Of a DNA stretch of 64,000 nucleotides, positions 1 to 64,000 are shown in pieces. The number at the start of each line of letters is the position of its first letter. Within the stretch, counting starts at the first letter, position 1. A program made the position numbers and the translations under genes. Source of the stretch: Hyphomicrobiales bacterium (lineage in GTDB: Bacteria > Pseudomonadota > Alphaproteobacteria > Rhizobiales > RI-29). Below the pieces are notes generated by a model. The model was not told the DNA's origin. It did not search any database and saw only the letters and a program-made list of their open reading frames with translations. The stretch lies in NCBI GenBank assembly GCA_016125495.1, contig WGLQ01000004.1, forward strand, positions 124,001 through 188,000, read 5' to 3'.

Positions 1-1
1 C

Positions 2-271
2 GCCCACTACGCCCACGGTGCGACCGGCGCCCCGCCCGTCGATGTTTTCGTCCGCGCCGCCGGCGATGCCCTCGCCCACGTCCACCTGCAGGACGCCGAC
101 GGCTTTGCCGACCGTCACTGGGCGATCGGTCGCGGCACCATCCTCTGGCCCTGCGTCTTCGCGGCGCTGGGTGAGCTTGCCGAGTTGCCCCGCCTCATCG
201 TCGAGATGAACGACGCGGCCGATATCCTGCCATCGGCACGCCACCTCCATGAGGCCGGCCTCGCCGAATAG
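2..271 (+). CDS. C-terminal part of a sugar-phosphate isomerase/epimerase-like protein (5' end outside the window)
   Basis: The reading frame is open from the first bases of the window to a TAG at 269-271, giving the last 89 residues of a protein whose start lies upstream. The stretch HVHLQDADG followed by HWAIGRGTI and then PRLIVEMND resembles the last strands of a xylose-isomerase-like TIM barrel (sugar phosphate isomerase/epimerase superfamily), where His and Asp/Glu at strand ends bind a metal. The exact substrate cannot be read from this fragment. It ends 350 bases before the helicase start, so the two are probably separate transcription units. Family assignment is inference from these short motifs. 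Confidence 0.6.
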   Translation, partial: AHYAHGATGAPPVDVFVRAAGDALAHVHLQDADGFADRHWAIGRGTILWPCVFAALGELAELPRLIVEMNDAADILPSARHLHEAGLAE

Positions 272-621
272 TGCGTCGTTCCGCCGTGCGCTCCGCCCCG
301 CAATTTCCTTGACTTGTGCGGCGCAACATGAGACACGGGTTCGTCGCCGCGATGGCGACCTCGACGTTCGAGCTGCGTGAAAGGGCGCTACAGGGTCAGG
401 CTTACACTCCGACCCGCTCAGGTTTCGCCCGCCTGTTCAGCACGTTGCAGTTTCATCCTATTCATCGGCGCCCAGGCCACGCGGGGTGCCGCGCAAGGCA
501 CGGCATGACCCTTTGCGGCATGCCGGGCGTGCCCTGCGCCGGTTTCGCTCCCGCCGTCGATACGGCGATCGTGCGGAGGCCGGGCAGGCCGCGCCATCCG
601 CCACGACCAGAAAGCGAACAC
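272..621. other. 350-base intergenic region upstream of the DEAD-box helicase
   Basis: No convincing gene is seen here. The helicase frame can be read back to 316, but the extension has no conserved helicase sequence and is rich in His, Gly and Arg, as expected for translated noncoding DNA. A TTGACT at 309-314 could be a -35 element, but the bases 17 further on (GACACG) are a poor -10, so no promoter is called. A long leader would suit a cold-regulated helicase gene; that is inference. Confidence 0.4.
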
Positions 622-2208
622 GTGACGACATTTTCCGACCTCGGCCTCGCCGCGCCCCTCCTTAAGGCGCTCGACGCCGAAGGCTACACCGCGCCGACGC
701 CCATCCAGGCTGCTGCCATCCCCTCCCTGCTCGCGGGAGAAGATCTCCTCGGCATCGCCCAGACCGGCACCGGCAAGACCGCCGCATTTGCCCTCCCCAT
801 CCTCCAGCGCCTCGCCGCCTCCCCGCGTCCGGCTCCCCGCAAGGGCTGCCGTGTCCTCGTGCTGGCCCCGACGCGCGAACTCGCCAGCCAGATCGCCGAG
901 GGCTTCCGGACCTACGGTCGCCACTACCGGTTCACCGTCGCGACCGTCTTCGGCGGCGTCGGATTCGCGCCCCAGATCAGGGCCTTCTCCTCGGGGACCG
1001 ATATCATCGTCGCGACCCCCGGCCGCCTCCTCGATCACATGGCCTCCGGTCACGCGAACCTGAAGGCGACCGAAATTCTCGTCCTCGACGAGGCCGACCA
1101 GATGCTCGATCTCGGCTTCGTCAAGCCGATCCGTCAGATTGTCGCCTCCCTCCCCTCCGCGCGCCAGACGTTGCTTTTTTCGGCCACGATGCCGGCCGAG
1201 ATCGCCGATCTCGCGCGCGCCTTCCTGAAGGACCCCCTCCGCGTCGAGGTGGCGCCCGCGGCAACCACCGCCGAGCGCGTCGCCCAGCGGGTCATCCATC
1301 TGCCGCGGTCCGAAAAGCGCCTGCGCCTCGTCTCGCTCCTTTCCGACCGCGCCATGGCCCGCACCCTCGTCTTCACGCGCACCAAGCGTGGCGCCGACCG
1401 CGTCGCCGGGCACCTCGAGGCGGCCGCCATCGGCGCTGCCGCCATCCACGGCAACAAGAGCCAGCGCCAGCGCGAGGCGGCTCTCGAGGCCTTCCGCTCC
1501 GGACGCATCCGGGTGTTGGTGGCGACCGACATCGCGGCGCGCGGCATCGACGTCGACGGCGTCACCCACGTCGTCAACTTCGAACTGCCCGAGGTCGCCG
1601 AGGCCTACGTCCACCGCATCGGCCGCACCGCGCGCGCCGGCGCCTCGGGCGAGGCGATCTCGCTTTGCGAGCCCGAGGAGCGCGATCTCCTGAGGGCGAT
1701 CGAGCGTCTGACCCGCCAGCGCATTCCGAGCGAGGACGCCATGGCATCCGCTGGCGCTTCCGGCGCGGCGCCCGCCGATGACGATCGCGAGAGTGGTCGC
1801 GAACGCCCGCGCAAATCCGGTGGTTCGCGGCGCGACGGCCCAGCCCGTTCGGCGCGCCCCGCGTCCGATCGCCGGGACGACCGCCAGCCGGCCCGCCGGC
1901 CGGACGGTGAGGCACGGCGCCGCGATGGAAAGGCCAAGGCCGGTGCCCGTTCGCCGCTCGAAGGCCAGCACCCGCAAGCCAAGTCCGGCGCCGACCGGGG
2001 CGATACCGCGCGGCCGTCATCGGCTCCGGAGGGTGGCCGCCCGCGCCGTCGGCGCTCCGGCAACCGGCCAGCCGAAGGTCGTTCCGAGCGCGGCGGCGAG
2101 GGCCATTCCCGCCCGGCCGAGCGCGCCTCGGCACCGCTCGCCGACGCGGCCGGCCAGCTTTCGCGGCTCGCCTTCCTCAGCCCCGCCCCGGTGCGCGGCA
2201 CGCTCTGA
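622..2208 (+). CDS. DEAD-box ATP-dependent RNA helicase (RhlE-like)
   Basis: A 528-residue protein that should unwind RNA duplexes with ATP. The Q motif region (FSDLGL to TPIQ) lies at residues 4-29, the Walker A motif AQTGTGKT at 46-53, DEAD at 156-159, SAT near 188 and the motif VI sequence HRIGRTARAG from about 332. The last ~140 residues are a basic Arg/Gly/Ser-rich tail typical of RhlE-type helicases that bind structured RNA. I chose the GTG at 622 because the family usually begins a few residues before the Q motif, as in VTTFSDLGL; the frame is open back to 316 but that part is not helicase-like. It is followed by a terminator and then a cold-shock protein gene, so a role in cold adaptation or ribosome assembly is plausible. 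Confidence 0.93.
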   Translation: MTTFSDLGLAAPLLKALDAEGYTAPTPIQAAAIPSLLAGEDLLGIAQTGTGKTAAFALPILQRLAASPRPAPRKGCRVLVLAPTRELASQIAEGFRTYGRHYRFTVATVFGGVGFAPQIRAFSSGTDIIVATPGRLLDHMASGHANLKATEILVLDEADQMLDLGFVKPIRQIVASLPSARQTLLFSATMPAEIADLARAFLKDPLRVEVAPAATTAERVAQRVIHLPRSEKRLRLVSLLSDRAMARTLVFTRTKRGADRVAGHLEAAAIGAAAIHGNKSQRQREAALEAFRSGRIRVLVATDIAARGIDVDGVTHVVNFELPEVAEAYVHRIGRTARAGASGEAISLCEPEERDLLRAIERLTRQRIPSEDAMASAGASGAAPADDDRESGRERPRKSGGSRRDGPARSARPASDRRDDRQPARRPDGEARRRDGKAKAGARSPLEGQHPQAKSGADRGDTARPSSAPEGGRPRRRRSGNRPAEGRSERGGEGHSRPAERASAPLADAAGQLSRLAFLSPAPVRGTL

Positions 2209-2218
2209 CGATCCACAA

Positions 2219-2242
2219 GGCCGGGCCCCGTGCCCGGCTTTT
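2219..2242 (+). terminator. Rho-independent terminator after the helicase
   Basis: A 7-bp perfect stem GCCGGGC/GCCCGGC (2220-2226 and 2232-2238) with a 5-base loop is followed at once by TTTT. It starts 11 bases after the helicase stop codon and separates that gene from the cold-shock gene. Confidence 0.75.
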
Positions 2243-2490
2243 CGCCTCCGGGGGCCATGGTTGGGCTTGCGGTTCGAGGGAGAAAGGCGTATCTATCTCG
2301 CCATCGACTTTGGCCGGACGATCGGGCCCCTGCGCCGCGCCGGTGTTGTAACCGGCACGCGCTCGGCAACGAGCAAGGGTTAGCGGCGCACGTTCAGACT
2401 CCACTCCAAAATCGACGTTGAACGGCAGAGGCACGTCCGACATGGCGAGCCCGCGCCCCCCCGTATGTCTACCGATTGGGACAGCCGAAA

Positions 2491-2700
2491 ATGCAGAACG
2501 GAACCGTGAAATTCTACAACGAGCAAAAGGGCTATGGCTTCATCACGCCGGACGCCGGCGGCAAGGACGTGTTCGTCCACGCCACGGCACTCGAGCGTGC
2601 GGGCCTGCGCGGCCTCGCCGAGGGTCAGAAGGTTGCCTTCGACACCGAGATGGACCGCCGCTCCGGCAAGCCCGCCGTCGCCAACATCCAGCTGGCCTGA
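2491..2700 (+). CDS. Cold-shock domain protein (CspA family)
   Basis: A 69-residue single cold-shock domain, the usual length of the family. RNP1 is seen as GYGFI (residues 14-18) and RNP2 as VFVHA (27-31); these aromatic residues bind single-stranded nucleic acid. The start at MQNGTVKFYN matches family practice; an in-frame start five codons upstream is less likely. No strong Shine-Dalgarno is visible. The space from the helicase terminator to this start is about 250 bases and may be a structured leader, as in other csp genes. A strong terminator follows, so the gene is probably transcribed alone as an RNA chaperone. Confidence 0.95.
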   Translation: MQNGTVKFYNEQKGYGFITPDAGGKDVFVHATALERAGLRGLAEGQKVAFDTEMDRRSGKPAVANIQLA

Positions 2701-2737
2701 CGCCCGCCGCGCAAGCGGTGTCGGAATTTCAACGCGA

Positions 2738-2768
2738 GGGGGAGGCCCAAGGGCCTCCCCCTTTTTTT
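2738..2768 (+). terminator. Strong Rho-independent terminator of the cold-shock gene
   Basis: An 11-bp perfect inverted repeat, GGGGGAGGCCC (2738-2748) and GGGCCTCCCCC (2751-2761), is followed directly by seven T residues at 2762-2768. It lies 37 bases after the csp stop codon and just before the 3' end of the convergent gene at 2806. Confidence 0.93.
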
Positions 2769-2805
2769 GGCGCGCGTGGTGGTGGGGGGGCGGTTGGCCC
2801 GCCTC

Positions 2806-3216
2806 TCAAACGCCCGGCGGGCGGCTTGCGACTTCTACGGGCATGGTCAGTTCGAGGTTGTGAAGCTGCTCGATGCGCTCCATCTCCGCGCGGTAGTCGT
2901 CGTAGGTGTTGCGCTCGCCGAGCAAGGCGAGGGCAACTTCCAGACCCTCGATGCCGGCTTCGAGGGCCTTCTGAGCCAGCTTGCGCAGGCGCTCGGCGGC
3001 GGAGGCACGAGCGCGAGCCGCCACCTCGGCGACCTCTTCGCCGACCTGCTTGCGGCAAACGGTATCGCGAGCGCACTTGACGGCAACGCGCACGACGCCT
3101 GCGCCTGCCCCGGCCTCGACGCCAGCTGCCTGAGCGGCACCCGGGTCGGTGAAGGCGACCGCCGCCGCGATGGCGAGGGCGGAAGCCGAGTTTTTCAAGA
3201 ACGCCTTCATGGGCAT
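2806..3216 (-). CDS. Small exported protein of unknown function
   Basis: A 136-residue protein with a clear Sec signal peptide: Met-Lys start, hydrophobic core SALAIAAAVAF and an Ala-rich cleavage region ending near AQA. The mature part is mostly helical and charged, with two cysteines (CARDTVC) that could form a disulfide in the periplasm. A GGAG five bases before the ATG at 3216 supports this start over the one two codons later. I do not recognise a family. It is transcribed towards the csp terminator and stands alone; the next gene upstream runs the other way. Confidence 0.7.
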   Translation of the reverse strand: MPMKAFLKNSASALAIAAAVAFTDPGAAQAAGVEAGAGAGVVRVAVKCARDTVCRKQVGEEVAEVAARARASAAERLRKLAQKALEAGIEGLEVALALLGERNTYDDYRAEMERIEQLHNLELTMPVEVASRPPGV

Positions 3217-3324
3217 CTATGCTCCATCTAGGGCAACCCGTAGCGGGCGCCGGTGGTTAGGAGCCTTTCAACTAGAGCCCGGAATGCCTTGTAGCCACCA
3301 CAGCACACCGACTCGCGCCGACGT

Positions 3325-3420
3325 CCTGTCAGGTTCGCCAGCATCGCCTGTCGCTACCTGTCGCGCCGCTTCGCCACCAGCCTCGAGCACTGCCGACAAA
3401 TTGTCGGCTCGCCTGTCGCG
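3325..3420. repeat. Cluster of CCTGTC direct repeats upstream of the accessory pair
   Basis: CCTGTC occurs at 3325, 3347, 3357 and 3412; the last three continue as CCTGTCG and two as CCTGTCGCG. They surround the palindrome at 3392-3408 and lie between divergent genes, so they may be binding sites for a regulator of the pair that starts at 3497. The function is inference. Confidence 0.4.
3392..3408. promoter_or_regulatory. Candidate operator palindrome
   Basis: A perfect inverted repeat, GCCGACAA-A-TTGTCGGC, sits about 90 bases before the start of the gene at 3497. There is no T-run, so a terminator is unlikely; the symmetry fits a site for a dimeric repressor. Whether it controls the pair to the right or the small exported protein to the left is unknown. 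Confidence 0.45.
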
Positions 3421-3496
3421 GCGCCGTCGTTGACCCTGCCGTCGGCTCTGGCAGGATGGCTGTTCAGATGTGCGCGAGGCCCTGAGGACCGACGGC

Positions 3497-4471
3497 ATGA
3501 CCGATCCTATTCCCGATTGGAAAGACAAGTTGCGGTTCCTCATGGACGACCGCTTGCCGCAGGCCGTGGCGGACCGCAATGCCGCAAAGAATGTAGAGCG
3601 GCCGATCAATTCCATGCCGCGCCTCGCCAAGGCGCTCGGGCTCGCCTCGCATTCGTCGCTCTATCCGATCAGCGACAAAGTTAGCGACAACCTGCGCACC
3701 AAGCTCGGCGCACTCTACGGTTTCCCGTTCGGCAGCGAATGCTGGGGCGAGTTCGAGGCGGGTTGCTGCGCCGAGTTCGAGAAGGAATACCGCGCGCTCC
3801 ACGGGCAGCCCGGGCCCCAGCTCCGCGCCGAGCGCATCGCTCTCGACATCCCCGCCGACATCGCATTGCTCGCCGGGCTCGATCTCTACCTCACCCAGGC
3901 CGGGCCGGGCGAGGCCATCCCCGTCACCTTCGACCTCGTCTGCCAGCCGGCGCCGGTCGGCTCGATCGAGATCGCGGTCAAGCGCGGACGCCTCCTCCTC
4001 GAAGCGGACACGACGAGATTTTCCGGCACCAAGGACCGTCTGGCGGGCGACGGCCCCGTGACCATCGAGCGCAAGGACGGAAGCACCGTGACGATTTCCA
4101 TCGCCAATGCCCGGGCCGGCTTTGCCGCCTGGGAGGTCAAGAGCAACGAGGGCCCGATCGGAGTGGTACGACCGGGAGACGGGCAGGACCTCGGCAAACT
4201 TGGCGATCCGGCGCCGGGCGACGAGGTCAAGGCGGTCTTCCAGGTCTACGTCAAGGACCTCGACTTCGGCGACCCCGATCCCGACGACGACGAGGAGGGA
4301 GAGAGCGATCCCTTTTCCTTCCTGCGCGCCGACGGCAAGCCACTGAGCCCGATGAAGCGGGCGATCATCAAGGCGCTCATCGTCAAGGAGGAACTGGGCG
4401 CCCCCGCCGACGGCTTCGTCACCGTCGCCGGCGATGGTCGCGTGCTGCGGCCGGAAGGGGGGGAGGAATGA
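3497..4471 (+). CDS. Unknown protein paired with a formylglycine-enzyme-like protein
   Basis: I do not recognise this 324-residue protein. The first ~95 residues are charged and helical (WKDKLRFLMDDR through GFPFGSECW) and look like a small DNA- or protein-binding module that senses a partner. The middle (~115-245) has alternating hydrophobic residues typical of a beta-sandwich. It is followed by a very acidic linker (PDPDDDEEGE) and a helical C-terminus. The ATG at 3497 is preferred to the frame opening at 3470 because the earlier residues look like noncoding translation. Its TGA overlaps the ATG of the next gene (ATGA at 4468-4471), so the two are translationally coupled. A possible operator lies about 90 bases upstream. 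Confidence 0.75.
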   Translation: MTDPIPDWKDKLRFLMDDRLPQAVADRNAAKNVERPINSMPRLAKALGLASHSSLYPISDKVSDNLRTKLGALYGFPFGSECWGEFEAGCCAEFEKEYRALHGQPGPQLRAERIALDIPADIALLAGLDLYLTQAGPGEAIPVTFDLVCQPAPVGSIEIAVKRGRLLLEADTTRFSGTKDRLAGDGPVTIERKDGSTVTISIANARAGFAAWEVKSNEGPIGVVRPGDGQDLGKLGDPAPGDEVKAVFQVYVKDLDFGDPDPDDDEEGESDPFSFLRADGKPLSPMKRAIIKALIVKEELGAPADGFVTVAGDGRVLRPEGGEE

Positions 4472-5649
4472 CGGAATTGCGGCGTATCGACTGGCTCGCG
4501 CGCGCCGCCGCGACCTTCGATGACTCGGAAGGTCAAAGATCGACGCTGTTTCGGCGTCTGGCACATCGGGTCGAGTTGGCTCCCGAAACGGACTTCCGCT
4601 TCCTCGATCTGTCGGGTGTGGATTTTTCGGGACAGAACCTCTTCGGCTTCGACTTCACCGGCGCTTGCCTCCATGGCTGCAATATCCTGGGGGCTCAGAT
4701 TGTCGGCGCCCGCTTCGACCAAGCCGAACTCGGCATCGTCGAGCACATGACCGGCCCGTGGCGGCGGGAAAATCGTCACGCCCCCGGCCGCGTCTCCCGT
4801 GTCGCCGACCTGAGCCAGGCTGCGGACTGGGAGCTCTACCGAAAGGCACGGCATCAGCTCGCGCTTCCCCCGTCCGACGCGCACGTGCCCATCGGGGCGA
4901 TCTTCGCTGATCTGCCGGGGCTCTCGCCTCAGTTGGTCGTGATTCCGGCGGGCGAGTTCTGGATGGGGTCGCCGGACGAGGAGGCAGGGCACCTCGATAG
5001 CGAAGCCCCATACAAGTCGCGCGTCATTGCCGAACCGTTCGCGATCGGGCGGTTCGCGGTGACATTCGACGAATGGGACGCGGCCCGAGCGGCGGGGGCC
5101 GAGTTGCCCAATGCGAGCGACCGAGGCTGGGGACGCGGCAACCGGCCCGTCATCAACGTCTCACATGAGGACGCGCAAGCCTACTGCCGATGGCTGTCGG
5201 AGCGGACGGGGCGCAAGTATCGCCTGCCATCGGAAGCCGAGTGGGAATACGCCTGCCGGGCGGGGACGGATACGCCGTTCTGGTGGGGCGCGTCGATCTC
5301 GACCAAGCAGGCGAACTACGACGGAAATTACACCTATGGCGGCGGCGCGAAGGGTGAGTATCGGCAGCGGACGGTGCCGGTGGACAAGTTCGAGCCGAAT
5401 CCCTGGGGTCTCCATCAGGTGCACGGCAACGTCTGGGAGTGGTGCGCCGATCCCTGGCATGAGACCTACCAGGGTGCGCCCGAGGATGGGTCTCCATGGC
5501 TCGGCGGTGAGAAGTCTCTTTTCGTGGTTCGCGGCGGCTCCTGGAGCGGCAATCCGTGGAACCTCCGGTCCGCCAGCCGCAGCAGGGTCCATCCTGACCT
5601 CCGGGACGACTTTCTCGGCTTCCGAGTTGCCAGAACGCTTACCCCATGA
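4468..5649 (+). CDS. Pentapeptide-repeat plus formylglycine-generating-enzyme-like (SUMF) protein
   Basis: A 393-residue protein with two recognisable parts. Residues 46-88 hold about eight pentapeptide repeats (DLSGV DFSGQ NLFGF DFTGA pattern). Residues ~155-390 form a SUMF/C-type-lectin-like domain: IPAGEFWMGS at the start, YRLPSEAEWEYACRAGTDTPF, then GNVWEWCAD (320-328), RGGSWSGNPW (355-364) and GFRVAR at the end. True formylglycine-generating enzymes carry a catalytic Cys pair in the region after RGGSW; here that region reads SGNPWNLRSASRSR without Cys, so oxidase activity is unlikely. This fold is widely used as a binding scaffold, including as the variable protein of diversity-generating retroelements. 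Translationally coupled to the upstream gene; no reverse transcriptase is in the window. Family is clear, role unknown. Confidence 0.87.
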   Translation: MTELRRIDWLARAAATFDDSEGQRSTLFRRLAHRVELAPETDFRFLDLSGVDFSGQNLFGFDFTGACLHGCNILGAQIVGARFDQAELGIVEHMTGPWRRENRHAPGRVSRVADLSQAADWELYRKARHQLALPPSDAHVPIGAIFADLPGLSPQLVVIPAGEFWMGSPDEEAGHLDSEAPYKSRVIAEPFAIGRFAVTFDEWDAARAAGAELPNASDRGWGRGNRPVINVSHEDAQAYCRWLSERTGRKYRLPSEAEWEYACRAGTDTPFWWGASISTKQANYDGNYTYGGGAKGEYRQRTVPVDKFEPNPWGLHQVHGNVWEWCADPWHETYQGAPEDGSPWLGGEKSLFVVRGGSWSGNPWNLRSASRSRVHPDLRDDFLGFRVARTLTP

Positions 5650-5719
5650 TTCTTTTCCCCTTTACCCCATTCTTGGATCGTGCCCCAGGTGGTGGTGTAG
5701 GTGCTCGGCCTCCCCCGAA

Positions 5720-6005
5720 TGTCATCCCGGAAGCGCGCAGCGCTGTCCGGGACCCAGGTGGCGATCGGGGGAAAGGAAGTCGGACGCCAGCGACGTCGTG
5801 GGCCCTGGGTCCCGGACAATCGGACGGAAAATGCCGACGGCACCGCCGCACCCGCCTGCCCGCCCGATTTCCGGGACCCAGGTGGCGATCGGGGGAAAGG
5901 AAGTCGGACGCCAGCGACGTCGTGGGACCTGGGTCCCGGACAATCGGACGGAAAATGTCGACCGCGCCGCCGCCCCCGCCTGCCCGCCCGATTTCCGGGA
6001 TGACA
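5720..6005. repeat. 286-base element with 12-base terminal inverted repeats and two 124-base tandem units
   Basis: The element begins with TGTCATCCCGGA (5720-5731) and ends with its exact complement TCCGGGATGACA (5994-6005). Inside are two tandem 124-base units, 5746-5869 and 5870-5993, that differ at only a few positions; each contains an inverted pair (GGGACCCAGGT and ACCTGGGTCCC in the second unit). The left end also folds as a hairpin, CCCGGA/TCCGGG at 5726-5731 and 5746-5751. This is typical of short noncoding intergenic repeats (REP/MITE-like) scattered through proteobacterial genomes. It encodes no transposase, so any movement would need one in trans. Confidence 0.85.
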
Positions 6006-6104
6006 ATTGAGCGTGGAATGTCCGGGCCTCGCCCGCCTTCTCCGGGACGCGTGGCGGCGGCGCGGCGTGATGTGACGATCCCCGGATGTGCGGCGCCACC
6101 CTCA

Positions 6105-6156
6105 CGATCCCCGGATGCGGTGCAGCACGAAGTGGTGCTCCGCTGATCCGGGGTCG
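6105..6156. repeat. Long imperfect hairpin (REP-like)
   Basis: CCCCGGAT (6109-6116) pairs with ATCCGGGG (6146-6153), extended outside by CGA/TCG and inside by GCGG/CCGC and AGCAC/GTGCT, giving a nearly continuous stem around a small loop. A second copy of the left arm, CGATCCCCGGAT, lies at 6076-6087. No T-run follows, so it is called a repeat rather than a terminator, although it could block read-through between the convergent operons. Confidence 0.6.
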
Positions 6157-6291
6157 CCATGAAGGGCGCAGAACGCGGGCGGTCCCGGGTCTGCGGCGTA
6201 CCGCTGCGCTTCGCTCCACGCCGCCCCGCGCCCGGGAGCCGTGAATGGATCGCGGATCAGCACGTTAGCATTGCGCTTTACGCCACGCCGC

Positions 6292-7407
<1,116 letters not shown>

Positions 7408-7425
7408 TGACGGCGGCTCCATCGG

Positions 7426-8229
7426 CTATCGGCCCAGCCGGCGCTGACTGCGGCGCCGCAGCATCTCGCCGAGGCCGAGCAGGATGAGGGAGAAGACGAG
7501 CATGAGCGTGCCGAGTGCCAGCACGCTCGGCAGGCGCGCCGGGAAACGCAACTGCGACCAGATGTAGACCGGCAGCGTCGGCTCGAAGCCCGAGAGGAAG
7601 AAGGCGATGATGAACTCGTCGAGCGAGATCGTGAAGGTGATGAGAATGCTCGAGATGATCCCCGGCATGATGATCGGCAATGTGACGCGCAGCATCGTGC
7701 CGAGCGTCGTCTCGCCGAGGTCGAGGGAGGCCTCCTCGAGGCTCCTGTCGAAGCCCTCGAAGCTCGACATGAGGACGGCCGTCGAGAACGGGATGCAGAG
7801 CAGCGTGTGCCCGAGGATCACGCTGAGGAGGGAAAGCTTGATGCCGAGATTGAGGAAGACGATCAGCATCGAGATGGCGACGATGATCTCCGGCAGAACC
7901 AGCGGGCTCATGATGAGGCCGGTGATGAGACCCTTGCCCGGAAAGCGCGTCTGCGTCACCGCGCGCGCCGCGAAGATGCCGAGCAGCGTCGAGAGCAGCG
8001 CGGTCGCCAGCGCCACCTGAAGCGAGTTCCAGATCGCGCCCTTGAGCGCCGGGATGCGGGCGAGGTCGGAGTACCACTGCGTGGTGAATTCCTGGAGGGG
8101 AAATGCCACGATCGTCGAGTTGTTGAACGAGAACACCGGCAGGAACGCCACCGGCAGATAGAGGAAGACGAGATAGAGGATGGCATAGACCATGAGGCCG
8201 GGGCTCGCGCGTCCTCCACTCGCGCTCAT
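7426..8229 (-). CDS. ABC transporter permease, PotC-like
   Basis: A 267-residue inner-membrane protein with about six hydrophobic segments. The conserved cytoplasmic EAA loop, which docks on the ATPase, is seen as EEASLDLGETTLGTMLRVTLP. The early motif FSFNNSTIVAFPLQEFTTQWY is typical of PotC-type permeases of spermidine/putrescine transporters. Its ATG overlaps the stop codon of the first permease (ATGA at 8226-8229), so the two subunits are translated together. The ATPase gene follows after a few bases. Confidence 0.9.
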   Translation of the reverse strand: MSASGGRASPGLMVYAILYLVFLYLPVAFLPVFSFNNSTIVAFPLQEFTTQWYSDLARIPALKGAIWNSLQVALATALLSTLLGIFAARAVTQTRFPGKGLITGLIMSPLVLPEIIVAISMLIVFLNLGIKLSLLSVILGHTLLCIPFSTAVLMSSFEGFDRSLEEASLDLGETTLGTMLRVTLPIIMPGIISSILITFTISLDEFIIAFFLSGFEPTLPVYIWSQLRFPARLPSVLALGTLMLVFSLILLGLGEMLRRRSQRRLGR

Positions 8230-9149
8230 CGGATGCGCCCCCCGATCGAGCGCGCGATGAACGCGAAGGTGAGCGCCACGGCGGTCACGATCAGCATCGC
8301 GGAGATGGCGAGCGCGGCCCCGAGCGGGGCGTTGTTGGCGGCCGCGAACTGGAGCTGGATCATGTTGGAGATCATCAGCCCCTTGGTGCCGCCGACGAGA
8401 GCGGGCGTCACGTAGTCGCCGACAGTCGGGATGAAAACGATGAGCCCCGCCCCGATCACCCCCGGCAGCGAGAGCGGCAGCGTCACCCGAAGGAAGCTGC
8501 GCACCGGCCCGTCGCCGAGGTCGCGCGCCGCCTCGAGAAGGCTGCGGTCGATCTTCTGCAGCGAAACGAAAATCGGCAGGATGGCGAACGGCGCCCAGGC
8601 GTGCGCCAGGGTGATGACGACGGCGGACGTATTGTAGAGCAGGAACTCGAGCGGCTTGTCGATGAGGCCGACGCTCATGAGGCCGGAATTGATGACGCCG
8701 TTGAAGCCGAGAATGAGCTTCCAGGCGAAGATGCGCAGGAGGTAGCTGGTCCAGAACGGAATGGTGATGAGGAACAGCCAGAGGCCCTTGTGCCGTCCCC
8801 CGTGGAAGGCGACGAAATAGGCCATCGGATAGGCGAGAACGAGCGTGATGAGCGTTACGAGCCCCGAAATCCAGAGCGAGCGCAGCATCAGCACCCGGTA
8901 GATTTCCTCCGTCCAAGCTTGCTGGTAGTTCTTCAGGGTGAAAGTGGTGTCGAGCGTCAGATAGTTCTGTGTCCAGAAGCTGAAGGCGACGGTCAGCAGC
9001 AGCGGCACGACGAGAAAGAGCGCCACGTAGACCAGCGTCGGACTGATCATCAGGAGGCCGCGCCGGCCTTCGGCATCGAGCCACGGGCGGCTCGCGGGTG
9101 CCGGCGCGCCGACCGCCAGCCCGTCGGCTCGCTCCTCTACCGCCGTCAT
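8226..9149 (-). CDS. ABC transporter permease, PotB-like
   Basis: A 307-residue permease, first gene of the operon. It has a ~35-residue cytoplasmic N-terminus, then a segment beginning LLMISPTLVYVALFLVVPL and five further membrane helices. The EAA loop reads EAARDLGDGPVRSFLRVTLP. The start at MTAVEERAD is supported by a GGTGG just upstream and by the usual length of the family; the frame is open much further up but is not membrane-like. No periplasmic binding protein gene adjoins the operon, so the substrate, probably a polyamine or similar cation, cannot be read from context. Confidence 0.88.
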   Translation of the reverse strand: MTAVEERADGLAVGAPAPASRPWLDAEGRRGLLMISPTLVYVALFLVVPLLLTVAFSFWTQNYLTLDTTFTLKNYQQAWTEEIYRVLMLRSLWISGLVTLITLVLAYPMAYFVAFHGGRHKGLWLFLITIPFWTSYLLRIFAWKLILGFNGVINSGLMSVGLIDKPLEFLLYNTSAVVITLAHAWAPFAILPIFVSLQKIDRSLLEAARDLGDGPVRSFLRVTLPLSLPGVIGAGLIVFIPTVGDYVTPALVGGTKGLMISNMIQLQFAAANNAPLGAALAISAMLIVTAVALTFAFIARSIGGRIR

Positions 9150-9424
9150 GCGTCCACCATGTCCGCCTCGTTCCCCTGCAACGGTTGTCCGGCCTGTCGC
9201 CGACAATGGAGCCACGTTAGCTTGCCGCCGCGGCTTCTGCAAAGCCCGAGAAAAGAACGCCCGGCCGAATTCCGCCCGGACCGCCGGGGCGGTCGATCGA
9301 TCGCGGTTGTCGAGCGCTGGCCGTCTGGCGGCTTGCGGGGGCGGGTCGTTCACGGGCAACATGGCGGCGGCGTGCGGGTGCGCCGAAATGGCCCGCTCCG
9401 AGGCCGAGGAAGGGAGGCTGCGAC

Positions 9425-9958
9425 ATGGCCGGAACGGATGCGCCGCGTCGTCACGCTGCTGCGGGCGAGCCCGGGGCACGAGCCCCCACCATCCGCCCGC
9501 TCGCCTTGGCCGACCGGTCGGCCTGGCAGCCCCTCTGGGACGGCTACCTCACGTTCTATCGCCAGAGCCTGGCGCCCGAGGTGACGGATCACGTTTTCGC
9601 GCGTCTTTGCTCGGGCGATCCGTCATTCGTCGGATTGGTCGCCGAGAACGACGGCGGTGGCCTCACCGGCCTTGCGCACTACGTCATCCACCCGTCGACA
9701 TGGTCGATGACGAGCTACTGCTATCTCGAGGACCTCTTCGTCGACCCCGACGTGCGCGGCCGGGGCATCGCCCGCGCCCTCATCGAGGCGGTGCGCCAGC
9801 GGGCCGTTGCCGAACGCTGCGACAGGCTCTATTGGGCGACTCAGGAGTTCAACTACCGGGGCCGTACGCTTTACGACAAGGTCGCCGCGCGCACCCCGTT
9901 CATCCTCTACGAGATCGCGCCGCCCTCGGCGGCAATGCCGGGTCGCGACCAGCGATGA
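9425..9958 (+). CDS. GNAT-family N-acetyltransferase
   Basis: A 177-residue acetyltransferase. The acetyl-CoA pyrophosphate loop is seen as VRGRGIARAL (residues 110-119), preceded by the strand YLEDLFVDPD. The C-terminal YWATQEFNYRGRTLYDKV matches the part of the fold that shapes the acceptor site. A GGAGG seven bases before the ATG supports the start. The stop overlaps the start of the next gene (ATGA), so it is co-translated with a glutamine amidotransferase. The acceptor substrate is unknown; small amines or amino acids are usual for this subgroup. Confidence 0.88.
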   Translation: MAGTDAPRRHAAAGEPGARAPTIRPLALADRSAWQPLWDGYLTFYRQSLAPEVTDHVFARLCSGDPSFVGLVAENDGGGLTGLAHYVIHPSTWSMTSYCYLEDLFVDPDVRGRGIARALIEAVRQRAVAERCDRLYWATQEFNYRGRTLYDKVAARTPFILYEIAPPSAAMPGRDQR

Positions 9959-10683
9959 GCCCATCCCGCGACGGCCTCTCGATCCTCGCCATCGTCCACC
10001 ACGAGCCGGCTGATGTCGGGCGCGCCGGTGCCGCCGTGACGGCGCTCGGCCATCGTTTGGATATCGTCCAGCCGCTCGCCGGCGGCTCCTTGGCAGGGCA
10101 GGTCGGCCGCCACGATGCCGTCTTGGTGTTCGGCGGCGTTGCCAGCGCCCGCGAGGACGGTGAGCCGGGGTTGCGGTCCGAGATCGCCTTCCTCGAACGG
10201 GTCGTGGCGGCAGGCGTGCCGGTGCTCGGCATCTGTCTCGGCGCCCAACTCCTGGCGCGAGCGCTCGGCGCCGCGGTCTGGCGTCATCCCGAAGCGCTCC
10301 TCGAGGTCGGCTTCCATCCGCTCGACCTGACGCCCGCCGGCCGCGATGCTCTCGCGGGGCTGCCGCCGCTCGTCTACCAGTGGCACGAGGACGGCTTCGA
10401 CCTTCCCGATGGGGCAGAGCGCCTCGCCTCGAGTCCACTCTTTCCCAACCAGGCCTTCCGATACGGTGCGGCGACCTTCGGCCTCCAGTTCCACCCCGAG
10501 GTCGACCGCCACCAGATGGCCTCCTGGATCGAGGGCAGCGGGCATCGCCTCGTGCCGGGCGGCGCGGTCCATCATCCGGACCGCCAGTTCGAGGAGGCCG
10601 GCAGGCTTGCGCCGTTGCAGAATGCCTGGCTCGCCGACTGGATCGGCCGCTGGCTCGGCACCATCGCCTCGCGCCTGGCCTGA
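9955..10683 (+). CDS. Class I glutamine amidotransferase-like protein
   Basis: A 242-residue stand-alone GATase1 domain that should hydrolyse glutamine or a gamma-glutamyl compound. The nucleophile Cys94 lies in GICLGAQLLA and the rest of the triad is seen in FGLQFHPEVD (His180, Glu182). This form resembles GMP-synthase-like amidotransferases that act without a fused synthetase. The frame is open well upstream, but the ATG at 9955 overlapping the acetyltransferase stop is the natural start. The physiological substrate is not evident. Confidence 0.87.
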   Translation: MSPSRDGLSILAIVHHEPADVGRAGAAVTALGHRLDIVQPLAGGSLAGQVGRHDAVLVFGGVASAREDGEPGLRSEIAFLERVVAAGVPVLGICLGAQLLARALGAAVWRHPEALLEVGFHPLDLTPAGRDALAGLPPLVYQWHEDGFDLPDGAERLASSPLFPNQAFRYGAATFGLQFHPEVDRHQMASWIEGSGHRLVPGGAVHHPDRQFEEAGRLAPLQNAWLADWIGRWLGTIASRLA

Positions 10684-10850
10684 CCGCGCTCGTGCGGGCG
10701 CTGGCGCTGGCGGTTGCGGGTCCTGTCTGCCGCAGGCTTGCTCCATTGAATCTGATATCGCGCCGTGGGCGACATACCCGCGCCACCGTTCAGCCTGCAT
10801 TCAGCCCCTGGGCACTACTTCGATCGTCAGCTTCTGGTGGAGGAAAGCTT

Positions 10851-11396
10851 ATGATCCGCAAGACTCTTTTGGCGACGGCCCTGCTCGCCATGTCGGCTGT
10901 CGCACCGGCCCTCGCCGCCTCGATCTCGCCCGCCGGTCTCAGCACCGCAATCGGCAGCGACACGGCGGCCACCCCGCTCGTCCAAGTCCACGGCTCGCAC
11001 ACCCATTGCGCTTGGGGACCGGTTCGCGGCTGGTGGCACCGCCACGGCTATTCGGGCGCGCGTGCGTGCACGCCCTCGCGCCGCTTCGATGACGGTGACG
11101 GCATCCGGCGGCGCGGTCAGCAGGTGCACCGCGACGGTGGTCATTATCGCCGCCATGTGCCCCTTGGCGATCTCGTGATCCTCGACCCGCCGAAAACCTA
11201 TTACCCCGCGCGCCCGTCCCGCCCCTACATCGTCGACGACTATTACGGCTACAATCGCAACCACAACCGCCACGACCACTACGGTCGGTACGGCTACGGC
11301 ACGACGCCGCAGCGCTGCGCCAAGGACTGGCACTGCGAAAAGAGCGGTCCCTTCGGCCTCAAGAAGAATTGCTACTGGCGCATGCTCTGCAACTGA
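10851..11396 (+). CDS. Exported His/Tyr/Gly-rich protein of unknown function
   Basis: A 181-residue protein with a strong Sec signal peptide (MIRKTLLATALLAMSAVAPALA) and a mature part rich in His, Tyr, Arg and Gly (HGSHTHCAWGPVRGWWHRHGY, YYGYNRNHNRHDHYGRYGYG). Six cysteines are scattered in the mature part, four of them in the last 25 residues, suggesting disulfides or metal binding outside the cytoplasm. GGTGGAGG about eight bases before the ATG at 10851 supports the start. It stands alone, with the next gene on the opposite strand. I do not recognise a named family. Confidence 0.8.
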   Translation: MIRKTLLATALLAMSAVAPALAASISPAGLSTAIGSDTAATPLVQVHGSHTHCAWGPVRGWWHRHGYSGARACTPSRRFDDGDGIRRRGQQVHRDGGHYRRHVPLGDLVILDPPKTYYPARPSRPYIVDDYYGYNRNHNRHDHYGRYGYGTTPQRCAKDWHCEKSGPFGLKKNCYWRMLCN

Positions 11397-11475
11397 TCCG
11401 CGTCAGGGCCGAGAGCGGTCTTCGGTCCGACTGGTATCGATGAGTGTGGAGCTGCCACCTTTGGCACGACCACGC

Positions 11476-11500
11476 CGCCGCCCTCACCGAGAGGGCGGCG
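11476..11500. terminator. Hairpin between convergent genes, possible terminator
   Basis: A 10-bp perfect stem, CGCCGCCCTC/GAGGGCGGCG, with a 5-base loop lies between the ends of the exported-protein gene and the receiver gene. Neither side has a T-run, so termination would be weak or Rho-assisted. Confidence 0.4.
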
Positions 11501-11586
11501 ATCACGTCTGATGGAACGGTGGTCGAGGACCAGGCGGTTCGGCGCGCGCGTCGAACGGGGATCGGAGCATCACCGCGTGCCGCCGC

Positions 11587-12003
11587 TCAGGCGGTCTGCA
11601 CGTTCGCCCAGGGTTCCGGCTCGCTGAGATCGAGTTCGCGCAAGGCCTCGATGTTCTGAATCTTGGTCGCCAGGCTGGTCAGGTCCAAAGGCTTCAGCAG
11701 ATAATCGTCGGCACCGGCCGAGAATGCCGAGACGATCGACTTGGTGTCGTTCTCGGTGATGCAGTAGATGACGTTCATGGTGCCGTCTTCGTCCAGCGCC
11801 TTGAGCGCGCGGATGAGATCGTGGGTATCGTCGCCCGGCAGGTTCCGGTCGACCAGGACGTAGTCGGGTCGCTCGACCCGGCACTTCTCCAGTGCCTCGC
11901 CCGCATTGGCGGCATCCAGCGCGACCATCGAGAGGCGCTCGATCAGTCGCTTTCCGACCTTGCGGATCACGTCCGAGTCGTCGATCACCATGCAGAACTT
12001 CAT
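11587..12003 (-). CDS. Single-domain response regulator (CheY-like receiver)
   Basis: A 138-residue receiver domain with no output domain. The acidic pair is Asp8/Asp9 (MVIDDSDVIRKV), the phospho-acceptor is Asp52 (YVLVDRNLPG) and the conserved Lys is Lys104 (DDYLLKPLD). GGAGGGGGG stands just before the ATG. It lies directly downstream of chpT, about 120 bases away on the same strand. In alphaproteobacteria ChpT passes phosphate to CtrA and to the receiver CpdR; this protein has the right size to be such a partner, but it could be another CheY-like protein. The assignment as a ChpT target is inference from position. Confidence 0.88.
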   Translation of the reverse strand: MKFCMVIDDSDVIRKVGKRLIERLSMVALDAANAGEALEKCRVERPDYVLVDRNLPGDDTHDLIRALKALDEDGTMNVIYCITENDTKSIVSAFSAGADDYLLKPLDLTSLATKIQNIEALRELDLSEPEPWANVQTA

Positions 12004-12121
12004 CCCACCCCCCTCCTCGTCGTCCTCGTTGGCGCGCGCGAACGCGATCGGCCGGCCGATGGGGCCGTACCGTGCAAGGTTGCAGCAAACGGGTTAACGG
12101 GAGTTTGCTTCTCGCCGAGGT

Positions 12122-12760
12122 TCACGCGGGAATTGCGCGAAGGATCACTTGCTCCGGTCCGGACTCGACTTCGAGACGCATGCCCGTCGTCCTGGCGAGG
12201 CGGGTCGTGAAGTACGATTGCACGTTGAATGCGTCGATCGCCGGCAACGGCCCTCCCGCGAGGAACACGGGCAGATGCTTCGGCGGCTTGGGGTTCTTGC
12301 CGACGCAGGTCAATTCGAAACCACGCCCCCCCGCGGCCGCGGCCACGGTGATCCGGCCACCGTGGTGCAGGCAGGTTGGTGCGATCGCGACCAGATTGAG
12401 CAGCAGCTTGACCTGATCCTTCGGCATCTGCGCCGGCGGCAGGGCCCAGTCGATCTCGTGTTTGCCGTCGCTGAGGTAGCCACGGGCCGCCTCCGCCGCC
12501 TCGCGCAGATCGATCACCGAGCCCGCCGAACTCGCGGCGCCGAATGCGAAGCGGGCGAACTTGAGCCGCGCGCTCGCCTGACTCGTGAAGTTGCGGATCA
12601 CCTCGAGCGCGTAGTTCCGTGATTCCGGGTCCGGATCGTCGTCCAGCACCTCGAGGCCATTGTAGATGGCGCCGACAGGATTGATGACGTCGTGGCATAT
12701 GACGCTGGCGATGAGCGAAGTCAGCTCGAGATCGCTTGGCTCCTGGTGCGTGCTCGCCAT
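12122..12760 (-). CDS. chpT: Histidine phosphotransferase ChpT
   Basis: A 212-residue protein matching ChpT, the phosphotransferase between the hybrid kinase CckA and the cell-cycle regulators CtrA and CpdR. The phosphorylated His is His23 in ASVICHDVINPVGAIYNGLE, the hallmark of the family, followed by a degenerate kinase-like ATPase fold ending in RAIPA. The ATG at 12760 has GGAGAAGG just before it; a GTG four codons earlier overlaps that ribosome site and is rejected. It is followed on the same strand by a single-domain receiver. Confidence 0.9.
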   Translation of the reverse strand: MASTHQEPSDLELTSLIASVICHDVINPVGAIYNGLEVLDDDPDPESRNYALEVIRNFTSQASARLKFARFAFGAASSAGSVIDLREAAEAARGYLSDGKHEIDWALPPAQMPKDQVKLLLNLVAIAPTCLHHGGRITVAAAAGGRGFELTCVGKNPKPPKHLPVFLAGGPLPAIDAFNVQSYFTTRLARTTGMRLEVESGPEQVILRAIPA

Positions 12761-12951
12761 GGCCTTCTCCACAATTGCCGTGATCCTGCGGTCCAGTCAG
12801 AAGGGATCACCGTGTGCCGAACGATTCGCACGATCATACCAGTCTATTGGGACCGACGGACCTTTGGAATGCGAAGCGGGTGCGCGACGCGCCCTCGGGG
12901 TTGCGCGCCGTCCACGGTTGCCCGACACACCGGGTTGGCGGGAGGTGGAAC

Positions 12952-13770
12952 ATGGAACTGGATCTCAGCAGTGAGCGTCTCGACGACTTGGCGCGTCGCA
13001 TGTTGCCGGTGCTCGCCGATGTCGGAGCCTTGCAGCTGCGCCATCGTGCGGGTGCGCTCGAGGTCGATCGAAAGGCCGACGCCTCCCCGGTGACGCTCGC
13101 GGATAGCGAATCGGAGGAGCTGATCGAGCAGGCCCTCGCGAGGCTCTGCCCCGCCATTCCCGTCGTCGGCGAGGAGCGGGTCTCGGCCGGTGCGATGCCA
13201 CCCGCCGCCGACCGGTTTTTTCTTGTCGACCCGCTCGACGGCACCCGTGAGTTCATCGCCGGGCGAGACGAGTTCACGGTCAACATCGGCCTCGTGGAGA
13301 CCGGCCGTCCCGTGTTCGGGATGGTCTATGCCCCGGCCCGGGCCGAACTGTTCGTCGCTCCCTATCGTGGCCGGGCGATTCGTCTCGAGCTCGCCCCGGG
13401 CGACCGCTCGGCGAGCCTCGATGCCGGCATGGCGATCACCGCGCGGCGCCCCGGCGCAGCCGGTCTCGTCGCGGTGGCCAGCCGTTCGCATTCCGACGCC
13501 GCGACCGAGGAGATTCTGGCGCGCCATCCGGTGTGCGAGCGCGTCAGCGCCGGCTCGTCGCTGAAGTTCTGCCTCATTGCCCACGGCAAGGCCGATTTCT
13601 ACCCGCGCCCGGGCCGCACGATGGAATGGGACACCTGTGCCGGCCACGCCGTGCTCGAAGTCGCGGGAGGTCGCGTCACCACCCTCGACGGTCTCGCCTT
13701 CGCCTATGGCAAGCGCGAACAGGGCTTCGCCAATCCCGGATTTCTCGCCTGGGGCCGTACGGCCACCTGA
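12952..13770 (+). CDS. cysQ: 3'(2'),5'-bisphosphate nucleotidase (CysQ-like)
   Basis: A 272-residue member of the inositol-monophosphatase superfamily. The metal-binding signature is FLVDPLDGTREFIAGRDEF and the second signature is WDTCAGHAVLEVAGG. The insertion REF(I)AGRDEFTVNIGL after DPLDGT is characteristic of CysQ, which removes 3'-phosphoadenosine 5'-phosphate made during sulfate assimilation; an inositol or histidinol phosphatase role is less likely. GGAGG lies seven bases before the ATG. Single gene between chpT (divergent) and the EipA homologue. Confidence 0.87.
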   Translation: MELDLSSERLDDLARRMLPVLADVGALQLRHRAGALEVDRKADASPVTLADSESEELIEQALARLCPAIPVVGEERVSAGAMPPAADRFFLVDPLDGTREFIAGRDEFTVNIGLVETGRPVFGMVYAPARAELFVAPYRGRAIRLELAPGDRSASLDAGMAITARRPGAAGLVAVASRSHSDAATEEILARHPVCERVSAGSSLKFCLIAHGKADFYPRPGRTMEWDTCAGHAVLEVAGGRVTTLDGLAFAYGKREQGFANPGFLAWGRTAT

Positions 13771-13876
13771 GCGTTCGAGAGGGGCCATAGTTTCGTAACA
13801 GTTTTCGCCGAGCCTCATTTGGCACGTGACGAGGTTCGCGGACCTTCCGCACCCGTTCGCATGAGGGAAAGCCGCA

Positions 13877-15199
13877 ATGCCGGTGTTCACTTGGAACGTC
13901 TCGACGCGGGCGCGCCTGGCACTCGCCTCGGCCGCGCTCGTCCTCGCTCTGCCTTTTGCCGCGGCGGCCCAGACCGGTGGCTACTCGACCGGCTACGGTC
14001 AGCCGCGCGGCTACGACACCCGCGCCCCTGTCGAGCAGCCGACCTATGGCGGCACCCCGCGCTACGTGCCCGACTACGAGGTCGAGGACGAGCCGCAGGG
14101 CTATGATTCCGGCGCTTACGATCAGGATGGCGATGATCGTCGGCGTCCCGGCGCCTATTCGGATGATGTGGGCAGCGGCTCCAGGTATGGCGAGCCGCGA
14201 TATGACGGGGGCGGGCCGCGAACCGGCGAACGATTGCCCTGGGCGACCGCTCCGGGCGGCTCGACCGGCAACACCTATTCGAACGGCTATGGCGGCTACT
14301 CCAGCGCGCCGCCACCCGCTCCGCGCACCGATTATGGCTACAGCTACGGCGGTCGCGGGGGCTACGGGGCCGAGCCGGGGTTGAAGGATGAACCCGGCGC
14401 CTATCGAAGCCGCAACGAGCAGGAGCTCGGCGGCTACGCGCGACCGAGGCGCGCCAATCCCTATCGCACTGACGACACCGCCAGCGGCTATGGCACCGGC
14501 AACGATGCCTATCCTCGCCCCTATGACGATCGTGGCCGCCAGCGGGGCTATGACGGCGGCGATGCCTATGGCGCGGCGCCCGGACCGGGCGTGCCCTACT
14601 ACCCGGCTGACCAGTACCGTGATCCCCGACATGGTCGCTATGATGGCTATGGCGCGCGCGGCCACGGGCCGGTCCCGCCCGAGTCGGTGCCCGGCGGTTC
14701 CTACGGCTACGACGACGGCACATACGATTCGGACGAGATCGCCGCCGCCGGTCACCGCTTCTTCGGCAAGATCACGACTGGCCTCGCCAAGGTCATCGAA
14801 TACGCCTTCCAGCGTGCCGGCCGCCCGAACGGCTACATCCTCGGCGAGGAGGCGGGCGGCGCATTCGTTGCCGGCCTGCGCTATGGCGAGGGCACGCTCT
14901 ACACCAAGAATGCCGGCGAGCACGTTGTCTACTGGCAGGGGCCGAGCATCGGCTACGACTTCGGAGCCGAAGGTTCCAAGACCATGATATTGGTCTACAA
15001 TCTCCACCACCCGGCTGACATCTACAACATGTTCGGCGGCGTCGATGGCTCGGCGTATCTGGTCGGCGGCGTGGGCGTCACGTTCCAGAAGCATGGCCAC
15101 GTGACGCTGGCTCCGATCCGCTCGGGGGTCGGCGTGCGCTTGGGTGCGAACGTCGGCTATTTGCGCTACACACGGCGGCCGACGTGGAACCCGTTCTAG
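13877..15199 (+). CDS. DUF1134 envelope protein (EipA family) with a long Tyr/Gly-rich N-terminal region
   Basis: A 440-residue exported protein. A signal peptide (RLALASAALVLALPFAAAAQ) is followed by ~240 residues of low-complexity sequence rich in Gly, Tyr, Pro, Arg and Asp (YGGYSSAPPPAPRTDYGYSY), then a DUF1134 domain from about residue 290: RFFGKITTGLAKVIEYAFQ, NGYILGEEAGGAFVAGLRYG, GSAYLVGGVGVTFQ. The DUF1134 protein EipA of Brucella is a periplasmic beta-barrel-like protein needed for envelope integrity. Typical members are about 200 residues, so the disordered region roughly doubles the size here. It may bind the wall or form condensed layers; that is inference. Confidence 0.88.
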   Translation: MPVFTWNVSTRARLALASAALVLALPFAAAAQTGGYSTGYGQPRGYDTRAPVEQPTYGGTPRYVPDYEVEDEPQGYDSGAYDQDGDDRRRPGAYSDDVGSGSRYGEPRYDGGGPRTGERLPWATAPGGSTGNTYSNGYGGYSSAPPPAPRTDYGYSYGGRGGYGAEPGLKDEPGAYRSRNEQELGGYARPRRANPYRTDDTASGYGTGNDAYPRPYDDRGRQRGYDGGDAYGAAPGPGVPYYPADQYRDPRHGRYDGYGARGHGPVPPESVPGGSYGYDDGTYDSDEIAAAGHRFFGKITTGLAKVIEYAFQRAGRPNGYILGEEAGGAFVAGLRYGEGTLYTKNAGEHVVYWQGPSIGYDFGAEGSKTMILVYNLHHPADIYNMFGGVDGSAYLVGGVGVTFQKHGHVTLAPIRSGVGVRLGANVGYLRYTRRPTWNPF

Positions 15200-15337
15200 G
15201 TTGTTCGGCCGGGCGATCCGGTGCGTTGCGTCCGCCACCGAGTTCGTGGGATGTATTGATCGCCGTTGTTCCTGGCGGCGATCGGGCCTAAGGCGTGCTC
15301 GGGGGGCGGGCGACCTGATGGCCGAGGGACCTGACGC

Positions 15338-17338
15338 ATGATCGAGACCGTGCTTCTGGTAGCGCTCGGCTTTCTGACGGCTACGCTCATCGCCGCTCTG
15401 ATCGCCCCTGCCTTCCACGCGCGGGTCGTTCGCCTCACCACGAGGCGGATCAAGCAGTCGCTGCCGGTCAGCGAACTCGAGATTCGCGCTGACAAGGATC
15501 GGCTGCGTGCCAGGTATGCCCTTCAGGTCCACCAGCTCGAGCGCGAGATCGACACGGCCAAGCTCGCCGCCGCCCGCCAGCTCATCGAGCTCAACCGTCG
15601 TGATGCCGCCAACGCTGATTTGCGCGCCCGAACGGCGGAGCTCGAGGCCGAACTCGAGGAGCACCAGAATGCCCGGCGCGTGCTCGAACAGACGATCGGC
15701 GAGCGCCTGCCCCGCCTCGAGGGGCGCCTCGATGAAGCCCGGCGCCTGATCCAGGCCCGTGACCGCACCATCGGCGAGCTGACCAACGAGCTGCGTGACC
15801 TCGAGAACGCACTCGACGAGGCGCGCACGATCAATGCCCCGGCACAATTGCCACGCGCCGCCCGGGTCGGCCCCCGTCGCCAGCGCCGCGCCATGACCGA
15901 GAGCGAGGCCGAGGTTCGCGCCGATACAGACCAGATGCGCGCCCAATACGCTCTTCAGGTCCACCAACTCGAGCGCGAGATCGAGGCGGCACGTCTCTCG
16001 ACCACGACCCAGCTCATCGAGCTGAACCGCCGTGAGGCGCGGATCGCCGAGTACGAGCGGCGCACCGAGGCGCTACAGGCCGAGCACCACGAGAGCGAGG
16101 GCGCCCGCCTGCTCCTCGAGCAGACGATCAACGAGCGCATCCCGCAACTCGAGTCGCGGCTCGAAGAAGCGCGGTCCCTGCTCAAGGCCCGTGACGAGGC
16201 GATGGACGAGCTGACCGAAAAGGCGCTCAACCTCGAGGCCACGCTCGACCAGATCCGCAGCCTCAACATCCAGCTCGAGGACGAGAACCAGCGCATGCGC
16301 GCGGCCCTCTCGAACCGCCAGGATCGCGACCGCCGCCATCTCGTCACCTCCACCCCCGACCAGGATGGTGGGTTGCGCAACGAGGTCATCACCCTTCGTG
16401 CCCAGGCGCGCGAGAACGCCAGCCTGATCGATCGGCTGCGTCGTGAACTCACCGGATCGCGGGGCGCGGCGACGGCTGCGAGCGAGGTGGTCGCCAAGGC
16501 GGCGGTGGCACCGCCGGCCGACCGTGCGGGCGGCCTGGAGGCCGAGGTGACCCCCGACAGCGTCGATGCCCTGCGCGAGCGGATCGAGACATTGAGCGCG
16601 GCCCTCACCACCGCCGAGAGCGAGCTTGCCCGTCAGGCGGCGGTGGCGGCCGGCGGCAGTGATGCGGCCGCCCGGCGCGTACGCGAGCAGGAGGAGCGCC
16701 TGCGGGCCAACGACGAAACCATTGCCCGCCTGCGGGCGGAGGTGGCCGCGTTCGAGGCCGAGCGATCGGCCGCCGAAGGCGCCGAAGGACGTGAGAGCAA
16801 GGGGGCGCTGCGCGGCAAGCTCGGTGCCCTCCAGAAACGCTTCGAGTTCGAGCAGGCGCGTGCCGCGCGTCTCGAGAACGAGCTCGCCGCTGCCAATGAT
16901 CGCGCGGCCCGACTCACCGCCCACTTCATGAACGAGATGCGCCATCTGGGGGGCCGGAGCACGCGGAGCGAGCCGGGCGCGCCCTCCGACGATCGTCGCA
17001 TCGTCACGCCCGATCGTTTGGTGCGGCGCGTGCGGGTCGCCGCCGGCAGCGGTCGCTCCGTTCAATCGACCACGCTTCGCGAGGCCATGGCCGGAGAGCC
17101 CGCTGGCGAGCCGACCATCACAGCGGCTGGCGAACCCGCCGGCGCACCGAGGCTTGCGGAACGGGCCGAGGAGTCCGCGGGCGTTCGCCGCCGCCCCGCG
17201 CCCGCCGCCGAGCCCCAGGCGACCGTCGCGCCGGGCGAGGCCGCGCCGACCGAGGCGGTCGCCCAGGGAACCGAACCGCGCCCGGAGCGCAGCCGGTTCC
17301 GCGCCAAGCTTCTCGAGCGTCTGCGCTCCTACGATTGA
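15338..17338 (+). CDS. Membrane-anchored long coiled-coil protein with an internal duplication
   Basis: A 666-residue protein. Residues 4-25 (TVLLVALGFLTATLIAALIAP) form one membrane helix, and nearly all of residues 45-530 are heptad-rich coiled coil. Residues 46-165 and 190-309 are two copies of the same ~120-residue unit: YALQVHQLERE occurs at 60 and 204, and QLIELNRR at 81 and 225. The last ~110 residues are Pro/Ala/Glu-rich and probably disordered. The topology suggests a rod projecting from the inner membrane into the cytoplasm. I do not recognise a family. It follows the EipA homologue on the same strand after ~140 bases and could share its transcript. Confidence 0.85.
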   Translation: MIETVLLVALGFLTATLIAALIAPAFHARVVRLTTRRIKQSLPVSELEIRADKDRLRARYALQVHQLEREIDTAKLAAARQLIELNRRDAANADLRARTAELEAELEEHQNARRVLEQTIGERLPRLEGRLDEARRLIQARDRTIGELTNELRDLENALDEARTINAPAQLPRAARVGPRRQRRAMTESEAEVRADTDQMRAQYALQVHQLEREIEAARLSTTTQLIELNRREARIAEYERRTEALQAEHHESEGARLLLEQTINERIPQLESRLEEARSLLKARDEAMDELTEKALNLEATLDQIRSLNIQLEDENQRMRAALSNRQDRDRRHLVTSTPDQDGGLRNEVITLRAQARENASLIDRLRRELTGSRGAATAASEVVAKAAVAPPADRAGGLEAEVTPDSVDALRERIETLSAALTTAESELARQAAVAAGGSDAAARRVREQEERLRANDETIARLRAEVAAFEAERSAAEGAEGRESKGALRGKLGALQKRFEFEQARAARLENELAAANDRAARLTAHFMNEMRHLGGRSTRSEPGAPSDDRRIVTPDRLVRRVRVAAGSGRSVQSTTLREAMAGEPAGEPTITAAGEPAGAPRLAERAEESAGVRRRPAPAAEPQATVAPGEAAPTEAVAQGTEPRPERSRFRAKLLERLRSYD

Positions 17339-17412
17339 TGGTGATATGAGATGGGATGCCCAAGGGCATCCGCGTCGTTGTCCAAGGCTGTCCGGCTGCT
17401 ATCCCCGAGGTT

Positions 17413-17880
17413 TCAGGGACGCCTTGCATTGTCGTCGGCGAACAGCCGCAGGACACCCGTTACCCGCCAACTTTCGAGTTCGATGCGATATACCGTGATC
17501 CCCGCCGCATCCGACAGCGTCAGCACCAGGGTCTTGCCATCGAGGTTGCTCGTTTCCACCCTTGCACCCGGTGCCATCGGCGCCTCTGCGAACGCGGCGC
17601 CGTTCTCGCCCGCGAAGGCGGTGAGGCGGGCCTGGATCGCGGCAGCGAGCGCCGGATCTGCGACCTCGACGCGGCCCGCGGACCGGATCTCCTGTTCCTT
17701 TGTGTCACCGGTCGCCATGGTCGCCACTTTGCCGATCAGGACAGCAAAGCCGACCACCAGGAGCAGCGTCATGATGGCGATTGCGATCTTGAGCATTCGC
17801 ACATGGCGGTGCGTGAGGACGCTGCCGGGGATGGCCTCGTCGGGATCGGGCAGGCTGCCATCGTTCGCGGTTTCTGCCAA
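17413..17880 (-). CDS. Small single-pass membrane protein of unknown function
   Basis: A 155-residue protein with a ~20-residue acidic N-terminus, one membrane helix (IAIAIMTLLLVVGFAVLIGKVATM) and a ~100-residue C-terminal domain ending VYRIELESWRVTGVLRLF, which looks like a small beta domain outside the cytoplasm. No ATG precedes the helix; a TTG at 17880 with GGAG six bases before it is the best start, and an ATG inside (MLKIAIAIM) is the alternative. It is divergent from rluD, and the starts are about 90 bases apart. Small TM proteins beside rluD are seen in other alphaproteobacteria. Confidence 0.7.
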   Translation of the reverse strand: MAETANDGSLPDPDEAIPGSVLTHRHVRMLKIAIAIMTLLLVVGFAVLIGKVATMATGDTKEQEIRSAGRVEVADPALAAAIQARLTAFAGENGAAFAEAPMAPGARVETSNLDGKTLVLTLSDAAGITVYRIELESWRVTGVLRLFADDNARRP

Positions 17881-17967
17881 AGCGGTCTCCGGATCGTGGA
17901 ATGGCGAATTGAGGTCGCGCCGGGTCGGCTCGTGGCGGCGACGCCCTACCGGCGCGGGGAGGCGGTG

Positions 17968-19029
17968 ATGAGTCTTCCCGACGATGAGGCCAGCGTGGCG
18001 GTTCTGATCGACGAGCAACTGGCGGGTTGGCGCCTCGACCAAGCCCTCCAGGCCGCGGGCGTGCACGAGAGCCGCTCGCGCGTCAAGGCCATCATCGAAT
18101 CCGGTGCCGTGACCTTGCTGAACGGCCCCGATGAGGCCACCGTCGCCGACCCTGCCGGCGCGCCGGTGATGAGCGCCAGCCGGCGGGTTCGCCTCGGCGA
18201 GCATTATCTGGTTGTCGTACCGCAACCGGAAACTGCCGCCCCGATTCCCGAGCCCATGACGCTCGCCATCGTCTTCGAGGACGCCGATCTCGTCGTCATC
18301 GACAAACCGGCGGGGCTCGTCGTCCACCCCGGCGCCGGCAATCCGAGGGGAACGCTCGTCAACGGCCTGCTCGCCCACTGCGGCGAGTCCCTTTCCGGCA
18401 TTGGCGGCGTGCGCCGGCCGGGCATCGTTCATCGTCTCGACAAGGATACCAGCGGTCTCATCGTCGTCGCCAAGAGCGATCGCGCGCACCGCGGGCTGGC
18501 GGCGCAATTCGCGTCGCACGGCCGCGACGGACGCCTCGAGCGGCGCTACGACGCCATCGTTTGGGGTTGGCCGCCGGCAGCCTCCGGTGTCGTCGACGCC
18601 GCGATCGCCCGTGCACCGGACAACAGGCTTCGCATGGCCATCACACGCTCCGGCGGGCGCCACGCGGTCACCCGCTGGCGCCGCATCGAGCGCTTCGGTG
18701 CGCCGGCTGGTGGGCCGCTCGCCTGCCACATCGCCTGCATGCTCGAGACCGGCCGCACGCACCAGATTCGTGTCCACATGACCTCGATCGGCCATCCGCT
18801 GCTCGGTGACGAGACGTATGGCAAGGGGTATCGTGCTTCGGTCTCCCGCCTCGGCGCCTCGGCACGCGAGGCCCTCCAAAGTCTGGCGAGGCAGGCTTTG
18901 CACGCCGGAGTTCTCGGCTTCGAGCATCCTGTGAGCGGTAAGCCGATGCGTTTCGAGCGTGCGATGCCCGAGGACATGGCCGCGCTGATATCGGCGCTTC
19001 GCCGCGAAGGGGAATCGGCTGCCGGCTGA
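17968..19029 (+). CDS. rluD: 23S rRNA pseudouridine synthase RluD-like
   Basis: A 353-residue RluA-family enzyme that isomerises uridine to pseudouridine in large-subunit rRNA. An S4 RNA-binding domain spans about residues 15-85. The catalytic Asp158 is in PGIVHRLDKDTSGLIVVAKS, and GRTHQIRVHM (motif III) is seen further on. GGGGAGG precedes the ATG at 17968. The order rluD then rpoH is common in alphaproteobacteria and supports the assignment. RluC or RluA cannot be fully excluded, but the S4 domain and the neighbour favour RluD. Confidence 0.9.
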   Translation: MSLPDDEASVAVLIDEQLAGWRLDQALQAAGVHESRSRVKAIIESGAVTLLNGPDEATVADPAGAPVMSASRRVRLGEHYLVVVPQPETAAPIPEPMTLAIVFEDADLVVIDKPAGLVVHPGAGNPRGTLVNGLLAHCGESLSGIGGVRRPGIVHRLDKDTSGLIVVAKSDRAHRGLAAQFASHGRDGRLERRYDAIVWGWPPAASGVVDAAIARAPDNRLRMAITRSGGRHAVTRWRRIERFGAPAGGPLACHIACMLETGRTHQIRVHMTSIGHPLLGDETYGKGYRASVSRLGASAREALQSLARQALHAGVLGFEHPVSGKPMRFERAMPEDMAALISALRREGESAAG

Positions 19030-19368
19030 GTATTGCGATCTCGCGTGCCGGCCCTTGAACCCAGGGGGTGGTCGACCGATATACGAGGGCTCGGCTGGCG
19101 CCTGGCGACGGTGGTTTGATGGACGGTTTCCGGAGAATTGCCGCCCGCTACGTCACTCGAACCTGGCGTGCTTTGCAGCGATAGTGGGGCGATCACCAGG
19201 CAGCGGTCTCTGCCGATGCGACGGAAGGCGCGGCTGCGTCACGTTGTGATGAGTATGGCGAACCCGAACGTCGGGGGATTCGCTGGGGTTGCTCGCCGGC
19301 CGGGCGGCCTCGTCGATCGACCGGTTCGCCCGGGGTGTGTGCCCGGGATCAGCTTTAGGAGGCGCAAG
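19030..19368. other. 339-base leader/intergenic region between rluD and rpoH
   Basis: No gene is supported. The rpoH frame can be extended back to 19138, but the extra residues do not match sigma-32. The region probably carries the rpoH promoters and a leader; the only clear structure is the small hairpin just before the ribosome site. I could not identify -35/-10 boxes with confidence. Confidence 0.45.
19329..19347 (+). promoter_or_regulatory. Hairpin just upstream of the rpoH ribosome-binding site
   Basis: CCCGGG (19329-19334) and CCCGGG (19342-19347) can pair around the loop GTGTGTG. The stem ends 9 bases before AGGAGG at 19356-19362, close enough to affect ribosome access. A thermosensor role like that of other rpoH leaders is only a possibility. 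Confidence 0.35.
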
Positions 19369-20268
19369 ATGGCTTCGAGCAGACTTCCCACCGTTTCGGA
19401 CGGCCAGGGCGGGCTCGCGCGCTACCTGCAGGAGATCCGCCAGTTTCCCATGCTGGAGCCGGGCGAGGAATACATGCTGGCCAAGCGCTGGCAGGAGCAC
19501 CAGGACAGCGATGCCGCCCACAAGCTCGTTACCTCGCACCTGCGGCTGGTGGCACGCATTGCCATGGGCTATCGCGGCTACGGCCTGCCGATCGGCGAGG
19601 TGATTTCGGAGGGCAACGTCGGCCTGATGCAGGCCGTCAAGCGCTTCGACGCCGACAAGGGCTTCCGCCTCGCCACCTACGCCATGTGGTGGATCCGCGC
19701 GGCGATCCAGGAGTACATCCTGCGCTCCTGGAGCCTCGTGAAGATGGGCACGACCGCGGCCCAAAAGAAGCTCTTCTTCAACCTGCGCCGGCTGAAGGGC
19801 CAGATGCAGGCGCTGGAAGACGGCGACCTCAAGCCTGAGCAGGTCGAGAAAATCGCCACCAAGCTCGGGGTCAGCACGGACGACGTGATCTCGATGAACC
19901 GGCGCCTCGGCGGCGATTCCTCGTTGAACGCGCCCCTGCGCGCCGACGCTGATGGCGGCGAATGGCAGGACTGGCTGGTCGACGACGTGGTGGACCAGGA
20001 GACGGCGCTTGCCGAGGGAGAAGAGTCCCAGCGGCGTCGCGGTTATCTCGTCGAGGCGATGGAGAGCCTCAACGACCGCGAGCGGCGCATTTTCGAGGCG
20101 CGACGCCTCGCCGAAGAGCCGCTGACGCTCGAGGAACTCAGCGTCGAGTTCGGCGTCAGCCGCGAGCGGGTTCGCCAGATCGAGGTGCGGGCCTTCGAAA
20201 AGGTTCAGAAAGCGGTCACACGGGCCGCGTCGGTGGCTGAGGCGCAGCCCGCCACGGTTGCGGACTAG
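19369..20268 (+). CDS. rpoH: RNA polymerase sigma-32 factor RpoH
   Basis: A 299-residue heat-shock sigma factor. Region 2 is seen as SEGNVGLMQAVKRFD and GFRLATYAMWWIRAAIQ, the RpoH box as QKKLFFNLR (residues 132-140), and the region 4 helix-turn-helix as TLEELSVEFGVSRERVRQIE. The ATG at 19369 follows AGGAGGCGCAAG, an excellent ribosome site. It directs transcription of chaperone and protease genes; in alphaproteobacteria two RpoH paralogues often exist, and this looks like the main one. It lies downstream of rluD with a long leader that contains a small hairpin. Confidence 0.96.
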   Translation: MASSRLPTVSDGQGGLARYLQEIRQFPMLEPGEEYMLAKRWQEHQDSDAAHKLVTSHLRLVARIAMGYRGYGLPIGEVISEGNVGLMQAVKRFDADKGFRLATYAMWWIRAAIQEYILRSWSLVKMGTTAAQKKLFFNLRRLKGQMQALEDGDLKPEQVEKIATKLGVSTDDVISMNRRLGGDSSLNAPLRADADGGEWQDWLVDDVVDQETALAEGEESQRRRGYLVEAMESLNDRERRIFEARRLAEEPLTLEELSVEFGVSRERVRQIEVRAFEKVQKAVTRAASVAEAQPATVAD

Positions 20269-20504
20269 CCCACCTCGCGGTCCATTGGACACCCTTCGGA
20301 CGGCTGCAACCGAACATCTCGGGCCAGACGTGTCCGTCCGTGTTGTCCGCGACGATTGCTTCGCGATGGCTGCAAGTGGGCAACAGAGCAGTGCGAGACG
20401 GCACGACGCTGTTGCAGCGGAACCCGGCTACACATACTAAAGTCGCGCGTCCCGTATGGTTAATCCATGCGGCTCGCGCGACAACAGGACCTGGGAGATC
20501 TCAC

Positions 20505-20741
20505 GTGTTCCTTCCTGCAGAGTATGGCTGGCTCGAGCCGGTGATCATCGCTGCCGCGGTCGTTTTCGTCATCGACCTGATCGGCAACTCGATCGCCTTC
20601 GGCAACAAGGTGCTCAACGCCTTGGTGACTGCCCTGATCTTCGCCGCCGTTTTCGGCGCCTTGACCTACTACGGCTATGGCCGTGTAAGCATGAGCGTTC
20701 AGACGACACCGTCGATCAACGCTCCGGCGACCAACAACTGA
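20505..20741 (+). CDS. Small two-helix membrane protein
   Basis: A 78-residue protein starting with GTG at 20505, with GGGAG seven bases upstream. It has two hydrophobic segments, EPVIIAAAVVFVIDLIGNSI and LNALVTALIFAAVFGALTYY, and a polar C-terminus (SMSVQTTPSINAPATNN). The charge pattern suggests both ends on the same side of the inner membrane. No family is recognised. It stands alone, converging on the binding-protein gene, with an inverted repeat between them. Confidence 0.72.
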   Translation: MFLPAEYGWLEPVIIAAAVVFVIDLIGNSIAFGNKVLNALVTALIFAAVFGALTYYGYGRVSMSVQTTPSINAPATNN

Positions 20742-20755
20742 CGGATGACCGACAC

Positions 20756-20785
20756 CGTGTCCGGGTCGTCAACGGCCCGGACACG
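20756..20785. terminator. Inverted repeat between convergent genes
   Basis: CGTGTCCGGG and CCCGGACACG form a 10-bp perfect stem with a 10-base loop, 14 bases after the small membrane protein gene and before the end of the convergent binding-protein gene. There is no T-run, so a bidirectional terminator is likely but not certain. Confidence 0.5.
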
Positions 20786-20870
20786 TGGTGTGACCGGGCA
20801 TGTGCTCGCCACGCCCCGGCTCGAACTCGCTGATGAAGTGGCCAGCACGCCCTGGCGCCTGGCCGGCGGC

Positions 20871-22559
20871 TCAACTCAGCCACACCTTGTTGAACTGGTG
20901 ATACTGCGTCGGGTGCGCGGGATAGCCGTTCACGTTCTCGGTGGTCATCGCGTAGACCGGACGGAACACCGGCTGCACCATGAGGTTCGCCTCCTGGAGC
21001 ATACGCTCGACGACCTCCATTTTTGCGCGCCTCTCGACGACGTCCAGCGTCGCCTCGGCACTGTCCAGCGCGGCATCGAACTCGGCGCTTGCGTAGTGCG
21101 TGTCGTTCCACGGCACGCCCGAGCGATAGCCGAGCGACAGACACATCGTGCCGAGCGGCCGGTGCGTCCAGGCCACTGCCGCGAATGGCAGCTTGGTCCA
21201 CTCGCGCCAGAACACCTCACCCGGCATCATCTGGATCTTCAGCCTTATGCCGGCCGGCGCCATCTGATCGCGCATTGCCTCGCAGAGCGTGCGATGCCAG
21301 AGGCCATCCGTTTCACTGACATGGATGGTGAGGTCGATGCCGTCCGGATAGCCCGCTTCCGCCAGGAGGGCCTTTGCGCCGGCCGGGTCGCGGCGTAGCG
21401 GCGGCAGCTTGAAATACTCGGGGTGGATCTCGGCAACGTGGTGGTTCTCACCGACGCTGCCGCCGTCCGGATAGACCAGTTTCTTCAGCGTCGGGTTGTC
21501 GCACGAAAGGGTGACCGCCGCCCGAACCTTGGGGTTGTCGAACGGCGCTTGCGAAATCTGCATGCGGCAGACGAGCGTTTGCGCCGTCTTGGCCGCCAGG
21601 ATTCGGCCCGGCAGGGCCTTGGCCAGATCCATCTGCTCGGACGAGAGTTCGTAGACCGCATCGACGTCGCCGCTGGCGAGCGCGGTCAACTGATCGTCCT
21701 CGTCGTAATTGTAGTAATGGATTTCATCGAGGTAGACCTCGCCGCCCCAATACGTGAAGGGGGCGCCGTCGGTGGTCCGCGTCACGCGTTTGAGGACACA
21801 CTTGTCTCCGACCTCGAGCTCGGAGATCGTGAACGGGCCCGTGCCGATCGGTCTCGACGCCAAGGGCGGCTCGAACGACGGATGCACGATCGCGGTCGGA
21901 TAGTTGTAGCAATCCTCCGGCACCGAGAGCACCGGCTTTTGCAGCCGCATGACCAGCGTGTGCTCGTCGGTCGCCTCGAGAGCGCCGGGGATCAGGACGC
22001 GCTTTCCACCCTCCTCCCTCAGCATGGCAGCGAACGTCGAGAGCCCGACGACGCCACCGGCCCCGATGTCCGGATCGAGCGCCCGGGCGAAACTCGCCCT
22101 GACGTGCTCGGCCGTCAGCATGTCCCCGTTGTGCCACATCACGTTCTTGCGGATGCGGAAGGTCCAGGTCTTGAGATCGCTCGAGGCTTCCCAGCTCTCG
22201 GCCAGCATCGGTCGCGTGATGTTGTCCGGGCCGGTCATGGCGAGGTACTCGAGCGTGTGCCGAGCCTGATTGCCCATCTCGACCCATTGGAAGGTCGCAG
22301 GGTCGATCACCTCCTGCACCTGCATGGCGACCCTGAGGATGCCGCCCTTCTTGGCCTTGGCGTCGTCCGCTGGGAATGGCGAGTTCGCCACCTGGGCGAA
22401 GGCGGGCTCGAGCCCTGCGACACGGTAGGCCAGCGGCGCCGCGACCCCGAGCAGCGCTGCGATACGCACGAACTCTCGGCGGCTGAGGCGGCCATCGCGC
22501 ATGAACTCGTGCGCCTCGATGACCTTGGGATGGCTCAGCCCGTTGGTGACGTCGCGCAT
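20871..22559 (-). CDS. ABC transporter solute-binding protein, peptide/opine (SBP family 5) type
   Basis: A 562-residue periplasmic binding protein. The N-terminus carries a twin-arginine signal (LSRREFVRIAALLGVAAP, residues 25-42), so it is probably exported folded. Family 5 features are RPMLAESWEASSDLKTWTF, NVMWHNGDMLTAEHVRASF and the C-terminal peptide-binding-protein fold ending near NGYPAHPTQYHQFNKVWL. A GGGGAG about seven bases before the ATG at 22559 decides this start; a GTG five codons earlier overlaps it. No permease or ATPase genes adjoin, so the transporter must be encoded elsewhere. It is divergent from an amino-acid-oxidase-like enzyme, suggesting an amino-acid-derived or small peptide ligand. 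Confidence 0.9.
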   Translation of the reverse strand: MRDVTNGLSHPKVIEAHEFMRDGRLSRREFVRIAALLGVAAPLAYRVAGLEPAFAQVANSPFPADDAKAKKGGILRVAMQVQEVIDPATFQWVEMGNQARHTLEYLAMTGPDNITRPMLAESWEASSDLKTWTFRIRKNVMWHNGDMLTAEHVRASFARALDPDIGAGGVVGLSTFAAMLREEGGKRVLIPGALEATDEHTLVMRLQKPVLSVPEDCYNYPTAIVHPSFEPPLASRPIGTGPFTISELEVGDKCVLKRVTRTTDGAPFTYWGGEVYLDEIHYYNYDEDDQLTALASGDVDAVYELSSEQMDLAKALPGRILAAKTAQTLVCRMQISQAPFDNPKVRAAVTLSCDNPTLKKLVYPDGGSVGENHHVAEIHPEYFKLPPLRRDPAGAKALLAEAGYPDGIDLTIHVSETDGLWHRTLCEAMRDQMAPAGIRLKIQMMPGEVFWREWTKLPFAAVAWTHRPLGTMCLSLGYRSGVPWNDTHYASAEFDAALDSAEATLDVVERRAKMEVVERMLQEANLMVQPVFRPVYAMTTENVNGYPAHPTQYHQFNKVWLS

Positions 22560-22779
22560 CGTGCTACTCCCCACTGTGCCCCGCGGCAGTTATTCCGCAT
22601 GCCACTCGGACTGGCAAGCGCGCGGGGACGGCCCGCGCACTCTCCTCGTCGGGCTGTGGCCGAGGCTCTGCGGTCCGGTTTGCCGATCCAGCAACTCGTC
22701 TGGCCGAGTCGCCGTCCCCCATTGATCTTTTCCATGGCTTGGCGCTTTGGTGCTTCGCGTTCGATCCAGGGAGCTTGCC

Positions 22780-24105
22780 GTGCCGACGCCCATCATGGTC
22801 CAGCCTAGTCCTGCCCTACCGGCCCGTGTCGACGTCGCCATCATCGGCGGTGGCGTCATCGGTGTCTGCACCGCCTACGAATTGGCCAAGCGCGGCATCG
22901 CCGTCGCCGTCTTCGAAAAGGGGCGCATCGCCGGAGAGCAATCGAGCAGGAACTGGGGCTTCTGCCGCCAGCAGGGACGCGACCCCGTCGAGATCCCACT
23001 CGCCGTCGAGAGTCTTCGCATTTGGCGTGATCTCGACCGCGAGATCGGCCGCGAGACCGGCTTTCGCCAGGCTGGCCTCCTCTATGTGACCGACAAGGAG
23101 GCGGACATCGAGCGCTGGCGGGATTGGCTGACGCACGCCGAGCCGTTCCAGATCGGCAGCCGGCTGCTGTCGGCAAGCGAAGTGGCCGAGCGCGTGCCGC
23201 AGGCCCACGCCAGCTGGCGCGGCGGCCTCTGGACGGCGGCCGATGGCAAGGCCGAGCCGACGCTCGCCGTTCCCGCCATCGCCGAGGCGGTCAAGGAGCG
23301 TGGAGGCCTCGTCTTTCCAGGCTGTGCCGTGCGTGGCCTGGATCAGGCGGGGGGCCGTGTTTCCGGCGTCGTCACGGAGAAAGGGCGCGTCGCGGCCGAT
23401 ACGGTCGTCCTCGCCGGTGGCGCCTGGTCGCGGCTCTTTTGCAAGCGGCATGGTATCGCGCTGAAATCCTTGAACGTGCGTGCCTCTGTGTTGCGTACGT
23501 CCGCTGCCCCGGACCTCGGCCTCGGGGGAATTTCAGGGCCCGACTTCTCGCTGCGCCGGCGCCTCGATGGTGGCTATACGGTCGCGCGATCCGGTGCGAC
23601 GACATATGACCTGGTGCCCGATGGCTTGCGCTGGATGCGCGATTTCTGGCCGGCCTATCAGCTCGAGAAGGCCAAGATGAAAGTTCGCATCGGGGCCAAT
23701 ACGTGGCGCGAGCTGCGCCAGCGCACGCATTGGGAAATGGACGAGGCGACGCCTTTCGAGGCGACCCGCGTGCTCGATCCGAGACCCGATTACGCCGTCC
23801 TTCGCTCGGCGTTCCGCAAGATGCGTGCGAGCTTACCATCCTTCGGCGATGTCCGCATCGAAGAGACGTGGGGCGGCATGATCGATGCCACGCCCGACGC
23901 GGTGCCCATCATCTCGCCCGTCGCGAGCCATCCGGGGCTGCTGATCGCGAGCGGGTTTTCCGGCCACGGCTTCGGCATCGGCCCGGGGGCCGGGCGGCTT
24001 GCCGCGGATCTGGTCACCGGCGCCAGCCCCTGCGTCGACCCGTCGCCCTTCGCGATCACCCGGTTCTACGCCGCCGATGGCGCAGCGCCGTTCGATTCGA
24101 TGTGA
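22780..24105 (+). CDS. FAD-dependent oxidoreductase, D-amino-acid/glycine oxidase (DadA-like) family
   Basis: A 441-residue flavoenzyme. The dinucleotide-binding motif is VAIIGGGVIGVCTAYELA near residue 20, the second FAD contact is VVLAGGAWSR and the C-terminal motif is LIASGFSGHGFGIGPGAGRL. Such enzymes oxidise amino acids or N-methylated amines to keto acids or aldehydes. GGGAG seven bases before a GTG at 22780 gives the likely start; an ATG five codons later is an alternative. It is followed after 79 bases by a hydantoinase-family gene and is divergent from a solute-binding protein, so the three may form a catabolic locus for an amino-acid derivative. Confidence 0.9.
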   Translation: MPTPIMVQPSPALPARVDVAIIGGGVIGVCTAYELAKRGIAVAVFEKGRIAGEQSSRNWGFCRQQGRDPVEIPLAVESLRIWRDLDREIGRETGFRQAGLLYVTDKEADIERWRDWLTHAEPFQIGSRLLSASEVAERVPQAHASWRGGLWTAADGKAEPTLAVPAIAEAVKERGGLVFPGCAVRGLDQAGGRVSGVVTEKGRVAADTVVLAGGAWSRLFCKRHGIALKSLNVRASVLRTSAAPDLGLGGISGPDFSLRRRLDGGYTVARSGATTYDLVPDGLRWMRDFWPAYQLEKAKMKVRIGANTWRELRQRTHWEMDEATPFEATRVLDPRPDYAVLRSAFRKMRASLPSFGDVRIEETWGGMIDATPDAVPIISPVASHPGLLIASGFSGHGFGIGPGAGRLAADLVTGASPCVDPSPFAITRFYAADGAAPFDSM

Positions 24106-24184
24106 TCGGCCCGGCCTGACCGCCCTTGACCCGCACCGACCCCGCCGGCGCGCGACGCACCGGCCTCCAATCGACGAGGCTCGC

Positions 24185-26194
24185 ATGTCCCTTCTGCTCG
24201 GCATCGACACTGGCGGCACATTCACGGACGCGGTCCTGCTGAGCGAGAGCGAAGGCATTATCGCCACAGCGAAGTCGTTGACGACGCGCGACGACCTGGC
24301 ACGCGGCATTGCCGGCGCCGTGGATGCGGCACTGGCCGACGTGCGGACTGCCGGCAAGTCGAGCGAGATCGGACTGGTCAGCCTTTCGACGACTCTCGCC
24401 ACCAACGCTCTCGTCGAAGGGCAGGGTGGGCGGATCGGCCTGGTCATGATCGGTTTCGAGGAAACGGCGCTCGAGCGGGCCGGGCTGCGCGCCGCGCTCG
24501 CCGGCGACCCCGTCCTCTTCATTGCCGGCGGACACGACGCGCACGGCAATCGCCTCCACACTCTCGACCTCGCCTACCTGGAGCGCTCGCTCGAGACGTT
24601 CGCCGAGGGCATCACGGCATTCGCCGTCGCGGGCGCCTTCGGGGTGCGCAATCCCGAGGACGAGATCGCCGTCCGCGACCGCCTGCGGACGGCGACCGGC
24701 CGCCCCGTGACCTGCAGCCACGAGCTGTCGAGCCGCCTCGACGGGCCGCGCCGCGCCATGACCTCGGTCCTCAATGCGCGCCTCATCGGCCTCATCCACC
24801 ACCTCATCACGGCGTCCGAGCAGATGCTCGCAGCACGCGGCATTTCCGCCCCCTTGATGATCGTTCGCGGTGACGGCGCCCTCGTGGCCGCCGCTGTCGC
24901 CAAGGAAAAGCCGATCGAGACCATCCTCTCGGGGCCCGCCGCGAGCCTCGTCGGGGCGGCCTATCTGACGCGCTCGCCCAACGCCATCGTCTCCGACATC
25001 GGCGGCACGACGACTGACGTTGCGATTCTGCGCGACGGGCGTCCCGCTCTCGACCGCGACGGCGCGACGGTCGGCGGCTGGCGCACCATGGTCGAGGCCG
25101 TCGCCATGCGCACCATCGGCCTCGGCGGGGACAGTGAGGTTCGCGTCGAACTCGACGGCCTCGGCTGGCGTCTCGAACTCGGTCCGCGCCGGCGTATCCC
25201 CATCAGTCTGCTCGCCGCCGAGCATCCCGCGATCGTTCACCCGGTCTTGGATAGGCAACTCAAGCTCGATCGCCTCAGCGATTTCCATGGCGCCTTCGTC
25301 CGGCGGGTACGTTTCGACGCGCAGGCGCTCGCCGGACTCGAGCCGGCTCATCGCCTGCTGCTCGAGCGCATGGGACCGCAACCGGTCGCGCTCGAAAGCC
25401 TCATCACCCACCGCATCCAGACGACGCACCTCGCCCGCCTCGTTTCGCTCGGTCACGTCCAGCTCTCCCAGGTGACGCCGAGCGATGCCGCGCACGTGCT
25501 CGCGCTGCACGACGCCTGGGACGGCCAGGCGGCGGAGAAGGCGATGAACCTGTTCGCACGGCGCCGGGCGGCCGGCGGTCAGGCGATCGCATCGGGCGCC
25601 GGCGAACTCGCACGGGCCATCATCGACCGCCTCGAGGAGCTTTCGGCCGATCTCCTTCTCGACACCGCCGCCGCCGAGGATGGAATATCCGGGCACCCCA
25701 TCTCGGGCGACGCCGTCGTGCGCGCCGCGCTTGCTGGCCACACGGGGCTCGTGCGCCCGCGCGTTTCCCTCACCGTGCCGGTGATCGGGCTCGGGGCATC
25801 GGCCGCGACATATTATCCTGCGATTGCCCGCCGTCTCGGAACCGAGGTCGAGGTGCCCGAGCATGCTGGCGTCGCCAATGCCGTCGGTGCCGTTGTCGGC
25901 CAGGTGAGCGTGACGGTGCGCATCGTGCTCTCGCAGCCGACCGAGGGGCGTTACCGCGCGCACGCGACGTCGGGCGCCGTCGATTTCGACTCGGTCGATG
26001 CGGCGTTCCTCGAGGCCCGGTCGATCGCTGAACGCGAGGCCCGCGAACGCGCCCGCCTCGCCGGTGCGGCCGAGGTCGAGGTCCGCCATTACGAGGACCG
26101 CCGCGTCAGTATGATCGAGGGCCGCGAGATGTTCATTTCCGGCGAGGTCCGCGCCCAAGCGTCCGGCCGGCCTCGGATCGTTCAGACGGATTGA
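24185..26194 (+). CDS. Hydantoinase/oxoprolinase A-subunit family protein (HyuA-like)
   Basis: A 669-residue protein of the ATP-dependent hydantoinase A/oxoprolinase family. The N-terminal ATPase-like motif GIDTGGTFTDAVLL is at residues 6-19, and the second SDIGGTTTDVAIL is in the middle, followed by the hydantoinase A core (RTIGLGGDS). The usual partner HyuB is not encoded next to it, which is unusual because the two subunits normally sit together. It follows the flavoenzyme on the same strand. Substrates of the family are hydantoins, 5-oxoproline, N-methylhydantoin or acetone-type compounds; context favours a cyclic amino-acid derivative. Confidence 0.88.
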   Translation: MSLLLGIDTGGTFTDAVLLSESEGIIATAKSLTTRDDLARGIAGAVDAALADVRTAGKSSEIGLVSLSTTLATNALVEGQGGRIGLVMIGFEETALERAGLRAALAGDPVLFIAGGHDAHGNRLHTLDLAYLERSLETFAEGITAFAVAGAFGVRNPEDEIAVRDRLRTATGRPVTCSHELSSRLDGPRRAMTSVLNARLIGLIHHLITASEQMLAARGISAPLMIVRGDGALVAAAVAKEKPIETILSGPAASLVGAAYLTRSPNAIVSDIGGTTTDVAILRDGRPALDRDGATVGGWRTMVEAVAMRTIGLGGDSEVRVELDGLGWRLELGPRRRIPISLLAAEHPAIVHPVLDRQLKLDRLSDFHGAFVRRVRFDAQALAGLEPAHRLLLERMGPQPVALESLITHRIQTTHLARLVSLGHVQLSQVTPSDAAHVLALHDAWDGQAAEKAMNLFARRRAAGGQAIASGAGELARAIIDRLEELSADLLLDTAAAEDGISGHPISGDAVVRAALAGHTGLVRPRVSLTVPVIGLGASAATYYPAIARRLGTEVEVPEHAGVANAVGAVVGQVSVTVRIVLSQPTEGRYRAHATSGAVDFDSVDAAFLEARSIAEREARERARLAGAAEVEVRHYEDRRVSMIEGREMFISGEVRAQASGRPRIVQTD

Positions 26195-26287
26195 GACGCA
26201 ATTCAAACTGCGACTGGTTCCCCACCCGCCCAATGTGTCCGCGCGGACTGTTCCGGAAAACCGTCAGGAGCAGCATCGAAGGTTTTG

Positions 26288-26301
26288 TTTCGCGCGCGAA
26301 A
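26288..26301. promoter_or_regulatory. 14-base palindrome, possible operator
   Basis: TTTCGCGCGCGAAA is a perfect palindrome in the gap before the SGNH gene, in locally AT-richer sequence. It could be a regulator site or part of a promoter region; no further support is visible. Confidence 0.3.
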
Positions 26302-26477
26302 TCAATCGCATGATGCCACAAAATCGATCGCGCCTTAAGTTGATGTCAACCACGAGACGACAGATTGAACGAGGTCTTGGTCGTCGGGGCGATCAGGCGG
26401 TTGGCTCCGGCACGGTGCGGCCCGCCATTCCCCGGTGACCGATTGGCATGATTTGTTCGGTCGTCGGGAGTGGTTGA

Positions 26478-27290
26478 ATGTCTCGTCGTTGCTTTCGGTG
26501 GTCCTCGGATTTTCGTTCGCGGTCACCGATTCTGGGCCTGTGCCTCGGGTTCCTCGTCGCTGCCATGGCTGGTGTCGCCTCAACGGACTGCGCGGCGGCA
26601 CAGTCCTCGGCGCGGGCGGGCTCGAAGGGACCCGTTCGCATGGTCGTTCTCGGCGACTCGCTCGCTCGCGGCCTCTGGCACGGACTCTACACCACCTACC
26701 GCCGCACCAGGGATGTCGAGGTCGTACGGGAGGCGAAGTCGGCGACCGGTCTCGTGCGCGACGACGAATACGACTGGTTCGCCCGCGCCAACGACGTCGT
26801 GCGGGGTGAGAAAATCGATGTCGCCGTGGTCCTCATCGGCGGCAACGACCGTCAGGACATCCGTGACGGCAGACAGCGTCACGAGCGCATGGGTGAGGCT
26901 TGGCAGGAGGCTTATGCAAAGCGCGTCTCGCGCTTCATGCAGACCTTCACCGAACGCGGCATCAAGATTTACTGGGTCGGGCTCCCGACCGTTCGCTCCG
27001 GAAGGATGGAGCGCGACTATGCCGTGATGAACCGCATCTTCCAGAGCGAGGCCGCGCGCCACGGCGCCACCTTCATCGATATCTTCTCCGAATTCCGCGA
27101 CGCGCGAGGCCGCTACCAGGCACATGGCCCGGACCTCGATGGCCGCACCCGGCAGATCAGGGACAACGACGGTCTCCACTTCACGACGCCGGGCTACCTC
27201 GTTCTGGCGTCGATCGTCGCCGCCCGCATTGCCGAGGATCGTCCATCCGGCCCCATCGCCCACTTCGGGCCGGCAGCGAAGCGCAACTAG
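26478..27290 (+). CDS. Exported SGNH-hydrolase (DUF459-like) protein
   Basis: A 270-residue protein with an N-terminal signal or anchor (ILGLCLGFLVAAMAGVAS) and an SGNH fold. Block I is VVLGDSLARGLW (nucleophile Ser), block III is VVLIGGNDRQDI and block V is DGLHFTTPGY with the catalytic Asp and His. Such proteins add or remove acetyl groups on cell-surface polymers. GGGAG seven bases before the ATG supports the start. It is followed about 100 bases later by an MBOAT acyltransferase and a third membrane protein on the same strand. Transfer by a membrane MBOAT and delivery by a periplasmic SGNH protein is the same logic as alginate and peptidoglycan O-acetylation systems. Confidence 0.87.
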   Translation: MSRRCFRWSSDFRSRSPILGLCLGFLVAAMAGVASTDCAAAQSSARAGSKGPVRMVVLGDSLARGLWHGLYTTYRRTRDVEVVREAKSATGLVRDDEYDWFARANDVVRGEKIDVAVVLIGGNDRQDIRDGRQRHERMGEAWQEAYAKRVSRFMQTFTERGIKIYWVGLPTVRSGRMERDYAVMNRIFQSEAARHGATFIDIFSEFRDARGRYQAHGPDLDGRTRQIRDNDGLHFTTPGYLVLASIVAARIAEDRPSGPIAHFGPAAKRN

Positions 27291-27389
27291 CAGGGGCCGG
27301 CGGGGCTCCAACCGGCTCCGACGCGGCGACGCGTCCGGCGATTCGCCGGAACCGGTCCAGGACAGACCGACAGGAAAGGTCAGATCGAG

Positions 27390-28877
27390 ATGCTTTTTCC
27401 GACCCTCGACTTCGGCCTCTTCTTCTCCGCCGTTTTCCTGGCGAGTTGGAGCCTGCGCACGCGCCTCGAGCCGCGCAAGTGGCTCCTCCTCGGGGCGAGC
27501 TACGTCTTCTATGGCTGGTGGGACTGGCGCTTCCTGGCGCTCATCGCGCTGAGTTCGGCCTTGAACCATGTCGCCGGCACGCAGATCGCCGCCAGCAGCG
27601 ACGAAACCTTTCGCAAGCGCATCGTCTTCATCTCCGTCACGCTCAATCTCGCGATCCTCGGCGTCTTCAAGTACTACGGGTTCTTCCTCGAGAGCCTCGC
27701 CGACCTCCTGGTCACGGTCGGTCTCGAGCGCGATCTCCCCTTCATGGAGATCATTCTTCCGGTCGGGATTTCGTTCTTCACCTTCCAGGGCATCTCCTAC
27801 GTCATCGATGTCTATCGGCGCGATGTCGAACCGGTGCGCCGCCCGGAGGATCTGTTCCTCTACATTTCCTTCTTTCCCCAGCTCGTCGCCGGTCCGATCG
27901 TTCGGGCCTCCGACTTCCTGCCCCAGATCAATGCCGCTCCCCGTCTCGATCGCAAGATCGTCGCCTTCGGATTCACGCTGATCCTGCTCGGCCTCTTCAA
28001 GAAGATGGTGCTGGCGAACTACATCGCGACGAGCTTCGTCGACGAGCTCTACTACGACCCTTCCGCGTTCTCCGCCCTCGATCTCCTCACCGGCGCCTAC
28101 GCCTATGCGGTCCAGGTCTACTGCGACTTTTCCGCCTACAGCGACATCGCGATCGGCTCGGCCGCGCTCCTCGGTTACACCTTCAAGAGCAACTTCGATC
28201 GACCTCTCGGCTCGACCTCTCTCCAGCAGCTCTGGCAGCGCTGGCACATCTCCCTCGGGAGCTTCCTGCGCGACTATCTCTACCGCAACCTGCGCGGCCG
28301 GCGGGGCGGTGGGAAATGGAACATCTACCGCACGACCTTCCTGACGATGCTGATTGGCGGTCTCTGGCACGGCGCGGCATGGACGTTCATCATCTGGGGG
28401 GCGATCCACGGTGCGGTCCTCGTTCTCGAGCAGATCGTCAAGAGCGCGCGCAAACCGCTTCTCCTTCGCTGGGAGGCCTGGCGCGCGCCGCGTCTCGCCT
28501 CCGCCGCGACTCCGCGCGCGATGCGCGGTGTCCTGGAGCTTCCGGGCCTCGCAATCGCCGGCTGGCTCGTGACCTTCCACGTCTTTGCCCTCTCGGCGGT
28601 CTTCTTTCGCTCTCCATCGCTCGAGGTCGCGACCGGATATTTCGCCGCGATCGCGAGCAACGAGTGGACGGCCAACCTGTTCACCCCCTTCATCGCGGCG
28701 CTCGTGCTCCTCTCCGTGGCTGCCCAGTTCATGGCGCGCAACATCACGGGCGAGTTCGCCGCCCGTCTGGAGCGCCTCGGCGCGATCGGCTTGGGTGCCT
28801 TCGTCGGGGTGTCGATCCTCGTCATCTACGAGGTCTCCCCGCCCGGCGTCGCGCCCTTCATCTATTTCCAGTTCTGA
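27390..28877 (+). CDS. MBOAT-family membrane O-acyltransferase (AlgI/PatA-like)
   Basis: A 495-residue protein with about ten membrane segments. The N-terminal FLASWSLRTRLEPRKWLLL and YVFYGWWDWRFL, the central ILPVGISFFTFQGISYVIDV, and the catalytic His326 in IGGLWHGAAWTFIIWG are hallmarks of AlgI-type acyltransferases, which pass acyl groups across the inner membrane onto polysaccharides or lipids. The length is normal. The SGNH protein gene upstream is the expected partner. The polymer acetylated is not evident; no polysaccharide synthase is in the window. Confidence 0.93.
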   Translation: MLFPTLDFGLFFSAVFLASWSLRTRLEPRKWLLLGASYVFYGWWDWRFLALIALSSALNHVAGTQIAASSDETFRKRIVFISVTLNLAILGVFKYYGFFLESLADLLVTVGLERDLPFMEIILPVGISFFTFQGISYVIDVYRRDVEPVRRPEDLFLYISFFPQLVAGPIVRASDFLPQINAAPRLDRKIVAFGFTLILLGLFKKMVLANYIATSFVDELYYDPSAFSALDLLTGAYAYAVQVYCDFSAYSDIAIGSAALLGYTFKSNFDRPLGSTSLQQLWQRWHISLGSFLRDYLYRNLRGRRGGGKWNIYRTTFLTMLIGGLWHGAAWTFIIWGAIHGAVLVLEQIVKSARKPLLLRWEAWRAPRLASAATPRAMRGVLELPGLAIAGWLVTFHVFALSAVFFRSPSLEVATGYFAAIASNEWTANLFTPFIAALVLLSVAAQFMARNITGEFAARLERLGAIGLGAFVGVSILVIYEVSPPGVAPFIYFQF

Positions 28878-28892
28878 GCGAGGGAGATCGCG

Positions 28893-29495
28893 ATGCTCGA
28901 AACGCACCTTTGTCGGCCCGCCACCCCGCAAGCAGCCCTTGCCGGGCGCGCGCCTCGGCGCCCGGTCCGTCGCCTGCCGCGTTCGGCCCTCGGAAGCCCG
29001 AGCTTTGCCCGCTCGAGCGTCGGCAAGTCGCTCGCGGTGGCCGCCGTGCCCGCGCGCTACGCGCCGCCCTGCCCGCCGCCTGCGCGCATTGCACCTCCCG
29101 CCGGGCGGTTGCAGCGCCCGGTCGTCCCCGTCGCGGGCGTGGCGGCACAAAGCGCTGTCATCAGGGCGACCCGCGAGCGGCTGCAGGCCAGCCAGGCCGC
29201 CAGCCCCGCCATCGAGCGTCGTCCCCGCGCCGTTCCCGACGAGACGACACTGGCCGTCCGCCACACCACCACGACCATGGCCGTCGCCGCCCTCATCTTG
29301 GCGGCCTTCAACTCGAGCGGTCTCGTTGCCTGGATCTACGACATCGAGGCCGGTCCCCTGACCGGGGCGCTCCTTGCCGGGGCCGAGGGTTGGCATGGCC
29401 TCATGGAGGAGGTCGGGCTGGCGGGGTTCAAGGAACCGCTCGGCGAATTCGTCCAGGAACTGCACGACCTCGGGTGGTCGTCGGATCGTCGATAA
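28893..29495 (+). CDS. Putative membrane protein in the O-acetylation cluster
   Basis: A 200-residue protein that starts 16 bases after the MBOAT stop with GGGAG before the ATG. The first ~120 residues are Pro/Ala/Arg-rich and probably disordered. Residues ~128-148 (MAVAALILAAFNSSGLVAWIYD) form one membrane helix, followed by ~50 mostly acidic residues (EGWHGLMEEVGLAGFKEPLGEFVQELHDLG in part). The position suggests an accessory subunit of the acetylation complex, but there is no family match. The proline-rich part makes coding potential harder to judge, so confidence is moderate. Confidence 0.6.
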   Translation: MLETHLCRPATPQAALAGRAPRRPVRRLPRSALGSPSFARSSVGKSLAVAAVPARYAPPCPPPARIAPPAGRLQRPVVPVAGVAAQSAVIRATRERLQASQAASPAIERRPRAVPDETTLAVRHTTTTMAVAALILAAFNSSGLVAWIYDIEAGPLTGALLAGAEGWHGLMEEVGLAGFKEPLGEFVQELHDLGWSSDRR

Positions 29496-29571
29496 CCGAA
29501 GTCCAGCCCTGACGTCGACACCAGGGCCGTCCGGCTTCGCCCTCTCGACAAGGCGGGATCGGATTCACTGC

Positions 29572-29601
29572 TTTACAAAACTAGAAAACTAGTTTTATAG
29601 A
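29572..29601 (+). promoter_or_regulatory. Putative arsR promoter giving a leaderless transcript
   Basis: TTTACA (29572-29577) and TATAGA (29596-29601) are separated by 18 bases and resemble sigma-70 -35 and -10 boxes. Transcription would begin at or next to the ATG at 29609. No Shine-Dalgarno is present before that ATG, which fits a leaderless message. Confidence 0.55.
29577..29596. promoter_or_regulatory. Putative ArsR operator
   Basis: The 12-base perfect palindrome AAAACTAGTTTT (29585-29596) is preceded by an extra half-site AAAACTAG (29577-29584). It lies between the predicted -35 and -10 boxes, as expected for repression by ArsR-family dimers. It is markedly AT-rich in a GC-rich setting. 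Confidence 0.65.
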
Positions 29602-29608
29602 TCGCGGC

Positions 29609-29965
29609 ATGGAACACCATGACGATGATCGCGAGACGCGGGCGGCGCTGATGCTGAACGCTCTCGGCAACGAGACCCGCCTCAGGGTCTATCGCACGTT
29701 GGTGCGCGCCGGCTCCCCGGGCCTCAGTGTCGGCGAACTGCAGCGTCGGGTCGGCGTACCGGCCTCGACCTTCGCGCACCACCTGTCGACGTTGCGGCAG
29801 GCTGGCCTCGTGCACCAGCGCCGCGCGGGCCGCGAGGTGGCGACAGCCGCCGACTTTGCCGCCATGGATCGTCTCATCGAATACCTGACCGAGGAATGCT
29901 GTGCCGACGTGGCATGCCAAGGCACGACCGGTTCGACCGATGGCGATGGCTCTCGCGAGAGCTGA
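29609..29965 (+). CDS. ArsR-family transcriptional regulator with a C-terminal CC-x4-C site
   Basis: A 118-residue winged-helix repressor. The recognition helix region is PASTFAHHLSTLRQAGLV (51-68). Three cysteines occur near the C-terminus, Cys97, Cys98 and Cys103, in EECCADVACQG. In some ArsR proteins, such as that of Acidithiobacillus ferrooxidans, As(III) is bound by a similarly placed CC pair plus one Cys rather than by the classical CxC in the DNA-binding helix, which is absent here. So the likely ligand is arsenite or an organoarsenical. It is followed after ~100 bases by a DUF318 permease, and an operator-like palindrome sits in its own promoter, suggesting autoregulation. Confidence 0.88.
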   Translation: MEHHDDDRETRAALMLNALGNETRLRVYRTLVRAGSPGLSVGELQRRVGVPASTFAHHLSTLRQAGLVHQRRAGREVATAADFAAMDRLIEYLTEECCADVACQGTTGSTDGDGSRES

Positions 29966-30064
29966 GGGAGGGTGCCGCGTCGGGGCGCGACAGCGCTCCC
30001 GGTGGAGACGAAATCGACGGTCGCGGAGAAAGCTCCCGCGACTCGAGCCAATAGGAGACGAGAG

Positions 30065-31105
30065 ATGGCCTTTACCGACGTCAGCCGCCTACCGAGCGAC
30101 CTCGTGCGCCGGTTCGACCGGGTCTGGATCGCCGTCGCCGTGATCCTCGCCACGCTCGCCGTGTTCGATCAGGCCCAGCTCACCCCTACGATCCGCTTTG
30201 CGCTCGACGCGTTGCTCCGCACGGCACCCTATCTCCTCTTTGCAGTGCTTGCGATAGGCTATCTCAAGGCGGCTGGCGCGGAAGGCGTCATCGCACGGGC
30301 CTTCGAGGGCCGCGAAACGCGGATGATCGTCGCGGCCGCCCTCCTCGGCGGTCTCGCACCATTCTGCTCCTGCCAGGTGATCCCGTTCATTGCCGGATTG
30401 CTCGCCGTCGGGACGCCCCTGTCCGCGGTCATGGCGTTCTGGCTTTCTTCTCCGCTCATCGACCCGCCGACGCTTCTCATCACGGCGGCCGAACTCGGCT
30501 GGTCGTTCGCCATCGCCAAGGCGATCGCCGCGGTCGCCATGGGACTTTTCGGCGGCTTCGCGATGCAGGCGATGCTGCGCGGCGGTCTCTTCGCGGGCAA
30601 CATTGCCAACAACGTCAAGCGCGGCTGCTGTTCGCGCTCTCCCTTCAAGGGCGCCCCCGTCTGGTCGTTCTGGGCCGAGGAACCGCGTCGCCAGGTCTTC
30701 CGCGACGAGGCGCTCGCCAATTTCCTCTTCCTTTTGAAGTGGCTGACCGTCGCCTACGTCCTCGAGAGCCTGATGCTGCGGTATGTGCCCGCCGAGGCGA
30801 TTGCGGGCGTCGTCGGCGGCGACGGCCTCCTGCCGATCGTGCTCAGTGCCTTCGTCGGTGCACCCGCCTACCTCAACGGCTATGCGGCACCGGCTCTCGT
30901 CTCCGGCCTCGTCGAGCAGGGCATGTCGCAGGGCGCCGCCATGGCCTTCATCGTGGCGGGCGCGGTCACCAGCATCCCGGCGATGACGGCGGTTTTTGCG
31001 CTGGTCCGCCGCGATGTCTTCATTGCCTACCTCGTGCTCGGCTTTACCGGCGCCGTGCTTTCGGGCGTCGCCTATGCGAGCTATGCTGCGCTGGCAGCCG
31101 GATGA
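30065..31105 (+). CDS. DUF318 (UPF0718, ArsP-like) permease
   Basis: A 346-residue membrane protein with about eight to ten helices. The conserved motif is GGLAPFCSCQVIPFIAGLLA, where the CSC cysteines lie next to a membrane helix, and a second copy of the fold follows (VLSAFVGAPAYLNGYAAPAL). Some members of this family, called ArsP, export trivalent organoarsenicals such as methylarsenite; others have unknown substrates. Its position after an arsR with a C-terminal cysteine site, and the arsC-like gene that converges on it, favour arsenic efflux. A TAGGAGACGAGAG ribosome site precedes the ATG at 30065. A strong terminator follows. Confidence 0.88.
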   Translation: MAFTDVSRLPSDLVRRFDRVWIAVAVILATLAVFDQAQLTPTIRFALDALLRTAPYLLFAVLAIGYLKAAGAEGVIARAFEGRETRMIVAAALLGGLAPFCSCQVIPFIAGLLAVGTPLSAVMAFWLSSPLIDPPTLLITAAELGWSFAIAKAIAAVAMGLFGGFAMQAMLRGGLFAGNIANNVKRGCCSRSPFKGAPVWSFWAEEPRRQVFRDEALANFLFLLKWLTVAYVLESLMLRYVPAEAIAGVVGGDGLLPIVLSAFVGAPAYLNGYAAPALVSGLVEQGMSQGAAMAFIVAGAVTSIPAMTAVFALVRRDVFIAYLVLGFTGAVLSGVAYASYAALAAG

Positions 31106-31148
31106 GGGCAAGCCCTGGCGCGGAATAAAAACAATGATCGTCCAATGG

Positions 31149-31177
31149 GGGCTGGCCGCGTGCGGTCAGCCCTTTTT
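31149..31177 (+). terminator. Rho-independent terminator after the DUF318 permease
   Basis: An 11-bp stem with one G-T pair, GGGCTGGCCGC (31149-31159) and GCGGTCAGCCC (31162-31172), is followed by TTTTT. It lies 44 bases after the permease stop and overlaps the last codons of the convergent arsC-like gene. Confidence 0.85.
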
Positions 31178-31582
31178 CGTTTTGCTCCCGACCACCTCGC
31201 CGTCCTCCTTCTCGAATGCGCCGATGTCCGCATTCTCGAGAATCTCGAGCACCACCTCCGACGGCCGGCAGAGCCGCGTCCCCTTGGGTGTGACGACCAA
31301 AGGCCGGTTGATGAGGATCGGATGCGCCAACATGGCATCGATCAGCGCCTCGTCACCGAGCGAGGGATCGTCGAGGCCGAGTTCGCCATAGGGCGTCCCC
31401 TTCTCGCGCAGCAGGGCGCGCGGCGTCAGCCCGGCCTCGCGGATGAGCCGCACGAGCGTGGTTCTGTCCGGTGGCGTCTCCAGATAGAGGATGATTTCGG
31501 GCTCGATGCCCGATGCGCGGATCATCGCGAGTGTGTTGCGCGAGGTCCCGCACACCGGGTTGTGGTAGATGGTGACGCTCAC
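31166..31582 (-). CDS. arsC: Arsenate reductase (glutaredoxin-dependent ArsC family)
   Basis: A 138-residue thioredoxin-fold reductase. The nucleophile Cys11 is in IYHNPVCGTSRNTLAMI, the ArsC family signature, and the basic residues of the active site are in ILINRPLVVTPKGTRLCRPSE. The start is a GTG at 31582 with GGAGG six bases before it; it overlaps the stop codon of the aminotransferase (GTGA), so the gene is the third of a tight operon. The family includes arsenate reductases and the YfgD/Spx-like group; proximity to arsR and the DUF318 permease supports arsenate reduction, although the operon mates are arginine-catabolic. Confidence 0.88.
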   Translation of the reverse strand: MSVTIYHNPVCGTSRNTLAMIRASGIEPEIILYLETPPDRTTLVRLIREAGLTPRALLREKGTPYGELGLDDPSLGDEALIDAMLAHPILINRPLVVTPKGTRLCRPSEVVLEILENADIGAFEKEDGEVVGSKTKKG

Positions 31583-32841
31583 GATTGTCCTCCATGTGCT
31601 GGCGTCATTGCCGCCGCTCCATCGAGTGTGCGCGAAAAGGCGGCCATCCGCCGGCAGGCTTCCGCGAGTTCGGCGTCCGGCGTGCAGAGGGATACGCGCA
31701 CGAAACCGTGCGTCACGGGGCTGAAGTGATCCGCCGGCGTCACGGCGACCCCGGTGGCATCGAGCAACCGCCAGGCGTATTCGTCCCCCGATAACCCTGT
31801 ACCGCGCACGTCGACGAGCATGAAGACGCCCGACATCGGCCGGAGCGGGCGCACTCTGTTGAGCCCCGCCAGCGTCTCGAGAACCAGATCCCGCCGCCTG
31901 CGATAGGCGTCGCGCATCTCGCGCGAGACGTCGAGCCCGAGGCCGACCGCCGCCGCCTGCTGGATGAATTCCGCCCCCCCGAACAGCATGCAGTTGGTGG
32001 CATTGCGGATATGGCGCGTGAGGTCCGCCGGGGCGACGATCCAGCCGCACCGCCAGCCCGCCATCGCATGCGACTTGGAGAGGCTGCGCATCGAGAGCAC
32101 GCGGTCGGCGGTGTCGGCAAAGCTCGCCGGCGAGACATACTCCTCCTCGAAGCACATCTCCGCATAGACCTCGTCACAGATCAGCCAGAGGTCGTGACGC
32201 GCGGCGAAATCCGCCATCCACCTCGCCTCACGCGCGCCCACCACGGCCCCGGTCGGGTTGTGCGGCGCATTGAAGAGGACGACCCGCGTGCGCGGTGTGA
32301 CGAGCCGTTCGTAGACCTCGAGTTCGAAGCGGAAATTCTCCCCGTCGAAGGCGAGGGGTGCCCTGACCATCACGCCGCCGGCCCCGCCGACGACGCCGGA
32401 AAAGGTCGGATAGGCGGGGTCCGAGACGATGACCTCGTCACCCGGATCGACGAGGCACTGCATGGCCGCGTAAAGGCCGTTCTGGGCGCCCTGGGTGGTT
32501 GTGATCTCCGTGCGCGAAATCGTCCGCCCGAGCCGCTGCGTCTCGGCGAGGGAGACGGCTTCGAGATAGGTATCGATGCCGGCCGCTGGCGTATAATGCG
32601 TTTCGCCCCGCTCGAGGCTCGCGATCGCGGCCTCCACGATCGGGCGCGGCGTATCGAAGTCCGGATCACCGATCGTCAGCACGATGACGTCGCTGCCGTT
32701 CGCCTTGCGCCGGTTCGCCTCGTAGTGCACGGCCCAGGCATCGCTCCCGCCGGATTGGAAGCTCAGGGTGCGCGTCGCCGGCCGCGGCCCTGCTCTGCCG
32801 GCGCCGCCCGGATTGATTTCCCTCGTCGTCGCATCAGTCAT
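31579..32841 (-). CDS. aruH: Pyridoxal-phosphate aminotransferase, arginine:pyruvate transaminase (AruH-like)
   Basis: A 420-residue class I/II aminotransferase. The PLP lysine is Lys256 in MRSLSKSHAMAGWRCGW; IGDPDFDTP and NAPHNPTG are the other hallmarks. The N-terminal AWAVHYEA and the SLSKSHAM-GWR-GW stretch resemble AruH of Pseudomonas aeruginosa, which transfers the amino group of arginine to pyruvate. The upstream gene, overlapping by eight bases, resembles AruI, the next enzyme of that pathway, which strengthens the call. An aspartate-type transaminase of other specificity cannot be ruled out from sequence alone. Confidence 0.82.
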   Translation of the reverse strand: MTDATTREINPGGAGRAGPRPATRTLSFQSGGSDAWAVHYEANRRKANGSDVIVLTIGDPDFDTPRPIVEAAIASLERGETHYTPAAGIDTYLEAVSLAETQRLGRTISRTEITTTQGAQNGLYAAMQCLVDPGDEVIVSDPAYPTFSGVVGGAGGVMVRAPLAFDGENFRFELEVYERLVTPRTRVVLFNAPHNPTGAVVGAREARWMADFAARHDLWLICDEVYAEMCFEEEYVSPASFADTADRVLSMRSLSKSHAMAGWRCGWIVAPADLTRHIRNATNCMLFGGAEFIQQAAAVGLGLDVSREMRDAYRRRRDLVLETLAGLNRVRPLRPMSGVFMLVDVRGTGLSGDEYAWRLLDATGVAVTPADHFSPVTHGFVRVSLCTPDAELAEACRRMAAFSRTLDGAAAMTPAHGGQS

Positions 32842-34441
32842 GGGCCCAGACCTCCGGATCGCGAACCTCGATGAGATGCGGGCCGCCGGCTGCGAGCGCG
32901 GCGGCCGTCAATGCCCCGATCTCCCCGGCATCGTGCGCGATCGCGCTCTGCCAGCCGAAACCGCGTGCGATCGCCTGGAAGTCGGGCGGCTCCGGCAGCA
33001 CGGCGAAGGGGCGGATCTGCGCCTCCACCATGTCGTCGCGGATCTGCCCGAGGGCCCGGTTGTTCCAGAGGTAGAGGATGACCCCGAGGCGCTCCTCCAC
33101 GGCCGTCGCCATTTCCTGGATCGTGTAGAGCACGCCCGAATCACCCGCGATCGCGGCGACCGGACGGTCCGGCGCGGCGATCTTTGCCCCGAGCGCTGTC
33201 GGCAGCGCATAGCCGAGCGTGCCATAGCCGAACGAGCCGAGATAATGTCCCGGCCGGTCGACGTCGAGGAAGCGGTCGGCGGTGTAGGCGAGCTGAGTCA
33301 TGTCGCCGACGAAGACCGTCTCGGCGGGAAGTGAGGCGCGCATCGCATCGAGCACGGTGAGGTGACGGCGCTGGAGGGAATCGAGCGTTGCGCGATTGGC
33401 GAGCCGGGCGGCGGCCGCGCGCTCCTGGCCATGGCCGGCCCGGGGCGGTTCGCCCGGCCCGCCGCGCCCGATCGCCTCCATGAGCATGACGATTGCCGTC
33501 GCCGCGTCTCCCTCGATCGCGACCGCGCTCGGATAGTCGCTGGAAATCTCCCCTTCGTCGATGTCGACGCGCACGATCCGGCCCGGGATGTCCAGCCATT
33601 TGCGCCAGCTGTCGGTTTCCGAAAGCTCGGTGCCGACGGCCAGCACGACGTCCGCGACCGCGAGCGCGGCCTGGGTTCCGACGAGCGAGAGCGTGGCGCC
33701 GAGCGCGAGGGGGTGGGTGTGGGGCAGAATGCCCTTGCCGGCAAAGCTGGTCGCGACCGGGGCATCGAGGCGCTCGGCGAGACGGCGCACCGCCTCCGCC
33801 GCCCCGATCGCGCCGCCACCGGCGAGGATGACGGGCGAGCGCGCTTCGAGCAGGAGCCGGGCGGCCGTTGTGATCGCCTGCGGATCGGGTGTGCGCGCCA
33901 TCGCTGGCGCGCGTGGGCTCCAGTCGCCCGTCGCCGGCTCGCGCATAACGTCGATCGGGATCTGGATGTGGCAGGGGCGCGGTCGCTGCGAGGAGAAGAT
34001 GTCGTAGGCGCGCGCCACCAGCGCCGGGACGTCGCTCGCCGTCATCGCGGTTTCCGTGAACGCCGTGAACGGTCGTACGACGGCGCTCTGATCGGTGAGT
34101 TCGTGCAGGCGGCCCCAGCCCTTGCCGAGACTTTCGCGCTCGTTGACCGGCGTGATCACCAGCATGGGCGTCGAGGAGGCATAGGCCTGCGCGATGCCGG
34201 TCGCGCCATTGGTCAGGCCCGGCCCCGTGATGAGGCAGCAGAGCGCGGGCTTTCCCGCGAGCCGCGCGTAGCCCTCCGCCATGAAGGCGGCGCCCTGTTC
34301 GTGGCGCGGCAACACGTGGCGTAGCGTGCCATCGCCGAGTCCCCGGTAGAGTTCGATCGAATGGGTCCCGGGAATCCCGAACACGACCTCGCAGCCGTAG
34401 CCGGCAAGCAACTTCGGAATGGCCTCTCCGCAGGTGGTCAT
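32834..34441 (-). CDS. aruI: ThDP-dependent 2-ketoarginine (5-guanidino-2-oxopentanoate) decarboxylase (AruI-like)
   Basis: A 535-residue thiamine-diphosphate enzyme of the acetolactate-synthase superfamily. The N-terminal domain carries VVFGIPGTHSIELYRGL and the catalytic Glu48 in PRHEQGAAFMAEGYAR; the C-terminal ThDP motif runs from AGDSGVLYTIQEM to LWNNRALG. The opening MTTCGEAIPKLLAGYG is typical of AruI-type decarboxylases, and the next gene resembles AruH, its partner in the arginine transaminase pathway. The ATG at 34441 is chosen because upstream residues are not conserved. First gene of a three-gene operon with overlapping ends; a plain acetolactate synthase would usually be followed by ilvN/ilvC, which are absent. 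Confidence 0.83.
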   Translation of the reverse strand: MTTCGEAIPKLLAGYGCEVVFGIPGTHSIELYRGLGDGTLRHVLPRHEQGAAFMAEGYARLAGKPALCCLITGPGLTNGATGIAQAYASSTPMLVITPVNERESLGKGWGRLHELTDQSAVVRPFTAFTETAMTASDVPALVARAYDIFSSQRPRPCHIQIPIDVMREPATGDWSPRAPAMARTPDPQAITTAARLLLEARSPVILAGGGAIGAAEAVRRLAERLDAPVATSFAGKGILPHTHPLALGATLSLVGTQAALAVADVVLAVGTELSETDSWRKWLDIPGRIVRVDIDEGEISSDYPSAVAIEGDAATAIVMLMEAIGRGGPGEPPRAGHGQERAAAARLANRATLDSLQRRHLTVLDAMRASLPAETVFVGDMTQLAYTADRFLDVDRPGHYLGSFGYGTLGYALPTALGAKIAAPDRPVAAIAGDSGVLYTIQEMATAVEERLGVILYLWNNRALGQIRDDMVEAQIRPFAVLPEPPDFQAIARGFGWQSAIAHDAGEIGALTAAALAAGGPHLIEVRDPEVWAHD

Positions 34442-34687
34442 CGCATCGCCCTCGATTGCTGGCAGGCGGTCCGCCGGCCCCGATGGGGCGAACGGACTGG
34501 GCCGATACCGGTCCGGTCGCCGGCACCTTAGTCGCTTCGCGGCCGGCTCGCCACCTCGCCCCGCCATCGCTCCGCATCGTCACGCGGACGTGTGGAGACG
34601 TGTTCCGGCGACCCCTGGGGCGCCGCCCTTCGATGCCCTATCTTGCGCACCGGACCCCCCACCCGCCATTCGCACCGAGGACGCCCG

Positions 34688-35248
34688 ATGCCCGCTCTGA
34701 CCCCGCTCTTTCCCCGCCAGCCCGTTCCCGCCCTCGAGGTCGCGACGCTCTCCGGTCGCCGCTGGTCGCTCGCCGAAAGCCGCCCCGAGCATTTCACGAT
34801 GCTCGTCGTCTATCGCGGCCTCCACTGCCCGATCTGCCGCGGCTATCTCACCGACCTCCAGACCCGCCTCGACGAGTTCCGCGCCGCCGGCGTGGAACCG
34901 TTCGTGCTCTCGAGTGACGACCGCGAGCGGGCCGCCAAAGCCCAGGAGAGCTGGAAGCTCGACCGCCTCGACCTCGGCTATGGCCTCACGATCGAGCAGG
35001 CCCGGGCATGGGGCCTCTACGTCTCGCGCGGCCGTGGCAAGACCTCGATCGGCATCGAGGAGCCCGCGATCTTCGTCGAGCCCGGCCTCTTCATGGTCCG
35101 CCCCGACGGCACGCTCTATTTCGCGAGCGTCCAGACCATGCCCTTCGCGCGCCCGCACTTCGCCGACATCCTCGGCGCCGTCCAGTTCGTCACCAAGAAC
35201 GGCTATCCGGCACGCGGCGAGGTCCTTTCGGGCGACGAGACGAGCTGA
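34688..35248 (+). CDS. Peroxiredoxin-like (AhpC/TSA superfamily) protein
   Basis: A 186-residue thioredoxin-fold protein. The redox centre is LVVYRGLHCPICRGYLTDLQ with Cys47 and Cys50 in a CPIC arrangement, which differs from the single peroxidatic Cys of classical peroxiredoxins and is typical of the uncharacterised peroxiredoxin-like group. The downstream LFMVRPDGTLYFASVQTMPFARPH also matches that group. It probably reduces peroxides or disulfides in the cytoplasm, since no signal peptide is seen. It is divergent from the AruI gene and precedes an exporter by ~80 bases. Confidence 0.85.
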   Translation: MPALTPLFPRQPVPALEVATLSGRRWSLAESRPEHFTMLVVYRGLHCPICRGYLTDLQTRLDEFRAAGVEPFVLSSDDRERAAKAQESWKLDRLDLGYGLTIEQARAWGLYVSRGRGKTSIGIEEPAIFVEPGLFMVRPDGTLYFASVQTMPFARPHFADILGAVQFVTKNGYPARGEVLSGDETS

Positions 35249-35331
35249 CGCCAGGGGACGCCACCACGGGAAACGCCGAACGGTGCCGATCGGCCATTGC
35301 GGCGCGGTCGCGGCCCGTCTAATGGCGCGCC

Positions 35332-36285
35332 ATGACCCGCCTCCAGGCCGACTTCCTCCTCCTCCTCACCGCGATCATCTGGGGCACGGCGTTCGTTGCC
35401 CAGAAGACCGCGCTCGATGCCGTCGGCCCGCTGTCGTTCGCGGCGGCGCGATTGCTGCTGTCCGCCCTGGTGGTCGCGCCGCTCGCGATCCTCGAGGTGC
35501 GACGCCTGCGCCGGCTCCACGGCTCTGGGCATCCGGCGGACGGCGCGCCCGCCCTCGCGCCGCTCGGGACGCCACGCTCGCTGGCGCTGTTCCTGGCGAC
35601 GGGGCTCGCCTTCTGCTGCGGCTCCCTCCTCCAGCAGGTCGGCATGCTGACGACGTCGGTCACCAACACCGGCTTCCTGACGACGGTCTACGTCGTGCTC
35701 GTGCCAATCGTCGTCTGGCTGTTCTTTCGCCGCCCGCCGGCCGCCTACGTCTGGCTTGCCGCCGCGTTCTCCATCACGGGCGTCTGGTTGATCGGCGATG
35801 CGACATTGTCCGCGCTCACCGTCGGCGACCTCCTGGTCCTGGCCGGCGCCGTGTTCTGGGCCCTGCACGTCGTCCTCGTCGGCATGCTCGTCATGCGCAC
35901 GGGCGCCCCGTTCCTCGCCGTCTTCGTGCAGTATCTGTTGACCAGCCTCATTGCCGCGCTCCTGCTGCCGGCCTTCGAGACCTTCGACCTTTCAGCCCTC
36001 GCCCGCGTCGTGCCGGAATTGCTCTATGCCGGCATCGTTTCGGGCGCGATCGGCTTTTCCCTTCAGGCGATCGCGCAGCGCCACACCCCGGCCCCCGAGG
36101 CGGCCGTCATCATCGGCTCGGAAAGCCTCTTTGCCGCGATGGCGGGGGCCCTCCTCCTCGGCGAGCGCCTGAGCCTCCTCGGCGCCATGGGCTGCGCGCT
36201 GGTGTTCGCCGCCATGCTGATCGTCGAACTGACCCCCGTGGCCCGGCGCTGGTGGATGCGCCGGACGGGCGCGGCGGCGGTTTGA
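35332..36285 (+). CDS. EamA-family (DMT superfamily) metabolite exporter
   Basis: A 317-residue protein with ten membrane helices in two EamA repeats. Typical signs are the opening LLTAIIWGTAFVAQKTALDAV, GLAFCCGSLLQQVGMLTTSV, and the second repeat ending PEAAVIIGSESLFAAMAGALLLGERLS. Family members export amino acids, metabolites or drugs. It is on the same strand as the redoxin. The AT-rich accessory insert begins just after its stop codon. Confidence 0.92.
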   Translation: MTRLQADFLLLLTAIIWGTAFVAQKTALDAVGPLSFAAARLLLSALVVAPLAILEVRRLRRLHGSGHPADGAPALAPLGTPRSLALFLATGLAFCCGSLLQQVGMLTTSVTNTGFLTTVYVVLVPIVVWLFFRRPPAAYVWLAAAFSITGVWLIGDATLSALTVGDLLVLAGAVFWALHVVLVGMLVMRTGAPFLAVFVQYLLTSLIAALLLPAFETFDLSALARVVPELLYAGIVSGAIGFSLQAIAQRHTPAPEAAVIIGSESLFAAMAGALLLGERLSLLGAMGCALVFAAMLIVELTPVARRWWMRRTGAAAV

Positions 36286-36342
36286 GGGGGGTGGGGAGCA
36301 GCTTGGGTCACGCCCGACAGGTCGGCTCGGTTGTCGTCGTAG

Positions 36343-36367
36343 GTCGGGTCGACGCAGGAGACCCGAC
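36343..36367. repeat. REP-like hairpin at the left edge of the AT-rich insert
   Basis: GTCGGGTC (36343-36350) and GACCCGAC (36360-36367) form a perfect 8-bp stem around a 9-base loop. The wider sequence (GTAGGTCGGGTC then GACCCGACG) resembles repetitive extragenic palindromes seen in many proteobacteria. No transposase is adjacent. Confidence 0.6.
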
Positions 36368-36511
36368 GTCGCCGCATTCACCCGCTTTGTCTGGTTTCGC
36401 CAAGGGCTCGACCCGACGGACGGCTGCAAATACATCGCCCGACTATGCGCCGCTCACACCACCTCCGCGATGATTTTCGGAGTCAAGGCAGCGCTGAGTG
36501 GCGATGCGGTT

Positions 36512-37402
36512 TTACTTCCACCCGTAATACTTGCCGATAAGATCAGCTAACACCGCTCCGGCTGCTCCGGTTCCGATCGTCCAAGTGCCATCTGCGGCCT
36601 TCGACACCATCTTGCCGATCCAAGCTGCAACTTTGGGGCCCAATCTTCCATCAGTCGATGGCGAGTCCTCCTCTACGGCCTTTTGCAGCTCGACAATGTC
36701 TGGTTCGCCCACGCCGTGACCACGCAAAGCGCTTCACAAGGATGAGAAATCCCGTATTATTATTTTTGCCGAAACGCTCGAATTTGTCGCTGTTCCAACG
36801 AGATTGGTCGGACCGTAAATCGTATTGTAAAATATCTGGTTCACGCGATCGGAGTTTTGTGGCATAGAGTAATCCTCTCGTGCGGCTTCCGGGAATGCCT
36901 TCTCCAAGTCTAGTGCAAATTTGAGGACTCTGGTTCGAACGCTCTCAGTAATGTGCTTGATCTTGCCTGAACTGACTTCGCAGACGGCTGAGACGATCTC
37001 CATTGAGGTAAACTTTTGTGTCCGCAGATAACCGACTAAATTTCCAACGTTGAATTGGAGTGGCTGTCCATCCTTTTTCAAGTGATCTTCGATTTCTCCG
37101 ATGCTCGCCCGATAGTGGTGGTGCATAAAATTTTTGCTATTTTTGTCCAGGAACTCAGGTGGCACAGTCCAATCGTTGACTGTCTTTGTCATATCGATCA
37201 TGTTAACCTTGATAAGCATTGGGAGAATCCGATATTCAGGAATTGTCGTTCCTTTGGGGTAGCCATTAAGTTCCCAGTCAAGCCAATCTTCGGCGGGCTT
37301 GCTATCGAGTTTGGCTGCTAACACCATGCATTTGCGGAGCAGAGTGCTCGTCGGCATCTGGTCGCCACTCGCACCAGCTATAATTTCTTCTAACAAGCTC
37401 AT
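36512..37402 (-). pseudogene. AbiTii-type abortive-infection protein gene interrupted by an in-frame TGA
   Basis: The frame encodes a start MSLLEEIIAGASGDQ and STLLRKCMVLAAKLDSK, then DWELNGYPKGTTIPEYRI, the signature of the AbiTii domain found in phage-defence proteins. It stops at a TGA (36734-36736) after 222 residues, but the same frame continues past that codon as SALRGHGVGEPDIVELQKAV and ends GKYYGWK before TAA at 36512. That continuation (helical segment, GKMVSKAADGTW, GAAGAVLADLIGKYYG) is the normal C-terminus of AbiTii proteins as I recall them. So one nonsense codon splits a ~296-codon gene. Read-through or restart at the TTG at 36727 could still make both parts. Base composition is clearly lower in G+C than the neighbours (45% by my count of bases 36901-36960), indicating transfer. 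Confidence 0.8.
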
Positions 37403-37601
37403 TGCAGAACCACCCGGTTGAGAATAGCCTTGGATTATCTCAGTCTAGTTGTCGGTGCGATTTCGGCAACTCTTTTCAGCGATCTTCTGCAGGTTGTGGA
37501 CAAGGCCGATTTGTCGCACCTGCTTTCTCCACCCCCTCGCTTCCACACACCCCATTGCACTCGCCGCGCAACCGGCTACACTCCACCGCGATGGGATAGC
37601 G

Positions 37602-37922
37602 TTGCGACATCTCGCGGTCGCCGCCGGTTTGCTCGCCTTCTGGGTGGGCGCGCCCGGCAGCGGGGCCGCCGACGGCACCGGGGCGACGCCGGCCTCGAGC
37701 CTGCGCGCTTCGAGCGCGGCGTCGTCGCGCCCGCCGTTCACCGACAACCCGGCCCAGCAGGCCCACATCCCCTGCACCTGCCGCTACAAGGGCGCCGACA
37801 TCGCGGTCGGCGACACCATCTGCATGCGCACCGCCAAGGGCCTCGTCCGCGCCACCTGCAGCCGCGTCCTCAACAACACCTCCTGGACGATCACCCGCGA
37901 GCCCTGCGACGCCACCTCGTGA
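37602..37922 (+). CDS. Small exported Cys-containing protein
   Basis: A ~106-residue protein starting with TTG at 37602, with a hydrophobic leader (HLAVAAGLLAFWVGAPGSGAA) and a short mature domain: IPCTCRYKGADIAVGDTICM, VRATCSRVLNNTSW and EPCD. The spacing of five cysteines and the ending NNTSWTITREPC recall a widespread uncharacterised family of small periplasmic proteins in Hyphomicrobiales. No ATG is available; the frame is open further up, but that part runs into the AT-rich insert. The start is therefore uncertain. Confidence 0.6.
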   Translation: MRHLAVAAGLLAFWVGAPGSGAADGTGATPASSLRASSAASSRPPFTDNPAQQAHIPCTCRYKGADIAVGDTICMRTAKGLVRATCSRVLNNTSWTITREPCDATS

Positions 37923-38139
37923 CCGGCCCCATCACAGGCCCCATCACCGGCCCAATCCCAGTCCCGATTGTCGGCCCATTCCATTGAAACAGCTGTTCAC
38001 CCCTCCCAATTGGGAGGGTCCGTGGCGCCCGGTGTGGTATCGCTCCACTGCGAGCCATGCCAACGCGTCTCGCCCAGAGCCCCCCGCCTGGTCCGGCCCG
38101 CCGTACGGGTCCCGGTTCCGACGAAGAAGGAACGATGCC

Positions 38140-39009
38140 ATGGATGCCCGCAAGCTGCTCGACGCCCTCACCGCCGCCGTCTCCGAGAACACCGAGAAGG
38201 TGCGCTCCGGCGAGACCGATCTGACGGGCCTCGCCCGTGACCTCCTCGGCCAGGCGACGCGCGGCGTTGGAACGGCCGCCCGCGACATCGGCGAGAGCAC
38301 CGGCGCCGGCGGCAAGATCGACGATCTCGTGCGCGAGCTTTCGGGTGGGCAAGGCGCGGGCGACCTGCTCGATCGCGCCAAGACCTGGGCCGGCGACAAC
38401 AAGGTCGCGGCCGGAACCATCCTCGGTGGCCTCGGCGCCCTGCTCATCGGCACGCGCAGCGGCCGCAGCCTCGCGACCGGCGCCGCCAAACTCGGCGGTC
38501 TCGTGCTCATCGGCGGTCTCGCCTACGACGCCTGGAAGCGCCATCAGGCCCGCACTGGCGGAGCGGCGCCCGCCGGGTCCGTGCCAGCCCACCGCGACGA
38601 CTACGACGAACTCCGGGCCCCCGCCGGCTCCGGCTTCGAGCCGGAGGCGCTCAGCCAAGCCGACGCCCGCCGCTATCTCGGCGCCATGATTGCCGCCGCG
38701 ATGGCGGATGGAAACGCCGATTCCGCCGAACGCGCGCACATCATCGCGGGCCTGCGCCAAGCCGGCATCGACGCGCCGACCGTCGGCGCCCTCGAAGGCC
38801 TCTTCGCCAACCCGCCGACCATCGCGGATTTGACCGAAGGCCGTCCGAGCCCCGCCGAGGCGACCCGCATCTATGCCGCCGCCCGCCTCACCATCGAGCC
38901 GGACACCTCCGCCGAGCGCACCTTCCTCGCCCGCCTCGCCGATGCCCTCGGGCTCGACCCGGCTCTCGCCCTCGACATCGACCGTGAGGTCGCCTCGGTA
39001 CGCGCCTGA
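38140..39009 (+). CDS. DUF533 (TerB-like) membrane protein
   Basis: A 289-residue protein. The N-terminal ~90 residues are charged and helical. Residues ~88-130 contain Gly-rich hydrophobic stretches (AAGTILGGLGALLIGTRSGR, LGGLVLIGGLAYDAWKRHQ), probably one or two membrane segments. The C-terminal domain from ~170, ADARRYLGAMIAAAMADGNADSAERAHI, matches the TerB-like/DUF533 fold (YebE), whose acidic residues can bind metal. The ATG at 38140 follows AAGGA. It may take part in envelope stress; no specific role is known. Confidence 0.85.
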   Translation: MDARKLLDALTAAVSENTEKVRSGETDLTGLARDLLGQATRGVGTAARDIGESTGAGGKIDDLVRELSGGQGAGDLLDRAKTWAGDNKVAAGTILGGLGALLIGTRSGRSLATGAAKLGGLVLIGGLAYDAWKRHQARTGGAAPAGSVPAHRDDYDELRAPAGSGFEPEALSQADARRYLGAMIAAAMADGNADSAERAHIIAGLRQAGIDAPTVGALEGLFANPPTIADLTEGRPSPAEATRIYAAARLTIEPDTSAERTFLARLADALGLDPALALDIDREVASVRA

Positions 39010-39309
39010 GGCGCACCGGGGCTCACGCGACCCGACTCGGCGCGCGGCCTTAAATCGAATTTCAACCGGACCGCGGTACGGTCGCGCGATGTTGCGTCGG
39101 CAGGTCGGCTTGGTGCGGTTGGGCAGCGATGGCGAGCTGCGGAACCGCTGCTCCTCCTGGGGCGCAACGCCGTGTCGGGTCGTGCCCGGGTCCATGCGCA
39201 TGTCGGCGTTCTCGCTCTGCCCGACGGTCGCAGCGGATTTCTCGGCATGCGCGCGCGGCGTCGGGGCGGGCGCCAGCGGGTTTCGGACCCGCTGACCAGG
39301 AGGACGAGC

Positions 39310-40116
39310 ATGGCAAGGCGGGTATCCCAGGATCGCCTCAATACCGCTCTCGGCGTCAATCGCGGCGTGCCCGCCGTGTTGCGCGCATCGAGCCCCCCGG
39401 CGCGCGACGAGGAGGACGATGGCGGCGGCGCGATCGACCAGATCGTCGGCGTCCTCTTCGGCATCGCCGGCATCGCGTTTGCCGGCTTTCTCCTCTACGA
39501 GGGCATTTCCATGGCCGGCCTGCGCCAGCAGACGGCCAGCGAAATGGCTCGGATCAGGGCTGTCACCGATCCCCAGGCGAGCCCGCTCTATCGCGACGCG
39601 GACCGGTCCATCCTCTCGGCCTGCTTCGGCGCCGAGCCCGATTCCGGCAATCAGCGCTCCGCGCTCGTCGAGCGCGATGCGGCGGTCGGCCAGTACGCCT
39701 CGTTCCTCGTCTGCGCCATGCAGATGCAGCGCGACCGGCTCTGCGACGGCAAGGCGCGCGGCCAGCTCGTCGAGCAGATCGACCGCTACCGCCAGGTCCG
39801 CTACGATCTCGCCGAACTCCACAATTCGCACCTCACCGCCGCCGGCGTCCGTGTCGCCATGAACACCGGCGATCTCCTGGCGGATGTCTCGGGCACCATG
39901 AACGGTCAGGGGACCGGCACGACGGTGGCGCAATTCCAGCGGGTTCCCGAGGTGCGAAACGATCGCTTCGATGCCCGCGTCGGCTTCCAGCTGGAGGATC
40001 TGGTGCGCTCCGGCTACCTCGACCGCAGCGACTTTGCCGGCGTCTTCGGCGGCGTCTCCGGTGAGATCGCGCGTTTCGTCGAGGTGCCACCGAGCGGCCG
40101 CCAGCCCTGCGGCTGA
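39310..40116 (+). CDS. Single-pass membrane protein of unknown function
   Basis: A 268-residue protein with a ~40-residue acidic cytoplasmic N-terminus (PPARDEEDDGGGAID), one membrane helix (IVGVLFGIAGIAFAGFLLYEG) and a ~200-residue extracytoplasmic domain with four cysteines (ILSACFGAEP, FLVCAMQMQRDRLCDG, and a C-terminal Cys) that probably form disulfides. AGGAGG is six bases before the ATG at 39310. No family recognised. It lies between the DUF533 gene and uvrB on the same strand. Confidence 0.78.
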   Translation: MARRVSQDRLNTALGVNRGVPAVLRASSPPARDEEDDGGGAIDQIVGVLFGIAGIAFAGFLLYEGISMAGLRQQTASEMARIRAVTDPQASPLYRDADRSILSACFGAEPDSGNQRSALVERDAAVGQYASFLVCAMQMQRDRLCDGKARGQLVEQIDRYRQVRYDLAELHNSHLTAAGVRVAMNTGDLLADVSGTMNGQGTGTTVAQFQRVPEVRNDRFDARVGFQLEDLVRSGYLDRSDFAGVFGGVSGEIARFVEVPPSGRQPCG

Positions 40117-40202
40117 GCCGGCGACGGGGCGCGCCCGGCCACCCACGATGAACGCGGCCGCAGGCATTGATCCGGCGGCCGGGCGCGGCCATAGTCCCGT
40201 CC

Positions 40203-42932
<2,730 letters not shown>

Positions 42933-42974
42933 GTGCCGGAGGCCGAACTGCGCGCCGGTACCACCCGTCCGACC

Positions 42975-43991
42975 CTACACCTCGTGGTGGTCGAGCCAGT
43001 CGGCGTAGTCGGCGAGCATCTCCACGAGCGGGCGTGGACGCCAGCCACTGTCGGCAACGAGGCGCGAGATGTCGAGGGCTCCCCACTTGCCGTCGACATG
43101 GCAGGGATCGCCCGCGATGTCCGCGTTGCTAGGATCGACGAGCGTATAGCGGAATGCCGGACGCACTGAGCCGACGAGCGCGAGCAAGCGCTCGAGGGTG
43201 ACGAATTCACCGAGCGCGATGTTGTAGACGGGATGGCGCAGAGCGGGGGCATCGAGGAGGGCGATGATCGCCCGGGCCAACTCGCCGGCATGGATGTAGT
43301 CGCCGACCGAGCCGAGGCCCGAGACCCGCACGGTCCGCCCCTGCCGATGGAGGTGCAGGAGACGCTTGGGTACGCAATCGACGGCGCGGGTCGCGGTACG
43401 TCTGTCGAGCGGACCATAGACGCTCGACGGACGCACGGAGACGACCGGCACGCCCGAGCCGAGTGCCGCGTCATTGGCGAGGAGTTCGCCAGTGAGCTTG
43501 GAAATGGCATAGAGCCCGCTCGGATGCACGCTGACGTCCTCGGCGAGCGGTTGATCCGGGGCCTGCAGCCCCCGGTTCGCATAGACCGAACTCGACGAGA
43601 CGTTGACGACGCGCTGGAGCCGTGGCGACTGTTCGGCCGCCGCCAGCATCCGCGCGGTGCCGATGACGTTTGCCTCGAGGACGGCGAGCGCTGCCCCGAA
43701 GCCCTCGCGCTGTCGCTGTGCCTCGATGGACGTGACGGCGGCGCCGTGCACGATGTGGGTGACCTGCGAGAGCGGCCCGCCGGCCCGTGCGATGTGCTCC
43801 CAGAGAGCGCTGTCACCGACGTCACCGGTCACGACGTCGATGCGATCGGAGTGGGCGGCAAAGAACGCCGACGCCGGCCCGTCGAGCGGACTCGCATCGA
43901 TCAGCAGCACGCGCGCCGCGCGGTCCCGCTCGAGCCATTGCCGCACCACGTGGCTCATCGCAAAGCCGCCACCCCCGGTCACCATCAGCAT
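42975..43991 (-). CDS. NAD-dependent epimerase/dehydratase (extended SDR)
   Basis: A 338-residue Rossmann-fold protein. The cofactor motif is MVTGGGGFAMSHVV at the N-terminus (TGGGGF instead of the usual TGxxGF) and the catalytic pair is Tyr161/Lys165 in SGLYAISKLTGE, with Ser133-135 in VSSSSVYAN. It probably acts on a nucleotide sugar or related compound. The start at MLMVTGG is set by the fold; the upstream part of the frame is not conserved. Its 3' end converges on uvrB with about 40 bases between. Confidence 0.9.
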   Translation of the reverse strand: MLMVTGGGGFAMSHVVRQWLERDRAARVLLIDASPLDGPASAFFAAHSDRIDVVTGDVGDSALWEHIARAGGPLSQVTHIVHGAAVTSIEAQRQREGFGAALAVLEANVIGTARMLAAAEQSPRLQRVVNVSSSSVYANRGLQAPDQPLAEDVSVHPSGLYAISKLTGELLANDAALGSGVPVVSVRPSSVYGPLDRRTATRAVDCVPKRLLHLHRQGRTVRVSGLGSVGDYIHAGELARAIIALLDAPALRHPVYNIALGEFVTLERLLALVGSVRPAFRYTLVDPSNADIAGDPCHVDGKWGALDISRLVADSGWRPRPLVEMLADYADWLDHHEV

Positions 43992-44268
43992 GTCGGCTCG
44001 CCTCTCCGATCGGTTCTCGATGCGCCGGGGCGACCCTGTCGGTCCTGCCGGCGCTTGCCACGCACGAACGTGCCCGCCATCCAGGGGACATGGCAAGGCG
44101 TTCGCGGACCGGCGCGCCTTCGCCCGCCCCCTCGTCGTCGGGGTCCGGTTCAGATTGTGTTCATGGCGAGAGGTCTACGCTCTTTCCATGATGCCCGGGG
44201 TCATTGCTGCCACAATCGGCTGCTAGCGGGGGCCGAGAGCATCCTTGGGGATTTCCGAAGGGAGAGAG

Positions 44269-44742
44269 ATGTCCGCATTCCGTTACGCCGCCCGCGTCGC
44301 GGGCCTTGCTGTTTTCCTGGCGATCGGTACGGCCGGCGCCATGGCAGCCAGCGTTCCGACCGCCGATCCGGTCGCAAAGAAAATCGAGGTCGTCCGCCAG
44401 TCGTTCGGCCTCGCGGCCCTGCCGGCCGACGCAGCCATTCCCGCCGCGACCGAGAGCGAGCCGCTGATCCGCGTCGCCCGTCGCGGTCGCAACTTCCGCC
44501 GCGGTCTGGCGATCGGCGTCGGCGCACTCGTCCTCGGCACGATCATCGCCAACGAGGCGGCGCGCAGCCGTGCCCACGCCTACGACGACTATGATTATCG
44601 TCCGCGCCCGCGCCACCGTGGCCGCGACTACTACCTCTACCAGAAGGAGCGCTGCGCCGCGGAGTTCCGTTCCTTCGACTGGGAGACGGAGACCTACATC
44701 ACCTACAGCGGCTACGAGAAGCGCTGCCCTTACCTGCCTTGA
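44269..44742 (+). CDS. BA14K-family exported protein
   Basis: A 157-residue protein with a signal peptide (VAGLAVFLAIGTAGAMAAS), a membrane-like segment GLAIGVGALVLGTIIANEAA at ~83-102, a Tyr/Arg-rich linker and a C-terminal BA14K motif, RCAAEFRSFDWETETYIT then GYEKRCPYLP. In Brucella, a BA14K protein is an immunoreactive lectin-like surface protein. GGGAGAGAG stands before the ATG at 44269. Single gene followed by a terminator-like hairpin. Confidence 0.85.
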   Translation: MSAFRYAARVAGLAVFLAIGTAGAMAASVPTADPVAKKIEVVRQSFGLAALPADAAIPAATESEPLIRVARRGRNFRRGLAIGVGALVLGTIIANEAARSRAHAYDDYDYRPRPRHRGRDYYLYQKERCAAEFRSFDWETETYITYSGYEKRCPYLP

Positions 44743-44777
44743 GCGCTGCGACTCATCCGAGCGGCACGAGCGCCGGA

Positions 44778-44810
44778 ACGCCCGTCCCTGGTTGCAGGGG
44801 CGGGCGTCTT
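44778..44810. terminator. Terminator hairpin between convergent genes
   Basis: ACGCCCGTCCCTG (44778-44790) pairs with CAGGGGCGGGCGT (44795-44807) around the loop GTTG, with a single mismatch-like pair, and is followed by CTTCGATT. The long stem and position 36 bases after the BA14K stop indicate termination; the T-run is weak. Confidence 0.65.
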
Positions 44811-44827
44811 CGATTCCGCCAGCACCA

Positions 44828-46453
44828 CTATGTGCCCTCGTTCGCCCGCTCCCGCAGTACGAACTTCTGGATCTTTCCCGTGGACGTCTTGGGCAGCGGA
44901 CCGAACACGACATGACGCGGCACTTTGTAGCGCGCCATGTTGTCCCGGCAGTAGGCGATGACGTCCTCGGCCGTCACGGCCCCCGCCCCGGGTTTCAGCG
45001 CAACGAACGCGCAAGGCGTCTCCCCCCATTTCTCGTCCGCTTTCGCCACCACCGCCGCCTCCATGATCTGGGGATGGCGGTAGAGCACCTCCTCGACCTC
45101 GAGCGATGATATGTTCTCTCCGCCCGAGATGATGATGTCCTTCGAACGGTCCTTGACCTCGACGTAGCCGTCCGGGTGCCAGACCGCGAGATCGCCCGAG
45201 TGATACCAGCCGTTCGCGAACGACTGTTCCGTCTGCGCTTCGTTCTTCAGATAGCCCTTCATGACCGAGTTGCCGCGCACCAGGATTTCGCCCATCGTCT
45301 CGCCGTCCATGGGCACGGCCGCGAGCGTTTCGGGATCGGCGACGACGAGCCCCTCCAGCATCACCATCGGCAATCCCTGGCGGGCCATGAGCTCGAAGCG
45401 GCGGCGATCATCGAGCCCGCTCCACTCGGCAACCGGCGCGCAATAGACCGACGGGCCGTAGCTCTCCGTGGTTCCGTAAAGGTGTAGCACCTCGAACCCC
45501 ATACCCTCCATTCGCTCGATCACCGCCGAGGGCGGCGAGGCTCCGCCCGTCGCCACCTTGACGCGCTGCGGAAAGCGCAGTTTGTCCTCCTCCGGCGCGT
45601 GCACCAGCATGTTCAGCACGATCGGCGCACCACACATGTGCGTGACACCATGCTCGACGATGAGCGAGAAAATGGCTTTCGGCTCGACGCGGCGGAGACA
45701 GACGTGCGTGCCTGCCGCCGCCGTCACCGCCCAGGTGAAGGTCCAGCCCGAGCAGTGGAACATCGGAAGCGTCCAGAGATAGCGACTTTCGTGGTCGAGC
45801 TTGAAGGTGTAGGCGTTGCCGAGTGCCCCGAGATAGGCGCCCCGGTGGGAATAGACCGCACCCTTGGGATTGCCGGTGGTGCCTGAGGTGTAGAGGAGGC
45901 AAATCGAGGCCCACTCGTCCGCCACTCCGGGATGGCAAATGCCGGGGTCGCCGCGCGCGATGAGTTCCTCGTATTCGGCACCCCCGATCGCGGTCTGCCC
46001 CGCCGCCTGCGGGTCCGCGATGTCGACGATCTGCGGCGGGCTCGCCAGTCGTGCCAGCGCCGGTGTGATCGTTCCGGCGAAATCGCGATCCGCCAGCAGC
46101 ACCTTGGCCTCCCCGTGCTCGAGGCAGAAGGCGATGCTCGGGGCATCGAGTCGGATGTTGATCGGGTTGAGCACCGCTCCGAGCATCGGCACCGCATAGT
46201 GCGCTTCCAGAAGCGCCGGTGAGTTCTGGGCGAGAATGGCGACCGTGTCGCCCGCGCCGACGCCCATCCCCGCCAGTGCCGAGGCGAGCCGCACGCAACG
46301 CTCGCGGAACGCACGGTAGGTGAACCTGCGCCCACTATCGATCACCGCGAGGCGATCGGGAAAGATCGCCGCAGCGCGCTCGAGGAAGCTGATCGGGGAG
46401 AGGGGCACGTAATTGGCGGGCCGCCGCGCCAGTTCGGGTCGCTCGTCGATCAT
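44828..46453 (-). CDS. AMP-dependent acyl-CoA synthetase/ligase
   Basis: A 541-residue member of the acyl-adenylate-forming family. The AMP-binding P-loop is YTSGTTGNPKGAVYSH, the second core is LHLYGTTESYGPS, then YHSGDLAVWHPDGYVEVKDR and the C-terminal catalytic Lys in PKTSTGKIQKF. It joins a carboxylate to CoA with ATP. Members of this subgroup act on short- and medium-chain or branched acids. It is divergent from a DMSP-lyase-like cupin with only ~270 bases between, so activation of acrylate or another product of that enzyme is an attractive idea. GGAGG directly before the ATG at 46453 sets the start. Confidence 0.92.
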   Translation of the reverse strand: MIDERPELARRPANYVPLSPISFLERAAAIFPDRLAVIDSGRRFTYRAFRERCVRLASALAGMGVGAGDTVAILAQNSPALLEAHYAVPMLGAVLNPINIRLDAPSIAFCLEHGEAKVLLADRDFAGTITPALARLASPPQIVDIADPQAAGQTAIGGAEYEELIARGDPGICHPGVADEWASICLLYTSGTTGNPKGAVYSHRGAYLGALGNAYTFKLDHESRYLWTLPMFHCSGWTFTWAVTAAAGTHVCLRRVEPKAIFSLIVEHGVTHMCGAPIVLNMLVHAPEEDKLRFPQRVKVATGGASPPSAVIERMEGMGFEVLHLYGTTESYGPSVYCAPVAEWSGLDDRRRFELMARQGLPMVMLEGLVVADPETLAAVPMDGETMGEILVRGNSVMKGYLKNEAQTEQSFANGWYHSGDLAVWHPDGYVEVKDRSKDIIISGGENISSLEVEEVLYRHPQIMEAAVVAKADEKWGETPCAFVALKPGAGAVTAEDVIAYCRDNMARYKVPRHVVFGPLPKTSTGKIQKFVLRERANEGT

Positions 46454-46727
46454 GGCCTCCTCACACGGTTGCCCCGGTCCAGCGACCTGGTGCCTGCTGA
46501 CGGTTGTGCGCTGCGCAACGATTTCCGCGAACCCCGTTCGGCCCGCGCGCCGGCCAGAGTGCGACGGCAGGGCCACCGCTGCAAGGGGGCGTGGCGATGG
46601 CGCTTGCCTCCTCTCGGACCGCGTGGGATCGTGGTCTGCCGCGCTGGCGGGGGGCAATGTGGGTGGCTGCCGCACCGGCCCTTCCGGTCGTGGCGAATGC
46701 GGTTGGCGGCGAATGGAGGACGAGGGC

Positions 46728-47468
46728 GTGGTAGTAGTTCCGGTTGACGGGCGGGCGATCGCTCGCGACTTTTCGGCGGCGTTCGCCGATGCACTCGCGG
46801 CGCGGCGCGGCGCGGACACGATGCTCGATTCTTTCGTCGCGCGGCTTCGCGAACTGGCCGAGGCGCCAGCCCATCTGAAGCCGGCCGAGCCGTTCGTCCA
46901 CCCGACCATGGCGCATCTGTCCGGCCGCCTCGCCAGCCTCCGTGGTCCCGCGCCGTTGACCGAGGCCGCCCGCCGGGCGGCGCATGCCGTTCACTGGTAC
47001 CAGATTTACCAGGGCGAGGGGTTTTCGAGGACACTCAGCCAAGGCATGCTGGCAGGCCAGGTCGCCGGCCAGGCCGGGCTCGTTTCGAGCGAACTGTGCC
47101 GCACCGGCCTCTTCCTTCTCGCTCCCGGCGTCCACTATCCCCTGCACACCCACGGCGCCGACGAGATCTATTTCTGCGTGTCCGGTCACCTCCACCTCCA
47201 GTACGGGCACGCGAGCAGCCCCTTCACGCTGGCGCCCGGCGAACACGCGCGCTCGCCGAGCAACCGGGTCCACAGCCTCACCGTCGGCGATGAGCCGGTG
47301 CTCCTGCTCTACATCTGGATCGGTGATGTCGACAGCCCCAACCTCGCCTGGGAGAAGGCCCCGGACGGCCGCTGGATGCAGGCCCACTGGGTGCGCCAGC
47401 CGGACGCGAGCTGGAAGCGTGTGGAGTTGACGCCGGTGCCACCCGAGGTGGTCGCCGCCGAGGCGTAG
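46728..47468 (+). CDS. Cupin of the dimethylsulfoniopropionate (DMSP) lyase family
   Basis: A 246-residue protein whose C-terminal cupin matches DMSP lyases of the DddL/DddQ/DddK/DddW type. Motif 1 is APGVHYPLHTHGADEIYFCV, giving predicted metal ligands His140, His142 and Glu146 and the candidate catalytic base Tyr148; motif 2 gives the fourth ligand His182 in NRVHSLTV. The spacing equals that of DddK as I recall it. Such enzymes cleave DMSP to dimethyl sulfide and acrylate. The GTG at 46728, with GGAGG eight bases upstream, is preferred to an ATG five codons earlier. It is divergent from an acyl-CoA ligase, and acuI lies 6 kb away. The N-terminal ~110 residues are helical, as in DddL/DddQ. 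Confidence 0.8.
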   Translation: MVVVPVDGRAIARDFSAAFADALAARRGADTMLDSFVARLRELAEAPAHLKPAEPFVHPTMAHLSGRLASLRGPAPLTEAARRAAHAVHWYQIYQGEGFSRTLSQGMLAGQVAGQAGLVSSELCRTGLFLLAPGVHYPLHTHGADEIYFCVSGHLHLQYGHASSPFTLAPGEHARSPSNRVHSLTVGDEPVLLLYIWIGDVDSPNLAWEKAPDGRWMQAHWVRQPDASWKRVELTPVPPEVVAAEA

Positions 47469-47510
47469 GCGCCCGCTCGCATCGCAGAATTGTGGCGGCG
47501 CTGGTCCGCG

Positions 47511-48938
47511 TCAGAACCCGCCGCCGGTCTTGAAGTCGCGGCCGCCGAAGCCGCCGGAGCCGCGTCCCCCGCCGCCACCGCTCCGCCGGCTTCCGCCGAA
47601 GATCGAGCCGTCGAACGGCGGCAGCCCGGAGGAGCGACGAAAAGGATCGGCCGGGCGCCCTCCCCAGCTCTGGCGGCGCTGGGTCCGTGCCCAGTAGTCC
47701 GCGCCGGTGATGATCCCCTTCAGTAGTTCTTCGAGGAGATCCCCGCCGCTCGTCTCCTCGGAGAATATGCTCCCCGGTTCGTCGTAACGGTTGCGGCGGA
47801 ACTCGGTGGCGATCCTCACCAGTTCCTGCCGGCGCTCGAAGGTCTCGTCGAGCCGTTGCTTCAGTTTTTCTCCACTCGCATCGAGACCGGCGAGGTCGCG
47901 ATCGATGCCGGCGATGCGCGCAACGAGCTGATCGTCGGTCGGGGCCGGCGTCTCTCGGGCCAGCCGCGTCAGTCGCTCGAGGCTCTCTTCGGCGAGGAAC
48001 TCGGCGGTGCGTGCGATCGCGTTCCGGAGGCCCTCGTCGAGGCCCTCGGCATAGCGGTTGATCTGGGCGCCGATGTCGGTCAGTTCGGCGGCGATCTGCG
48101 TCAGTTCGCCAGCCGCGGCGCCTTTCTGGCTCCTCAACTCGTCGAGGCGACCGACGATATCCTCCCCCGCGATCTCGCTGATGCGCGTCGAGAGCCTTGT
48201 CTCGACGGCGCGGTTCGCCGCTCCGAGCTGGCTTTCGAGGTCCGCGACGTGCGCCGCGAGCCGGTCCGGAATCTGTATCAGAACCGAATAATTGGCCCTG
48301 GCGTCGGCATAGCCGATCAGTGCCGCGACCTTGCCGTCCAGCCAGCGCACCACCTTCGAGGCGGCATAGTCGGGCGAGCCGTAGCCGCGCTGCCAGAGAT
48401 AGAGGAAGAGGGGATCGGCCTCGTAGTGCTTGCCCTTTTCCGCCCGGTCACGGCCGGCTTGCTCGACCTTGACGGCGGCCCGCTCGCGCTTGTCCGCGAG
48501 TTCCCCGGCCGCCGCGACCAGCGTCGCGTGCTTCGGGTCCGCCGCGAGATCGCGTTGTGCCTCCGCGGCGATCTCGTCCAGTCGCGCTTCGCGTTCGGCG
48601 ATCTCGCGGGTCAACTGGTCGAGGTCGGTAATCTGTCTGGTCCGGGCGTCCAGCGCGACCCGTTGGCGCTGGTGCAGCGCGGCGACGGTCTTTTCCCGCG
48701 CAACGAGCAGGCTCGTCACCTCCGACGAGAGCTGGTCCGCCTCGTCGATCACGCCATCCGAGAGCGCGTCCTTCGTGCGCACGCGGGCGAGTTCGCGAAA
48801 GCCGTCGATCCTGCGCTCGAGCAGCCGTGCCCGCCGACCGTTGATCTCCTCGAGTTCCGCCCGGATTTCGCGCTCGCGCGCCTGCAGGCTGCGGATCGCA
48901 TCCTCGATCTCTTCGCGTGTTTCGACGCCGCTCGCCAT
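47511..48938 (-). CDS. Coiled-coil protein with Gly/Arg-rich tail, third gene of the DUF6384 operon
   Basis: A 475-residue protein. Residues ~5-170 are strongly heptad-patterned (EIEDAIRSLQAREREIRAEL and onward). A globular region near 180-230 includes DPLFLYLWQRGYGSPDYAAS and WLDGKVAALIGYADARANY; more coiled coil follows to ~390, and the last ~45 residues are Gly/Arg/Ser-rich ending FKTGGGF. It starts 6 bases after the DUF6384 gene, so both are on one transcript. No enzyme motif is seen. The FLYLWQRGYG-to-Gly-tail pattern appears conserved in other bacteria as I recall it, but no function is assigned. Confidence 0.85.
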   Translation of the reverse strand: MASGVETREEIEDAIRSLQAREREIRAELEEINGRRARLLERRIDGFRELARVRTKDALSDGVIDEADQLSSEVTSLLVAREKTVAALHQRQRVALDARTRQITDLDQLTREIAEREARLDEIAAEAQRDLAADPKHATLVAAAGELADKRERAAVKVEQAGRDRAEKGKHYEADPLFLYLWQRGYGSPDYAASKVVRWLDGKVAALIGYADARANYSVLIQIPDRLAAHVADLESQLGAANRAVETRLSTRISEIAGEDIVGRLDELRSQKGAAAGELTQIAAELTDIGAQINRYAEGLDEGLRNAIARTAEFLAEESLERLTRLARETPAPTDDQLVARIAGIDRDLAGLDASGEKLKQRLDETFERRQELVRIATEFRRNRYDEPGSIFSEETSGGDLLEELLKGIITGADYWARTQRRQSWGGRPADPFRRSSGLPPFDGSIFGGSRRSGGGGGRGSGGFGGRDFKTGGGF

Positions 48939-48944
48939 TTTTCC

Positions 48945-49952
48945 TCACCACTCGGTGATCGTGCCGCCCTCGACCTCGATCAGCCACTGCGGTTCGAGAA
49001 CGCCGCGCGGCTTGTGTGCGACGACGACGTTTTGGATGATTCCGTCGTCGCTCTTGTCCTCCTGCACGCGGTCGAGCACGTGCTTGGGAACGCGCACGCC
49101 CCAGGCCGTGACCGTGTCCCGCGTGCCCGTCTCCTCGTTTTCCACGTCGCGCGACAGGACGACGCCGGTCGGCCCGACCGCCTCGACGATGAGATAGAAA
49201 TTCCGGGCATCTGGATTGACCTTGGGGATCCGCCAGAGTCCGCTGAGACTGCCGCGCCGCGTGACGATGCGCACGACATATTCTTCCCTGAGGCGCGCGA
49301 GCATGTGCTCGAGTTCGGCGCGCTTGGCGCGGGCCTCCTCGGTCCGCCCCGCTGCCGCCGCCGCACGCGCAATCCCGGCCGTCCGGGCCGCATTCGCCTC
49401 GAGCCCGGCATCGTCCGTCTCCTCGGCGATCTCGCGCTCGAGGCTGGCGATCTCGGCCGGCAGGGTTTGGGTGAGTTCGATGGCGAGCGCCTCGCGCTCG
49501 AGCGAGCGCGGACGCTCGATCATCGCGTACCATGCGAGCCAGAGGGCCGCGACGACCGCGGCAGCAAGGCCCGCCTGCCGCCCCCACGACCAGCGCGTCG
49601 CATAGATCAGTGCGATCCGCCGGGCGAGCGCCCCGCCCCGAGGTTCATAGACGAAGCGCTTTTCCCCGAGCGCCCTGACGCCTTCTTCGAGGATACGGTC
49701 CGCAACCTCGATGCCCTGGCCGCGATAGATCTCCCTGAGCCGCTCGATCAGCGCCTCGCGCCGGCCGCTCTCGTCGAGTTCGCGCGCAACGATGCTCGCG
49801 TCGTGGCGCAGGGTGTCCACCACGTCCATCGCGATCATGACGTCGTCGAGCTTGCTCGCCGCGCCCCCCGTCGAGGATGCGCTCGCCGCCGGTCCGCCGG
49901 TTGCAGCCGGCGCCGTGGATTGTTGCCGCTCGCCTTGGGGACTTGCGTTCAT
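48945..49952 (-). CDS. DUF6384-like membrane protein, second gene of the operon
   Basis: A 335-residue protein. A ~34-residue Ala/Ser/Pro-rich start is followed by a helical domain (DDVMIAMDVVDTLRHD), then FVYEPRGGALARR, one membrane helix at ~125-144 (RQAGLAAAVVAALWLAWYAM), a coiled coil (~150-225) and a C-terminal beta-rich domain (YVVRIVTRRGSLSGLWRIP to VEGGTITEW) that is probably outside the cytoplasm. It is the only membrane protein of the three, so it may anchor the two coiled-coil partners. The ATG at 49952 is ~120 bases from the first gene of the set. Confidence 0.8.
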   Translation of the reverse strand: MNASPQGERQQSTAPAATGGPAASASSTGGAASKLDDVMIAMDVVDTLRHDASIVARELDESGRREALIERLREIYRGQGIEVADRILEEGVRALGEKRFVYEPRGGALARRIALIYATRWSWGRQAGLAAAVVAALWLAWYAMIERPRSLEREALAIELTQTLPAEIASLEREIAEETDDAGLEANAARTAGIARAAAAAGRTEEARAKRAELEHMLARLREEYVVRIVTRRGSLSGLWRIPKVNPDARNFYLIVEAVGPTGVVLSRDVENEETGTRDTVTAWGVRVPKHVLDRVQEDKSDDGIIQNVVVAHKPRGVLEPQWLIEVEGGTITEW

Positions 49953-50069
49953 GAACTCCTCTTCGGGCTCCCTGGTGCTCCGGGGAGCATGTCCTCGGAC
50001 GCTGCGGGCCTAAGTGCGAGGCTTTGCCGCCGACCGCGAGCCATGATGGTTTGACGAACCCCGCGGCCC

Positions 50070-51236
50070 CTACGCGTCGACCAGCGCGTGTCCTTCGGCC
50101 TCGAGCCGTGCCATGCGCCGCTTGCCATCCTCGACCGCCTCGCGGATTTCGGCGGCGTTGCGCGTCGCGAGTACGCGCATCTCCTCGATGATCTCCTTGG
50201 ACCGGACCTGGAAGCTGACGACGCTGTCGACCAGCATTTTGACCGCATCGGCCCGAACCGTCGGCCCGTAACCCGCCTTGATCGCGGCCTCCTGCACCTT
50301 TCCGCCGACCTCCGACAGTGTCTCGAGGCTCTTGGAGACGCCTTCCTTCATCGCTTCGAGCGTCTTGGTCGACTCGTGCAGGCCGAAAAGTCCGGTGAAC
50401 GAGGCCTTGAGCGCGGTCAGCACCGCCTCGTTGGTGGAAAAGAAGCTCACCGCCTGCTGATAGACCCGCTCCTTGGCGCTGGTGGTCTGCATGAGGCGCG
50501 TCATGATGACTTCGGACGTATTGTATCCGACGGTCATGTTGTCGGCGAGGTCCTTGGCGATCTGGTAGCGCTTGTCCTCCTCCTGGAGCAGTCGCAGCTT
50601 CTCGTCGCGCTCCAGTTCGAGTTCGGCGCGCTCGGAGGGCTCCGTCCCCTTGAATTTTGCGACGGCCTGCGACGCGATCTCGAGTTCCTTCTTGGCCTTT
50701 GTCAGTTCCTTTTCGGCCCGCTCGTAGACCTTGAGCGAGAGCACCTGGGCCTGCTTGTAGGCGCTGCGGAAATCCCGGTAGGCCTCGAGGATACGGGATT
50801 CGCGCAGGATCTGGTCCTTGGTGTCGCGCGCCACCTCGATATACGAATAACGGATCTCGTCGAAGCGGTCGGCGATGTCTCCACGCCGCACCTTCATCCA
50901 GACGTTGGCGACGCGCTCGAAGGTGTTGACCTTCCCGTCCTCGAGCTGATCGACGAGGCGTTTTGCGTCCTCGCGGATCGAATTGAAGGCCCCGACGATC
51001 TCGTTGTACCGCTCGCCGATGTTCATCGCGGAGATTTCGTTGCGAACGATCTCGTTGAACACCGAGACGTCGGCGAGCGTCTTTGCGATCACCGTCACGC
51101 TCTCCTGATCGAGCGCGTAGATCTGCTGCAGGAGGCCACCGATCGGGTCGGCTTCGACGGGCTTCACGTTGAGGCCGAGGTCGCGAATCTTCTGCTTGGC
51201 GCGATCGAGGTGGGCGAGGGGGGAGAGTTTGGCCAT
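50070..51236 (-). CDS. Coiled-coil protein, first gene of the DUF6384 operon (TelA/PspA-like architecture)
   Basis: A 388-residue almost entirely helical, soluble protein with long heptad stretches (KVYERAEKELTKAKKELEIA, SERAELELERDEKLRLLQEE). It has no signal peptide or membrane segment. The overall make-up recalls TelA/toxic-anion-resistance and PspA-type proteins that coat membranes, but I see no diagnostic motif. The start MAKLSPLAHLDRAKQKIRDL at 51236 follows a plausible ribosome site; the upstream open frame is not conserved-looking. It leads a three-gene set with the DUF6384 protein and another coiled-coil protein. Confidence 0.85.
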   Translation of the reverse strand: MAKLSPLAHLDRAKQKIRDLGLNVKPVEADPIGGLLQQIYALDQESVTVIAKTLADVSVFNEIVRNEISAMNIGERYNEIVGAFNSIREDAKRLVDQLEDGKVNTFERVANVWMKVRRGDIADRFDEIRYSYIEVARDTKDQILRESRILEAYRDFRSAYKQAQVLSLKVYERAEKELTKAKKELEIASQAVAKFKGTEPSERAELELERDEKLRLLQEEDKRYQIAKDLADNMTVGYNTSEVIMTRLMQTTSAKERVYQQAVSFFSTNEAVLTALKASFTGLFGLHESTKTLEAMKEGVSKSLETLSEVGGKVQEAAIKAGYGPTVRADAVKMLVDSVVSFQVRSKEIIEEMRVLATRNAAEIREAVEDGKRRMARLEAEGHALVDA

Positions 51237-51381
51237 GGCGAGCGGCTCCTGATGCGCGCTTTGCGCGAGGGCGGTTGACGCCCCAGAGGTATTGCCTGGC
51301 GTGCGGCTTCGCAATGCACCGCGTGGACAGCGGTTAAGTGTTCTGCCGTTACGGCGCTGCTCCGGCCCCGAGACGTCGCCC

Positions 51382-51413
51382 TGAAACGAAAATGGCCCCG
51401 CCGGAGCGGGGCC
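51382..51413 (-). terminator. Rho-independent terminator of the Tyr/His-rich protein gene
   Basis: On the minus strand GGCCCCGC-TCCG-GCGGGGCC (51413-51394) is followed by ATTTTCGTTT. It lies 50 bases after the stop of the gene at 51463 and shields the downstream DUF6384 operon from read-through. Confidence 0.85.
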
Positions 51414-51462
51414 GAGTTCGAGGGAGGAGTGAAGGAGTGAGAGACAACGGTGCGTCGGCGGC

Positions 51463-51894
51463 TCAATAATGCGTGTAGCCGTGATCGTAATGGGCGTTGG
51501 CCTTGCAGTGCTCGTACTTCTTCCACCAGTGGTAGCTGCCGGTCCAGACGGCCTTCTTGCGCAGCCAGTGGCAAGGGTCGTAGATGTCGTAGTGCTTCTT
51601 GTAGTAGTAGGGCTTGTACGCGTAGTGATGCGGACCGTAGCCGAAATAGAGCGGCTGGTTGCGGCGATAGTAGAAGCCGTAGTGATGCTTCTTGCCGTAG
51701 GTGCCGTACGTGCCGTAGCTGTGATTTCCGTAGTTGCCCGTATAGCCGTACGAGCCCGCTGGCGTCACGAGTTGCCCGGCGGCGGCCGGCTTTGCGCCGA
51801 CGCCCTCGCCGATCGTGAAGGCCTTGGCCGGCGCATCGCCGGCGAGGAGGGCCGCTGCGGCGATCGCGAGCGCGGCGAGGGTGGACTTGATCAT
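51463..51894 (-). CDS. Exported Tyr/His/Lys-rich protein
   Basis: A 143-residue protein with a signal peptide (STLAALAIAAAALLAGDAPAKA) and a mature part dominated by Tyr, His, Lys and Gly (GNHSYGTYGTYGKKHHYGFY, HHYAYKPYYYKKHYDIYDPC). Two Cys are present (DPCHWLRKK, KYEHCKANA). Such sequences occur in small surface or periplasmic proteins of Hyphomicrobiales with no known role; metal binding is possible. GGAG eight bases before the ATG at 51894 supports the start. Single gene with its own terminator. Confidence 0.8.
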   Translation of the reverse strand: MIKSTLAALAIAAAALLAGDAPAKAFTIGEGVGAKPAAAGQLVTPAGSYGYTGNYGNHSYGTYGTYGKKHHYGFYYRRNQPLYFGYGPHHYAYKPYYYKKHYDIYDPCHWLRKKAVWTGSYHWWKKYEHCKANAHYDHGYTHY

Positions 51895-52138
51895 CTCGTG
51901 AACTCCATCGTCTGGCGGTTGCAACCGGGCCATCCGGTCGTCCGGGTGCCGGTCTCGGTGTCGATGCCAGGTCAATGGAGGGCTCAGACCGATTCTGGTG
52001 CCTCCGGCGCCATGTGTTCACTGTCGCCATTGTTTGATCACGGGAGGTTCACTAATCCGACAGAATGTTACCGAATGTTTCAGCTTGTTTACCGTGTCGG
52101 GTGTCCCATATGATGGGAAGTACGGCGGAGGTAGTGAC

Positions 52139-52378
52139 ATGGCACAGATGGCTGAGCATCCCGGTATCCGGCTTCGGCGTGAAGCTTTGCCGCGCTTCGG
52201 CGGCTCGCTTCCGGCGCTCGCGGGGCGGCTCGATGTATCCGTTGGTGTGGCGAGCGAGCTGCTCGACGGGCGCGTCACGATCGGCCCGGCTCTGGCGGCG
52301 CGGATTGCCACCGTTCTCGGCGGCGAACGCACCGACTGGTATTTGCCGCTCGATGAAGGCGTCGAACTGCGCGGCTGA
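52139..52378 (+). CDS. Small helix-turn-helix protein (HigA/antitoxin-like)
   Basis: A 79-residue protein preceded by GGAGG seven bases before the ATG. The core ALAGRLDVSVGVASELLDGRVTIGPALAARIATVLGGERTDW follows the XRE/HigA pattern, in which a helix-turn-helix is followed by a scissor helix and the W-Y/L ending seen in HigA antitoxins. No toxin gene (HigB or RelE) adjoins it: the downstream gene is lrgB on the opposite strand. It may be an orphan regulator. Confidence 0.72.
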   Translation: MAQMAEHPGIRLRREALPRFGGSLPALAGRLDVSVGVASELLDGRVTIGPALAARIATVLGGERTDWYLPLDEGVELRG

Positions 52379-52379
52379 A

Positions 52380-52398
52380 GCTAGCGGTACCCGCTAGC
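52380..52398. terminator. Hairpin between the HTH gene and lrgB
   Basis: GCTAGCGG (52380-52387) and CCGCTAGC (52391-52398) flank TAC in a compact inverted repeat, one base after the HTH gene stop, and it includes the TAG stop of the convergent lrgB. No T-run, so termination is possible but weak. Confidence 0.45.
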
Positions 52399-53110
52399 CG
52401 AGTAGCCCCCAGACGATCGGCAGCAGCAGCGCCGTTGCGATCGCGTTGATGCCCATGGCGAGGCCCGCGAACGCGCCCGCCACCTCGTTCACCTGGAACG
52501 CCCGCGCCGTTCCGATCCCATGACTTGCCGTACCGATGGCGAGGCCGCGCGCCCGCCAGTCGCGAATGCCGAGGGCGTCGAGCACTGCCGGCCCGAGCAT
52601 CGCCCCGATGATGCCAGTCACGATCACCAGAACCGCCGTGAGCGAGGGCAGCCCCCCGATCTGCTCGGCGATACCCATGGCGACCGGTGCCGTCACGGAC
52701 TTCGGGGCGAGCGAGGCGATGACTCCCGCCGGGCTGCCGGCGAGGTAGGCGATCCCCGCCGCCGAGCCCGCCGCTACCGCCGAGCCCGTCGCGATGCTCG
52801 AGAGGATCGCGAGCCAGGAGGCGCGGACCCGAGCGAGCTGGCGATAGAGCGGGATGGCGAGCGCCACCGTCGCCGGCCCCAGCAGGAAGTGAACGAATTG
52901 CGCCCCCTCGAAATAGTCGACGTAAGGGGTCCGCGAGACCGTCAGCACCGCCGCCACCATGAGCACCGCGAGCAGCACCGGGTTGAGCAGCGGATGCAGC
53001 CCGCTCCGGCGATAGATCCAGAGGCCTGCCTGGTAGGCCGCGAGCGTCAGCGTCAGATGAAAGAGCGGGCTGGCGCTGAGGTAGACCCAGATCTGTGGCA
53101 ATTCGCTCAT
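52394..53110 (-). CDS. lrgB: LrgB/CidB-family membrane protein
   Basis: A 238-residue membrane protein with six or more helices. Family signs are LLNPVLLAVLMVAAVLTV, FLLGPATVALAIPLYRQL, APKSVTAPVAMGIAEQIGG and the ending GTASHGIGTARAFQVNE. In bacteria LrgAB/CidAB pairs affect murein hydrolase activity and can transport small carboxylates such as pyruvate; in plants the homologue exports glycolate. Its ATG overlaps the lrgA stop codon (ATGA), so they are co-translated. Confidence 0.93.
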   Translation of the reverse strand: MSELPQIWVYLSASPLFHLTLTLAAYQAGLWIYRRSGLHPLLNPVLLAVLMVAAVLTVSRTPYVDYFEGAQFVHFLLGPATVALAIPLYRQLARVRASWLAILSSIATGSAVAAGSAAGIAYLAGSPAGVIASLAPKSVTAPVAMGIAEQIGGLPSLTAVLVIVTGIIGAMLGPAVLDALGIRDWRARGLAIGTASHGIGTARAFQVNEVAGAFAGLAMGINAIATALLLPIVWGLLG

Positions 53111-53496
53111 GCAGGCGCCCCGGGCTCGTCCCCGTCGCCCGTTGTGCTGGAACCATCCGCGCCGCCGCGTGTCAGCGCCCGCATCATCAGCCCCGTTGCC
53201 GCGACGGTGAGCACCGTGCTGACCACCAGCGCGACCGAGATTGCCAGCCATTCCCGCCCGATCAATCCGGCATGCACCACGACCCCGACGCCCGCCGGAA
53301 CGAACATCAGCGCGAGGTTGCCGATCAGTCCGTCCGCCACTTTGCCGAGGTCGGCCGGCAGACCGCCACGCGCCACGAGGCCGACAAAGAGGATAGCCAT
53401 CCCGACGACCGGCCCCGGAACCGCCAGACCGGCGAGGCGCACGAGGAGTTCGCCAGCGAGCTGGCAGCCGAGAATGAGGGTGAGGTATCCGATCAC
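53107..53496 (-). CDS. lrgA: LrgA/CidA-family holin-like membrane protein
   Basis: A 129-residue protein with four membrane segments and a charged C-terminus. LGCQLAGELLVRLAGLAVPGPVVGMAILF and NLALMFVPAGVGVVVHAGLI are the family hallmarks. It is the first gene of the lrgAB pair and lies just after acuI on the same strand with ~30 bases between, so it could be on the acuI transcript. Confidence 0.92.
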   Translation of the reverse strand: MIGYLTLILGCQLAGELLVRLAGLAVPGPVVGMAILFVGLVARGGLPADLGKVADGLIGNLALMFVPAGVGVVVHAGLIGREWLAISVALVVSTVLTVAATGLMMRALTRGGADGSSTTGDGDEPGAPA

Positions 53497-53529
53497 CCGC
53501 CCCTCCCGCGCTCCAGGCCGGGGTGCCGG

Positions 53530-54522
53530 TCAGCCATTGACGTCGACCACCACCCGGCCCCGCACCTTGCCCTTGAGGATGTCCTTGCCGAGGCGCGGCA
53601 GGTCGGCGAGCGTTGCCGGCTCGACCATCGCTTCGAGCTTGTCCATCGGCAAGTCGCTGGCGATGCGCTGCCAAGCCGCGATCCTGTCGCCATGGGGCCG
53701 CATGACGCTGTCGATGCCGAGCAAGTTGACGCCGCGCAGCAGGAACGGCACGACCGTCGTCTCGAGCTTGGCGCCCCCGGCGAGCCCGACCGCGGCGATG
53801 CTCGCACCATATTTCATCTGCGGCAGCACGGTGGCCAGCATGGCGCCGCCGACCGCGTCGATGCAACCCGACCACGTCTCCTTGTCGAGCGGCCGGCCGG
53901 ACGGTGTCGCCACTTCCTCGCGTGGCACGATCCGGGTCGCCCCGAGCCCTTTCAGGTAATCGGCTGCTTCCGGCCGTCCGGTCACCGCCGCGACCTCGTG
54001 GCCGAGCTTGGCGAGAATGGCCGTTGCGACCGAGCCGACGCCGCCCGCCGCCCCCGTCACCAGGACCGGGCCGCTGCCGGCTCGCAGTCCGTGCGCCTCG
54101 AGCGCCATCACCGCGAGCATCGACGTGAAGCCCGCCGTACCGACCGCCATCGCCTGGCGCGTCGTGAGCCCGGCCGGTAGTTTGACGAGCCAGTCGGCCT
54201 TCACCTTTGCTTTCTGCGCATAGCCGCCCCACCAGGCCTCTCCGACCCGCCAGCCGGTCAGCACGACTTTGTCGCCCGGCTTGTAGCGCGCGTCCGATGA
54301 GGCCGTGACCGTACCCGCGAAATCGATGCCGGGCACGTGCGGGAAGTTGCGCACGAGCCCGCCCTGACCGTGGATGCAGAGCCCGTCCTTGTAGTTGAGC
54401 GTGGAATACTCGACCGCGACGGTGACATCGCCGTCCGCCGGCAACCGGCTTTCGTCGAGGTCGCGAACGCTTTGGCTGATGGAACCGTCTTCTGCTTTTT
54501 CGACCAGCAGTGCCTTGAACAT
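53530..54522 (-). CDS. acuI: Acrylyl-CoA reductase (NADPH), AcuI/YhdH type of the MDR family
   Basis: A 330-residue medium-chain dehydrogenase/reductase without zinc-binding residues. Hallmarks of AcuI/YhdH are YSTLNYKDGLCIHGQG, NFPHVPGIDFAGTV, GWRVGEAWWGGYAQKA, the nucleotide motif VLVTGAAGGVGSVATAIL and LLRGVNLLGIDSVMRP. AcuI reduces acryloyl-CoA to propionyl-CoA and protects against acrylate formed from DMSP or from 3-hydroxypropionate metabolism. In the window a DMSP-lyase-like cupin lies about 6 kb away. It is followed by lrgA. Confidence 0.93.
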   Translation of the reverse strand: MFKALLVEKAEDGSISQSVRDLDESRLPADGDVTVAVEYSTLNYKDGLCIHGQGGLVRNFPHVPGIDFAGTVTASSDARYKPGDKVVLTGWRVGEAWWGGYAQKAKVKADWLVKLPAGLTTRQAMAVGTAGFTSMLAVMALEAHGLRAGSGPVLVTGAAGGVGSVATAILAKLGHEVAAVTGRPEAADYLKGLGATRIVPREEVATPSGRPLDKETWSGCIDAVGGAMLATVLPQMKYGASIAAVGLAGGAKLETTVVPFLLRGVNLLGIDSVMRPHGDRIAAWQRIASDLPMDKLEAMVEPATLADLPRLGKDILKGKVRGRVVVDVNG

Positions 54523-54594
54523 CGGTCTCTCCCTTGGCTTTGCGCTCCGGTTCTAGCAGACGGGGGCCTCAGCGAAAGTCGGACCTGCGCGGAT

Positions 54595-55293
54595 TCAAGC
54601 GCCAATTCGTTCGATCATGGCATTGAGCGCGACGTTGACCGGCGTCGACCAGTTGGCGGCCCGGGAGGATACGAGATTGGCCTCGCTGCGCAGGATGACG
54701 CCGTCCTCGAGCACCTTGAGCGCATTGGCTGCCAGCGTCGCGCCCGTCGAGGTGATGTCGATCACGATCTCCGCGCTCCCGGCCGCCGGCGTGCCTTCCG
54801 TTGCCCCGAGGCTCTCGACGAGCCGGTAGTTGGTCACCGCGTGGTCGGTGAAGAAGCGGCGTGCGAGGTTGAGATACTTGGTGGCGACGCGCATGCGCCG
54901 GCCGTGCATGGCCTGAAAGGCGAGTCCGACGCGCTGGAGATCGGAAACACTCACGACGTCGATCCAGAAGGCCGGCACCGCGACCACCACGTCCGCGTGC
55001 CCGAAGCCGAGCGGGCGCAGGAAGTCGACGCGGCCCTCCGGCTCGGCGATCTGCTCGCGAATGAGGTCCTCGCCCGTGACCCCGACGTGGATCCGCCCAC
55101 GCTTGAGCATCGAGGCGATCTCGCTCGCCGAGAGGAAGCGCACGACCACGTTATCGAGGCCGGGCATGCTGCCGAGGTACCCGCGCTCGTTGCCGTTCTT
55201 CGTGATCGCGAGCCCCGCGGCTTCGAAGAGCGCGAGCGTGCGCTCCATCAGCCGTCCCTTGGAGGGCACGCCGAGCACCAACGGGTCGTCCAT
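54595..55293 (-). CDS. hisG: ATP phosphoribosyltransferase catalytic subunit, short form
   Basis: A 232-residue HisG of the short type, which lacks the C-terminal regulatory domain and needs HisZ. The opening [20 protein letters not shown] and the phosphoribosyl-binding region [20 protein letters not shown] are diagnostic. It condenses ATP with PRPP in the first step of histidine synthesis. Its ATG overlaps the hisZ stop codon by one base (TGATG), which suits the obligate HisG-HisZ complex. Confidence 0.95.
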
Positions 55294-56468
55294 CAGAGGC
55301 CCTCCGAGATGGCGTAGAGCAGGCGCTCGGTATGGATGGCCAGCCCGACTCCCGGCACCTCGGCCGGTGCTCCGATATCGCCGAGGAGGCTGTCGTAGCG
55401 CCCGCCCCCGGCCAGATGACCGCGCGCGCCGAATAGCGCCACCTCGACCTGGAAAACGAAGCCCGTGTAGTATTCGAGATCTCGCCCGAACTGCGCCGAG
55501 AACTCGGTTTCCGACCAATCGATGCCTGTCTTGGCGAGCCGATCGAGCCGCTGCATGTAGCCCTCGATGGCGGCTTCGAGATCGATGTGCCGCTCCCGTG
55601 TCAGGTCCTTGAGGCGTGCGCCGGCCACGCGCGGCGGCCCCTTCACCCCGAGGCAGTCGTCGATGAGCGCGATGACCGGGGCGCCGAGCGGCTTTTCGCC
55701 GAGGTCCGCCGCCAGCTCCGCGAGATTTGCCGCCACCTCGGCGACCGTGCGGTTGCCGACGATCTCGATGCCTTGGCCGGCCAGAAAGGCCGCGACGGAC
55801 GCCTCGTTGGCCTCCTGGTCGTCGGGGGTCAGCCGGGCGAGGAGATCGCCGGTCCCGTCGGGAACTGGCCAGGGGGCCTGCCCGCCGAGCCGCATCAGTT
55901 CGCTGCGGAACGCTTCCTGGCGCCAGAAGCTCGCGGCGAGACGCCTGCGCCAGCGCTCCGGCATCTCGATGGCGTCCAGCAGCGCGCGCATGATGCCGAG
56001 ATCGCCGAGCCGCACGCGGAACGCCTTGAGGCCCGCCTTGCCGAGCGCTTCGAGCGCGAGGGCGAAAACTTCGACCTCGGCCTTCACCTTCGCCGTGTCC
56101 CCGAAGGATTCGATCCCAGCCTGGCGGAACTCGCGCGGATGCGATTCCGTGACGCCCCCCGGCTGGAAGCGGAAGGCGGGTCCGTTGTAGCAATACTTCG
56201 CCTTGCGATCCGCCGCCGGATGACGCTCGAGATAGAGCCGGCAGGTCGGCACGGTTATGTCGGGTCTGAGGCAGAGTTCCTCGCCGTCCGGGTCGGTGAA
56301 GACGTACGTGCGCCCGCGCAGCGCCTCCCCGATCACGTCGAGGAAGACGTCGGCCGGTTGGATGATGGCCGGCGCCACGTGCTCGAACCCGGCCCCCTTG
56401 AACACCTGCATGAGCACGCTGGCCTGTGCTTCGAGGGCATCGAAGCTTCGCGCTGTCTCGGCAACCAT
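55293..56468 (-). CDS. hisZ: ATP phosphoribosyltransferase regulatory subunit HisZ
   Basis: A 391-residue paralogue of histidyl-tRNA synthetase that has lost aminoacylation and activates short-form HisG, mediating feedback by histidine. The class II synthetase fold is visible in [45 protein letters not shown] and the C-terminal [16 protein letters not shown] and [10 protein letters not shown]. It has no anticodon-binding domain, so it is shorter than HisS. It lies between hisS and hisG in one operon. Confidence 0.93.
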
Positions 56469-56493
56469 CGGTTCGCCCCGTCGACTATCGGCG

Positions 56494-57978
56494 TCAGCGC
56501 TTGTTGCGCTCGACGACCTCGCGGACCGCCGCGACCGTCTCCGTCTCGGACACCGAAAACTGCGCCGGCCGCCCCTCGCGCCATTCTTTGGCGTCGGTGA
56601 TCGACTTGGCGGCCTCGGCTCCGGCGACGAGGTCCTTGATCTGCACTTGCCCCTGCGCCCGCTCGTCCGATCCCTGGATGACGACACAGGGCGCCCCGCG
56701 CCGGTCGGCGTATTTCATCTGCGCCTTCATGCCCGAGGTTCCGAGATACATCTCGGCGCGGATGCCCGCCGCGCGCAGCGCTTGCGTCATGCGCTGGTAG
56801 GCCGCGATCTCGCCCTTGTCCATGACCAGCACCACGACCGGGCCCTGGCCCGCCGTCTCGGCCCGCCCGAGTGAGGCGAGCGCCGCCTGGAGGCGCGAAA
56901 CGCCGATCGAAAAGCCCGTCGCCGGCACCCGCTCGCCGGTGAAGCGCGCAACGAGATCATCGTAGCGCCCGCCGCCGCCGACCGAGCCGAAGCGCACGGT
57001 CTCGCCGTCCTCGTTCTTGATCTCGAAGGTCAATTCCGCCTCGAAGACAGGCCCCGTGTAGTATTCGAGGCCACGCACGACGGAGGGATCGATCACGATG
57101 CGCCCGTCGTCGTAACCGCCCGCCGCCGTCAGCTCGGCCAGTGTCTCGAGTTCGGCGAGGCCGTCAGCCGTGCCGTCGCCGCCCGCGAGGCTCTCGCGCA
57201 TCGCGGCGAGCGTTGTTCTGTTGCTGGAACCGCCCGCGACGAGAAAGGCGATGATCCGCTCGCCCGAGGCCGGATCGAGTCCGGCCCCCTTCGTGAAGTC
57301 GCCGGATTCGTCCTTGCGCCCGGCCCCGAGCAGCAGCCGCACCCCCTCCGGGCCGAACTTGTCGAACTTGTCCATGGCCCGTAGCACGATCAGCCGCCGG
57401 TCCGCGTCCTTATCCGATCGCGTGTCGATGCCGGCCAATTCGAGGATACCGTCGAGCACTTTGCGACTGTTGACCCGCACCCGGTATTGACCGCGCGCGA
57501 CGCCGAGCGCCTCCAGCGTATCGGCCGCCAGCATGCAAATCTCAGCGTCCGCGGCGATGTTGTCGGTGCCGACCGTGTCGGCGTCGAACTGCATGAACTG
57601 GCGATAGCGCCCCGGCCCCGGCTTCTCGTTGCGCCAGACCGGCCCGAAGGCATAGCGCCGGAATGGCTTCGGCAGGTTGCGCGCGTTCTCCGCCACGTAG
57701 CGCGCGAGCGGCGCCGTCAGATCGTAGCGCAGGCTCATCCACTGCTCGTCCTCGTCCTGGAACGAGAAGACGCCCGCGTTCGGCCGGTCCTGGTCGGGCA
57801 GGAACTTGCCGAGCGCGTCCGTGTACTCGAGCGCCGGCGTCTCCAGCGGCTCGAAGCCATAGCGCTCGTAGACCTCGCGGATGCGCGCCAGCATCTCGTT
57901 GAGGCCGCGCAGCTCTTCGGGGCCGATGTCGCGGAAACCCCGGGCAAGGCGTGCCCCGGGTCGGTTTTGCTGGTTCAT
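56494..57978 (-). CDS. hisS: Histidyl-tRNA synthetase
   Basis: A 494-residue class II synthetase. Motif 2 is [20 protein letters not shown], the histidine-binding region includes [14 protein letters not shown], motif 3 is [13 protein letters not shown], and the anticodon-binding domain occupies the last ~95 residues ([20 protein letters not shown]). The ATG at 57978 is chosen from the family start; the frame is open further up. It heads the hisS-hisZ-hisG operon typical of Hyphomicrobiales. Confidence 0.96.
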
Positions 57979-58221
57979 GGCTGCCTCGAGCCGTGGTTGA
58001 GGGGGGTGAGGGCTCGCGGCCTCTCTAGCGGCTGGCACACGGGGCGGCAAGCGTGCGCGCCCCCTCCATTCGAGGCAGCCGCGCCTTTCGAGGGGCCCAG
58101 AGAAATCGCAGGATCGTCAAATCAAGGTCGGAAAGTTACTGTAGCCCGATCATCATTGTTGTGTCGCGGCGGGGCGCTCAATAGGATCGCATCTGCCGGA
58201 TTCGCCTTCAGAGCGGTCACC

Positions 58222-59301
58222 ATGTCGCACGCCTCCAGTCGTTTCGAGATTACGGATCGTGTGATCGACTTCGGATCGCACATCGTCAACCTGTCCCAGG
58301 TCACCTCGGTTCGGGTGCGTCGCCGCTCGATACCGGGCATGATCGTCGGTCTGCTCCTTCTGCTCGCCGGTCTGGGGCTGCTGGGGCTTGCGGTCTATTC
58401 GAGTGTCGACGCTTTCGTTTTCGGTGGCCCGATGAACCTCTTGGGCCTGCTTGCGGCGGTGCCGGGGCTCGCGCTCGCGCTGATCGGGCGCTACCTGCTG
58501 TTCGAATTGCGCAGTGCCGTCATCGTGGCCGCCTCGGATGGCGCCAAGGTCGCGATACCGGCGGCGCGTGAGGAATTGCTCGTCGCCGTCTTCCAGCACA
58601 TCAAGCAGGCCATCGCGACCGAGAACGCGGTCCCGTCCATTCGCATCGATCTCTCGCGCGGCAGTATCGATACCGTTCCGGCACTGCCGGCCGGCCGCGC
58701 TGGCGAGGCTCAGATCATCGCGCCGCACGACGAGCGCCAGGGCCAAACCGCGCGCGGCAAACCGGCGCAGGGGCACCACCACGAGCATGGCCAGGACGCG
58801 CGCTTCGAGCCCGACATGGTCGGCGACGGTGGCCACCTGCGCCAGGCTCAGGCTGGCGCGTCCACGGCTGCTTATGTGAACGGTGGCGCCGAGCATGGCC
58901 GCGCTGCCGGCCATGGCGGCACGGCCGCTGGCGGGCGCGCCATGCAGCGCGCCGAACCGTCGACGACCCAGCCCCAGCACCACAATGTGCACGACCGCGG
59001 CCATGTCGGGGTCTCCATGCCGACCACCCGGGCCAACGCCCGTCCCGAGCAGCGCACGGTCGCCCAGATCGACGACATCCTGGTCCTGATGGACGAGGCC
59101 AAGGTTCCCTATCAGGACGACCTCGAGCGCATGCTGTTTCGCGTCCGCTCGCACCTGACCGGCGAAGGCGCCTCCCGCGAGGAGGCGGTGAACAACTGGG
59201 TCGCCTTCGCGGAGTACGCGCGCGACTATCTTTCCGGCGTCGAAGGCCTGATCCCGCTGATCGACCAGGTGCACGCCTCCTCGGTCCTGCGCCAGGCCTG
59301 A
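58222..59301 (+). CDS. DUF6232-like membrane protein with His/Gly-rich middle
   Basis: A 359-residue protein. Residues ~10-35 (ITDRVIDFGSHIVNLSQVTS) and two membrane helices at ~38-60 and ~70-95 match the DUF6232 arrangement, followed by ~45 residues that complete a PH-like domain. Residues ~170-275 are low complexity, rich in His, Gly, Ala and Gln (GQTARGKPAQGHHHEHGQDA), possibly metal-binding or disordered. The C-terminal ~80 residues are a compact helical domain (VAQIDDILVLMDEAKVPYQD). The function is unknown. The gene is divergent from hisS and is followed by a GC-rich inverted repeat. Confidence 0.78.
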   Translation: MSHASSRFEITDRVIDFGSHIVNLSQVTSVRVRRRSIPGMIVGLLLLLAGLGLLGLAVYSSVDAFVFGGPMNLLGLLAAVPGLALALIGRYLLFELRSAVIVAASDGAKVAIPAAREELLVAVFQHIKQAIATENAVPSIRIDLSRGSIDTVPALPAGRAGEAQIIAPHDERQGQTARGKPAQGHHHEHGQDARFEPDMVGDGGHLRQAQAGASTAAYVNGGAEHGRAAGHGGTAAGGRAMQRAEPSTTQPQHHNVHDRGHVGVSMPTTRANARPEQRTVAQIDDILVLMDEAKVPYQDDLERMLFRVRSHLTGEGASREEAVNNWVAFAEYARDYLSGVEGLIPLIDQVHASSVLRQA

Positions 59302-59303
59302 GA

Positions 59304-59331
59304 CCCGGCCCCCGAATTCTCCGGGGCCGGG
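59304..59331 (+). terminator. GC-rich hairpin after the DUF6232-like gene
   Basis: CCCGGCCCC (59304-59312) and GGGGCCGGG (59323-59331) form a perfect 9-bp stem two bases after the stop codon. No immediate T-run follows (CGCCGGTATTTC), so termination efficiency is uncertain. Confidence 0.55.
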
Positions 59332-59460
59332 CGCCGGTATTTCGGCTATGAGCCGGGCGCTGCAGCCAGCCCGGCGTCTGCTTCCGAGGCGCCGGCGACC
59401 CAGATCACACGATCGTGTCTGACCACTCCATTCGGTTCTCGTGAACCGTTGGAGAGGACC

Positions 59461-60582
59461 ATGACTGCTCGTCGCGCCACCGCAATAGTCGCCCTGACAG
59501 GTCTCGGCACGGTTGTCGCGTCCACCGGGGTGCTCGCCCACGAGGCATGGCTGCTGACGCCCGAGGAAATGATCGAGCTGTCCCGCGCACCATTGCCGAC
59601 TCTCTTTTCCGCCCCGTTCCCCGCCTTTTTCATCGTCGTCGCGCTGGCCAGCATCGCCGCTGCCGCCGTCGTTCTCGAAACGCAATGGGCAACGATCGAG
59701 CAACGGCTCCTGGCGCCGATCGCAACCGCCGCCGCCGAGTGGGCGCCATTCATCCTGCGCCTCGGCCTCGCCATCATGCTGCTCACCGCCGGTCTCGCGC
59801 TCCTGCCCGCCCACGGCACGGCCATCGCCGAGGCGCCGACCCTCTTCGTGCCGGACATGCAGCTCCGTCTGCTCGATGGCTACTGGATCGTGCTCGCCCC
59901 CTTGCAGGTCCTGATCGGGCTCGGGCTCGCCTCGGGCTTTGCCACGCGCCTGATGGCCGCGCTTGTGATCGCGCTTTCGCTGCTCGGCCTGCTGCTCTTC
60001 GGCACGCCGTTCGTCAGCTATCTGCCGCACTTCGTTGCCCCGGCCGCTCTCATCCTGGTGGTCGGTTCGGGCCGGCTCGCGCTACTGCCGAGCGCGCCCG
60101 TGCGCCCGGCCTGGGTCGTCGACCTCGTTCACCGCCTGGCACTCGCGGCGACCGGTCTCGGCTTCGTCTGGCTGGCGCTCAGCTACAAGTTCCAGTCGCC
60201 GCAACTGCTGATGGCGATTCTGCGCTCGGGTGAGGTTCCGACCTTCGGCATGCCGCTCGACCTGGCCGCTCTCGTCATGGGTTCGGTCGAGTTGATCGCG
60301 GGTCTCGTCCTGGCCACGGGCCTCCTCGTTCGCCCCGTCTCGCTGGTCCTGGTCGGCGCCTTCACGTTCTTTGCGATCTCGCTCGGCGAATCCCCGCTGC
60401 TGCACGCCAACCTCTATGCCACGGCCTTCGTCTTCGCACTGGTCGGTCGCGGCTGGCCGCTCGCCGCGCCGCTGACCGCAGACCGCCAGTCCCGCGCATC
60501 GGTGTCGAACGGGCCCCTGGCACCGGCTGACGGCCGGGCCCGCGGTCCCTACGTGATCGGCACGCTCTCGCGCGGCATCTGA
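59461..60582 (+). CDS. DoxX-like multi-pass membrane protein
   Basis: A 373-residue protein with a cleavable or anchor-type N-terminus (VALTGLGTVVASTGVLAHEAW) and about eight membrane helices, some arranged as in DoxX/DUF417-type proteins (FILRLGLAIMLLTAGLALLP, LIAGLVLATGLLVRPVSLVL). The C-terminal ~40 residues are polar. GGAGAGGACC just before the ATG at 59461 sets the start. It is followed after ~24 bases by a small anchored protein with a GHAHVY motif. The pair suggests a redox or metal-related function at the membrane; that is inference. Confidence 0.78.
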   Translation: MTARRATAIVALTGLGTVVASTGVLAHEAWLLTPEEMIELSRAPLPTLFSAPFPAFFIVVALASIAAAAVVLETQWATIEQRLLAPIATAAAEWAPFILRLGLAIMLLTAGLALLPAHGTAIAEAPTLFVPDMQLRLLDGYWIVLAPLQVLIGLGLASGFATRLMAALVIALSLLGLLLFGTPFVSYLPHFVAPAALILVVGSGRLALLPSAPVRPAWVVDLVHRLALAATGLGFVWLALSYKFQSPQLLMAILRSGEVPTFGMPLDLAALVMGSVELIAGLVLATGLLVRPVSLVLVGAFTFFAISLGESPLLHANLYATAFVFALVGRGWPLAAPLTADRQSRASVSNGPLAPADGRARGPYVIGTLSRGI

Positions 60583-60606
60583 AGCTTTCGGGAAGGAGGA
60601 GCAGCC

Positions 60607-61071
60607 ATGATCGAGCAGTCCGTGCAACTGGGCCTGCGGACACGCATCGCGCTCGCGGTTGCCGTCTTCGTGGTCTCGCTCGCGACCGTCGCCGGAGCAC
60701 TCGCGACATTGGACGGCAAGCCCTCCCGGATCCTCTTCCAGCCGGTGCCGGCGGACGTCCCGGCCCCCGTGATCACCGCCGCGAGCGCCGAGCGCGAGGT
60801 CGACGGCAGCTGGACACTTCGCCTCGACGTCACGAACTTCGGGTTCCTGGCGATCTGCCGGCCGGCCGAGGAAGGACGCGTCGTCGGCCATGCCCATGTC
60901 TACAGCCGGGGCCGCAAGATCGCGACGGCTTTCGCCCCGATCATCTCCCTCGGCCGCCTGGCGCAGGGCCGCCACCGCCTGCTGGTGACGCTCCAGGCCA
61001 CCGACCACCGTGCCTTCGTTACCAACGACGGCATGATCACCGCCGAGATCGAGGTCGACGTGCCGGCGTGA
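60607..61071 (+). CDS. Small membrane-anchored periplasmic protein with GHAHVY motif
   Basis: A 154-residue protein with an N-terminal membrane helix (RIALAVAVFVVSLATVAGAL) and a ~115-residue beta domain. The motif VGHAHVYSRGRKIAT (His95, His97) followed by LLVTLQATDHRAF (His134) resembles small extracytoplasmic copper- or metal-associated beta-sandwich proteins, where such His residues bind the metal. GGAGGAG lies just before the ATG, and it follows the DoxX-like gene closely. The exact family is not certain. Confidence 0.75.
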   Translation: MIEQSVQLGLRTRIALAVAVFVVSLATVAGALATLDGKPSRILFQPVPADVPAPVITAASAEREVDGSWTLRLDVTNFGFLAICRPAEEGRVVGHAHVYSRGRKIATAFAPIISLGRLAQGRHRLLVTLQATDHRAFVTNDGMITAEIEVDVPA

Positions 61072-61126
61072 CACCGTGGTGCGCCAGCGGTTGGTGGCTG
61101 TTCCACCCCTGCAAGACCGCGCCTGT

Positions 61127-61918
61127 TCAGGCGTCCGCCAGCTCGCGCTGCTTCTGCGCCAGCAATTTGCGCTGGTAGCGCCCCTGCACGATGTCGATCG
61201 CCACCAGCACGAAGATCGTGAAGTAGAACGTCGATTTGGCCATCGGCTCGATGGGATATCCGAAGAACTCGAGATGCCCGAGGTGACCGCCTTCCGAGAG
61301 CAGCATGATGCCGACGATGAAGAGGATGAAGAGCCCGAGGACCTCGTACATCCTGTTGCGCTTGAGGAATTCCGAAACGGTGTCGGCGAGATAGATCATC
61401 ATCGCGCCGGAGATCACCACGGCCGTGGCCATCAGCCAGAAGTTCTTCGTCAGCGCCATCGCCGAGAGGATCGAGTCGAACGAGAAGATGAGGTTCATCG
61501 AGACGATCCAGAAGATCGCTCCGGGCACCGACCGCCGCGCCTTGCCATTGGTCTTGTCGATTTCCTCGACGGACAGCATGTGCGCGATTTCCTTGAAGGC
61601 GGTGTAGATGATGAAGACGCCCCCCGCGAGCACGATGAGGGCGTGGACCGTCAGCTCACCCTCGATGAAACCTGGCCAGGCGATGTGGGCGATCGGCGCC
61701 TGGAAGCTCGCGATGGCCGCCATGAGCACGAAGAGAAGGACGATCCGCAGCGCAATGGCGAGCGCGATGCCGACGCGCCTCACGTAGGCTTGGCGATCGA
61801 CCGCCACGCGCTTCGATTCGATCGAAATATAGAGCAGGTTGTCGAAGCCGAGGACGGCCTGCAGCATCACCAGCATGGCGAGCGTGAATAGGTTCTCGAT
61901 CGTGAACAGGTCGGCCAA
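61127..61918 (-). CDS. TerC-family integral membrane protein
   Basis: A 263-residue protein with seven or so membrane helices. TerC-family hallmarks are MLQAVLGFDNLLYISIESKR at the start and FWIVSMNLIFSFDSILSAMA in the middle, each holding a conserved Asp within a helix thought to bind a metal ion. Some family members export Mn2+ or help metallate exoenzymes. The best start is a TTG at 61918 with GGGGGG six bases before it; no ATG is suitably placed. It is convergent with the small anchored protein gene. Confidence 0.9.
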   Translation of the reverse strand: MADLFTIENLFTLAMLVMLQAVLGFDNLLYISIESKRVAVDRQAYVRRVGIALAIALRIVLLFVLMAAIASFQAPIAHIAWPGFIEGELTVHALIVLAGGVFIIYTAFKEIAHMLSVEEIDKTNGKARRSVPGAIFWIVSMNLIFSFDSILSAMALTKNFWLMATAVVISGAMMIYLADTVSEFLKRNRMYEVLGLFILFIVGIMLLSEGGHLGHLEFFGYPIEPMAKSTFYFTIFVLVAIDIVQGRYQRKLLAQKQRELADA

Positions 61919-62169
61919 GGTCGTCCCCCCTTCAATGGCATTTGCATGGATCGAGCGGCTCGCGTTGGTTGCGATGGCGCTTCGACGAGTTCGATGGATG
62001 CGGGCCGTTCGCGCGATCGCGCCGACGACGGACACCGCGTGCAGATTTCCCCCGAAACGTCTTTGCACCCGTTCGCCGGGCGAGGACAACATCGAATCTG
62101 GCGTACACACCCTTTTGCGCCGCACGGATCGATCTTGATGCAAAGCGCACCGACGCCCAGATCACCGCG

Positions 62170-62586
62170 ATGACCAGCGCCGACGAGACCCTGCTGCGAC
62201 TCTCCCCCAAGGCTTTCGCCGACGAGGCCGACCGTGCCTTCGCGGCCTTGCCCGAGCCATTTCGTGGGCTGGCCGCCGAGGTCGTCCTGCAGGTTGCCGA
62301 ATGGCCGGACCGCGAGACGCTCGATGCCCTCGGGTTGGTCTCGCGCCACGACTTGCTTGGCCTCTACCATGGCATCAGCCGCGATCGGCGCAGCGTGGCC
62401 GCGAGTGGCGATCTGCCGGACGTCGTCTTCCTCTATCGTCAGCCGATCCTCGATTTCGCTTGGCACGAGGGCGAGTCCGTCGCCGCGGTCATCAACCACG
62501 TGCTGGTGCACGAGATCGGCCACCACTTCGGTCTCTCCGACGACGACATGGAGGCCATCGAGGAGGCGGACGAGCCCGGCCCATGA
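62170..62586 (+). CDS. Small zincin-type metallopeptidase family protein
   Basis: A 138-residue cytoplasmic protein of the minimal zincin family (Pfam metallopeptidase family PF06262). The zinc motif is HEIGH (114-118) within INHVLVHEIGHHFGLSDDDM, preceded by a conserved LGLYHG(I) and DVVFLYRQPIL. The third ligand is one of the acidic residues after GLSDDDM. The ATG at 62170 follows no strong ribosome site, but the upstream residues do not match the family. Substrates are unknown. Confidence 0.88.
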   Translation: MTSADETLLRLSPKAFADEADRAFAALPEPFRGLAAEVVLQVAEWPDRETLDALGLVSRHDLLGLYHGISRDRRSVAASGDLPDVVFLYRQPILDFAWHEGESVAAVINHVLVHEIGHHFGLSDDDMEAIEEADEPGP

Positions 62587-62779
62587 GCGGGGCATCGCAC
62601 GAAGGCGTCACGCCGGGGCGGCACCGAGGCTTGCCCTATTGTGATTGTTAACGCTCATCGTGTAAGCATACGCCATGGACAGAGACCTTGCTGGATACGC
62701 GACGAGGCGAATTAGCGGCCCGGCTGCCTGAGGGCACCGGGAATGCCGCCGTCGTTTTTGTCCAGCTCGAGGTTGTTCG

Positions 62780-63082
62780 ATGTCCGCATATTCGCTCCCC
62801 GGCGCTGCCGGGACAGAGCCCGTCCGCGATCGTGTTCGCGCGCTCTTTCATGTCACCGCCACTGCCGAACCCGGCACCTTGCCTCGTCTCGTCGAGCCCT
62901 TCGCCAAGATGGGGCTGGTGCCGACACGCCTGCATGCCTCGCGCGAGGATGGCGATGGCAGCTGGCAGTCCATCGATATGCGGATCGTCGGGGTGTCGCG
63001 CCACGAAGCCGAGCTGGTCGAGGCCATGCTGCGCCGCGTCGTCGGCGTCCGCCAGCTGATCGTGGTCACCGAGGACGCCTGA
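62780..63082 (+). CDS. Small ACT-domain-like protein
   Basis: A 100-residue protein with one ACT-like beta-alpha-beta unit: ALFHVTATAEPGTLPRLVEPFAKMGLVPTRL and WQSIDMRIVG, then VEAMLRRVVGVRQLIVV. This is like the regulatory small subunit of acetohydroxyacid synthase (IlvN/IlvM) or other amino-acid-binding ACT proteins, but no catalytic partner is adjacent, so the ligand is unknown. A good ribosome site is not obvious. Single gene. Confidence 0.75.
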   Translation: MSAYSLPGAAGTEPVRDRVRALFHVTATAEPGTLPRLVEPFAKMGLVPTRLHASREDGDGSWQSIDMRIVGVSRHEAELVEAMLRRVVGVRQLIVVTEDA

Positions 63083-63284
63083 GGCCGTGGGTTGCGACCG
63101 GCCGGCGAGCGCGGGCAGGCGCCGTGTTCCCGTTGAATGCCCGTCGATGGCCGCACCATCGACACGCGTTCGCCAGGAACGGGCAACACAACGAAGATCG
63201 CCATGACGCCATAGTCCCTTTGCCGATCGAGGTCGCATGGGGCTATGGTGCAAGCGCCCGTTCCGCCGAATCGCTGGTTGCCCG

Positions 63285-63845
63285 ATGACCAAACCTAGCT
63301 CGACGATCGTCCCAACGACGCCAGCGCGTTCGAGGCAGCGCGTGCTCGCCCTGGCCCTCGCGGGACTTCTGGCGGTGTGCCTCGGGCTCGGCCGGCCAGC
63401 CGTCGCCGAGGGGCCGACCGTCGAGGAATACCTCGCCCACGTCGGCGAGGAGGCCAGCGTCATCGCCTACGGCCAGGTCCGGATCGACGGCAAGCGCATG
63501 ATCTGCGGTCGTCGGCCGACGGTGATCGACCCGACCCTCGACGACTACGCCGCCGCCTATCCGACGTTCCTCATCCTCAATCCGAAACGGATGGAAGGTT
63601 TGCCGACGGCGGTCAAACTCTGGATTTTCAGTCACGAATGCGGTCATCAGTTCCGCGGCCCGGACGAGGAGAGGGCCGATTGTTTCGCGGTCCAACGCGG
63701 TCGTCGTCAGGGCTGGCTCGACGAGACGGGGCTTGCTCAGATCTGCAGCTTCATCAAGCCGTCCGCAGGCTCGTCCATGCACTGGTCCGGTCCCAAGCGC
63801 TGCGAGATCATGCGCGCCTGCTTCGCCGATCCGACGATCCACTGA
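63285..63845 (+). CDS. Secreted protein with a HECGH zinc-peptidase-like motif
   Basis: A 186-residue protein with a signal peptide (RVLALALAGLLAVCLGLGRP AVA) and a metallopeptidase-like core: WIFSHECGHQFRGPDEERAD, where HECGH (117-121) has the HExxH pattern and Glu128/129 with ADCFAV gives a possible third ligand. Several Cys (MICG, HEC, DCF, QIC, KRCE, ACF) suggest disulfides outside the cytoplasm. The C-terminal HWSGPKRCEIMRACF is conserved in similar small secreted proteins as I recall them. The ATG at 63285 is chosen because it begins the signal peptide; the frame is open to 63237. Confidence 0.82.
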   Translation: MTKPSSTIVPTTPARSRQRVLALALAGLLAVCLGLGRPAVAEGPTVEEYLAHVGEEASVIAYGQVRIDGKRMICGRRPTVIDPTLDDYAAAYPTFLILNPKRMEGLPTAVKLWIFSHECGHQFRGPDEERADCFAVQRGRRQGWLDETGLAQICSFIKPSAGSSMHWSGPKRCEIMRACFADPTIH

Positions 63846-63906
63846 CGCTGGCCAGCCCGCTGGCGCGGGTTGTCAACGCCGTGCGCGGAGCGGCTAAACT
63901 GGCGCA

Positions 63907-64000
63907 ATGCCGGTCACCGACATCGCCACCCGCCTCGTTTCCCTTGCCGACAGCCTTCGGGGCTGGCTCGAGGCCCTCGCACGCATGGACGTCGAGCGCC
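63907..64000 (+). CDS. Start of an unidentified gene running off the window
   Basis: An ATG at 63907 opens a frame to the window end: 31 codons reading MPVTDIATRLVSLADSLRGW then LEALARMDVER. It is amphipathic and helical, without a recognisable motif. No strong ribosome site is seen. Too short to assign. Confidence 0.5.
   Translation, partial: MPVTDIATRLVSLADSLRGWLEALARMDVER

What the first reader, a model, noticed from the sequence alone, without database searches (positions are those of the whole stretch)
36512..37402. AbiTii phage-defence gene split by a single in-frame TGA
The upstream part carries the AbiTii signature and the frame continues unbroken past the TGA at 36734-36736 into a C-terminus (GVGEPDIVELQKAV to GKYYGWK) that looks like the normal end of the family. 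A single CGA-to-TGA or similar change would explain it. Alternatives are recent inactivation, assembly error, read-through, or two subunits with restart at TTG 36727. A freshly broken defence gene in an AT-rich insert is informative about phage-host dynamics.
Basis: partly seen in the sequence, partly recalled or inferred. Interest (0 to 1): 0.68.

Follow-up and report, generated by a model that had tools for sequence, protein, structure and literature searches.

The report
AbiTii defence gene cut by TGA
A foreign, probably once intact phage-defence gene (AbiTii family) in an alphaproteobacterium is cut by a single in-frame stop codon, most likely a recent loss-of-function mutation, which is an ordinary fate for genes of this kind.

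Summary
Confirmed: on the minus strand, 37402-36512 is one frame of 296 sense positions cut once, by TGA at 36734-36736 (codon 223). The 222-residue upstream part is an AbiTii protein (PF18864, 127.9 bits, cut-off 27.6). The downstream 73 codons are the family's normal C-terminus: an intact 296-residue relative is 72% identical end to end, and in a chosen set of 16 full-length relatives with the same tail, 16 of 16 have a sense codon at that position. The downstream part has evolved as protein (dN/dS 0.10; upstream 0.14) and shows no second stop or frameshift, so the stop is probably young. Selenocysteine, reassigned TGA, restart at TTG 36727 and a structured read-through signal lack support. 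The product would lose a C-terminal helical domain. Best reading: a recently inactivated, horizontally acquired, solitary defence gene. Sequencing error, low-level read-through and a functional short form are not excluded; two viral contigs hold AbiTii frames that end in the linker. In 4 of 16 other alphaproteobacterial genomes with AbiTii hits the copy looks truncated or split. Low interest.

The parts
36734..37402 (-). AbiTii ORF as it stands, 222 aa, ATG 37402 to TGA 36734-36736
   Evidence: PF18864 E 7.1e-37 on residues 2-177; PADLOC AbiTii E 5.1e-39
36734..36736 (-). In-frame TGA at codon 223, in the first helix of the C-terminal helical domain (helix 219-228 in the model of the relative L002)
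   Evidence: helix; 16 of 16 chosen relatives have a sense codon here
36512..36733 (-). Downstream continuation: 73 codons of family C-terminus and TAA
   Evidence: 75% identical to L002's tail, dN/dS 0.103; aligned in A3
36430..37540 (.). AT-rich insert that holds the gene; limits approximate
   Evidence: composition profile
35332..36285 (+). Left neighbour, EamA-family transporter
   Evidence: Pfam PF00892 E 1.2e-32
38140..39009 (+). Right-hand neighbour, DUF533 gene; followed by uvrB at 40167-42932
   Evidence: Pfam PF04391; UvrB domains; DUF533 and uvrB lie together in 3 of 8 fetched relatives

Best explanation
A full-length (296-residue) AbiTii gene came into this genome by horizontal transfer as a solitary AT-rich insert, was kept under protein-level selection, and was then cut recently by one nonsense mutation at codon 223. 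Ribosomes starting at ATG 37402 now release a 222-residue protein that has the AbiTii domain and linker but lacks the C-terminal helical domain, so its defence function is most likely lost or strongly reduced. Shown here: the frame, the family, full-length relatives, the selection signature, the absence of other stops or frameshifts. Inferred: that the stop is real, recent and inactivating, that transfer was horizontal, and that the protein defended against phage.
For: Full-length relatives: L002 72% over residues 1-296; 55 of 80 plasmid records cover at least 80% of the query in one place; 16 of 16 chosen full-length relatives pass the TGA position with a sense codon. dN/dS 0.103 downstream against 0.143 upstream. 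Foreign composition and patchy distribution, 9 of 297 order genomes and 9 of 385 class genomes, own included in both. Different neighbours in the relative L002 (EamA and DUF533 here, short-chain dehydrogenase there). Truncated or split copies in 4 of 16 other genomes with hits.
Against: No reads, no second genome of the GTDB family held, so the stop could be an error or a rare variant. AbiTii frames that end in the linker exist elsewhere (L066, L068), so the short product might work. Low dN/dS in the tail also fits a tail still made at times, and dS near 1.4-1.6 dates poorly. The consensus scan found no promoter-like site on the gene's strand. No test of defence activity.
Confidence: 0.75

Rival explanations
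1. The TGA is a sequencing or assembly error and the gene is intact.
For: Single-base departure in an otherwise perfect frame; reads could not be seen.
Against: No other interrupted gene seen in the window: of four in-frame junctions, three were read and separate two different genes; the fourth (37784) lies antisense to a small gene and was not read in frame. The genome is 99.35% complete with 0.2% contamination.
Confidence: 0.1
2. The 222-residue short form is a working protein: the AbiTii domain and linker suffice, and the tail is dispensable in this host.
For: Viral contigs L066 and L068 hold AbiTii frames of 220 and 219 codons stop to stop (211 and 199 aa from the start I chose) that end in the linker with no tail seen downstream; L010 and L011 end soon after the domain.
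Against: Those belong to other branches of the family; in this branch 16 of 16 chosen relatives keep the tail and it is under selection.
Confidence: 0.07
3. Low-level UGA read-through gives some full-length protein.
For: UGA is the leakiest stop in E. coli, usually read as Trp, more so in the cold and in starvation (PMC11126739, passages seen). The position tolerates many residues.
Against: No structure beyond chance in the 70 bases after the stop (z +1.35); no relative shares the stop (0 of 16); no Trp or Cys at that position in relatives.
Confidence: 0.05
4. Two subunits, the second restarted at TTG 36727.
For: A TTG lies two codons after the stop in frame.
Against: Predicted anti-SD pairing before it is -2.1 kcal/mol, weaker than the mean of 400 random stretches of the window (-3.3) and than that of ATG 37402 (-7.1); no relative with a separately encoded tail was found.
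Confidence: 0.02

Closest known systems
AbiTii domain proteins (PF18864; PADLOC AbiTii), named after AbiTii of the lactococcal two-gene AbiT system
   Same: AbiTii domain far over the cut-off; solitary proteins of about 300 residues with the same tail on plasmids and viral contigs
   Different: Cut by a TGA at codon 223; no HEPN match by Pfam; no AbiTi-like partner among ten scanned genes near it
Pseudogenes of defence systems in general
   Same: A defence gene with a nonsense codon; PMC9252829 and PMC8791490 (passages seen) say that many defence genes are annotated as pseudogenes and that pseudogenes of R-M and CRISPR-Cas systems have been observed
   Different: The passages seen do not speak of AbiTii pseudogenes

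Membership tests
AbiTii (PF18864) | AbiTii domain by curated profile | tested here: met
   127.9 bits against a cut-off of 27.6, residues 2-177
[quoted passage not shown]
   E44 is the only glutamate among the invariant columns of A3, and the model of L002 is alpha+beta; the passage does not say which glutamate is meant
AbiTii (PF18864) | Phage-defence activity | not testable with these tools
   needs an experiment
AbiT two-gene system | Partner gene abiTi beside abiTii (two-gene operon, PMC3985639, passages) | tested here: not met
   none of ten genes near it matches a PADLOC model at E 1e-4 apart from UvrB's partial helicase-type matches
Selenoprotein (TGA read as Sec) | SelA and tRNA-Sec in the genome | tested here: not met
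   no SelA match; the one tRNA-Sec hit over the cut-off is tRNA-Ser(CGA) by ARAGORN; the next seven hits are ordinary tRNAs, the last three were not looked at
Selenoprotein (TGA read as Sec) | Cys at the position in homologues | tested here: not met
   A, R, Q, T, S, K, V or E in 16 of 16
Nonsense-mutated pseudogene | Full-length homologues across the stop | tested here: met
Nonsense-mutated pseudogene | The TGA is present in the organism's DNA | not testable with these tools
   no reads and no second genome of the family held
Nonsense-mutated pseudogene | Loss of function | not testable with these tools
   needs an experiment

The most novel reading that the evidence does not exclude
The TGA is a tolerated dose control: AbiTii is made here mainly as a 222-residue short form, with a little full-length protein by condition-dependent UGA read-through, so that a costly abortive-infection protein is kept at low level without being lost. 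The low dN/dS of the tail and the AbiTii frames elsewhere that end in the linker (L066, L068) do not exclude this.
Probability: 0.06. Interest if true: 0.55.

Novelty: new member of a known kind. Interest (0 to 1): 0.2.

Why it matters
As a defence gene caught soon after inactivation it adds one data point to the picture of rapid gain and loss of phage defences. Its wider use is as a natural truncation that parts the AbiTii domain from its conserved C-terminal helical tail, whose role no call told.

Tried and rejected
Selenocysteine: rejected. Reassigned TGA: rejected, 26 of 29 native-like frames of the window end in TGA. Restart: not supported. RNA structure after the stop: none beyond chance. 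Other broken genes in the window: none seen at the three junctions read; a fourth (37784) was not read in its own frame (one search used another frame).

Fold: the model of the relative L002 (mean pLDDT 78.6, pTM 0.58) gave no match at E 0.001 or better in PDB or viral libraries and none with Z 5 or more in the second look. The C-terminal part was not modelled alone, so nothing is claimed about its fold. Solved structures by sequence: no convincing match.

Phage records: no match by protein or by DNA. Plasmids by DNA: none. Viral contigs: none with the single protein, 21 loci with the alignment. Empty site: DUF533 and uvrB lie together in 3 of 8 fetched relatives, but the left flank is not kept, so no clean empty site was found (one query of that script, 39308-40116, was out of frame and is ignored).

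The repeat-bounded insert seen around L002 was not found around the window gene: a palindrome beside it (36343-36367) has one further copy, with 3 mismatches, in the genome, and the L002 repeat is absent from this genome at up to 3 mismatches. No PF01797 (Y1 transposase; the RAYT link is from PMC3390384, passages, and recall) in either genome.

Full report
OBSERVATION. On the minus strand the frame opened by ATG 37402 runs for 222 codons to TGA at 36734-36736 and then on, without another stop, to TAA at 36512-36514. Read with X at the TGA it is a 296-residue protein. Residues 2-177 match AbiTii (PF18864, E 7.1e-37, 127.9 bits against a cut-off of 27.6) and PADLOC's AbiTii (E 5.1e-39). The tail on its own matches no Pfam family.

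RELATIVES ACROSS THE STOP. One genome contig holds a close relative: L002, MAG Rhizobiales bacterium Ga0077537, intact, 296 aa, 72% identical over residues 1-296 (the only confirmed locus of 257 stretches). In plasmids 80 records match, and in 55 of them one place covers at least 80% of the query; I fetched 7 of those 80. In viral contigs an alignment query found 21 loci; seven of them, L050-L056, match over nearly the whole protein and have the same tail. For the alignment I chose 16 full-length relatives with that tail (L002, L015, L021-L023, L050-L056, L071-L073, L075) and left out those with another C-terminal region. In 16 of 16 a sense codon stands at the position of the TGA; the residue is A, R, Q, T, S, K, V or E, never C or W. 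The position is variable, so which codon the TGA replaced cannot be told.

SELECTION AND AGE. Against L002, dN/dS (Nei-Gojobori, own script) is 0.143 for the 222 codons upstream and 0.103 for the 73 downstream; the bootstrap 95% range of the difference is -0.18 to +0.09; 38 of 149 upstream windows of the same length have as low a pN. So the tail evolved as protein for most of the time since the split. With dS near 1.4-1.6 this bounds the age only loosely, and it would also fit a tail that is still made at times.

WHAT IS LOST. A model of L002 (mean pLDDT 78.6, pTM 0.58) shows an alpha+beta part to about residue 170, a poorly predicted linker, and four helices at 219-228, 233-245, 256-270 and 278-293. 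The TGA falls in the first of these. The product would keep the AbiTii domain and linker and lose the helical tail, whose function no call told.

ALTERNATIVES. Selenocysteine: no SelA; the one tRNA-Sec hit over the cut-off is tRNA-Ser(CGA). Reassigned TGA: 26 of 29 native-like frames of the window end in TGA. Restart: TTG 36727 has weaker predicted anti-SD pairing (-2.1 kcal/mol) than the mean of 400 random stretches (-3.3) and than the gene's own start (-7.1). Read-through signal: the 70 bases after the stop fold no better than shuffles (z +1.35). General UGA leakiness is real in E. coli, mostly with Trp, and rises in the cold and in starvation (PMC11126739, passages), so a little full-length protein is possible. 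Sequencing error: no reads to look at. One search showed four in-frame junctions in the window (7426 and 37784 by the coding-signature test, 48945 and 60583 as abutting frames); I read three, and they part two different genes (by eye); 37784 lies antisense to the small ORF 37449-37922 and was not read in its own frame. Against expression: the consensus scan found no promoter-like site on the gene's strand.

SHORT FORMS ELSEWHERE. Viral contigs L066 and L068 (91% identical DNA) hold AbiTii frames of 220 and 219 codons, stop to stop (211 and 199 aa from the start I chose), that end in the linker; no tail was seen in the three forward frames after them. L010 and L011, two genomes of one genus, end soon after the AbiTii domain. 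So the short product could in principle work, though these are other branches of the family.

DECAY. AbiTii was found in 9 of 297 genomes of the order and 9 of 385 of the class, the window's own counted in both. Of the 16 others, 4 look truncated or split: L013 (the frame leaves the domain at profile position 166 of 189 and ends in unrelated sequence), L016 (two stops at the end of the domain), L018 with L020 (two pieces in one genome, about 1.8 kb apart) and L019 (110-codon fragment, below the family cut-off). The other 12 have open frames: 9 with a C-terminal region of one of two kinds, 1 (L017) with another tail, 2 (L010, L011) short. A plasmid copy in Caballeronia (L074) has lost its start, where an annotated IS4-family transposase gene overlaps it. 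That defence genes are often found as pseudogenes is in print (PMC9252829 and PMC8791490, passages).

CONTEXT. The gene lies in an AT-rich stretch, about 36430-37540, between an EamA transporter and a DUF533 gene followed by uvrB. DUF533 and uvrB lie together in 3 of 8 fetched relatives (L042, L043, L045); none of their genomes (G018, G011, G058) matched the AbiTii protein. No AbiTi-like or other defence neighbour was seen among ten genes scanned; UvrB's matches are partial, to helicase-type models. It is the only AbiTii in the genome. Only the window's own genome of its family is held.

LITERATURE. PMC3710099 (passages): AbiTii is an alpha+beta domain with a conserved glutamate, in some proteins fused to HEPN domains; the lactococcal protein lacks HEPN. 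PMC3985639 (passages): AbiT is a two-gene system, and of the lactococcal genes cloned, abiTii among them, only AbiEii inhibited growth of E. coli. A search for 'PF18864' found 0 papers; a search for 'AbiTii' inside words found 28, of which 20 were listed, two of them on the protein.

VERDICT. The finding is correct and ordinary: most likely a recently interrupted, horizontally acquired AbiTii gene.

Noticed in passing
L002:4791-6050; L084:1707-3673; L085:1628-2734 (all genome G256): In the relative's genome a dispersed palindromic repeat (13 copies) forms convergent pairs; three pairs 1.1-1.9 kb apart each enclose one gene: the AbiTii relative, a reverse transcriptase (RVT_1; PADLOC RT_UG17 E 2e-37) and a 305-aa protein with no Pfam or PADLOC match. 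In other genomes of that family such pairs are, by eye in a cut listing, mostly about 100 bases apart. It looks as if single foreign genes land inside repeat doublets; no Y1 transposase was found.
   Followed up: partly
L066:4968-5630; L068:4923-5582: AbiTii frames on viral contigs that end in the linker, with no C-terminal domain seen downstream.
   Followed up: partly
L004, L005, L006, L008, L009, L012, L014 against L002, L015, L021-L023, L050-L056: AbiTii proteins carry two kinds of C-terminal region: one ending in a YYG-type tail as in the window, the other ending in a GNL.A.G-type helix (by eye).
   Followed up: no
L021:1335-3666: On an Agrobacterium plasmid the AbiTii relative is followed by an unknown 325-aa gene without a Pfam match and, on the other strand, a gene annotated as a HEPN domain protein.
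   Followed up: no
window 36331-36429: Palindromic sequence just downstream of the AbiTii gene's 3' end, GTCGGGTC...GACCCGAC, with only one further, diverged copy in the genome.
   Followed up: partly
L074:1871-2725: Caballeronia plasmid AbiTii gene that has lost its start where an IS4-family transposase gene overlaps it, domain remainder and tail still open.
   Followed up: partly
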